Shown one piece after another: positions 1-34,766 of a stretch of DNA of 34,766 bases. The notes beneath the pieces were generated by a model, which made no database searches, had not been told where the DNA came from, and worked only from the letters and a program-made list of their open reading frames with translations. This stretch comes from Dehalococcoidia bacterium (lineage in GTDB: Bacteria > Chloroflexota > Dehalococcoidia > JAUSIH01), in NCBI GenBank assembly GCA_030648205.1, contig JAUSIH010000084.1, positions 1 to 34,766 on the forward strand, given 5' to 3'. Within the stretch, counting starts at the first letter, position 1; every line of letters starts with the position of its first letter. A program made the translations under genes and the position numbers.

Positions 1-1232
1 CCAGCCTGCCGCCCGCGCTGCGGGAGCAGCAGGAGAAGCTGAAGCAGCTTGAAAAGGACGAGGAGACGGCATCCGTCGCCACGGACTATGACCGCGCCGC
101 CAAGATTAAGGCCGATCGCGTCGCCCTGAACAAGACGTTCACTGACGCACGCCAGTCCTGGATGCAGGAGAAGGGCCTGGACGACAGTGTGGACGAGGAT
201 GACGTGGCAACGGTCGTCGCCCAGTGGACGGGCATTCCGGTCAGCCGGATGTTGGAACGAGAGCGGGAGAAGCTCGTCCACATGGAGGAACGCCTGCACG
301 AGCGCGTGGTCGGTCAGGACGCGGCCATCGCGGCGGTGGCCGACGCCGTGCGTCGCGCGCGCTCTGGCCTGAAGGACCCCAAGCGGCCCATCGGCAGCTT
401 CATTTTCCTGGGTCCCACGGGCGTCGGCAAGACGGAGTTGGCCCGCGCGCTGGCGGCGTTCCTGTTCGACGACGAGAGCGCCATGGTGCGCATAGACATG
501 TCGGAGTACCAGGAGAAGCACACGGTCTCGCGGCTCATCGGTGCGCCGCCGGGCTATGTGGGCTACGAGGAGGGCGGGCAACTCACCGAGGCAATCCGAC
601 GACGTCCGTTCAGCGTAGTACTGTTTGACGAGATAGAGAAAGCCCATCCGGACGTGTTCAACGCGCTGCTCCAGATCATGGAAGACGGACGGCTCACGGA
701 CGGGCATGGCCGCACGGTGGACTTCCGCAACGCCGTGGTCATCATGACCAGCAACCTGGGGACCATTGACTGGCGGCGGCAGGCGGTCGGCTTCGCCCGT
801 CCCACGGCGGAGGCGCAGATGGAGCGCCAGCGGCTGCGTGAGTCCGTGGAGGGCGCGCTGAAGAAGGCGTTCCGGCCTGAGTTCCTGAACCGCATTGACG
901 AGGTCATCATCTTCGAGCCGCTGACGCAGGAGCAGATAACGCAGATTGTGGGCCTTCTAATGAAGGAGGTCCAGAAGCGCATGGCGGAGCAGCGGATTAC
1001 CGTGGAGCTGACGGAGGCGGCACGGACGCTCCTGGTAAAGGAGGGCTTCGACCCCGTGTACGGCGCGCGCCCGCTACGGCGGGCCATTCAGCGGCACGTG
1101 GAAAGCCCGCTGGCGAAAGCGGTGCTGACGGGCGAGTTCAAGCCGGGCGACCATGTGGTGGCGGACGCGGGGCAGGACGGCCTGGTCTTTCGCAAGGCCG
1201 AGGCGCCGGAGCCCGCGAAGGCGCGCAAGTAG
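1..1232 (+). CDS. clpC: ClpC-type AAA+ unfoldase, C-terminal part (5' truncated by window edge)
   Basis: This is the C-terminal portion of a Clp/Hsp100 ATPase, which unfolds proteins and feeds them to the ClpP protease. The frame is open from base 3, so the gene starts outside the window. A UVR-like segment with charged coil lies at about nt 87-130. The second AAA+ module follows, with Walker A GPTGVGKT (about nt 411), Walker [10 protein letters not shown] (about nt 615), a sensor-1 region IIMTSNLG, the arginine-finger region [11 protein letters not shown] and the sensor-2 motif GARPLRRAI. The UVR-like linker favours ClpC over ClpB. The chain ends in a short Lys/Ala-rich tail. The N-terminal domain and first ATPase domain cannot be seen. 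Downstream genes run in the same direction but are probably functionally unrelated. Confidence 0.93.
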
Positions 1233-1346
1233 GCCGTCGCGGGTGTGAGCCGCATAGAAGCCGACGGAGCAGGAAGCGTCGCTCCCCGCTCCGTCTTGAC
1301 ACGTACCGTATGCTATGCCGAAACGGATTGCTCGCCCGCGTATGAG

Positions 1347-2195
1347 ATGTCCATGAGCGCCACGGCTAAAAACAAGGAGCGCTACGTGCAGACGCTGGGC
1401 GTCCGCACTCGCTACGTAGACGCGGGCACGGGCGATCCTGTCGTGCTCATCCACGGGCTGGGCATGTCCGTTGCCTCGTGGCGCGCCAATATCAGCCCGC
1501 TGTCGGGCAAGCGCCACGTCCTGGCGGTGGACTTGCCGGGCCACGGGTACTCGGAGATGCCGCCCGAGCGGTACAGCCTGAAGTTCGGCGTCCGCTTCAT
1601 GGACGCGTTTCTGGACGCGGTGGGGCTGGCCCGCGTGAGCCTGGTGGGCGAGTCCATGGGCGGGCTGGTGGCCCTGAACTATGCCCTGGAGCGGCCAGAG
1701 CGAGTAGCCCGCCTGGTGCTGGTGGACAGCGGCGGACTGGGGCGTGAGGTGGCGCTCTTCCTCCGGGTGCTCAGCATCCCGCTGCTGGGAGAGGCGCTGA
1801 TTGACCCGGGCCTGAAAGGGACCCGCGCGCTTCTGCGGCTGCTGCTGCACCGGTCCAACTGGCATCTGATAACCGATGATCTTGTCCAGGATGTGGCGGC
1901 GGCGCGCACCCGGCCGGGAAACAAACAGGCGCTGCTGGCGGCCCTGCGGACCGGCGTGAACGTGTGGGGCCAGAAGACGGATTTCATACTGGCGGCCCGC
2001 CTGCCGCGCTTGCAGGCGCCGCTCCTGACGGTGTGGGGCGCGCAGGACGGAGTGATCCCCGTGTCCCATGCGCACCGGGCCCATCAGGCGGCGCCAGGGT
2101 CTCGACTGCAGGTCTTCGACCAGTGCGGGCACTGGCCGCAAATGGAGAAGGCCGACCAGTTCAACGCGCTAATCGATGAGTTCCTCCAGCCGTAG
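1347..2195 (+). CDS. alpha/beta hydrolase
   Basis: This is a 282-aa alpha/beta-fold hydrolase with a complete apparent triad: nucleophile Ser103 in GESMGG, acid Asp234 in WGAQDG and His262 in CGHW. The oxyanion-hole loop is HGLGMS at about residues 36-41. The substrate cannot be read from sequence; the family includes esterases, lactonases and C-C hydrolases. The ATG at 1347 (or 1353) is preferred over an upstream in-frame GTG at 1245, because the homologous core begins just after it and residues encoded upstream look non-conserved. The ribosome binding site is weak. The gene ends one base before a possible GTG start of the next gene, so the two may be co-transcribed. Confidence 0.85.
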   Translation: MSMSATAKNKERYVQTLGVRTRYVDAGTGDPVVLIHGLGMSVASWRANISPLSGKRHVLAVDLPGHGYSEMPPERYSLKFGVRFMDAFLDAVGLARVSLVGESMGGLVALNYALERPERVARLVLVDSGGLGREVALFLRVLSIPLLGEALIDPGLKGTRALLRLLLHRSNWHLITDDLVQDVAAARTRPGNKQALLAALRTGVNVWGQKTDFILAARLPRLQAPLLTVWGAQDGVIPVSHAHRAHQAAPGSRLQVFDQCGHWPQMEKADQFNALIDEFLQP

Positions 2196-2227
2196 TGAAG
2201 TCCGCGCCGAGGGGGACCGCAAACGAC

Positions 2228-2866
2228 ATGCCAGAAGACGTGACAAGCCAGCGTGAGCAGACGACCGGAGAAAAGCCGACCTCCGCCCGTCCGTTTCTCA
2301 AGCCCAGCAAACGGGACATCGCGGTGGCCGTCGCGGCCGTGGCGCTCTTCGTGGGTCTCACCGTGCTCGCATATGTCTTCCGAGGTTATCTGGAGCACAT
2401 CGACAGCACGGTCCGGAACATAGGCTACCCCGCGGTCTTTCTCATCTCCTTTCTCAGCAGCGCCTCCGTGTTTCTTCCTCTGCCAGGGCCAGTGGTCGTC
2501 CTTGTGGGAGGTTCAGTCCTCAGCCCCGTGCCGGTAGCCCTTGTGGCGGCCCTGGGCGCGGCCCTGGGGGAACTCACGTCTTATGCGATGGGATATGGCG
2601 GACACGCCGTCGCCCAGAACACGGGGCCTTACAAGACCATCTCCGGCTGGATGCGCAAGAGAGGCTGGCCTATCCTTTTCCTGCTCGCGGCGATACCCAA
2701 CCCCGTCTTCGACGCAGCGGGCATAGCCGCCGGCGTGCTGCGATACCCGGTGTGGCTATTCTTTGTCATTGTGCTGGCGGGACAGATCGTGAAGTTCCTG
2801 GCGTTCGCGTTCGCAGGGGCACTGGGTTTGCCCATGTTTTTATATTTTCTGGACAGAAGATTGTAA
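2228..2866 (+). CDS. VTT/DedA-like (SNARE-associated) integral membrane protein
   Basis: This 212-aa membrane protein has a polar N-terminus of about 30 residues followed by several hydrophobic segments. The middle resembles the VTT (DedA/YqaA-like) fold, with a Pro/Gly-rich re-entrant region (PLPGPVVVLVGG), a GALGELTSY-like segment and an AIPNPVFDAAGIAAG motif near the C-terminal third. Members of this superfamily act in membrane lipid flipping and envelope homeostasis; the lipid specificity here is unknown. ATG 2228 is chosen because a GAGGGGG stretch lies upstream, although the spacing is long. An in-frame GTG at 2195, overlapping the hydrolase stop, is an alternative that would add 11 residues. 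A promoter for the next gene starts 28 nt after the stop. Confidence 0.8.
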   Translation: MPEDVTSQREQTTGEKPTSARPFLKPSKRDIAVAVAAVALFVGLTVLAYVFRGYLEHIDSTVRNIGYPAVFLISFLSSASVFLPLPGPVVVLVGGSVLSPVPVALVAALGAALGELTSYAMGYGGHAVAQNTGPYKTISGWMRKRGWPILFLLAAIPNPVFDAAGIAAGVLRYPVWLFFVIVLAGQIVKFLAFAFAGALGLPMFLYFLDRRL

Positions 2867-2893
2867 GAACTCAAACGCAGGGATTCGTCCTTT

Positions 2894-2923
2894 TTGACAG
2901 CAACGCGGATTTTATGTTACGCT
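2894..2923 (+). promoter_or_regulatory. sigma-70-type promoter of the PIN/TRAM-ispD cluster
   Basis: A perfect -35 TTGACA (2894-2899) is separated by 18 nt from a -10 TACGCT (2918-2923). This places transcription initiation near 2930, about 33 nt before the chosen ATG at 2963. The TTG inside the -35 box is also an in-frame potential start codon, but its use would put the start codon inside the promoter. Confidence 0.72.
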
Positions 2924-2962
2924 AGAGACGTAAGTCGTGGAGGAAGGGGAATTGCCTTCCGC

Positions 2963-4087
2963 ATGCCATCGAGCGATCACATCCTTCCTCAGCTGAAAGG
3001 TGGCGAGGCGGTGGTTGTCAACCTACTGGTGCGGCTTATCGGGCTGGTCGTCTGCGGGTACGGCGGATGGCGGCTTGGTCAGGTTGCCGCGGGTCTAGCG
3101 AGCGCTTCAGAACCGCGTATCTGGGTCGCGGCCTTTGTTGCAGCCGGGGCGCTTGTCGGATTCTTCATAGCTCCCCTGCCGGTCATCCTGCCTGCTCGGT
3201 GGCTCATGAAGAGCCTCAAGGAAGTCCCCACAGCCACGCTTTTCGCCAGCATCGTCGGGCTTGTCCTGGGACTGCTGGTAGCGACGCTCCTCGCCCTTCC
3301 TTTGTCCGTACTGCCGGGCCTGTTGGGCATGGTGCTGCCCATCGTCGTGGCGATCATCATGGGCTACCTCGGCGTGTCCGTGCTCCTGGCCCGAGAGCAC
3401 GACATCCTCCAGATACTGAACATACCATCTGAACCCGCCCTGGTGGACGTGAAGGGCAGCGTGCGGACAAACGGGGCATCCCGCAACGGACACAGCCAGG
3501 TAGTGATGGACACGAGCGCCATCATCGACGGGCGCGTGGCCGACATCGCGCAGACCGGTTTCCTCCACGGCACGCTGGTCGTCCCCCAGTTCGTGCTGGA
3601 CGAGCTGCGCCACATTGCGGACTCCAGCGACCCGCTGCGGCGCAATCGAGGCCGCCGGGGATTGGAGATGCTCAACAAGCTCCGCAAGAACGCGGAAGTC
3701 CCTGTTGTGGTCATGGACGTCCCGCTGCCCGACGTCGCGGAAGTGGACGCGAAGCTGGTGAAGCTGGCCGTGAAGCTGCACAGCCCCATCCTGACGACGG
3801 ACTACAATCTGAACCGCGTGGCTGAAATCCAGGGCATCAAGGTGCTCAACGTCAACGAGCTGGCGAACGCGCTCAAGCCCGTCGTTCTTCCGGGAGAGGA
3901 GATGCCTCTGCGGGTTATACAGGAGGGCAAGGAGGCGGGCCAGGGCATCGGCTTCCTGGACGACGGGACGATGGTGGTGGTGGAAAGCGGCAGACGCTAC
4001 ATCAATACGGACATCAACGTGGTCGTGACCCGAGTCCTTCAGACGGCCGCGGGCCGCATCATCTTCGCTCTACCCCGGGCCGCCTGA
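2963..4087 (+). CDS. membrane-anchored PIN/TRAM domain protein (YacL-like)
   Basis: This is a 374-aa protein of the YacL type. About four hydrophobic helices occupy roughly residues 15-150. A PIN nuclease-like domain follows, with acidic residues in VVMDTSAIIDGR, VLDELR and ILTTDYNLN. The C-terminal TRAM domain (MPLRVIQEGKEAGQGIGFL onwards) ends in a beta-rich segment. PIN domains are metal-dependent RNases and TRAM domains bind RNA, so a membrane-tethered RNA-processing role is inferred. The order PIN/TRAM gene, ispD, ispF, cysS is familiar from Firmicutes and Chloroflexota. The ATG at 2963 is chosen because it lies downstream of the promoter; an AGGAAGGGGA Shine-Dalgarno-like stretch at 2941-2950 precedes it. 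Confidence 0.88.
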   Translation: MPSSDHILPQLKGGEAVVVNLLVRLIGLVVCGYGGWRLGQVAAGLASASEPRIWVAAFVAAGALVGFFIAPLPVILPARWLMKSLKEVPTATLFASIVGLVLGLLVATLLALPLSVLPGLLGMVLPIVVAIIMGYLGVSVLLAREHDILQILNIPSEPALVDVKGSVRTNGASRNGHSQVVMDTSAIIDGRVADIAQTGFLHGTLVVPQFVLDELRHIADSSDPLRRNRGRRGLEMLNKLRKNAEVPVVVMDVPLPDVAEVDAKLVKLAVKLHSPILTTDYNLNRVAEIQGIKVLNVNELANALKPVVLPGEEMPLRVIQEGKEAGQGIGFLDDGTMVVVESGRRYINTDINVVVTRVLQTAAGRIIFALPRAA

Positions 4088-4090
4088 ACC

Positions 4091-4819
4091 ATGGGCGGCG
4101 CTTCCCCAGGCTCCCATCCGGTCGCTCCGGCCGACGTGGGAGCTATTATTGTGGCCGCGGGCCGCAGCGTCCGCATGAACGGCACCGACAAGATGTTCGC
4201 GCCGGTGTTAGGCCGGCCCCTGCTGGCGCACACGGTGGCCGCCTTCGAGTCGTGTCCCGCTGTCGGCAGCATCGTGCTGGTGGTCGCGGAGGACAGCGTA
4301 GCGCAGGCGCAATCACTGGCGAAAGCGGAGGGCTGGCGCAAGGTGTCCCGCATCATCGCGGGCGGGGCGCGACGCCAGGACTCGGTCAAGCGCGGGCTGC
4401 AGGGCCTGCCCCCGTGCCGGTGGGTCGTGGTGCACGATGGAGCGCGTCCGTGCGTTGAGGCCCAGACAATTGAGCGAGGGTTGGAAGCGGCGCAGCGCGC
4501 GGAAGCCGCCGTCGCGGCGGTCCCGGTGACGGACACCATCAAACGGGTGGACGCTGAGCAGCGCGTCGTGGAGACGCTGGAGCGGGGCCAGCTCTGGGCG
4601 GCCCAGACTCCCCAGGTCTTCCGCCGCGACCTGCTGACGCGGGCGCACAATGACGTTGACGCCGAGGTAACGGACGACGCGGCGCTGGTCGAGCGGCTGG
4701 GACACCCCGTGGTGGCCTACATGGGTTCGTACCGGAACATCAAGGTGACGACGGTGGACGACCTCGCCCTGGCGGAAGCGTACCTGCGGGAAGCGGCTCT
4801 TCCGCGGAAGGGGGCGTGA
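4091..4819 (+). CDS. ispD: 2-C-methyl-D-erythritol 4-phosphate cytidylyltransferase
   Basis: IspD converts MEP and CTP to CDP-methylerythritol in the non-mevalonate isoprenoid pathway, in the cytosol. The 242-aa length fits the family. The N-terminal nucleotide-binding loop is VAAGRSVRM followed by a Lys (NGTDKMF). The conserved VHDGARPCV, AVPVTDTIKRV and AAQTPQVFRRDLL blocks are all present. The usual Pro-Lys-Gln of the loop is altered to Asp-Lys-Met, but the Lys is retained. The ATG is 3 nt after the stop of the PIN/TRAM gene, so the pair is likely translated from one mRNA. The downstream ispF belongs to the same pathway and is separated from this gene by an opposite-strand gene. Confidence 0.93.
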   Translation: MGGASPGSHPVAPADVGAIIVAAGRSVRMNGTDKMFAPVLGRPLLAHTVAAFESCPAVGSIVLVVAEDSVAQAQSLAKAEGWRKVSRIIAGGARRQDSVKRGLQGLPPCRWVVVHDGARPCVEAQTIERGLEAAQRAEAAVAAVPVTDTIKRVDAEQRVVETLERGQLWAAQTPQVFRRDLLTRAHNDVDAEVTDDAALVERLGHPVVAYMGSYRNIKVTTVDDLALAEAYLREAALPRKGA

Positions 4820-4824
4820 GCCTT

Positions 4825-5400
4825 CTACCGGGCGACCGGCGGCCGTACCCAGCTCACCTTCGCTTTCGAGGTCGGCAGCATGGCGCCCGTGTGCTTCCGC
4901 GAGTCGCTGTTGTAAAGCCTGCGCCATCCCAGGGGCAGGTCCTCCAGGAACGTCTCCCACATTTCCCGGGTGACGCGGATGAACTCCTCCGAGACCCTGG
5001 TAGCGATGGGACAATAGCGAGCGAGCTTGAAATCCACACCGCCGTCCGCTCGGAAATACGGGACGAGAGGGAAGCTCCGGCAGTCGAAGGGCCGGGACGT
5101 GTAGATGGCGCAGAACCCGGTGGCCTGCTCCAGCATGGGGCAGGGCGCGGCATCGCCGGGGGCATAGCCCACATTGAGGCGGCACTTGCCCACCGTGACA
5201 ACGGCCTGCGGAAAGTCGGCGGGAACGCGCCCGGATTGCCCCGCGAACTGGGCGCGGATGAACTCCTCCTCGTAGGGAAGGAGCATGAGGCTTTCGCGCT
5301 CCTCGCACTTCCTGCAGTCGTCCGGGCAGATGCCGGAGAACGGATCGGTAAGCCGGTAGGCCAGTGCGAACTTGCGGAACAGCCTCTCGCGGTCCGGCAT
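4825..5400 (-). CDS. YkgJ-like cysteine-cluster protein
   Basis: This 191-aa protein has at least eight cysteines in a pattern typical of YkgJ-family (Fe-S or zinc cluster) proteins: Cys25, Cys29 and Cys32 (CPDDCRKC), Cys73, Cys87 (PCPML), Cys97, Cys107 (RPFDCRSFP) and Cys130 (YCP). The RPFDCRSFP block and the late YCP are family hallmarks. Function is unproven; a metal or iron-sulfur cluster role is inferred. It is convergent with ispD (5 nt between stops) and lies between ispD and ispF on the opposite strand. ATG at 5400 is chosen over an upstream TTG at 5490; a clear ribosome binding site is not visible for either start. Confidence 0.8.
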   Translation of the reverse strand: MPDRERLFRKFALAYRLTDPFSGICPDDCRKCEERESLMLLPYEEEFIRAQFAGQSGRVPADFPQAVVTVGKCRLNVGYAPGDAAPCPMLEQATGFCAIYTSRPFDCRSFPLVPYFRADGGVDFKLARYCPIATRVSEEFIRVTREMWETFLEDLPLGWRRLYNSDSRKHTGAMLPTSKAKVSWVRPPVAR

Positions 5401-5593
5401 GATGGACTCGAGGGGTAAGCTCTGGGTCGCCTTGAGGGCGTAAGGTGGCTCCGTTTCCACCGCTCCCGCTTTCCAGGGCACTGCGCACAATGCCCGTTTC
5501 GACTAAAATTGATTTCCAGTCTAAGCCCCATCAGAGGATTGCGCAAGAGGCTTCACGGCGAAGATAGAGACGCACAAGGAGCAGAGCTGAGTG

Positions 5594-6070
5594 ATGCGCG
5601 TGGGTATCGGCTTCGACGTACATCCGCTGGAGGCAGGACGCAAGCTCGTCCTGGCCGGAGTGGATATCCCCTTCGAGAAAGGGTTGGCGGGCCACAGTGA
5701 CGGCGATGCGCTGACCCATGCGGTGGTGGACGCGCTGCTGGGCGCCGCCGCCCTGGGAGACATCGGGACGCACTTCCCGTCGTCCGACCCGCGGTACAGG
5801 GCGGTGCGCAGCCTGCTCCTGCTGGAGCGCGTGGCCGGGATGCTGCGGGACAAGGGATGGCGCATTGAGAACGTGGATGCTACAATAGTCGCCGAGCGAC
5901 CGCGGCTGACGCCTTTCGTCGAGGCGATGCGCAAGGGCCTCGGCGCGGCGCTGGACCTCCCGATAGACAGAGTGGGAGTGAAGGCCAAGACGACAGACGG
6001 GCTGGGCTACGCCGGACGCGGAGAGGGGATCACCGCATACGCCGTTGCGTTGCTGGAGCAGGCATCATAG
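5594..6070 (+). CDS. ispF: 2-C-methyl-D-erythritol 2,4-cyclodiphosphate synthase
   Basis: IspF cyclises CDP-ME 2-phosphate to MEcPP with loss of CMP, downstream of IspD in isoprenoid synthesis. The 158-aa product has the metal-binding DVHPL (Asp and His) near the N-terminus, the HSDGDAL motif with the third metal ligand, and the C-terminal TTDGLGYAGRGEGI nucleotide-binding block. The start is ATG 5594 or the adjacent in-frame GTG 5591; AAGGAG at 5576-5581 serves as Shine-Dalgarno for either. The active enzyme is normally a trimer. A strong hairpin lies between this gene and cysS. Confidence 0.94.
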   Translation: MRVGIGFDVHPLEAGRKLVLAGVDIPFEKGLAGHSDGDALTHAVVDALLGAAALGDIGTHFPSSDPRYRAVRSLLLLERVAGMLRDKGWRIENVDATIVAERPRLTPFVEAMRKGLGAALDLPIDRVGVKAKTTDGLGYAGRGEGITAYAVALLEQAS

Positions 6071-6094
6071 ACATGGACTTGCAGGGGACACGTG

Positions 6095-6122
6095 CCGCGG
6101 GCTTCCGCCCGCGGTCTCGTTT
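6095..6122 (+). terminator. GC-rich hairpin with short T-rich tail between ispF and cysS
   Basis: The arms CCGCGGGC (6095-6102) and GCCCGCGG (6107-6114) form a perfect 8-bp stem with a TTCC loop, followed by TCTCGTTT. This has the form of a weak intrinsic terminator or attenuator. It ends only 10 nt before the cysS ATG, so it could also affect translation initiation. No alternative antiterminator structure was identified by eye. Confidence 0.5.
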
Positions 6123-6131
6123 GCATAGAGC

Positions 6132-7508
6132 ATGAGCGCTGTCCGCATCTACAACACGCTGAGCGCGCAGAAAGAGGACTTCCTCCCGCGGGGCGACCCC
6201 GTGCGGATGTACGTCTGCGGCGTGACCCCGTATGACTCCAGCCACGTGGGCCACGCCATGAGCTACATCATCTTCGACGCGCTGCGGCGCTACATGGAGT
6301 GGCGCGGGTACAAGGTGCGCCACGTCCAGAACTTCACCGACATTGACGACAAGATCATTGAGCGGGCCAAACGGCTGAGCGTCAGCCCGCACGACCTGGC
6401 CGAGCGCTACATCGCCGAGTACTTCTCCGTCATGGACGCGCTGAACATCCAGCGCGCGCACGTCTATCCCCGCGCGACGGAGGAGGTCCCTCAAATCCTC
6501 GACATCGTGCGCGGGCTGGTTGACAAAGGCTACGCCTACGCGTCCGGCGGCGACGTTTACTTCCGCGTCACGCAGAAGTCCGACTACGGCAAGCTCTCCC
6601 ACAGGGCGCTGGACGATATGCAGGCGGGAGCACGAGTGGAGGTGGGGGCCGCCAAGGAGCACCCCATGGACTTCACCCTGTGGAAGGCCGCCAAACCCGG
6701 CGAGCCTTCGTGGGAAAGCCCGTGGGGCCAGGGCAGGCCGGGGTGGCACATCGAGTGCTCCGCTATGTCGCTGCGCTACCTTGGCGAGCAGGTGGACATC
6801 CACGGGGGCGGGCAGGACCTGGTCTTCCCCCACCACGAGAACGAGATAGCGCAGAGCGAGGCGTTCACCGGCAAGACCCCCTTCGCCCGCTACTGGGTGC
6901 ACAACGGCCTGCTCCAGGTGTCCGAAGACAAGATGAGCAAGTCGCTCGGGAACATCGTACCGGTGCGGGACGCGCTGGCGCGGTTCAGCCCCGACGCCAT
7001 GCGCCTGTTTGTCCTCTCCTCGCACTACCACAAACCCCTCACCTATGATGAGGCGGCCATCGCCAGCATGGAGCGCGGCGCGGCGCGCCTGCGGAGCGCC
7101 GTGGAAGTCCCGGGAAGCGGCGCGGCGGACGCGCTGGACCCCCAACCCTACCGTGACCGGTTCACCACCAGCATGGACGATGATTTCAATACGCCCCAGG
7201 CGCAGGCGGCGCTGTTTGACCTGGCGCGTGAGGTCAACCGCGCCCGGGACGCGGGCGTGGACGTGGCCCAGGCCCAGACAGCGCTGCGGGAGATGGCGGG
7301 CGTGCTGGGACTGACGCTGCGCCCCCGCGAGGGCGGCGACCTGCTGGAAGCCCAGCCGTTCATCGATCTGCTGGTGGAGACGCGGAAGGGACTGCGCGCG
7401 GCCAGGCAATACGCCCTCGCCGACAGCATCCGCGACCGGCTCACCGAATTGGGAGTGGTGCTGGAAGACGGCCCGCAGGGCACGTTGTGGAAGCATAAGG
7501 GGCCGTAG
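6132..7508 (+). CDS. cysS: cysteinyl-tRNA synthetase
   Basis: CysS charges tRNA-Cys with cysteine using ATP. The 458-aa length is normal for this class I enzyme. The zinc-ligand region [10 protein letters not shown] (Cys29) is followed by the HIGH-type motif HVGH (38-41). Further along are WHIECSAMS and [15 protein letters not shown] with more zinc ligands, and the KMSKS loop ([10 protein letters not shown]). The C-terminal helical tRNA-binding region is present. There is no strong Shine-Dalgarno sequence before ATG 6132 and a stable hairpin sits just upstream, so expression may be modulated there. The cluster with ispD/ispF and the PIN/TRAM gene is conserved in several bacterial phyla. Confidence 0.95.
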
Positions 7509-7648
7509 GACCTCACCCCGTCCTGGCGCCTTCCCCTACCCGTCCGTCCCTGCATCGCCTTATCCCTGCCCTGCCCGTGTCAGATACCCACCGACGCAGT
7601 GGCGTCGCAACCCGTCGGCCCGGCGCGGGTGAGCAGAGGGACGCGTCG

Positions 7649-7678
7649 TTGACACCCGTCTCCCCACTCCTGTATCAT
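7649..7678 (+). promoter_or_regulatory. promoter of the permease-binding protein-hydrolase-SDR operon
   Basis: A perfect -35 TTGACA (7649-7654), an 18-nt spacer and -10 TATCAT (7673-7678), with TG immediately before the -10, form a strong sigma-70-type promoter. Initiation near 7685 gives a leader of about 140 nt before the GTG at 7826. The remaining bases of the 7509-7825 gap show no convincing gene or structure. Confidence 0.7.
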
Positions 7679-7825
7679 TTGCGCGTCCTCAGTAGTCGGC
7701 GGGAACGTCTCAATTATCGCGTAAGCTCCGAAGAGCGACACCTGCCACTCCCAACGTGAAGCATGCCGCAGGGATACGCGGGGAACTGTCGACTGTATGG
7801 GTGTCGCAGAGGAGCATATTGGCCC

Positions 7826-8770
7826 GTGAGGCAGTACATAGCCCGACGCCTCCTGCTCGCCATCCCCGTCATCCTCGGTGTCTCGCTTCTCGTCTTTTTC
7901 ATGGTGCGAATTCTCCCAGGCGACGTAGCGACGGCCCGTTTAGGCGAGGGAGCAACAGCGGCGGATATCGTGGCCATGCGCGCGCGGCTGGGCCTGGACC
8001 AGCCCATCCATGTCCAGTACGCCGGGTGGATCAGCGGCGTGATCACGGGGTCCTGGGGTGTCTCGCTCTGGACCGATCAGCCCATCGGTGTAATGCTGGC
8101 GAACGCCGTACCCGTCACGCTGGAGTTAACCCTCCTTGCGACAGTGGTCTCGTTGCTCATTGGCATTCCGGCGGGCATCCTTTCCGCCGTGTACCAGGAC
8201 CGGCCGACGGACTATGTCGCGCGGCTGCTGGGCATCGCGGGGCTCGCCATACCGAACTTCTGGCTTGGCACGTTGCTGATCATCCTGCCGTCCATCTGGT
8301 TTGGATGGATACCGCCCTTGCAATACGTGTCGCTGACGCAAGACCCGTGGAGCAACATTCAGCAGTTCATCCTGCCGTCCATCGCGCTTGGCGCATACCT
8401 GGCGGCCATCGTGACGCGGCTGACGCGCTCCAGCCTTTTGGAGGTGCTCCGGCAGGATTACGTGCGGACCGCGCGCGCAAAGGGCCTGGCGGAGCAAGTC
8501 GTCATCAACCGCCACGCCTTCCGTAACGCCGCCATACCGGTGCTGACGGTCACTGCGCTGCAGTTCGGCCACCTCCTGGGCGGCACGGTCATAATTGAAC
8601 GCATCTTCTCGTTACCGGGCATCGGACGGCTCACCGTGGACGCGCTGCTCGCGCGCGACTACCTGACCGTGCAGACCAACGTTTTCCTGCTGGCCGCTGC
8701 CTTCGTCATCGTCAATCTCATCGTGGACATGACCTACGGCGCTCTGGACCCTCGGATTCGCTTGTCCTGA
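7826..8770 (+). CDS. dipeptide/oligopeptide-type ABC transporter permease (DppB-like)
   Basis: This 314-aa inner-membrane permease begins with the family signature VRQYIARRLLLAIPVILGVS and has about six transmembrane helices. The C-terminal half contains the cytoplasmic EAA-like loop (YVRTARAKGLAEQVV followed by RHAFRNAAIPVLT), which contacts the ATPase subunit. The chain ends with DPRIRLS, as in DppB-type proteins. GTG 7826 is chosen because AGAGGAG (7808-7814) lies 11 nt upstream and the family N-terminus starts there; an in-frame ATG at 7763 would add 21 unconserved residues. It is first in a five-gene operon and pairs with the DppC-like permease at 10518. Substrate is unknown: peptides, nickel, sugars and other small molecules are all used by this family. 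Confidence 0.9.
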   Translation: MRQYIARRLLLAIPVILGVSLLVFFMVRILPGDVATARLGEGATAADIVAMRARLGLDQPIHVQYAGWISGVITGSWGVSLWTDQPIGVMLANAVPVTLELTLLATVVSLLIGIPAGILSAVYQDRPTDYVARLLGIAGLAIPNFWLGTLLIILPSIWFGWIPPLQYVSLTQDPWSNIQQFILPSIALGAYLAAIVTRLTRSSLLEVLRQDYVRTARAKGLAEQVVINRHAFRNAAIPVLTVTALQFGHLLGGTVIIERIFSLPGIGRLTVDALLARDYLTVQTNVFLLAAAFVIVNLIVDMTYGALDPRIRLS

Positions 8771-8801
8771 ACGATTGGAAACAACTGGAGGAGGAAACGC
8801 C

Positions 8802-10502
8802 ATGAAACCTGTCCGCGAACTCGCCCGCGTAGTGGGAGTCAGTCTGGCAGGACTGGTACTGGTGGCCGCGTCCTGCGCCCCCGCGGCGGCGCCCGCGCAG
8901 CCATCGGCACCGGCTCCCAGACAGCCGGCCCCGTCCGCGCCGTCCACCGCTCCCGCGCCGGCGGCGCCCCAGCCTACGGCGCCAAGCGCGCCACTGCCCG
9001 CGGCCTCAGCGCCGAGAAATCCCACGCCCACGCCTGCGACAGCCGTCCAGCAACGCAAGCGCGGTGGGACGGTCGTTTACGCGCAGCATGTGGACCTGTT
9101 GCACACCGACCCGCTGCTCTGCGCCAGCAGTTCATGCGTTGTCGTGGTGGGCCAGGCATTCAACAAGCTGTTGCAGCGCGACAAGAACAATGAGATCATC
9201 ACCGACCTGGCGGAGTCCTGGAAGCAGACGGACGACGTCACGTACGTCATTACACTGCGCAAAGGAGTGCTTTTCCACGACGGGACGGAGGTCACCGCTG
9301 ACGATGTCGTCTACAGCGCGGGCCTGCTGAGCCAGCAGGCGACGCATCCCACATACGCCAGCTTGTGGACGCAGTACGCCAGCGCCCGCGCCACCGACAA
9401 GTACACGGTGGAGCTGAAGACGAAGCAGCCGGACCCCCTCTTTCCACACGCGCTCTCAGAAGCGCATCAGTTCATCGTGCCAAAGGCGAAGTACACGCAG
9501 TCGGGCGCGTTCAGTCTAAAGTGGGTGGGCACTGGCCCGTTCGAACTGCAGGAGTTCACACGCAGCGTCAACTACAAGCTGGTCAAAAGCGCCAAGTATT
9601 TCGAACAGGGTGTCCCCTACGTGGATAGTGTCAGCGTGCTGATAGTGCCGGACCTGGCGACGCGCGTCGCCAGCTTCCGCACCAGGCGCGTGGACGTTAT
9701 CGGTGAGTTGCGCGCGCCCGACTTGGTGGCACTGCGCCGCGCAGTGCCGGACCTGAACGAGATCAAGTCGCCGGGCGGGGCCATCGGCATCTACTTCAAT
9801 CCATTCGCGCCGCCGTTCGACAACGAGAATCTGCGAAAGGCGGTGGTGTTCGGCCTGCAGCGGCAGCAGCTCATCGACATCGTCACGCAGGGGACGGGCG
9901 TGATGTCCGGCGTCGTCAACGGAGGCCCGCCCGGCTGGGGCTTGGCGTGGTACCCGGACGAGATGAAGAAGCTCTACACCTACGATCCGGCGAAGGTCAA
10001 AAAGTTTCTGGCGGACGGTGGACAGCCCAACGGCTTCTCATTCACACTGGCGGGCTCGCCGCGTCAGTCGCTGGGCCTTGCCGCACTGGAGGTGGTGGAG
10101 CAGCAACTCTCGCCACTTGGTATCAAAGCCAGGCTGGAAAACCAGGACTTCACCACGTTCATTGACAACCGCAACAAACTGAAGTTCCAGGCCATGTCGC
10201 ATATCGTCTCCGCCAGCGAGGAGTCCGGACCGGAGGCGGAGCGCTGGTTCCACTCCAACAAAAAGCAGTACGGCAACGACAGGGAACTGGACGTGCTTAT
10301 CGAGAAGATGCTCGGGACGATGGACCCGGCCAAGCGCAAGGACCTGGTGAATCAGATCGACAAGATGATCGTCGAGAAAGGCTTCGCGGGAGTGTACTTC
10401 CAGCAGCTTGATCTTGCCGTTTCGCAGCCCTATGTGAAGGACTACAACAGTCCCAGCTTCGTCGGCCAGTACCTGCTGCGGTACGCCTGGCTCGACAAGT
10501 AA
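8802..10502 (+). CDS. family 5 extracellular solute-binding lipoprotein
   Basis: This 566-aa substrate-binding protein belongs to the DppA/OppA class (SBP_bac_5). It has a lipoprotein signal peptide with lipobox VAASC, so Cys25 is the predicted lipidated residue. Residues about 26-75 form a long Ala/Pro/Ser-rich linker that tethers the binding domain to the membrane. The mature domain starts near KRGGTVVYAQH and contains family landmarks such as ITDLAESWKQTDD and TLRKGVLFHDGTEVTADDVV. ATG 8802 has a near-perfect GGAGGAGGAAACGCC upstream. It sits between the two permease genes, giving the order permease-binding protein-permease. The ligand cannot be predicted from sequence. Confidence 0.92.
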   Translation: MKPVRELARVVGVSLAGLVLVAASCAPAAAPAQPSAPAPRQPAPSAPSTAPAPAAPQPTAPSAPLPAASAPRNPTPTPATAVQQRKRGGTVVYAQHVDLLHTDPLLCASSSCVVVVGQAFNKLLQRDKNNEIITDLAESWKQTDDVTYVITLRKGVLFHDGTEVTADDVVYSAGLLSQQATHPTYASLWTQYASARATDKYTVELKTKQPDPLFPHALSEAHQFIVPKAKYTQSGAFSLKWVGTGPFELQEFTRSVNYKLVKSAKYFEQGVPYVDSVSVLIVPDLATRVASFRTRRVDVIGELRAPDLVALRRAVPDLNEIKSPGGAIGIYFNPFAPPFDNENLRKAVVFGLQRQQLIDIVTQGTGVMSGVVNGGPPGWGLAWYPDEMKKLYTYDPAKVKKFLADGGQPNGFSFTLAGSPRQSLGLAALEVVEQQLSPLGIKARLENQDFTTFIDNRNKLKFQAMSHIVSASEESGPEAERWFHSNKKQYGNDRELDVLIEKMLGTMDPAKRKDLVNQIDKMIVEKGFAGVYFQQLDLAVSQPYVKDYNSPSFVGQYLLRYAWLDK

Positions 10503-10517
10503 AGCGGAGCGGTCAAC

Positions 10518-11414
10518 GTGGCGGACGGTCAGGCGACACTGACGCTCTCCTCACCACAGGCTGCGTGGGGCAAGAGCGGCTTGTGGCGAAGCGTCAGGCG
10601 CTTCGCGCGGAGCAAGCCGCTCGGTTCCGCGGGCGCGTTGCTTATGGCGGTGCTGGTGCTGCTGGCCTTCGGCGCGGCTGTGATCAGCCCTTATAACCCT
10701 CTGGCGATGAATTCCGCGCGCACGCTGGAGCCACCGTCCGCTGACCACGTCTTCGGCACAGACCACGCCGGACGCGACGTCCTCAGCCGTGTCATCCATG
10801 GAACCCGCGTCGCGCTGTGGGTGGGCATCGTCTCGGTGGGCATTGGCACTGTGGCGGGCGTCTTTTTCGGCATCCTGTCCTACTGGCCCGGCACGGCGGA
10901 CATGGTCGTCCAGCGCGCTACGGATGGCCTGCTTGCCTTTCCCACGCTCATTCTGGCCATCACGCTCGTGGCGGTGCTCGGCCCCGGTATCACCAACGCC
11001 ATGATTGCCATTGGCATCGTCATGATGCCGCAGATGGCGCGGCTTGTGCGGTCGTCCGTACTCTCCGTGCGCGAGAACACCTACGTGGAGGCGGCGGTGG
11101 CGGTGGGCGCGCGCGACCCCGCGGTCATCTGGCGGCACGTGTTGCCGAACATCATGGCGCCGGTAGTGGTCGTCGCCACCGCAGGCCTGGCGCGCGCCAT
11201 CCTCGTCGAGGCGTCGCTCAGCTTCCTGGGCCTCGGCACGCAGCCGCCCACGCCCTCCTGGGGCGCGGACCTGTCCGGCCCGGGCCGCACCTACTTCGAA
11301 GTGGCTCCGTGGCTCGCCATCTTTCCCGGAATCGCCGTGTCACTGGCCGTGCTCGGCATCAACCTGCTGGGCGACGCCCTGCGCGACATCTGGGACCCTC
11401 GCCTTCGCACCTAA
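10518..11414 (+). CDS. dipeptide/oligopeptide-type ABC transporter permease (DppC-like)
   Basis: This is the 298-aa second permease of the transporter. A polar N-terminus of about 35 residues is followed by a hydrophobic helix, the HVFGTDHAGRDVLSRVIHGTR block typical of DppC/OppC, and further transmembrane helices. The EAA-like loop is YVEAAVAVGARDPAVIWRHVLPN. The C-terminus INLLGDALRDIWDPRLRT is a family hallmark. GTG 10518 follows a GGAGCGG ribosome binding site and lies 15 nt after the binding-protein stop. No ATP-binding subunit gene follows; the next gene is a hydrolase. Confidence 0.92.
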   Translation: MADGQATLTLSSPQAAWGKSGLWRSVRRFARSKPLGSAGALLMAVLVLLAFGAAVISPYNPLAMNSARTLEPPSADHVFGTDHAGRDVLSRVIHGTRVALWVGIVSVGIGTVAGVFFGILSYWPGTADMVVQRATDGLLAFPTLILAITLVAVLGPGITNAMIAIGIVMMPQMARLVRSSVLSVRENTYVEAAVAVGARDPAVIWRHVLPNIMAPVVVVATAGLARAILVEASLSFLGLGTQPPTPSWGADLSGPGRTYFEVAPWLAIFPGIAVSLAVLGINLLGDALRDIWDPRLRT

Positions 11415-11456
11415 AACCCAAGGAGGCCACGCAAGGCCTCAAGAAAGGAACGCCCT

Positions 11457-12290
11457 ATGCCTTATGCACGCATCAACGGCGCCGAACTCTACTACGACCT
11501 GGACTGCTTCGCCGACCCCTGGACGGCGCCCCAGACCGTCCTCCTCCAGCATGGGTTCTCCCGCAACGGGCGTTTCTGGTACCCCTGGGTACCTTTGCTC
11601 TCCGGCCGGTTCCAGGTGCTGCGCCCGGACATGCGCGGCATGGGACGCTCCGCCATGCCGCCCGACTTGTACACGCCGTCGGTGGACACCTTCAGCGCCG
11701 ACCTGGTCGGCCTGCTGGACCACCTGGGCATAGACAAGGTCACGTATGTGGGGGAGTCGTTCGGCGGCGTACTCGGCCTGGTGTTCGCGTGGAAGCACCC
11801 GGAGCGCGTCCGCGCCCTGGTGCTCACCTCCACGCCCTTCCGCGTCCCGCACGAAGACCTGGCGAAGAAGTTTCCCGTCAAGGAAGGCTCCGCCAGCGAG
11901 GCGCTGGCCAAGGGCGCGGACAACTGGTCGCGGCAGACCATCGGCCAGCGCATCGACGTAAAGGCCGCGCCGCCGCAACTGGCGGAGTGGTGGATTCACC
12001 AGATGGGCATGACGGTCCCGGCCAACGCCGTCAAGCTCCACGAGTATGTCGGGACCCTGGACTTCGCTCCCCATCTCCATGAGCTTAAGGTGCCCACGCT
12101 CGTCCTGGCGGGAGAGAAGTCGCCCATCGCCACGCCGCAACAGGTGGAGATCATGCGGTCACAGATTCCTGACTGCAAAATCGTCATCTTCCCTGGCTAC
12201 GGTCACGGCGTCCACGCGGTCATCCCGGACCAGTGCGTTCGCGAGGTCGTCAAGTTCATGAACGAGCGCTCTCCGGCGCGTGCGCGCTAG
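11457..12290 (+). CDS. alpha/beta hydrolase in transporter operon
   Basis: This 277-aa alpha/beta hydrolase has nucleophile Ser101 in GESFGG, an HGFSRNG oxyanion loop (about 32-38) and candidate catalytic His250 in GYGH. At the usual acid position after strand 7 the sequence reads LAGEKSPIATP, with Ser222 where an Asp normally lies; Glu220 is two residues earlier. The acid may therefore be supplied by another residue, or activity may be altered. It resembles enol-lactonase and related hydrolases, but the substrate is unknown. AAAGGAA at 11443-11449 precedes ATG 11457. Its place between a transporter and an SDR suggests it processes the imported compound. Confidence 0.85.
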   Translation: MPYARINGAELYYDLDCFADPWTAPQTVLLQHGFSRNGRFWYPWVPLLSGRFQVLRPDMRGMGRSAMPPDLYTPSVDTFSADLVGLLDHLGIDKVTYVGESFGGVLGLVFAWKHPERVRALVLTSTPFRVPHEDLAKKFPVKEGSASEALAKGADNWSRQTIGQRIDVKAAPPQLAEWWIHQMGMTVPANAVKLHEYVGTLDFAPHLHELKVPTLVLAGEKSPIATPQQVEIMRSQIPDCKIVIFPGYGHGVHAVIPDQCVREVVKFMNERSPARAR

Positions 12291-12308
12291 ACGGAAAGGA
12301 GACATGGT

Positions 12309-13235
12309 ATGGGAATCTTGATTACAGGCGGCACGGGGTTCATCGGCTCACACCTCGCGCACCTTCTCGTGGAGCGTGAGAAGGAGAAGCTGGTCCTGTT
12401 CGACATGTTTCCCAACGCCGCGGCGGTGCGCGACCTGGGTGACCGCGCCACCGTTGTGCGCGGCGACTTCTCGGAGCCGACCGAGCTTATGGCCGCCCTG
12501 AAGCAGCACAACGTGAGCGACGTCTTCCACCTCGGCTACTTCACCGCCGAATCGGAGGCGTATCCGGCCCAGGCCATCCGTGTCAACTGCGACGGCACGA
12601 ACCGCGTGTTCGAGTGCGCGCGCATCGCCGGCGTGCGGCGCGTGATGTGGCCCAGTTCCGCCGCCGTCTATGGCCACTCCCAGACCAGCGCCAGCCCGAA
12701 GTTCATGAGCGAGGACGACAAGTTCACGCCCAACAGTATCTACGGGTCGTGCAAGCTCTTTAACGAGCATGTGGCCGAGGTGTACGCGGAGCGCAACGGG
12801 TTCGACCACATCGGCTTGCGGCTGTGCTCGGTGTATGGGCTGGGCCGGGGCCAGCGGCGCGGCATCAATCCGGACATCTACGCGCAACTCGTGGAGAAAC
12901 CCTACGCCGGGGAGGAGTTCGCCGCTCCCCCCGCCGACCATATCATGACGTGGGGCTACGCCAGGGACGCCGCGGCGGCGTTCTACGCGGCGTACAAGGC
13001 GCAGAAGCCCCCGCACCGGATTTTCAACTTCGGCGGGGAGTCGCGACCCGTCAAGGACGCCGTGGAGCGCGTCAAGGAGCTATGCCCCAAGGCTAAGCTC
13101 ACGTACGCCAGCCAGGGCATCCGCCATCTGGCCTACCTCAACACCGACCGCATCCAGAAGGAGCTGGGCTTCAAGTCCGGCTTCTCCATGCGCGACGGGC
13201 TGGCGGACTACGTCAAGAAGCTGGGCGGCAGCTAG
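12309..13235 (+). CDS. NAD-dependent epimerase/dehydratase (extended SDR)
   Basis: This 308-aa extended short-chain dehydrogenase/reductase has the Rossmann glycine motif GGTGFIGSH at residues 7-15, a Ser-containing strand PSSAAVYG (115-122) and the catalytic pair Tyr145 and Lys149 in YGSCK. It is close in form to sugar-nucleotide epimerases, but the operon context (permeases, binding protein, hydrolase) suggests oxidation or epimerisation of an imported compound. AAGGAG lies just before ATG 12309; another ATG at 12304 is out of frame. The gap to the previous gene is 18 nt, consistent with one transcript. No clear terminator follows, only a weak CGAC/GTCG stem. Confidence 0.88.
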   Translation: MGILITGGTGFIGSHLAHLLVEREKEKLVLFDMFPNAAAVRDLGDRATVVRGDFSEPTELMAALKQHNVSDVFHLGYFTAESEAYPAQAIRVNCDGTNRVFECARIAGVRRVMWPSSAAVYGHSQTSASPKFMSEDDKFTPNSIYGSCKLFNEHVAEVYAERNGFDHIGLRLCSVYGLGRGQRRGINPDIYAQLVEKPYAGEEFAAPPADHIMTWGYARDAAAAFYAAYKAQKPPHRIFNFGGESRPVKDAVERVKELCPKAKLTYASQGIRHLAYLNTDRIQKELGFKSGFSMRDGLADYVKKLGGS

Positions 13236-13417
13236 GGGAAAGACGACCGAAAGTCGGGCCAGAGGTGGCGGTTCCCTTGCGTCTTGGTTGGTCGTTCATC
13301 ATTTCCGAACCGGGACCTGGCCCAAGGTCAACCTAAATGCAAGAGACCGTCCGCGCTAGCCCGCGCACCGCTCTTGCGGGCGTTGGGGTTGAGGGGTAGT
13401 CGGCTGGCTCCGATCGG

Positions 13418-13945
13418 TTATGGAAGAGGGAACCACGGAGCTAGTGCCCCTATTACAACGTACAGTAATCCAAAACCGAGGTTCATCCCTCCGACATCGA
13501 CGCCAAGATCGACAGTGGGGGTATTTCGTAGCTCTCCCTTAAGGCGATAGGTTGGCTCTATGTAGCGAAATTTCTCATCTAACGAGTTCGGGTCTGAAGC
13601 GTAAAACCAGTATGGACGAAGCTCGACGACTGCAAGCCAGACGCGATACAAGCCGAACACAGCAAACGCAGGCACTACGCCGCGAATTACATAATGAAGG
13701 CTACCGGCTAATGGAGCGCTCTCTGTTGGCCCGCGTCCATGGAGTGCCCACATCCCATAAGCGAAGAAGACCAGCGGGAGGACGTTAAGAACAAACAGTC
13801 CGGCCATCGCCCGACATCGGGCTTGCGGAAGTTTGAAGAATAAGGGCCATTGAAACGCTTTCCACCGCGGTTGAACATTGGCGACAGCTCCCCAGAAAAT
13901 GGCGTAGAACAACATGAAAACCGTCTGCAACGCGTCAATCCCCAT
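13418..13945 (-). CDS. hypothetical membrane protein in a lower-G+C patch
   Basis: I do not recognise this 175-aa protein. It has four probable transmembrane segments (about 5-22, 45-65, 78-100 and 152-172). A soluble stretch between segments 3 and 4 is rich in aromatic and charged residues (PYWFYASDPNSLDEKF and following). ATG 13945 is supported by GGGGGAG placed about 6 nt upstream; an in-frame GTG at 13975 would add 10 residues. Base composition differs sharply from its neighbours: 13561-13620 counts 26 G/C of 60, about 43%. It is the third minus-strand gene after tatA and the PCD gene and may share their transcript. Recent acquisition is a possible reading. Confidence 0.7.
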   Translation of the reverse strand: MGIDALQTVFMLFYAIFWGAVANVQPRWKAFQWPLFFKLPQARCRAMAGLFVLNVLPLVFFAYGMWALHGRGPTESAPLAGSLHYVIRGVVPAFAVFGLYRVWLAVVELRPYWFYASDPNSLDEKFRYIEPTYRLKGELRNTPTVDLGVDVGGMNLGFGLLYVVIGALAPWFPLP

Positions 13946-14023
13946 AATCTGCTCCCCCACTCTTGGCCAAGACACTCGCCATGCCGGCCAACGCCCAGCA
14001 TCAGCGGCTGCGCGGCGAAAGGC

Positions 14024-14383
14024 CTACGCCTTGCGCTCCGGCGGGGGCGTGTACAGGCGGTCGGTCTTGGCGGCCATGATGAAGTCGTTGCGGTGCAGGT
14101 TGCGGATTTTGTGGGTCCACCACGTCACGATGACGCGTCCCCACTCCGTGGTCAGACGCGGGTGATGGCCCTCTGACTCGGCCAGCGCGCCCACCGCGTC
14201 CGTAAAGGCCATCGCATCAGCGAAGCTGGTGAAGCGGTAGGTGCGCTGCAGCTTCCGGATGCCGTCCTCCACGATGAGCGCCCAGTCCGGCGCCTGCATC
14301 CGCAGCTCCGGCATCTCCTGTTCGCTCACCGGCGGAGAGCCGACGCGACACGCGACGCACTGTTCCTGGGCAAGCTGTCCCAT
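14024..14383 (-). CDS. pterin-4a-carbinolamine dehydratase family protein
   Basis: This 119-aa protein carries the pterin carbinolamine dehydratase (PCD/DCoH) signature: EGHHPRL (His73 and His74) followed by VTWWTH (His91). In the family these residues dehydrate 4a-hydroxy-tetrahydropterin and help recycle the cofactor for aromatic amino acid hydroxylases; some bacterial PCD-like proteins act in molybdopterin metabolism instead. No hydroxylase is present in the window. The N-terminus has a CVAC pair (Cys9 and Cys12). ATG 14383 is preferred, with GAGG upstream; the in-frame GTG at 14389 is two codons earlier. It lies 67 nt downstream of tatA on the same strand. Confidence 0.87.
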   Translation of the reverse strand: MGQLAQEQCVACRVGSPPVSEQEMPELRMQAPDWALIVEDGIRKLQRTYRFTSFADAMAFTDAVGALAESEGHHPRLTTEWGRVIVTWWTHKIRNLHRNDFIMAAKTDRLYTPPPERKA

Positions 14384-14449
14384 GGACACCTCACGGCAGC
14401 CGCCCGCCCCGTTCTCCGGTCAAAAGGACGGGACGGGGCGTGACCCGGA

Positions 14450-14662
14450 CTAGGAGGACGAGCTGCGGGGCTTCTCCGGGGAAGACTCGGCGGCGGCAGT
14501 GGATTTCGGATCGCGTGACTCGCCCTGCCCGGACGACGCCTGCTTGAACTCGTGAACGCTCCTGCCCATGGCGCGAGCAAGCTGCGGCAGCCTGGTTGCG
14601 CCAAAGAGCAGCAATATGACCGCCAGGATAATCAACAACTCGGGGAGACCGATGTGTGGCAT
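14450..14662 (-). CDS. tatA: Sec-independent protein translocase subunit TatA/E
   Basis: This 70-aa TatA-family protein has one transmembrane helix (about residues 5-22), the FG hinge in LLLFGATRLPQLAR, an amphipathic helix to about residue 45 and a polar Ser/Pro/Lys-rich tail. TatA oligomers form the translocation element for folded proteins carrying twin-arginine signals. GGAGGAAGAT directly precedes ATG 14662. No tatB or tatC gene is in the window, so the partner subunit must be encoded elsewhere. A promoter is visible upstream. Confidence 0.93.
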   Translation of the reverse strand: MPHIGLPELLIILAVILLLFGATRLPQLARAMGRSVHEFKQASSGQGESRDPKSTAAAESSPEKPRSSSS

Positions 14663-14696
14663 ATCTTCCTCCTTGCCCTCTCAGCCCGACATGCTC

Positions 14697-14726
14697 AGGA
14701 TACACTCTCGGAACCCCCGCTGTCCA
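14697..14726 (-). promoter_or_regulatory. tatA promoter
   Basis: Read on the minus strand, TGGACA (14721-14726) and TATCCT (14697-14702), preceded by TG, are separated by 18 nt. This would start transcription about 30 nt before the tatA ATG. The rest of 14727-14855 shows no gene. Confidence 0.55.
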
Positions 14727-14855
14727 ACGCGCCGCCAATAGAGCGTTGGCCCGCGCGCGCCCCGTCTCCACCTTGCAAGAGCTATTGTCCGAACGGGACA
14801 AGGCGACAGGAAACGGGCGCTCATCGCCGGTGCGGCGCCGGACGGGCGGGCGGCC

Positions 14856-16091
14856 CTACGCGCTCCGGCGAGGCTCGCGGACCAGCATAGCGGCTATGGC
14901 GCCCGCGGCAGCCAGGACGGCGAAGATGCCCCACGCCAGCGGGTAAGAACCCGTCCTGTCCACGACCTGGCCGAAGATGGGCGGACTGGCGAACGCGCCC
15001 AATTGCACCAGGGTCAGCCCCAGCCCCACAGACGTGGCCGCGCCGCGCGTGCCCCCCAGCTCCGCCATGAGCGTCAGAAAGAGGGCATGGGAACCGATGG
15101 CCGCCACGCCCAGAGCCGCCACCAGCACCGCCACCAGTGTGAGCGATGTCCCCGGCCCGACCATCGCCGTCGCGGCCAGGAGCACCGTCGTCAGCACGCC
15201 GAACGCCACCAGCAAAGGCTTCCGCCGCGCACCCAGCAAGCGATCGCTGATCAGGCCGGAGACGACGCGCGTCCCCAGCCCGGCGGTGTTCGCCAGCGCC
15301 AGGTAGCCGCCCGCGACCACCACCGGCACCAGCAACACCTCTTTCAAGTAGATGACCAGATACGTGATGATGATGAATTGGGCCGCCGCCAGGGATAGGG
15401 CCAGGAAGCCCACCAGCCAGACGTCGCGCAGGGCCAGCGTCTCCCGCAGCACGCCCCACCCACCAGTCCGTCGGCCTGCCGCCTCGACCGCTGGGGGGTC
15501 GCGGTAGAGAGCGAAGACGCATACCCCGATAGCCGCCACCGCCGCCACAATCACAACGACTGACACCCGCCACCCGCTGGCCACGCCCAGCGGAAGCAGC
15601 AGCAGCGCGCCCAGAACACCGCTCAGAGGCACGCCCGTCTGCTTGATGCCCATGGCTGTCGCGCGCGTCCTTGGCGGGAACCAGGAGACCACCGTCTTGG
15701 TGACCGCTGGGCTTGCCAGGCTGGAGCCAAAGCCCGCGATGAAGATACCCAGCAGCATCACCGGGAAGCTCGGAGCGAGGGCGAACAGCAGCAGTCCACC
15801 CATGGCCACCAGCAGGCCGATGACAATCATGCGCCGAATGCCCAGCGTGTCCGCCAGGGCGCCGGCAAAGAACAGGATGACCACGTGCCCGAGCGCGCCC
15901 GCCGAGGCTATCATTCCCACGCTGGTACGGGAGAGGCCGAGGTCCGCCTGGTATAACGCCGCCATCGCCAGAAGCGCCTGGCTGACAGAGGACAGCGCCA
16001 TCTGGGCAAGGAACGCAACTCCCAGAATGACGTAGCGATAGGCGGCGCGGCCTTGCGCCACGGCTACCCGCGTCTTGCCGGCAAGGGTCAT
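14856..16091 (-). CDS. MFS transporter, paralog 1 of 3
   Basis: This 411-aa major facilitator has about 12 transmembrane helices. The helix 2-3 loop shows motif A (GALADTLGIRRM), and the family's helix 4-5 region reads ATAMGIKQTGVPLSG. That segment recurs almost identically in the two adjacent genes, so all three are paralogs. Its ATG overlaps the stop of paralog 2 (ATGA at 16088-16091), implying translational coupling. Substrate is unknown; the KQTGVPL-type segment is seen in anion or organic-acid facilitators, but that is not decisive. It is the most diverged copy of the three in this region (PLSGVLGALLLLPLG in place of PLGGAVFAA). Confidence 0.88.
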   Translation of the reverse strand: MTLAGKTRVAVAQGRAAYRYVILGVAFLAQMALSSVSQALLAMAALYQADLGLSRTSVGMIASAGALGHVVILFFAGALADTLGIRRMIVIGLLVAMGGLLLFALAPSFPVMLLGIFIAGFGSSLASPAVTKTVVSWFPPRTRATAMGIKQTGVPLSGVLGALLLLPLGVASGWRVSVVVIVAAVAAIGVCVFALYRDPPAVEAAGRRTGGWGVLRETLALRDVWLVGFLALSLAAAQFIIITYLVIYLKEVLLVPVVVAGGYLALANTAGLGTRVVSGLISDRLLGARRKPLLVAFGVLTTVLLAATAMVGPGTSLTLVAVLVAALGVAAIGSHALFLTLMAELGGTRGAATSVGLGLTLVQLGAFASPPIFGQVVDRTGSYPLAWGIFAVLAAAGAIAAMLVREPRRSA

Positions 16092-17335
16092 GGGCGTTCA
16101 ACCCCCTGTCTTACTTCACGCATCAGCAGCAGGAAAACGAGGGTCGCCAGAGCGGCCGCGCCCGCCAGAGCGAACCAGGCCGGACGATAGCCAAAGCCAT
16201 CGGCGATGAGGCCGAACGCGGGCGGCCCCACCAGGGCGCCCATCGCCGAAAACATGCTCGCGAATCCCAGCGCGGGAGCTATCAATCCTGGCTCCGCCGA
16301 CTCGGCCACGCTCGTGTGGTACACGGGATGCCAGCCGATGCCCGCGACGCCCACGAGAACTGTAAGTACCAGCACCGCGACGAACGGCGCGCCCACCGGC
16401 AACAAGCCCAAAGCCACAAGGAAGATGGCGGTGCCCCCGCCGGCCCCCGCCAGCACCACCTTCCGACGACCGTGCAGGACGCGGTCGCTGAGCAGGCCCA
16501 ACCCTATCCGAGCCACCAGCGCGGACATCTGCATCACGGCCAGCAGGACGCCGCCCACTACGACGGGCACGTCGAACGTGTCCCGCAGATACAAGATGAT
16601 ATACGTGAGCAGGCAGAACTGGACGCCCACAAGAACGCTCGCCAGCGTCGCCGTGATGACGATGTTGCGGTTGGACGCCACCAATCGGATGGCCCTCAGG
16701 CTGGAACGCCAGTCCGACGCGGACCGAGTCGGCCGCTCCGCGTCGCGGTACACCGCGTAGAACACGACCGTAGCCACCAGGGCGCTTCCTCCCAGCACCA
16801 GCGCGGCAGTCCGCCAGCCCGCGGCCAGCGCCACCGCGGGCAACGTGGCCGCGAAGACGGCGCCCCCCAGAGGTACGCCAGTCTGCTTGACGCCCATCGC
16901 CGTCGCGCGCACACGCAGCGGAAACCAGTCCACGATGGCCTTGCTGGTCGCGGGGTTGCCCAGGCCGGCGCCGGTGCTCGCCACGAGAGCAAACACCAGA
17001 ACATGGCCGTACCCGCCTCCCAGGGCCATGGGCATCATGCCCAGACCGGACACCAGGCACCCCAGCGCCAGGGTCTTACGCACTCCCACTGCATCCATGA
17101 GCCATCCGGACAGCAGGGACAGGGTAAACTGGCCGAGCATGACGGCTGTAATGACAACGCCCACCTGAGCACGGCTGAGGCCCAGGTCCTCTTTCAGGAA
17201 GGGGACCAACGGAGGGATGCCCTGATTGGGCACGGACAGCGCCGCCTGGGCCAGCACCGTCACCCCCAGAATCGCCCAGCCTGGGACGCTGCTCGGAGCG
17301 ACGGCGGAGCGGACGGTCTCCTTCAAGCTCGCCAT
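16088..17335 (-). CDS. MFS transporter, paralog 2 of 3
   Basis: This 415-aa major facilitator has 12 predicted helices, motif A in GWLMDAVGVRKT and the shared block ATAMGVKQTGVPLGG followed by AVFAATLPAVALAAGWR. It is closer to paralog 3 than to paralog 1 over this block. AAGGAG lies 6 nt before ATG 17335, inside the end of paralog 3, which stops at 17339. The spacing shows one polycistronic unit with tight coupling. Function is transport across the inner membrane, substrate unknown. Confidence 0.88.
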   Translation of the reverse strand: MASLKETVRSAVAPSSVPGWAILGVTVLAQAALSVPNQGIPPLVPFLKEDLGLSRAQVGVVITAVMLGQFTLSLLSGWLMDAVGVRKTLALGCLVSGLGMMPMALGGGYGHVLVFALVASTGAGLGNPATSKAIVDWFPLRVRATAMGVKQTGVPLGGAVFAATLPAVALAAGWRTAALVLGGSALVATVVFYAVYRDAERPTRSASDWRSSLRAIRLVASNRNIVITATLASVLVGVQFCLLTYIILYLRDTFDVPVVVGGVLLAVMQMSALVARIGLGLLSDRVLHGRRKVVLAGAGGGTAIFLVALGLLPVGAPFVAVLVLTVLVGVAGIGWHPVYHTSVAESAEPGLIAPALGFASMFSAMGALVGPPAFGLIADGFGYRPAWFALAGAAALATLVFLLLMREVRQGVERP

Positions 17336-17338
17336 CCG

Positions 17339-18589
17339 CTACTCCTTCAGCACGGGTTCCCGCATGAACAGGAAGACGACAAACCCGACCGCTGACAGGC
17401 CCGCGAGTGAGAACCACGCCCAGTGATAATCGAGAGCGTCGGCTATCACGCCGAACAGAGGCGGCAAGAGCAGGTTCCCGACGGCGGAAATGGTCATGCC
17501 CAACCCGACGGCCGTTGCCGCCATCCGCATGCCGGCCAGTTCGGATACCAACACCATGAAGATGCCGTGCCAGCCCAGGCAGGTAAACCCAAGGGCGATG
17601 CTCAACGCCACGACCAGGACGAGAGGGATACCGGGCTGAATCAAGCCGAACAGAAGCAGCGTCACGGCGGTGCCGGCCGCCGAAAGCAGCATGACGGGCT
17701 TGCGGCGCCCCTTCAAGAACCGGTCGCTGACAAAACCCCAGAAGATGCGCGCGGAAAGCCCCGTGATCTGGACCACCGACAGCATAACGCCCGCGACGAC
17801 AATCGGGACCCTCAGGACATCGCGCAGATAAAGCATCAAATAGGTAATGAGGCAGAACTGGATGCCCACCAGAACGGCCGCGAGCAACCCCGTCAGCCAG
17901 ATGTTGCGATTGGCCAGGACCCGCCGGAGGGCGCCTGCCTGCCGTGGCATCGCGCCGCCTCTGGATGGCGAGCCCGGCGGCTCCCGGTACAGCACAAAGG
18001 ACATCACGCCCATGAACAGGTCAAAGAGCCCCAGGGTAAGAACAGCGGCGCGCCACCCTGCTGCCAGGGCCACCGCCGGCAGCGCCGCGGCGAAGACCGC
18101 TCCCCCCAGCGGCACGCCCGTCTGCTTGATGCCCATGACCGTTGCGCGCATGCGCAGCGGGAACCAGTAGAACACGGCCTTGGTCACTCCGGGATTGCCT
18201 ATCCCTGAGCCAATCCCCGCCATCAGGAGCAGAACGACCGCCTGCTCGAACGATGTGGAGAACATCAGGCCAATGGCCGCCAACCCCGTCACCGCGGGGC
18301 CCGCGGCCATCATCAAACGGATGCCCACAATATCCGTGAGCCACCCGGACACCAGCAGGCTCGGGATCTGGCCCATGGATACGGCGGCCGTCATGATCCC
18401 CACCTGGGCGCGGGACAGGCGCAGGTCCACCTGATAGAAGGACGCGAGAGGTGGGACGCCCTGACTGGCCGACGCTACCGCCGTCTGGACAAAAATGGAC
18501 AGACCCAGAATGACCCAGCGGTACCTGTAGAGCGCCTCAGCCTCGACGGCGGGGTTGGGCGCACGGGCTGTGGGTACGGGTTGTGTCAC
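17339..18589 (-). CDS. MFS transporter, paralog 3 of 3
   Basis: This 416-aa major facilitator has motif A in GWLTDIVGIRLM and the common block ATVMGIKQTGVPLGGAVFAA. It starts with GTG at 18589, two bases after the TAA stop of the 64-codon ORF upstream. A clear independent ribosome binding site is not obvious, so its translation may depend on that upstream ORF. It leads the tandem array of three transporter genes, and paralogs 2 and 3 are the most similar pair by eye. Confidence 0.88.
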   Translation of the reverse strand: MTQPVPTARAPNPAVEAEALYRYRWVILGLSIFVQTAVASASQGVPPLASFYQVDLRLSRAQVGIMTAAVSMGQIPSLLVSGWLTDIVGIRLMMAAGPAVTGLAAIGLMFSTSFEQAVVLLLMAGIGSGIGNPGVTKAVFYWFPLRMRATVMGIKQTGVPLGGAVFAAALPAVALAAGWRAAVLTLGLFDLFMGVMSFVLYREPPGSPSRGGAMPRQAGALRRVLANRNIWLTGLLAAVLVGIQFCLITYLMLYLRDVLRVPIVVAGVMLSVVQITGLSARIFWGFVSDRFLKGRRKPVMLLSAAGTAVTLLLFGLIQPGIPLVLVVALSIALGFTCLGWHGIFMVLVSELAGMRMAATAVGLGMTISAVGNLLLPPLFGVIADALDYHWAWFSLAGLSAVGFVVFLFMREPVLKE

Positions 18590-18591
18590 GG

Positions 18592-18786
18592 TTACCGCTT
18601 GCCCAGCGGGCGCTCCCTGCGTTCCAGTTCCCCCGCCAGGGCAGCGCCCTGGGTCCCGCCGTGGGCCGACGCGAGCCTCTTACGCAGCACGAAGCTGCCA
18701 CCCTGAGCAATAGTCTCGCTGAGAGTGCCGATGAGTGTCTTCTCGTCCGCTGTGGCCTGGCATGTCGTGGCCAGGGTTTGCGCCAT
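18592..18786 (-). CDS. small ORF heading the MFS operon (64 aa)
   Basis: I do not recognise this 64-aa protein. It has a textbook Shine-Dalgarno AGGAGGACAC before ATG 18786, its codons favour G or C at third positions, and its stop is two bases before the first MFS start. The chain begins MAQTLATTCQ, has a Gly-Gly-Ser-Phe segment in the middle and ends in an Arg/Glu-rich basic helix. No transmembrane segment is visible. It could be a real small soluble protein, or a translated leader that couples to the MFS genes. No convincing promoter was found in 18787-18950, which otherwise holds only a short GCCTC/GAGGC inverted repeat. Confidence 0.65.
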   Translation of the reverse strand: MAQTLATTCQATADEKTLIGTLSETIAQGGSFVLRKRLASAHGGTQGAALAGELERRERPLGKR

Positions 18787-18950
18787 GTGTCCTCCTAATG
18801 CAGCCTCTGGATGCGGAGGCGCACCTTGCGGGGATATCAGATGTCCTCACAGATGGCGTCTCCGCGCTGAAGGACATTCGTACGCGCATGTCGGGACGGC
18901 CACGCCTTTCTCCGCATCCCACGCGTCTGACCATGCTCTCGGGCGGAACA

Positions 18951-21029
18951 TCAGCCAATGCGTTTGCGCCTGTGAGAGAGGTAGTCCACCAGGATGTACT
19001 GCCCCAGTTTGTCGGGCGTGGTGTAAAAGGCGCGTCCCTTGTTGATGCGGGAGACCTGATTGATGAAGTCCATCAGGTAATAGCTGCTCTCCAGCATGAA
19101 GGTGTTGATGACAATCCCTTCCTGAGTGCAGCGCTTCACCTCCAGAAGGGTCTCCCGGATGGTCTCATCGCTGGGAGGATAGCTGAAGAAGGCCTCTCCG
19201 TTCTCCAGGTGCGCCGTCGGCTCGCCGTCCGTGATGAGGATGACCTGCCGGGTCTGTCCCTTGTGCCGGGCCAGGAGCTGGCGGGAGAGGATAAGGGCAT
19301 GGTGGATATTGGTGCCCGGCATCCAGGCGTTCCACGTCGTCTCCGGCAGCTCTCCCTTCTTGATTTCCTGGGCGTACTCGGAAAAGCCCAGAATGTACAG
19401 GCTGTCCGTGGGAAAGGCCGTCTCAATCAGGCTATACAGGGCCAGTGCCACCCGTTTGGCGGCCTGAAAGCTCCCCGTATAGCCCATGGACCGGCTCTGG
19501 TCAAGCAGCAGGACGGTGGCGCAGCGCGTGAGGCTCTCCGCGCGGTGCACCTCGAAGTCGTCCGACTTCAGCGCCACGGGCACGCCTGGCCGCCCGCGGC
19601 GCAGGGCGTTCATCAGCGTGCGCTGGAGATGGACATCGAAGCGGTCGCCGAACTCGTACTTCTTGGTGGCCTCGTCCTTGTCGCCATAAGCGCCCAGCTT
19701 GAGGAGGCTGTGACGGCCAGCGCGCGCCTGCTTGAGCTGGACGAAGATGTCCCGCAGCGCCTTGTCCCCGATGCGGCGCATGCCTTTCGGCGTCAGCTCC
19801 AGCTTGTCGCCCTTGCGCTGGAGGTAGCCCGCCTCCTCCAGTTCCTTCGCGATTTGCTTGAGCTGGTCGAGGACCCGACGGTCATCCTCGCCGAGTTGCT
19901 CCTCCAGCTTCCGCGGGTCCACTTCATCCAGATTGCCGGAGCGCATGGCGGCCCCCATTTGCCGATCCAGGTCGTCCATCTGCTGGAGCTGGCCCATGAG
20001 CTGCATGGCCTGGTCCATCGTGACGGACTCCTCCCCGCTGAACGGGTACTGCTGCGCCAGCTCATCCAGAGGGTAGAGCCTGTCCAGCATGGACGCCATC
20101 CGCGCCATCTCCGCGCGTGTGTCCTCGTCCATCATGCCTTCCAGCATGTTCTGCAATTCCTGCCGCTGCTCCGGCGACATGCTCTTGAGAAGCGACTGGG
20201 CCTGGGCTATCTGGCGTTGCAGCCATTCCACCAGTTCGTCCAAGTCCTGGGGCGGCTCCGGCCCGAAGAACTGACCGTACTTGTTCATGAACTGCTGGAA
20301 TTCCGGCTTGCCGCCGCTCAGGCGATCCCGCAGCATCTGGTTGAGCTGGCGCATCATCTCGCGCATCTGCGCCGTCTGCTCCGGCGACGTATCGCGCAGG
20401 CGCTGGGAGAGGTCTTTGAAAACGTTGTCCATCATCCGGCGCCGGAGCATGTCCATAAGCTCCTGGAACTGCCTCCGGGCCTCCGGGTCCATGAAGTCGT
20501 AGTCCTGGAGTTCCTTGATGGCGCCGGCCATGTCTTTGGGCAGGGTGTCCAGGGCCTGGAGCTTCTTCTGGGCCATGGCCTCCAGCATGCGCCGCAGTTT
20601 GTCATCCGGCGATTGCCCCGCGCCCTGCTGTCCTGGCTGGCCCTGGGCAGGCTGCTGCTCCTTGGCCGGAGCGGGCTGGTTGGACGTTCCGGAGGGGAGC
20701 TGCGCCGCGTCCAGGCGACGCTGGATGCCCTGGCGCTCCGTCCTGACTATCTGGTCTACCTTTTGGCGCAGGTCGTCCATGAGCGTATCGAGGTTGTGGC
20801 GCTGGAGGATGTCCCGCCGCCGCCGCCGCAGGCGTTTAGCGATGTCCTGGAGACCTTCAACGCGCTGGCCCGCCGGATTGCGCATGCCCTTCTGGAACAG
20901 GCGGCGCAGGGCGCGCTGCACGTCCCCGTGGGCCGTCAACTCGCTCGAGATCTCGTCAAGGACTTCGTCGGGGCGTGGCTCGAAGACCTTCTGGGTGCCG
21001 TCCCAGCGCGAGTAGCGATAGAGAGCCAT
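18951..21029 (-). CDS. large VWA-domain protein
   Basis: This 692-aa protein has a long helical, Gln/Met/Arg-rich N-terminal and central region (to about residue 480) and a C-terminal von Willebrand A domain. The MIDAS metal site looks complete: Asp510-x-Ser-x-Ser (DQSRS), a Thr in MPGTNIHHAL and an Asp in LITDGEP. Residues about 120-145 are a Gln/Pro/Ala-rich low-complexity stretch. Bacterial VWA proteins of this shape often work with a MoxR-like AAA+ ATPase or a chelatase-type partner; none is encoded next to it. ATG 21029 is chosen with GGAGG upstream; an in-frame start at 21068 would add 13 residues and overlap the promoter. Role unknown. Confidence 0.85.
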   Translation of the reverse strand: MALYRYSRWDGTQKVFEPRPDEVLDEISSELTAHGDVQRALRRLFQKGMRNPAGQRVEGLQDIAKRLRRRRRDILQRHNLDTLMDDLRQKVDQIVRTERQGIQRRLDAAQLPSGTSNQPAPAKEQQPAQGQPGQQGAGQSPDDKLRRMLEAMAQKKLQALDTLPKDMAGAIKELQDYDFMDPEARRQFQELMDMLRRRMMDNVFKDLSQRLRDTSPEQTAQMREMMRQLNQMLRDRLSGGKPEFQQFMNKYGQFFGPEPPQDLDELVEWLQRQIAQAQSLLKSMSPEQRQELQNMLEGMMDEDTRAEMARMASMLDRLYPLDELAQQYPFSGEESVTMDQAMQLMGQLQQMDDLDRQMGAAMRSGNLDEVDPRKLEEQLGEDDRRVLDQLKQIAKELEEAGYLQRKGDKLELTPKGMRRIGDKALRDIFVQLKQARAGRHSLLKLGAYGDKDEATKKYEFGDRFDVHLQRTLMNALRRGRPGVPVALKSDDFEVHRAESLTRCATVLLLDQSRSMGYTGSFQAAKRVALALYSLIETAFPTDSLYILGFSEYAQEIKKGELPETTWNAWMPGTNIHHALILSRQLLARHKGQTRQVILITDGEPTAHLENGEAFFSYPPSDETIRETLLEVKRCTQEGIVINTFMLESSYYLMDFINQVSRINKGRAFYTTPDKLGQYILVDYLSHRRKRIG

Positions 21030-21058
21030 GATGGTCCGCCTCCAGCTTCCGGGTTCCC

Positions 21059-21088
21059 ACTGTAGCACAGGGCACGCACCCCCGGCAA
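21059..21088 (-). promoter_or_regulatory. promoter of the VWA gene
   Basis: On the minus strand TTGCCG (21083-21088) is followed after 18 nt by TACAGT (21059-21064), with an extended TGC before the -10. The predicted start is near 21052, giving a leader of about 23 nt. Confidence 0.55.
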
Positions 21089-21242
21089 CACGCGCGGCAA
21101 CTGGAAGGTAGCTTGGAGACAGAGCGTGCTGTAGCAGGGGCTGACCGAAGCATTGGCACGAGGGAAAGGTCGCTGAAACGGCAACACGGGGCCTCAGCTC
21201 CCGTCCGTGAGCTGAGGGCGAGACTGGCGTGGTCGCTGCCGC

Positions 21243-21626
21243 CTACACAGCCCCCACGTTCGAGGAGGTCTGACGCTCATCGTGAGTCCCGGTGTCAGCG
21301 ACCTGCACATCCGCGGGCGAGACCCACCGGTCAGCCCAGATCTGGAGGGCCTCCACCACCTGCCGCAGGTCGGCGCCCTTCGCCGTCAACGAGTACTCCA
21401 CCAGCACCGGACGCCGCGGAAGAACGCGCCGCTCGACGATGCCCGCCTCCTCGAGCTCCTGCAGACGCTCCGACAGAAGGCGGTCGCTCAGGCCGGGCAC
21501 ATAGTTCTTGATCTCGGTGAATCTGCGCGGGCCTGAGATCAGGGCGCGCAACATGAGCGCTGTCCACCGCTTCCCCAGGATATCAACAACCTTCTGGTAC
21601 TTGGGACACATGTGCTGAAGGTCCAT
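21243..21626 (-). CDS. HxlR/YodB-type winged-helix regulator
   Basis: This 127-aa HxlR-family transcription factor has the core CPKYQKVVDILGKRWTALML, the recognition-helix region LSDRLLSERLQELEEAGIVERR and the wing followed by YSLTAKGADLRQVVEALQIWADRW. Cys7 sits where redox-sensing HxlR proteins such as YodB carry their reactive N-terminal cysteine (MCPK motif); no C-terminal cysteine is present, so it would be a one-Cys type. It likely binds DNA as a dimer. A perfect inverted repeat lies in its own upstream region. The yceI gene is immediately upstream on the same strand. GGGAG precedes ATG 21626 with 7-nt spacing. Confidence 0.88.
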   Translation of the reverse strand: MDLQHMCPKYQKVVDILGKRWTALMLRALISGPRRFTEIKNYVPGLSDRLLSERLQELEEAGIVERRVLPRRPVLVEYSLTAKGADLRQVVEALQIWADRWVSPADVQVADTGTHDERQTSSNVGAV

Positions 21627-21667
21627 TGGCTTACTCCCACTCTCCCCAGTAAGCTCCTGTGTCTATG

Positions 21668-21682
21668 CTAACACAACGTTAG
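21668..21682. promoter_or_regulatory. inverted-repeat operator candidate upstream of the HxlR gene
   Basis: CTAAC-N5-GTTAG is a perfect 5-5-5 inverted repeat 42 nt before the HxlR start codon. It overlaps a weak -10-like TAGCAT (21665-21670, minus strand). The position suits autorepression by the encoded regulator. Confidence 0.5.
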
Positions 21683-21731
21683 TCCCTTGCTCCAGATCCA
21701 AACAACGCGGACGGGCAGTTGCCGATTGAGC

Positions 21732-21771
21732 GCGGAGAGGCGGCCCGATAGTCATCAGACCACCTCTCCGC
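21732..21771 (-). other. 12-bp hairpin between yceI and the HxlR gene
   Basis: On the minus-strand transcript the arms at 21771-21760 and 21743-21732 pair over 12 bp, including one G-U, around a 16-nt loop. There is no T-run after it, so it is not a standard intrinsic terminator. It may end or stabilise the yceI message, or limit read-through into the regulator gene. Confidence 0.5.
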
Positions 21772-21813
21772 ATGGCACACCACATCCAGCCGCAGGCGAC
21801 TGGGGCGATGCCG

Positions 21814-22368
21814 CTACTTCTGCTTGACGAGCTCGACCTCTACGCTGACCTTGACGGTGTCGCTCACCAGCAGGCCGCCGGCCTCCAGAGGCATATTCCA
21901 CTTCAGGCCGAAGTCCTTGCGGTTAAGCGTCGTCGTGGCGGTGAAGCCGGCGCGCTGATTGCCCCACGGGTCCTTGACTATGCCCGCGAACGTGACGTCG
22001 AACGGCGCCTCGCGGGTCGTGTCACGGATGGTGAGGTCGCCGACCATGCGATACTCGTCCCCGCCCCGCCGCTCCACACGGCGGCTCTTGAAGCTGATTT
22101 GCGGGAAATTCGCCGCGTCGAAAAAGTCGGGCGAGCGCAGGTGCTCATCCCGCTTGGCCTCTCCGGTGTCAACGCTGGCCGCGTCAATCGTTCCCTCGAC
22201 GCTGGTGTTCTCCGGCCGGGTTTCGTCAAAACCGGCCTTTATCTGGAACTTGGCGAACCGTCCCTTGACCGTGGCGATGACCATGTGCCTGACGGCGAAC
22301 TCAACGTTGGAGTGCACCGGGTCAACGACCCACGCTGTTTTAGGCTGTGGCTGAGCAGTCTGTGCCAT
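21814..22368 (-). CDS. YceI family protein
   Basis: This 184-aa YceI-family protein has the typical opening WVVDPVHSNVEFAVRHM, a middle HLRSPDFFDAANFPQISF and the C-terminal DFGLKWNMPLEAGGLLVSDTVKV. The family forms a lipocalin-like barrel that binds long isoprenoid chains such as polyprenyl quinone precursors. No signal peptide is visible, so it is probably cytoplasmic. AAGGAGAT precedes ATG 22368. A strong promoter and an operator-like repeat lie upstream, and an HxlR regulator gene follows, suggesting regulated expression. Confidence 0.9.
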   Translation of the reverse strand: MAQTAQPQPKTAWVVDPVHSNVEFAVRHMVIATVKGRFAKFQIKAGFDETRPENTSVEGTIDAASVDTGEAKRDEHLRSPDFFDAANFPQISFKSRRVERRGGDEYRMVGDLTIRDTTREAPFDVTFAGIVKDPWGNQRAGFTATTTLNRKDFGLKWNMPLEAGGLLVSDTVKVSVEVELVKQK

Positions 22369-22517
22369 GTGAGGAATCTCCTTCTTTCTTTGTGATGTGA
22401 TAGCCGCCAGGACGTCCCCGCGGCTCCTGCCTGGAACCTTGTGACCGAAACTGGACCGTGCTTACATTCCGGACCTCCGCGTCGAACGTTCCATGCCGTC
22501 TTACGCAATATCAAGTC

Positions 22518-22532
22518 CTAACTCTTCATAAG
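22518..22532. promoter_or_regulatory. degenerate copy of the HxlR-gene inverted repeat at the yceI start point
   Basis: Read on the minus strand this is CTTAT-N5-GTTAG, matching CTAAC-N5-GTTAG at the regulator gene in 8 of 10 arm positions with identical spacing. It lies two bases downstream of the yceI -10 element, over the predicted transcription start. Confidence 0.42.
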
Positions 22533-22534
22533 TC

Positions 22535-22563
22535 ATTATCCTAAAGTAAGAGAGTGTTGTCAA
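22535..22563 (-). promoter_or_regulatory. yceI promoter
   Basis: On the minus strand a perfect TTGACA (22558-22563), 17-nt spacer and GATAAT (22535-22540) form one of the best sigma-70-type promoters in the window. The predicted start near 22528 leaves a leader of about 160 nt. Confidence 0.75.
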
Positions 22564-22576
22564 GTCCCCTCGCCTC

Positions 22577-22605
22577 TTGCCACCTTCGCATATCTGGCAT
22601 ATACT
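22577..22605 (+). promoter_or_regulatory. promoter of the metallophosphoesterase gene
   Basis: TTGCCA (22577-22582), a 17-nt spacer and TATACT (22600-22605) give a strong promoter starting near 22612, 28 nt before the GTG. It is back-to-back with the yceI promoter, with 13 nt between the two -35 boxes. Confidence 0.7.
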
Positions 22606-22639
22606 ATGCGAGGCCTTTCACCCAGGGAGGCGAGCGAGC

Positions 22640-23149
22640 GTGCGGATCGGCCTCATCGCTGACACCCATCTCTCCCGTCCGGACGAGGAGCTGCCCCCGG
22701 CAGTGTTCCGCGCCCTGGACGGCTCAGACCTTATCCTCCACGCGGGCGATGTCTATCTTTCGAACGTGCTGGACGCGCTGGAGCGCATCGCGCCCGTGTA
22801 CTGCGCCCGCGGCAACGGCGACAGGGCGCTGCGCGGCGACCCTCGCGTCAAGGAGGCGCACGTCCTGACCCTTCAGGGCAGGCGCATCGGCCTCGTCCAC
22901 GGGCTGGACTACCCGGAGCCGTCGTGGAGGCCGCTGGAGCGGGCCATGCAGGCCGAGTTCGGCGGGCCGGTGGACATCCTTGTGTACGGCGACAGCCACG
23001 TGCCCGTGGTGGACTTCCACAAAGGCGTGCTGGTCGTCAATCCCGGCAGCCCCACGCTTCCCTACGGCCTCGCCAGGCCGGGCCACGTCGGCATCCTGGA
23101 ATTGGTGGACGGCAGGGCGCAGGCACGGATAGTCTCTCTGGAGCAATAG
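22640..23149 (+). CDS. YfcE/MJ0936-type metallophosphoesterase
   Basis: This 169-aa calcineurin-like phosphoesterase has the di-metal motifs in order: DTH (Asp8, His10), GDV (Asp37), GNGD (Asn59), VHG (His87) and GDSH (His120), where the usual motif is GHTH. It ends with the NPGSPTLPYG block seen in YfcE/MJ0936 phosphodiesterases. The physiological substrate is unknown. GTG 22640 is chosen because AGGGAGG lies 9 nt upstream and the family N-terminus begins there; an in-frame upstream start at 22577 coincides with the -35 box. The CoA-transferase genes follow 63 nt later. Confidence 0.88.
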   Translation: MRIGLIADTHLSRPDEELPPAVFRALDGSDLILHAGDVYLSNVLDALERIAPVYCARGNGDRALRGDPRVKEAHVLTLQGRRIGLVHGLDYPEPSWRPLERAMQAEFGGPVDILVYGDSHVPVVDFHKGVLVVNPGSPTLPYGLARPGHVGILELVDGRAQARIVSLEQ

Positions 23150-23212
23150 CCACGTACACCAAATGGCAACCCCCCGGGCGCTTGACGCCGGAGACATGGA
23201 GGCCTCGCCTTT

Positions 23213-24511
23213 ATGGAATGGCAAGAAGACTACAAGCGCAAGCTGGTGAGCGCGGACGAAGCGGTCCGCCAGATCGTTCCCGGAGACCGCGTTGTGTTCC
23301 AGGACGGGCCGGAGCCGGAGCGCCTGGGCCACGCCCTGGCCGCGCGTCGCGGGCAGCTCCGCAACGTCCAGGTGGTCGTGCCCTGCCCCATAATTGACTT
23401 CGGGTGGTACGACGGCGCGGCGGAAGGCGGGTTCGCCGTGCGCGCCCTGTGGGACTCGCCGCTGCTGGCGCAGAAGGGCGCAGCGCACCGTCCCAAGTTC
23501 CGGGACGCCTATGCCCGCTCCCTTCAGGTCTGGGGGCCGCCCCCCGGCGGCAACGATGTCTTCGTGACCCGTGTGGCGCCCCCGGACGAGCACGGCCTGT
23601 GCTTCCTGGGCCACTCCGTCTGGGACAAGACGGACCGCGCCGCGAAAGCCAGGCTCGTGCTGGCGGAGGTGGACCCGCGCCTGGCCCGCACCTACGGCGA
23701 CAGCTTTCTGCGCGTGTCGGATGTCCACCACTTCGTAGAGGCCGACGCCGCGCGCCCCCTGCCCTCGGCGTACGCCTGTTCCGAGGCCGTGCCGGAGTAC
23801 GCGCGCAAGATCGCGGGGTTCCTGCGGGAGCTTGTAGAGGACGGCGATACCATCCAGCTTGGCGCCGGCCCCACGTGCGCGGCCCTGCCGCTCGCCGGCG
23901 CGTTTGAGGGGAAGGCCGACCTGGGCGTCCACACGGAGTCGCTGGCGGGAAGCCTGCTGCGGCTGGCCCAGCAGCGCGTCGTGACGGGAGAACGCAAGAC
24001 CCTTCATCGGCACAGGATCGTTGCCGCGGAGGTCGTCGGGACGGAGGCCGACCTGGCGTGGGCCGCCAACAACCCCATCGTTGAGCTTCGAAGCCTCGGC
24101 TACGTCGCCGACCCCGCGGTCATCGCGAAGCACGACCACATGCTCGCCATCAACGAGGCGACGGCCATTGACCTGACCGGCCAGATCTTCGCTTCCCACG
24201 GCGGCACGCGGAACGGCCCGGCCTGGGGCGCGGCCAACTTCGCCGTGGGCGCGCTGCTGGCGCGGGGAGGCCGCTCCGTGTTCGTCATGCCCGCCATGCG
24301 CAACGGCGCATCCAGCATCGTGGTCAATCTCGACCCGCTGGCTGAGGTCACGGTGACCCGCACCGCCGCGGACCTCGTCATCACCGAGTACGGCGTCGCC
24401 AGCCTCATCGGCAAGTCACAGCGGGAGCGCGCCACGGAGCTTATCGCGCTGGCGCACCCCGATGTCCGCGAGGAGCTGACCCGACAGGCGCGCAAGCTCT
24501 TCTGGCCGTAG
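23213..24511 (+). CDS. acetyl-CoA hydrolase/4-hydroxybutyrate CoA-transferase family protein, copy 1
   Basis: This 432-aa protein belongs to the Cat1/AbfT class I CoA-transferase family, which exchanges CoA between a carboxylate and a CoA thioester. Landmarks are PPDEHGLC (about 123-130), LGAGPT, the LGVHTES block and NNPIVEL with candidate catalytic Glu291. ITEYGVASL and IALAHPDVREEL complete the C-terminal domain. Its N-terminus (MEWQEDYKRKLVSADEA) closely matches that of the next gene, so the two are tandem paralogs. GGAGG about 10 nt upstream supports ATG 23213. Substrate specificity is not predictable. Confidence 0.88.
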   Translation: MEWQEDYKRKLVSADEAVRQIVPGDRVVFQDGPEPERLGHALAARRGQLRNVQVVVPCPIIDFGWYDGAAEGGFAVRALWDSPLLAQKGAAHRPKFRDAYARSLQVWGPPPGGNDVFVTRVAPPDEHGLCFLGHSVWDKTDRAAKARLVLAEVDPRLARTYGDSFLRVSDVHHFVEADAARPLPSAYACSEAVPEYARKIAGFLRELVEDGDTIQLGAGPTCAALPLAGAFEGKADLGVHTESLAGSLLRLAQQRVVTGERKTLHRHRIVAAEVVGTEADLAWAANNPIVELRSLGYVADPAVIAKHDHMLAINEATAIDLTGQIFASHGGTRNGPAWGAANFAVGALLARGGRSVFVMPAMRNGASSIVVNLDPLAEVTVTRTAADLVITEYGVASLIGKSQRERATELIALAHPDVREELTRQARKLFWP

Positions 24512-24567
24512 CGGAATCACTCCGAACAGCTTCATCCGTTAAGTTGACGCAAAGGCAGGTGTCGCAC

Positions 24568-25875
24568 ATGGACTGGCGAGAAGAGTACAAGCGCAAGCTG
24601 GTGCCCGCGGACGAAGCCCTCAAGGCCGTCAAGAACGGAGACTTCGTCTCGTTCACCACGGGCAGGGAGTCCCAGTCGCTGGGCTACGCCCTGGCGGGCC
24701 GAGCCACGGAGCTTAAGGGCGTCCGCATCCATATTCAGACGCCGGGCCTGGACTTCGGCTGGTACGACCGCGACCCCATCTGGGAGCAGGCCTTCGAAAT
24801 CAAGGTCGGGTACGTCTTCCCCAAGGGCGTCGTCCGGGAATGGATTGACGAACGCCGCGGCGACTACGTGCCCGGCCAGATCATCCCCTTCGAGGAGCGC
24901 AAAGACCTGCGTCAGATGGACGTGCTGCTCGCGGAGGTCTCCCCGCCGGACGAGCACGGCTTCTGCTCCTTTGGCGCCAGCGTGTGGAACAAGAAGGAGC
25001 AGATACGGGCCGCCAAGACCGTGATCGCGGAGGTCAATCACAACCTCATCCGCACCTACGGCGACAACTTCGTCCACGTGTCGGAGATAGACTACTTCGT
25101 GGAGTACGAGCGGACGGCGGGCTGGGGCATCAAGCCGCCCGCGCCGCCGGCGGAGTCCAAGCCCATCGCCGACCTGGTCGCCACGCTGGTGAAGGACGGC
25201 GACTGCGTGCAGGTGGGCGCGGGCTCCCTCAGCGAGTCCCTGCCGTCGTCAGGCGTGTTCAACAACCGGGCGGACCTGGGGATGCACACGGAGATGACGG
25301 CGCGGGGAATGGTCAAGCTGGTGCGGGAGGGCGTCATCAACGGCAAACGCAAGCAGATTAACGCGGGCAAAGCCGTGGCTACCGCCGTGGGAGGCTCCCG
25401 CGAGGACATGGCCTACATCAACATGAACCCTCAGTTTGAGGTGTACACCGCCGCCTACGTGGTGAACCCCAAAATCATCTGTCTGAACGACAACATGCTC
25501 TCCGTCAACAACGGCCTCATGGTGGACCTGACCGGCCAGATCACCGCCGAGGCCATCGGCCCGCGAATGTTCAGCGGCTCCGGCGGCCAGCCGGCCTTCG
25601 CCTGGGGGGCCAACATGTCACGCGGCGGCAGGTACGTCGAGGTGCTGCCCGCCACGGCGTCCGGCGGCACGATTTCGCGCATTGTGCCCCTGCTGCCGCC
25701 GGGCACGGTGGTGACCGTCCCGCGCTTTCTGGCGGACATCGTTGTCACCGAGTACGGCATGGCACACCTCAAGGGCAAGACCACCCACGAGCGTGCGGAC
25801 GCGCTCATCGCCATTGCGCACCCGGACTTCCGCGACAAGCTGCGGAAAGAGGCCCAGCGCATCCTGGATATGTAG
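24568..25875 (+). CDS. acetyl-CoA hydrolase/4-hydroxybutyrate CoA-transferase family protein, copy 2
   Basis: This 435-aa paralog of the preceding gene starts MDWREEYKRKLVPADEA; this match fixes ATG 24568 rather than the TTG at 24544. Landmarks are SPPDEHGFC, VGAGSLSESLP, LGMHTEM and INMNPQFEVY, where Glu291 occupies the same residue number as in copy 1. ITAEAIGPRMFSGSGGQ and TEYGMAHLKGK follow. The retained candidate catalytic Glu in both copies suggests both are active. They could form a hetero-oligomer or act on different acids. The transcript probably continues into the small ORF downstream. Confidence 0.88.
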   Translation: MDWREEYKRKLVPADEALKAVKNGDFVSFTTGRESQSLGYALAGRATELKGVRIHIQTPGLDFGWYDRDPIWEQAFEIKVGYVFPKGVVREWIDERRGDYVPGQIIPFEERKDLRQMDVLLAEVSPPDEHGFCSFGASVWNKKEQIRAAKTVIAEVNHNLIRTYGDNFVHVSEIDYFVEYERTAGWGIKPPAPPAESKPIADLVATLVKDGDCVQVGAGSLSESLPSSGVFNNRADLGMHTEMTARGMVKLVREGVINGKRKQINAGKAVATAVGGSREDMAYINMNPQFEVYTAAYVVNPKIICLNDNMLSVNNGLMVDLTGQITAEAIGPRMFSGSGGQPAFAWGANMSRGGRYVEVLPATASGGTISRIVPLLPPGTVVTVPRFLADIVVTEYGMAHLKGKTTHERADALIAIAHPDFRDKLRKEAQRILDM

Positions 25876-25883
25876 GCCCAGCC

Positions 25884-26084
25884 ATGCAAGACTTCGCCGA
25901 AAGCGAAACGCCCGCGTTGTCGCCAGCGTCCGTCCATGACCTCTGGCGTCAGGTGGAGGCCTACGCGCGGGAGACGGGGGACATTGACCTGGACATGGTC
26001 ATCGCCGCCATCGCGGCCAGCGAGGGCATGCCCGTGGAGGACGCGGAGCAGCCGTGGGCGGCGCCGCCCACGAACGATTCATAG
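25884..26084 (+). CDS. small acidic protein (66 aa)
   Basis: I do not recognise this 66-aa acidic ORF. It begins 8 nt after the CoA-transferase stop and ends just before a strong terminator, and its codons are G/C-rich at third positions like its neighbours. The middle (VHDLWRQVEAYARETGDIDLDMVIAAIAASEGMPVEDAE) looks helical and amphipathic. No clear ribosome binding site precedes the ATG, so translation would rely on coupling. It may be an accessory protein of the CoA-transferases; this is inference. Confidence 0.6.
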   Translation: MQDFAESETPALSPASVHDLWRQVEAYARETGDIDLDMVIAAIAASEGMPVEDAEQPWAAPPTNDS

Positions 26085-26108
26085 GCGCACGAGTTTCCGG
26101 AAAAAGAG

Positions 26109-26141
26109 AAGCCCCCTGGCGACGCCAGGGGGCTTTCTCTT
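26109..26141. terminator. bidirectional intrinsic terminator between the CoA-transferase operon and trxB
   Basis: Arms AAGCCCCCTGG (26109-26119) and CCAGGGGGCTT (26125-26135) form an 11-bp stem with loop CGACG. The plus-strand tail is TCTCTT. On the minus strand the tail is CTCTTTTT, from 26101-26108. It therefore ends both convergent transcripts, with the better tail for trxB. Confidence 0.92.
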
Positions 26142-26159
26142 GCATCCGAACGGAGGGCT

Positions 26160-27110
26160 TTAGTGCGCTCCGGCCTTCGCGGCGTGCGTCTTCTCCATCA
26201 CGAACTCAAACGCCCGGATAGCGGCGGTCACGCCATCCCCAACAGAGGAGGCAAGCTGGCGCACGGAGTGCCACCGGCAGTCGCCCGCGGCGAACACGCC
26301 CGGCACCTCCGTGTGCATGTTCAGGTCCACCTTTACATGGCCGGACGCGTCCAGCGGCACCACGCCCTGGAGGAACTGCGTCTGCGGATAGAACCCAATG
26401 TAGATGAAGATGCCGCCCATGGGCATCTCGGCCTTCTGGTTGGTCTTCAGGTTCTTGACCAGCAGCTTGTTGACCTGGCCGTCGCCCTTGATCTCCTCCA
26501 CAGCCGAGTTCCAGATGAACTTCACCTTGGGGTTTTCATGGGCCCGCTCCTGCAGGATTTTGCTGGCGCGGAGCTGGTCCCGGCGGTGGATGACGGTGAC
26601 CGAGTTGCACATCTGGGTCAGGTACAAGCCTTCGTCCAGAGCGGAGTCGCCGCCGCCGATAACGGCCACGTCCTGACCGGTGAAGAAGTTGCCGTCGCAG
26701 GTGGCGCAGTAGGAGACGCCCTTGGCCTCGAACTCCTCCTCGCCGGGCACGCCCAGCTTCTTGTGGGCGCCGCCCGTCGCCACGATGACGGCCTTGGCGC
26801 GGTAGGTATCATCCTGAGCGGTCCGCAGGGTGAAGGGCCACGTCTTGACGTCGAGCTTGACCGCCTCGTCGTAGGTGACCTCCAGCCCGAACTTGCTGGC
26901 CTGACCCTCGCAGGCCATCACCAGGTCAACCCCACGGATGCCGTCCGGGAAGCCTGGATAGTTCTCAATGATATCCGTGTTGATGATCTGCCCGCCGATG
27001 ACCTCCTTCTCCAGAAGGATGGTCTTCAGCTTGGCGCGCACAGTGTACAGACCGGCGCTGAGACCGGAGACACCACCGCCAAGAATTACGACATCATAAT
27101 CGCCACCCAT
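26160..27110 (-). CDS. trxB: thioredoxin reductase
   Basis: This 316-aa low-molecular-weight thioredoxin reductase passes NADPH electrons through FAD to thioredoxin. The FAD motif GGGVSGLSAG is at residues 11-20 and the redox-active pair Cys135 and Cys138 is in YCATCDG. The NADPH-domain motif GGGDSALDEG is followed by HRRDQLRASK. The late FAD motif AGDCRWHSVRQLASSVGDG has a Cys after the GD, which is unusual but outside the active site. GGAGG lies 9 nt before ATG 27110. No thioredoxin gene is present in the window. Confidence 0.94.
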   Translation of the reverse strand: MGGDYDVVILGGGVSGLSAGLYTVRAKLKTILLEKEVIGGQIINTDIIENYPGFPDGIRGVDLVMACEGQASKFGLEVTYDEAVKLDVKTWPFTLRTAQDDTYRAKAVIVATGGAHKKLGVPGEEEFEAKGVSYCATCDGNFFTGQDVAVIGGGDSALDEGLYLTQMCNSVTVIHRRDQLRASKILQERAHENPKVKFIWNSAVEEIKGDGQVNKLLVKNLKTNQKAEMPMGGIFIYIGFYPQTQFLQGVVPLDASGHVKVDLNMHTEVPGVFAAGDCRWHSVRQLASSVGDGVTAAIRAFEFVMEKTHAAKAGAH

Positions 27111-27181
27111 GACTTGCAGCCTCCTTGCTTCAGATGAATTGACGAACCGTCCGACAGGTATGCCGGAACGCGAACTTTTTC

Positions 27182-27211
27182 AGTATACACGCTCCGCCAT
27201 CTCCCCGACAA
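27182..27211 (-). promoter_or_regulatory. trxB promoter
   Basis: On the minus strand TTGTCG (27206-27211), an 18-nt spacer and TATACT (27182-27187), with TG before the -10, predict a start near 27175 and a leader of about 65 nt. Bases 27212-27520 show no supported gene, only short stems such as ACAGA-GATT-TCTGT at about 27418-27431. Confidence 0.6.
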
Positions 27212-27520
27212 GTTTTGGGTTGTCAGTCGGGAAATGGCAGCTTGCCCTTCGATATGCTCACCATGAGCGACCACAACCAGGCAGGTACAAGGATGTAGAA
27301 GCCCTGCTCCATGAATAGCCTGTACGCCGACTCCGGGACGCCGGGTGAGGAAGAGTGCTCGCGGGCCCGCGATGGGCTGAGGCATTCGAGCAATCAGATA
27401 ATCCACGACGATTATGTACAGAGATTTCTGTCCCTTCTCGGAGCGGGCGCTTGCATGGAATCTTTAGAGATTATGTTACGACGCAACACAGCACCCGTTC
27501 AACGCAGCCCTCTGGTCCGC

Positions 27521-27748
27521 CTACTTCCGCCGGGACGCGATATACCGAACCACCTCATCCAACCGGGTGAACCAGTCCCGCCCCATCCTGACCGCCGGTA
27601 TCCGTCCCGTCCTCGCTAGCAAGCGCAGGTGAGAGTGACTCAAGCCCGAGTGAAGGGCCGCCTTTTTCAAGCTGATGAGGAGCTTCCGGTTCAGGCGTCG
27701 TCCGTGATTCCCGTACCCCTCGTCTGACCCCTCCTTTCGGGTGCCCAT
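27521..27748 (-). CDS. small helix-turn-helix (excisionase/MerR-like) DNA-binding protein
   Basis: This 75-aa protein contains an excisionase-type winged HTH: LISLKKAALHSGLSHSHLRLL (one residue more than a typical core) then ARTGRIPAVRMGRDWFTR and LDEVVRYIASRR. The first 22 residues are charged and probably disordered. GGAG about 7 nt before ATG 27748 supports the start; a TTG at 27760 is possible. It is transcribed divergently from the unknown gene at 28088 across a 339-nt gap, so it may regulate that gene or itself. No integrase or other mobile-element gene is nearby. Confidence 0.68.
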   Translation of the reverse strand: MGTRKEGSDEGYGNHGRRLNRKLLISLKKAALHSGLSHSHLRLLARTGRIPAVRMGRDWFTRLDEVVRYIASRRK

Positions 27749-27858
27749 AGCGCGCTCCAATACCGCAGGGATGCTGTTAGCATCGAGTCCATTTTCTCGG
27801 ATGCCCCCGCCAAGGAAGCCATCCCTGTTTGGTTACGCAACGTGATGTCACTATACAC

Positions 27859-27922
27859 GGGCAATAAACGCTTTCCGCCTATCGACCACATAGAGCGCCG
27901 CGGAGAGTATACATTATTGCCC
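27859..27922. repeat. separated inverted repeat in the HTH upstream region
   Basis: GGGCAATAA (27859-27867) and TTATTGCCC (27914-27922) are perfect 9-bp inverted copies 46 nt apart. Each lies beside a minus-strand -10-like element, TATAGT (27850-27855) and TATACT (27906-27911), both preceded by TG. They could be paired operator half-sites for the HTH gene promoter. Confidence 0.45.
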
Positions 27923-28011
27923 CGCTCCTTCAACGCTATACGTCACACAAATGGACGCCTTTGTCAAGCCTCGTGCGGCGGCATCGGCTCGTGTGATACC
28001 TCTGTCCAATC

Positions 28012-28020
28012 TGGTACAAT
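28012..28020 (+). promoter_or_regulatory. extended -10 promoter of the unknown Rossmann-like gene
   Basis: TGG followed by TACAAT is a perfect extended -10 with a five-of-six hexamer. The -35 region is poor, as is common for extended -10 promoters. Initiation near 28027 would place the downstream inverted repeat in the mRNA leader. Confidence 0.5.
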
Positions 28021-28029
28021 AGTTAGCTC

Positions 28030-28078
28030 GTCGGGCGTTTCTCAGGAACGACAGCAATCGTAGATATATACGCCCGAC
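28030..28078 (+). other. leader hairpin with nested stem upstream of the unknown gene
   Basis: GTCGGGCGT (28030-28038) pairs with ACGCCCGAC (28070-28078), a perfect 9-bp closing stem around 31 nt. A smaller ACGA/TCGT stem (28048-28051 and 28058-28061) is nested inside. The right arm abuts the AGGTG ribosome-binding segment just before ATG 28088. It does not match any riboswitch class I can name. Confidence 0.5.
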
Positions 28079-28087
28079 AGGTGTTGT

Positions 28088-28804
28088 ATGAATTTAGCCG
28101 TCATCGGCGGCGGGTGCTACGGGTGCCTGCACACGCGGCAGCTCCGCAAGGCCCATCTGTACGGCAAGATACGCGCCGACCGCATTCTGGTGGTGGACCG
28201 GCACGCGGACTGCCGCGCCAGCGTGGAGTTCGCCGGCGACCCCCTGGTGCACATCGTCCAGGCGGACTGGCTCACCTTCCTGTGCGACTACCTGGACCAC
28301 CTGCCGCCGGACACGGACGCCCAGATCGTCCCGGCGCCCTTTGCGCCGCACCTGTTGTTCGACTGGCTCGCCGCCAGCGTCCGACGCGCCCTTCCGCGCG
28401 CCGCGGTAGCGCGCCAGCCCTGCGAACTGCGCATGGGCCTGCCCTACGAGCACACCGACCAATCCGGCAACCGCTTCCTCAGCGAGGCGGGCTGGCGATG
28501 CCCCGCCACCTGCATCGAACCTGCCATATGTCCCGCCATCAAGAAGCCGCGCGATTGGGACCTGGCGGAGCGCATCCGCCGGGCCGCGCCCGCGGCCCTG
28601 GGCGCCCACCTGACGGAGGTGTTCCTCTGCCGACACTTTGCTTACGGCGTCGGCGCTATTCCCGCGCGAGACATCGTCGCCGCGCGAGGCCGCATCCTGA
28701 CGGCGGCGCAGTCCGGCTCGCCCCTCCGCGCGGTCATCGGCACCAGCTCCCACTGCCACGGCGTGGTGGGACTTCTCCAGGTGGAGCCCGCGCCGCGACC
28801 CTGA
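28088..28804 (+). CDS. unrecognised Rossmann-like protein with Cys-x3-Cys-x5-Cys cluster
   Basis: I do not recognise the function of this 238-aa protein. The N-terminus MNLAVIGGGCYG looks like a Rossmann nucleotide-binding strand and glycine loop, followed by a second strand ending ILVVDRHADC. A distinctive motif CPATCIEPAICP holds Cys138, Cys142 and Cys148; Cys181 and an HCH triplet (222-224) are further candidate metal ligands. YGVGAIPARDI and VIGTSSHCHGVVGLL look like structured blocks. A metal- or Fe-S-binding NAD(P)-dependent role is only an inference. The gene has its own extended -10 promoter and a hairpin leader, and precedes heme A synthesis genes. Confidence 0.75.
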   Translation: MNLAVIGGGCYGCLHTRQLRKAHLYGKIRADRILVVDRHADCRASVEFAGDPLVHIVQADWLTFLCDYLDHLPPDTDAQIVPAPFAPHLLFDWLAASVRRALPRAAVARQPCELRMGLPYEHTDQSGNRFLSEAGWRCPATCIEPAICPAIKKPRDWDLAERIRRAAPAALGAHLTEVFLCRHFAYGVGAIPARDIVAARGRILTAAQSGSPLRAVIGTSSHCHGVVGLLQVEPAPRP

Positions 28805-28822
28805 GCCAACGCTCTCAGCCGA

Positions 28823-28851
28823 TGGACTCCCACCAGGCGGGCCACTATAAT
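28823..28851 (+). promoter_or_regulatory. promoter of the subunit-II-like/ctaAB operon
   Basis: TGGACT (28823-28828), a 17-nt spacer and a perfect TATAAT (28846-28851) predict initiation near 28858. This leaves only about 10 nt before the GTG at 28868, an unusually short leader. Confidence 0.7.
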
Positions 28852-28867
28852 AGATGCGTTTGGAACC

Positions 28868-29137
28868 GTGACCCAGACGAGTGAGCTTCAGGCGGTGAAT
28901 ACCTTGGCCCTACCCTTCGACATATCCCGGCTGGTCTTCTGGATAGCCCTTCCCGTGCTCCTTGTCGCCCAGGGTGTGATTATTGTGGTCACACTGCGCG
29001 GGAGGGGACAAGCTGGCCAGCAAGCAATACGCGTGCGTGGTAGCACGAAACTCGAGTTCCTGTGGGCCATCATCCCCGCCCTTATGCTCGCGGCTCTGCT
29101 CGCGATGACATACGAGGCCCTGCATGCAAGCAGCTAG
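28868..29137 (+). CDS. small membrane protein resembling the transmembrane hairpin of cytochrome oxidase subunit II
   Basis: This 89-aa protein has two transmembrane segments (about 22-43 and 62-82). The second segment, TKLEFLWAIIPALMLAALL, resembles the second membrane helix of cytochrome c oxidase subunit II (the LEIIWTVIPALIL-type pattern). The CuA-binding periplasmic domain is missing: there is no Cys or His cluster and the chain ends at HASS. Its stop lies 14 nt inside the ctaA-ctaB gene. It may be a split or accessory oxidase subunit, or an assembly factor. The GTG start has almost no ribosome binding site, and the mRNA leader is very short. Confidence 0.7.
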   Translation: MTQTSELQAVNTLALPFDISRLVFWIALPVLLVAQGVIIVVTLRGRGQAGQQAIRVRGSTKLEFLWAIIPALMLAALLAMTYEALHASS

Positions 29138-31037
29138 CCCGGCGCCAAAGGCGAGAAGCCCCTCCGGCGCCTACCCCACGCTTGTGCTGGTGAGCATCAT
29201 CGCCACGTTTGTCCTGGTTGTCCTTGGCGGCGTGGTCCGGGTCACAGGCTCCGGCCTCGGATGTCCGGACTGGCCGCTCTGCCACGGCAGCGTCATCCCG
29301 CCTCTGAACCTGCCCACGCTCATTGAATACTCCCACCGTCTGGCGGCGTCCCTGGTGAGCCTGCTGGTGCTCGCGACGGCCATCGTGGCATGGACAGCGC
29401 GGCGCAATGACCGCCCAGTAGCGCTGGCGGCGAGCATCGCGTTCGCCCTTCTGGTGGCGCAGGTGGTGCTGGGGGGCGTGACCGTCCTCATGGAGCTTCC
29501 GCCGACCATCGTCACCGCCCACCTGGCCACGGCGGAGGCGCTTCTGGGCGTCCTGACTGTCCTGTACATCCTGGCCCGCCGCCATGAGATATTCGCGTCC
29601 ATTGGAGCGCGGCGCCCCAGCCCCGGACTGCTGTGGATGACAGGCGCGGCGGTGCTTTCCATCTTCGCCATCATCTTCGCGGGAGCCTACGTCCGCGGCA
29701 CGGGCGCCACCTTCGCCTGCGACGGGTGGCCCTTCTGCGGGCCGGAGCTTCTCCCTGAGAGCGGGCTACCCGCCATCCACATGGCCCACCGGCTCGTCGT
29801 GCTGGTGGGCGGCGTCCTTGCGATTGTCGCCTGCGTGGCGGCATGGCGCCAGCGGCGGGCCTTGCCCGGCGGCGGCCCGCTGGCCGTGGCCACGGGCGTC
29901 CTGTTCCTCCTGCAAACGCTGGCCGGCGCATGGCTGGTTTTCTCCGAATTCACGCCATTCACCCAGGCCCTCCACCTCACTCTGGCCACGGCCGTCTGGA
30001 CGGGCATTGTGGCGCTGGCGGGTCTGGCGTGGTACGGGCGCCTGAGCCATGCGGAGGGCATACCCGCCGAGGCTGAGGCCAGGCATACCAATACGGTCTT
30101 GCCGGGCATCGTAGCGCTGGCGACCCTTGCGTGGTACGAGCGCCAGAGCCGTCCGGAAGGCGCGCCCGCCCTGCAGCCGCCGTTGATGGGTTACGTCAAG
30201 CTCGTCAAGCCCTGGATCATCGGCCTGCTGCTGTTCACCGCCCTGGGCGGCATGTTCCTGGCAGCCGGCGGCGCACCGCCTCTCGGCGTGGTCGTGGCCG
30301 TGCTCGTGGGCGGCGCCCTGACCGCGGGCGGCGCCAATGCCCTTAACCATTACATTGACCGTGACATTGACGGTTTGATGTACCGGACGCGCGCGCGCCC
30401 CATTCCATCCCATCGCATATCGCCGGAGCGAGCGTTCATGTTCGGGATCGCCCTGAACGTCGTGGGCTTCCTTGTCCTGGCGGTGGGCGCCAACCCGCTC
30501 AGCGCCGTCCTGGCCCTGGCCGCGTCCGGCTTCTACGTCCTGGTCTATACAAGCTGGCTCAAGCGCACTACGCCTCAAAACATCGTCATCGGAGGAGCGG
30601 CGGGCGCCATGCCCCCGCTCATCGGCTGGGCGGCGATCACGAACTCGCTGGGCCTGCCCGGCTTCTACCTCTTCGCCATCGTCTTCTTCTGGACACCCCC
30701 GCACTTCTGGGCGCTGGCCATGCTGCTGCGCGACGACTATGCCCGCGCGGGCATCCCCATGCTGCCCGTCGTCCGCTCAGAACGCGAGACGGTTTGGTCC
30801 ATCCTCCTGTACACGATTGTCCTGGTGGCTGTCACCTTGCTCCTTTACAGCACCCAGGCCCTCGGCACAGTGTACCTGGCGAGCGCCCTCGTCTTCGGCG
30901 GGCTCTTCATCTGGATGGCGGTGCGCCTCCTGAAAGACAGCCAGAGGCCGCGCGTCGCCGGACTGTACAAGTACTCGCTGCTCTACCTGGCGCTGCTGTT
31001 CGTCGCCATCATCGCCGACAAGAGCATAGGGGTGTAG
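29124..31037 (+). CDS. ctaAB: fused heme A synthase (CtaA) and heme O synthase (CtaB)
   Basis: This 637-aa membrane fusion combines two consecutive heme A pathway enzymes. Residues about 15-310 are CtaA, with TGSGLGCPDWPLC (Cys47 and Cys53), EYSHR (His71) and a second ACDGWPFCGPELL/HMAHR block. Residues about 350-637 are CtaB, the protoheme farnesyltransferase, with the prenyl-diphosphate motif NHYIDRDID, the RARPIPSHRIS block and TTPQNIVIGGAAGAMPPLIGW. CtaB makes heme O and CtaA oxidises it to heme A for aa3-type oxidases. A tandem duplication lies in the linker. ATG 29124 has GAGG upstream and overlaps the preceding gene. Confidence 0.92.
   Translation: MQAASPAPKARSPSGAYPTLVLVSIIATFVLVVLGGVVRVTGSGLGCPDWPLCHGSVIPPLNLPTLIEYSHRLAASLVSLLVLATAIVAWTARRNDRPVALAASIAFALLVAQVVLGGVTVLMELPPTIVTAHLATAEALLGVLTVLYILARRHEIFASIGARRPSPGLLWMTGAAVLSIFAIIFAGAYVRGTGATFACDGWPFCGPELLPESGLPAIHMAHRLVVLVGGVLAIVACVAAWRQRRALPGGGPLAVATGVLFLLQTLAGAWLVFSEFTPFTQALHLTLATAVWTGIVALAGLAWYGRLSHAEGIPAEAEARHTNTVLPGIVALATLAWYERQSRPEGAPALQPPLMGYVKLVKPWIIGLLLFTALGGMFLAAGGAPPLGVVVAVLVGGALTAGGANALNHYIDRDIDGLMYRTRARPIPSHRISPERAFMFGIALNVVGFLVLAVGANPLSAVLALAASGFYVLVYTSWLKRTTPQNIVIGGAAGAMPPLIGWAAITNSLGLPGFYLFAIVFFWTPPHFWALAMLLRDDYARAGIPMLPVVRSERETVWSILLYTIVLVAVTLLLYSTQALGTVYLASALVFGGLFIWMAVRLLKDSQRPRVAGLYKYSLLYLALLFVAIIADKSIGV
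30003..30161 (+). repeat. in-frame duplication in the CtaA-CtaB linker
   Basis: Bases 30003-30059 and 30105-30161 are copies 102 nt apart, identical at 46 of 57 positions. They encode residues 294-312 (starting GIVALAGLAWYGRLS) and 328-346 (starting GIVALATLAWYERQS), 14 of 19 residues identical. Similarity extends weakly upstream, so the unit is probably about 34 codons. Confidence 0.8.
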
Positions 31038-31078
31038 CGACGCCGTCGCTGCACCCGCACAGGCGGCATTAAACAGGT

Positions 31079-31115
31079 GCGGCCCCGCGAAGGGGGCCGC
31101 AAACGCTGCGAAGCG
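31079..31115. other. hairpins between convergent ctaAB and CoA-transferase genes
   Basis: GCGGCCCC (31079-31086) and GGGGCCGC (31093-31100) form a perfect 8-bp stem with a 6-nt loop. A smaller CGCT-GCGA-AGCG stem follows (31104-31115). No T-run flanks either side, so terminator activity is uncertain, although the convergent position suits one. Confidence 0.4.
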
Positions 31116-31135
31116 GGCCGGGTAGCTTCGAGGCC

Positions 31136-32377
31136 CTAGACGATCACTTCCTCCTCGACAAGGCCGCGCACTTCCCGCGCGCTGAGGCCCAGCACCTCGC
31201 CGAAGACGTACTCGTTATGCTCTCCTATCATCGGGCCGTGCGTGCGCATCTTCATGTCGCTCTCGGAGAACTTCCACGGCGCACCTATGACCTTGCGCGA
31301 ACCGATGACCGGGTGACTGACGTTTGTAAAAGAGCCCCACGCGTTGAAGTGCGGGTCGTTGAAGATCTCCTCCGAGCTCAGGGCCGGCATGGCGGCTACG
31401 CCCACGCGCTGGAGCTTCTCCATCACCTCGTAGTGGGTGTACCCCTTCGTCCACGCGCCCAGCAGCTTGTCCAACTCCTCCTGGTTCTTCCAGCGACGGT
31501 ACTGGTCATTGAACCGCGGGTCGTCCGCCCACTCCGCGTGCCCGACGGCCTGGCAGAGTGCCTTCCACTCCTCGTCGGAGTTGACGACGATGCTGACCCA
31601 CTTGTCCTTCCCCTGGCATGGATAGCAGTTGTGCGGGGCCATGATGTCGTCCTTATTCCCCTCGCGGTCGCGCACGCGGCCTGTCATGAAGTAGTCCATG
31701 ATAGCGTCGCCGATGAGGACGGAGGGGACATCACGGGCCGAGACGTCTATGAACTGGCCCTTGCCTGTTCGCTGCCGATAGACCAGCGCGGACATGAGGG
31801 CGAAGCACGTACCGGTTCCCACGCGCAGGTCCATGCCGTCGCGGACGTCCGTGGGCAGCAGGTCCGGGTAGCCTGTCATGTGGGAGAGCCCACTCTGCGC
31901 GCTGAAGATAGTCGCGAGGCCGGCATAGTGCTTCTGCGGGCCGAACTGCCCGGAGCTGGACGCGGACAGCACGATAATGTCCGGTCGCACCTGCCGCACC
32001 ACGCTGTAGCCAATGCCCCGGCGGTCCAGGACTCCAGCGCTGAAGTTGTCTATCATCGCGTCGCACGCGCGAACGAGATTCAGGATGATGTCTTTCGCCT
32101 TGGGATGGGCCAAGTTCAGCGTGCAGCCCTTCTTGTCAAAGTTGACTTCCTGCCAGGCGGGGGTCTGGCACAGGCCTTCAGGCGGGACGGACGAGGGGTC
32201 GGTGATGGCCACGCCCTGCATGTCGGGGGTGTACAGGCGAATGTTGTCCACCCGCTTCATGCTCTCCACCTTGATGACCTCGGCGCCCATGACGCTCATC
32301 AGGTGGGTGACGAAGGGCCCCGCAAGAAACCATGTCAGGTCAAGGACTCTGACGCCGGAAAGGGGTCCTGGTGCCAT
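31136..32377 (-). CDS. CaiB/BaiF family III CoA-transferase, copy B
   Basis: This 413-aa class III CoA-transferase contains the family opening PLSGVRVLDLTWFLAGPF, the GAEVIKVE block and IDNFSAGVLDRRGIGY. The region MDLRVGTGTCFALMSAL contains the conserved catalytic Asp (D-x3-G pattern). YPCQGKDKWVSI and GVAAMPALSSEEIFNDPHF follow in the C-terminal part. These enzymes move CoA between acyl groups without a free hydrolysis step; the acid here is unknown. ATG 32377 with AAGGAGG upstream is chosen over an in-frame start at 32398. It follows copy A by 22 nt and is presumably co-transcribed. Confidence 0.88.
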   Translation of the reverse strand: MAPGPLSGVRVLDLTWFLAGPFVTHLMSVMGAEVIKVESMKRVDNIRLYTPDMQGVAITDPSSVPPEGLCQTPAWQEVNFDKKGCTLNLAHPKAKDIILNLVRACDAMIDNFSAGVLDRRGIGYSVVRQVRPDIIVLSASSSGQFGPQKHYAGLATIFSAQSGLSHMTGYPDLLPTDVRDGMDLRVGTGTCFALMSALVYRQRTGKGQFIDVSARDVPSVLIGDAIMDYFMTGRVRDREGNKDDIMAPHNCYPCQGKDKWVSIVVNSDEEWKALCQAVGHAEWADDPRFNDQYRRWKNQEELDKLLGAWTKGYTHYEVMEKLQRVGVAAMPALSSEEIFNDPHFNAWGSFTNVSHPVIGSRKVIGAPWKFSESDMKMRTHGPMIGEHNEYVFGEVLGLSAREVRGLVEEEVIV

Positions 32378-32399
32378 ATGCAAAGGCCTCCTTGGCAAG

Positions 32400-33608
32400 C
32401 TAGATAACGCCGGCCTCGCGGAGCTTCACAAGCTGCTCCTTGGTGTAGCCAAGCTCGCGGACATAGACGTCCTCGTTGTGCTGCCCCAGCAGGGGCGCGG
32501 GCGACCGCATCGCCCAGGGCGTCTCCGAGTGGATGTACGGGACGCCCGGGTATTTCTGCTTTCCGGCCCGTGGGTGGTCGAGTTCCGTGAAGAACTTGCG
32601 GGCCGCCAGGTGGTCGTCCTCCGCCAGGTCTTTCACCGTGGCGATGACGCCCGCGGGGATGCCCACCGCCTGTGTCTTCCGCTCAATGTCCTTCTTGGGC
32701 TGGTTGACGCTCCACTGCAAGAGCTTCTCATTGACTTCCATCGGACGCTTCAGCCGCTCGGCGTTCTCGTGGAACTTCGGCTCCTTGGTCCAGGCGGGGC
32801 CTCCCATCACCTTCTCCGTGAACAGCTCCCACCACGCCTGCGTGGACACGCGCACGACCAGGTAGCCGTCCTTCATCTTCATGTTGCTGCCGATGCGCGG
32901 CCCACGGCCGTCGCGGCTGTCTATGATGTGGCTGCTGTGTGTGTACTTGCCCAGAGCGGTCCGCGTCAGCGCCATGGTGGCCATGACGCGGGGCATGTCA
33001 ATGTGCTGGCCGGGGCCGCCCATCTGGAGGCCGTAGTACGCGCCCAGCGTGGCGATGGCGCCGAACAGCCCCGCGTCGTAGTCGCTGATGAACAGGCCGG
33101 GCCGTACCGGAGGCCGGTCCGTGACGCCACCGGGGAGCAGATAGCCCTCGCCGCCGGCCATGATGGTGTTGAGAGCGTAGGCCTTGAAGTCAGCATACGG
33201 GCCCTTCTGGCCGAAGGGGCTGAGGGACGTCATGATGAGCCGCGGGTTGGCCTTCTTGAGCACATCATACGTGAGGCCCAGGGCTTTCAACTCGCCGGGC
33301 GCGTGGTCCTCCACCAGGACGTCCACCTGCTTGATGAGACGCAGGAATATCTGCTTGCCGGTGGCTGTGCGGACGTCGAGCGTGATCCCCCTCTTGCTCG
33401 TGTTGAAGTACAGGAAGAAGCCGCTGGTCTCCTGGTTGGGGATGTTGTCGGGGTAGGGTTCGCGCTGGCGGGCGTTATCGCCGGTGTCCGGCGGCTCGAC
33501 TTTGAGCACGTCCGCTCCCATATCGCCGAGGAGCTTGCCACAATAGGGAGCCGCTACGAAGTGCCCCCATTCCAGCACTTTCAACCCTTCCAGAGCGCGT
33601 TCGGCCAT
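32400..33608 (-). CDS. CaiB/BaiF family III CoA-transferase, copy A
   Basis: This 402-aa class III CoA-transferase opens ALEGLKVLEWGHFVAAPYCGKLLGDMGADVLKVE and contains VLVEDHAPGELKALGL and LIMTSLSPFGQKGPY. The catalytic Asp lies in ISDYDAGLFGAIATLGA. IPAGVIATVKDLAEDDHL follows in the C-terminal domain. It is distinct from copy B in sequence and probably handles a different acyl partner, or the two may form one enzyme. GGAGGG precedes ATG 33608. It is the first gene after a strong promoter. Confidence 0.88.
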   Translation of the reverse strand: MAERALEGLKVLEWGHFVAAPYCGKLLGDMGADVLKVEPPDTGDNARQREPYPDNIPNQETSGFFLYFNTSKRGITLDVRTATGKQIFLRLIKQVDVLVEDHAPGELKALGLTYDVLKKANPRLIMTSLSPFGQKGPYADFKAYALNTIMAGGEGYLLPGGVTDRPPVRPGLFISDYDAGLFGAIATLGAYYGLQMGGPGQHIDMPRVMATMALTRTALGKYTHSSHIIDSRDGRGPRIGSNMKMKDGYLVVRVSTQAWWELFTEKVMGGPAWTKEPKFHENAERLKRPMEVNEKLLQWSVNQPKKDIERKTQAVGIPAGVIATVKDLAEDDHLAARKFFTELDHPRAGKQKYPGVPYIHSETPWAMRSPAPLLGQHNEDVYVRELGYTKEQLVKLREAGVI

Positions 33609-33687
33609 GATGCAACCCTCCTACAACAGGCGGGATGTTCTACGAGCGACGCCCGCGCGCGGAAACACTCCGGCGCAAGCATGCGCA

Positions 33688-33716
33688 ACTATACCAGACT
33701 CCATCTTTCCAGGCAA
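33688..33716 (-). promoter_or_regulatory. promoter of the CaiB/BaiF CoA-transferase operon
   Basis: On the minus strand TTGCCT (33711-33716), a 17-nt spacer and TATAGT (33688-33693), with an extended TGG before it, predict initiation near 33681. The leader is about 73 nt. Confidence 0.72.
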
Positions 33717-33754
33717 GAGTTCCGCTCCCGCCGCGCGTGCGCCTGGCATCCGCG

Positions 33755-34708
33755 TTACGGCTTCCGCACCCTGGGCGCCCCGCCGTGCGGGGTGCGAAAG
33801 TGCTCAACCGTGTTCCGGATGCCCTCGTCCAAGCCCACCCGTGGCGACCAGCCCAGCCCGGCGCGGGCCTTGCCCGCCTTCAGGTAGATGCGGAACACGT
33901 CGCCCGCGCGCGGGGCGTCATAGGCGGGCGCGCCGCCGTAGCCCGTCGCCGCCTGAAGCTGTACGAAGATGCGGTTCACCGACACGCCCGCCTCCGTTCC
34001 GATGTTGAACGCCTCGCCGTCGCCGCGCTCCAGCGCCAGCAGGTTCGCCCGCACGATGTCCGAGACGTACACAAAGTCCCGCTCCTGCTCGCCCGTCCCG
34101 AATATGACGGGCTGGACGCCCCGCAGCATCTTTTCGGTGAAGATGGCCACCACGCCGGCCTCCCCGAAGGGGTCCTGGCGCGGCCCGTACACGTTGGCGT
34201 AGCGGAGGACGGTGAAGCGGAGGCCGTAGAGCTGCCCGAAGAGACCCAGGTACTTCTCCGCCGCGAACTTGGACGTGCCGTAGGGGCTCAAGGGATGCAC
34301 CGGGTGCTCCTCGTCGCAGGGCATGTAGCGCGGCTCCCCGTAGAGCGCGCCGCCCGTGGAGGCGTACACTACTTTGCGGACGCCCGTGCGGCGCGCCTGC
34401 TCGAACACGTGGATGGAGCCGAGGATGTTCACCGCCGCGTCGCGGCACGGGTCTTTCACGGACATGGCCACGCTGGCTTGCGCGGCGTGATGGTCCACAT
34501 ACTCCGGGCGCTCCTGGTCGAAGACCTGCGCCAGGGCCGTGGAGTCGCGGATGTCCACCTGGTAGAGGCGCGCGCGCGGGTTGACCTGCTCCCGCTTGCC
34601 CGCGGACAGGTCGTCCACCACGGCCACGTCGTGGCCGGCGGCCACGAAGCCGTCCACTATATGGGAGCCGATGAAGCCGGCGCCGCCGGTGACCAGGACT
34701 TTCGCCAT
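33755..34708 (-). CDS. GalE-like NAD-dependent sugar-nucleotide epimerase/dehydratase
   Basis: This 317-aa extended SDR has the Rossmann motif GGAGFIGSH (8-16), a DDLSAGKRE cofactor loop, YASTGGALYGE (115-125) and catalytic Tyr143 and Lys147 in YGTSK. RYANVYGPRQDP and VYVSDIVRANLLALE are typical of UDP-glucose 4-epimerases and relatives. It probably interconverts nucleotide sugars for envelope polysaccharide, though the exact sugar is unknown. ATG 34708 with GAGG upstream is preferred to an in-frame TTG at 34744. Its -10 element is visible at the window edge. Confidence 0.9.
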   Translation of the reverse strand: MAKVLVTGGAGFIGSHIVDGFVAAGHDVAVVDDLSAGKREQVNPRARLYQVDIRDSTALAQVFDQERPEYVDHHAAQASVAMSVKDPCRDAAVNILGSIHVFEQARRTGVRKVVYASTGGALYGEPRYMPCDEEHPVHPLSPYGTSKFAAEKYLGLFGQLYGLRFTVLRYANVYGPRQDPFGEAGVVAIFTEKMLRGVQPVIFGTGEQERDFVYVSDIVRANLLALERGDGEAFNIGTEAGVSVNRIFVQLQAATGYGGAPAYDAPRAGDVFRIYLKAGKARAGLGWSPRVGLDEGIRNTVEHFRTPHGGAPRVRKP

Positions 34709-34753
34709 CCCGCGCCTCACTCGGAAGAAGAGATTCGCAGGCAAACGAGCAGC

Positions 34754-34759
34754 ATTATA
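34754..34759 (-). promoter_or_regulatory. -10 element of the epimerase gene
   Basis: A perfect TATAAT on the minus strand lies about 46 nt before the chosen ATG. The matching -35 would be beyond the window edge, so the promoter is only half visible. Confidence 0.5.
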
Positions 34760-34766
34760 CCACGGC

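Follow-up and report, generated by a model that had tools for sequence, protein, structure and literature searches.

The open reading frame at positions 28088 to 28804 on the forward strand of the window (the whole 34,766-nucleotide stretch of Dehalococcoidia DNA that was analysed) is, judged from its sequence, a genuine gene of an undescribed bacterial protein family. The product of this gene, designated X, was best explained overall as a soluble, nucleotide-binding redox protein with a metal or Fe-S centre that would serve thiol or lipoyl metabolism together with thioredoxin reductase, a reading to which we assign a probability of about 0.5.

Identification and distribution of family X

Gene X starts with an ATG codon and encodes a 238-amino-acid protein with the N-terminus MNLAVIGGGCYG. 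Searches against Pfam and NCBIfam gave nothing above cut-off and no match was obtained among PDB sequences; X was therefore rejected as a member of a known family, which upheld the view of the initial annotation that the protein fits no family that can be named. The best Pfam match of X itself had an E value of 0.16, under the curated cut-off, and the best match of any family member was to DAO (E = 3.3e-4), also sub-threshold. The commonest sub-threshold Pfam matches among the members were to dinucleotide-binding families (DAO, 3e-4; TrkA_N, 1.5e-3; NAD_binding_8). A literature search with the X motif returned nothing relevant. Novel gene families from uncultivated taxa have reportedly been catalogued in print (PMC10849945), and family X may be among the entries.

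In whole-genome searches, other families within the class yielded relatives that were 44-55% identical, and no X-carrying relative was found at the genus or family level. Of 400 sampled Chloroflexota genomes, 8 carried a relative, the window's own genome among them; in the Acidobacteriota sample the count was 8 of 247, two of these matches being marginal. The prevalence in both samples was thus approximately 2-3%. In the Gemmatimonadota, 91 of 249 sampled genomes carried a relative (a few matches were fragmentary or marginal), nearly always as a single copy. By tblastn of genome contigs, 109 relatives were confirmed and the best 80 were retained. Phage, plasmid and viral collections contained no match to X, and its location on mobile DNA was rejected on these grounds.

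In the phylogenetic tree the X protein of the window grouped with Chloroflexota members, outside the Gemmatimonadota clade, the nearest forks lacking strong support; by its sequence, X is the Chloroflexota branch of the undescribed family. Two of the taxonomic labels were questionable. One locus labelled Bacillota (L032) appears, by phylum sample, to belong with the Chloroflexota, and its label is doubtful. Another, labelled Candidatus Kuenenia (L067), had an X neighbourhood of the Gemmatimonadota type and fell within the Gemmatimonadota clade; this contig is probably a mislabelled or contaminated bin.

Sequence conservation and predicted structure

The alignment of X comprised 74 members, whose identity to the protein of the window ranged from 25 to 57%. 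Sixteen columns were invariant in all 74: G12, A22, D37, C42, V81, P82, W93, P119, S132, C138, C142, C148, P149, G187, C223 and H224. The AlphaFold2 model built from this alignment (pLDDT 95.9, pTM 0.90) predicted, at high model confidence, a two-domain protein consisting of a Rossmann domain (residues 1-110; 28088 to 28417, forward strand) and a C-terminal Cys/His domain (residues 111-238; 28418 to 28801, forward strand).

The N-terminal domain was delimited by the secondary structure of the model, and the sub-threshold Pfam matches, mostly to dinucleotide-binding domains, pointed the same way. Its landmarks are GGGCYG (residues 7-12), Asp37, Cys42 and VPxPxxPH (residues 81-88), and the glycines at positions 7, 9 and 12 were conserved in at least 90% of the 74 members. 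GxGxxG, and an Asp where strand 2 ends, are features of NAD- and FAD-type Rossmann domains. In X, GxGxxG follows strand 1 and the invariant Asp37 ends strand 2 within a modelled beta-alpha-beta topology, as in the NAD(P)/FAD-binding Rossmann superfamily; no curated family model matched, and X is not claimed as a member of any named family. These features supported the nucleotide-binding start proposed in the initial annotation. The Cys/His cluster described there was likewise borne out, being conserved across the 74 members: Cys42, Cys138, Cys142, Cys148, Cys223 and His224 form a clustered set of invariant candidate ligands of the kind found in Fe-S and zinc proteins.

The C-terminal domain, in which Cys138, Cys142, Cys148, Cys223 and His224 were invariant, folded separately when modelled alone (pLDDT 94.4). 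Residues 138-149 (CPATCIEPAICP) contain Cys138, Cys142 and Cys148-Pro, and this Cys loop was the lowest-pLDDT region of the model (79-91). Further landmarks are His183, preceded by an extra Cys at position 182, and Cys223-His224-Gly, which lies within Ser-Ser-His-Cys-His-Gly at residues 220-225. When the whole model was compared with the PDB and BFVD (solved and viral structures) by Foldseek there was no match at E ≤ 0.001, and the alignments that were returned covered mainly the N-terminal half. The C-terminal domain alone also had no PDB match at this threshold; the modelled domain would thus lack a solved structural relative among PDB entries.

Genomic neighbourhood

In the window, X lies next to a divergently oriented thioredoxin reductase gene (26160 to 27110, reverse strand; Pyr_redox_2, with a CATC active site). 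The genome has no second thioredoxin reductase homolog, and the two open reading frames are approximately 980 bp apart. For two single-copy genes among approximately 2,600, the estimated probability of chance adjacency is of the order of 0.1%, or approximately 0.6% if all eight neighbours seen in the Gemmatimonadota are eligible, both estimates being post hoc. No convincing gene was found in this gap, of which approximately 600 bp (27407 to 28010) were single copy in the genome. Elsewhere in the window, a Cys-rich open reading frame at 4825 to 5490 (reverse strand) resembled, by inspection, a YkgJ-type metal-binding protein.

The Gemmatimonadota loci had the order PDH E1, E2, PHP, SDR, X, thioredoxin reductase, MBL hydrolase, fumarase and Rrf2. 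Thioredoxin reductase lay downstream of X on the same strand (median gap 64 nt) in all 55 informative loci of this type, that is, those with more than 3.5 kb downstream of X. The SDR gene ended a median of 7 nt upstream of X, and PDH E2 was found upstream on the same strand in approximately 62 loci. General housekeeping synteny may account for this fixed order, and the argument from neighbourhood to function is post hoc. No lipA homolog was detected in the Gemmatimonadota loci by tblastn; a motif scan for LipA, LipB and LplA proved too strict, missing a Pfam-confirmed lipA, and its zeros were not used.

Outside the Gemmatimonadota the neighbours of X varied among the other Chloroflexota and Acidobacteriota loci and no arrangement was conserved. 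Nine loci, from Chloroflexota, Bacterium HR23 and Acidobacteria, lacked the downstream, same-strand thioredoxin reductase gene. Two Chloroflexota lineages (L012/L028 and L013/L031) had PDH E1/E2 genes no more than approximately 6.5 kb from X, and lipA lay within approximately 1-3 kb of X in L013/L031 and L014, all of one Chloroflexota family. Near X in L111, an ErpA/IscA-like gene was recognised by sequence inspection. In a Dehalococcoidia genome from Lake Baikal, a FolB-like open reading frame lies beside X (L030, 5630-6022); a pterin or folate link, drawn from this gene and the SDR gene upstream of X in the Gemmatimonadota, was set aside because the hint was too thin to claim.

A distant branch, X', was found in two Dehalococcoidia genomes (L015, 6028-6753; L016, 6397-7128). 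These proteins are homologous to the X protein of the window over the full length, with 23% identity and a pairwise E value of 4e-12, and share its main Cys and His residues: Cys42, Cys138/142/148 and Cys223-His224 are retained, and the alignment showed that Cys10, the His88 position and His183 are absent. Unlike X, X' is encoded inside an apparent cobamide salvage operon, btuFCD-X'-(cbiZ)-cbiB-cobT-cobS, in both genomes. The cbiZ gene is present in one of the two; only CbiZ was confirmed by Pfam, the other genes being named by inspection. No further clear X' was found in an additional sample of the class.

The leader of gene X

The initial annotation had also proposed that X is controlled by a structured leader, with a 9-bp stem and a nested stem whose right arm lies against the ribosome-binding segment. 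As a description of the sequence and of the RNA fold this was correct. An inverted-repeat search located a perfect 9-bp dyad with a 31-nt loop at 28030 to 28078 (forward strand), with arms GTCGGGCGT (28030-28038) and ACGCCCGAC (28070-28078); the right arm directly abuts AGGTG, which is followed by the ATG of X. The predicted fold, at -28.6 kcal/mol (z = -2.4), consisted of the 9-bp stem with a 4-bp hairpin nested inside it; 6 of 200 shuffled sequences folded equally well.

The proposed control of X was unsupported, though not disproved. A perfect 8-bp stem was not found in the 80 nt upstream of any of 18 X relatives; the start codon was secure for approximately 13 of these and uncertain for five (L031, L014, L065, L072 and L102), in which the stretch may not be the true leader. 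No Rfam family matched anywhere in the window, the dyad occurred once in the genome, and the Gemmatimonadota homologs, so close behind SDR, are nearly leaderless. On this evidence a conserved, structured cis-regulatory leader was rejected. An operator common to X and the divergent thioredoxin reductase gene was also rejected, because the dyad is more than 900 bp from the reductase start.

It is unlikely, in our estimation, that the dyad functions within a single lineage, either as an operator over the transcription start or as a 5' hairpin that tunes translation. Such a role would fit the position of a perfect 9-bp stem beside the Shine-Dalgarno segment, the z score and the probability of finding such a stem in the 67-nt leader alone (approximately 0.002, uncorrected for having looked). 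It would also fit a possible extended -10 (TG) promoter, GTGATA-16-TACAAT, at 27993 to 28020 (forward strand), found by consensus scan only; transcription from it would start near 28026 and the dyad would then lie at the 5' end of the mRNA. Against it stand the missing stem in the 18 relatives, a single genomic copy, which leaves no regulon of the exact dyad, and the frequency of comparable stems, since perfect stems of 9 bp or more, with loops no longer than 50 nt, numbered 16 in the whole window where approximately 9.8 were expected. Another perfect 9-bp inverted repeat is located just upstream of the X leader, at 27859 to 27922. Moreover, the Shine-Dalgarno segment, reached by three weak pairs in the minimum-energy structure, is free in the centroid structure. 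The stem exceeds chance only mildly; family X clearly does. The hairpin is probably incidental or purely local and lineage-specific, and the leader has no importance beyond the strain of the window.

Proposed function of X

The predicted Rossmann domain, of the NAD(H) or FAD type, would bind a dinucleotide. Cys138, Cys142, Cys148-Pro and Cys223-His224, together with Cys42, which is placed by the model at the end of Rossmann strand 2, would probably coordinate a metal or an Fe-S cluster next to the site of nucleotide binding, and the protein would most likely be a soluble oxidoreductase or a redox-active cofactor-handling protein. In its GxGxxG loop, its strand-2 Asp and the alternating strand-helix order of the model, X resembles the classical dinucleotide-binding Rossmann proteins (DAO, NAD_binding_8, TrkA_N and the N-terminal domain of saccharopine dehydrogenase), but its C-terminal Cys/His domain is unmatched among them and no Pfam cut-off was reached. 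Thioredoxin reductase (Pyr_redox_2) shares with X a Rossmann fold of the nucleotide-binding type, and is its genomic neighbour in the Gemmatimonadota and in the window; X, however, has neither the second nucleotide domain nor the CxxC motif, and the searches made revealed no homology between the two. It is possible, although doubtful, that X is not a redox enzyme, its Cys and His residues binding a structural zinc and its Rossmann domain holding a nucleotide for a sensor, transferase or regulatory subunit. The Cys-x3-Cys-x5-Cys and Cys-His arrangement is compatible with zinc, and the pLDDT of the Cys loop, the lowest in the model, may reflect a missing metal that would order it, a frequent pattern in such loops. 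Yet the nearly invariant polar residues His88, Arg155, His183, Ser132 and Thr219 look catalytic, and the third Cys of X is followed by Pro; Cys-Pro is frequent in Fe-S proteins.

A role for X in thiol or lipoyl metabolism alongside thioredoxin reductase is suggested because of the thioredoxin reductase, PDH and lipA neighbourhoods. We regard this part of the reading as tentative and rather doubtful, since the neighbourhood varies outside the Gemmatimonadota and the distant X' belongs to an apparent cobalamin salvage operon, not obviously a thiol or lipoyl setting. Still less probable is the full combination, in which the enzyme family and its C-terminal fold would both be new, an Fe-S cluster would lie beside the dinucleotide, the enzyme would act with thioredoxin reductase in bacterial thiol or lipoyl redox chemistry, and a distant branch would have been drawn into cobamide salvage. 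That X carries Fe-S clusters to lipoyl synthase or repairs its cluster in the manner of NfuA, or is another lipoate-pathway helper, would account for the proximity of lipA in two members drawn from a single Chloroflexota family, and for the PDH E1/E2 genes that lie close to X in two lineages of Chloroflexota and upstream of it in the Gemmatimonadota. Conserved cysteines and PDH/lipA neighbourhoods are indeed shared with Nfu-type carriers and LipA-associated factors. This explanation is nevertheless very unlikely: tblastn detected no lipA in the Gemmatimonadota loci, X has no sequence match to Nfu, and its Rossmann domain, for which a carrier would have no need, stands alongside a Cys-x3-Cys-x5-Cys-Pro motif that sets it apart. 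Lipoate assembly of the LipT/LipS type, considered in view of the reductase and PDH neighbours, was dropped: a literature search returned the paper on this pathway (PMC10332631) and nothing that connected it with X. Among the highest-ranking Foldseek matches of the C-terminal domain alone, thiolase-superfamily enzymes (FadA2, ACAA1, CsyB, ChlB3, FabH and OleA) predominated, which might suggest that the domain derives from, or acts like, a part of that superfamily (a beta-alpha-beta-beta unit). We consider this highly improbable, given that all of these matches had E values of at least 0.3 and query TM scores of at most 0.34, short of a significant fold match, and no common catalytic motif was demonstrated.

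The redox reading remains the preferred one for X. Given its presence in more than one third of the sampled Gemmatimonadota, nearly always as a single copy, its fixed order with thioredoxin reductase there, its 16 invariant positions and a domain that lacks a solved relative, family X stands out clearly as a candidate redox or cofactor enzyme that has so far gone unrecognised, and one that is open to direct testing through cultured Gemmatimonas strains.
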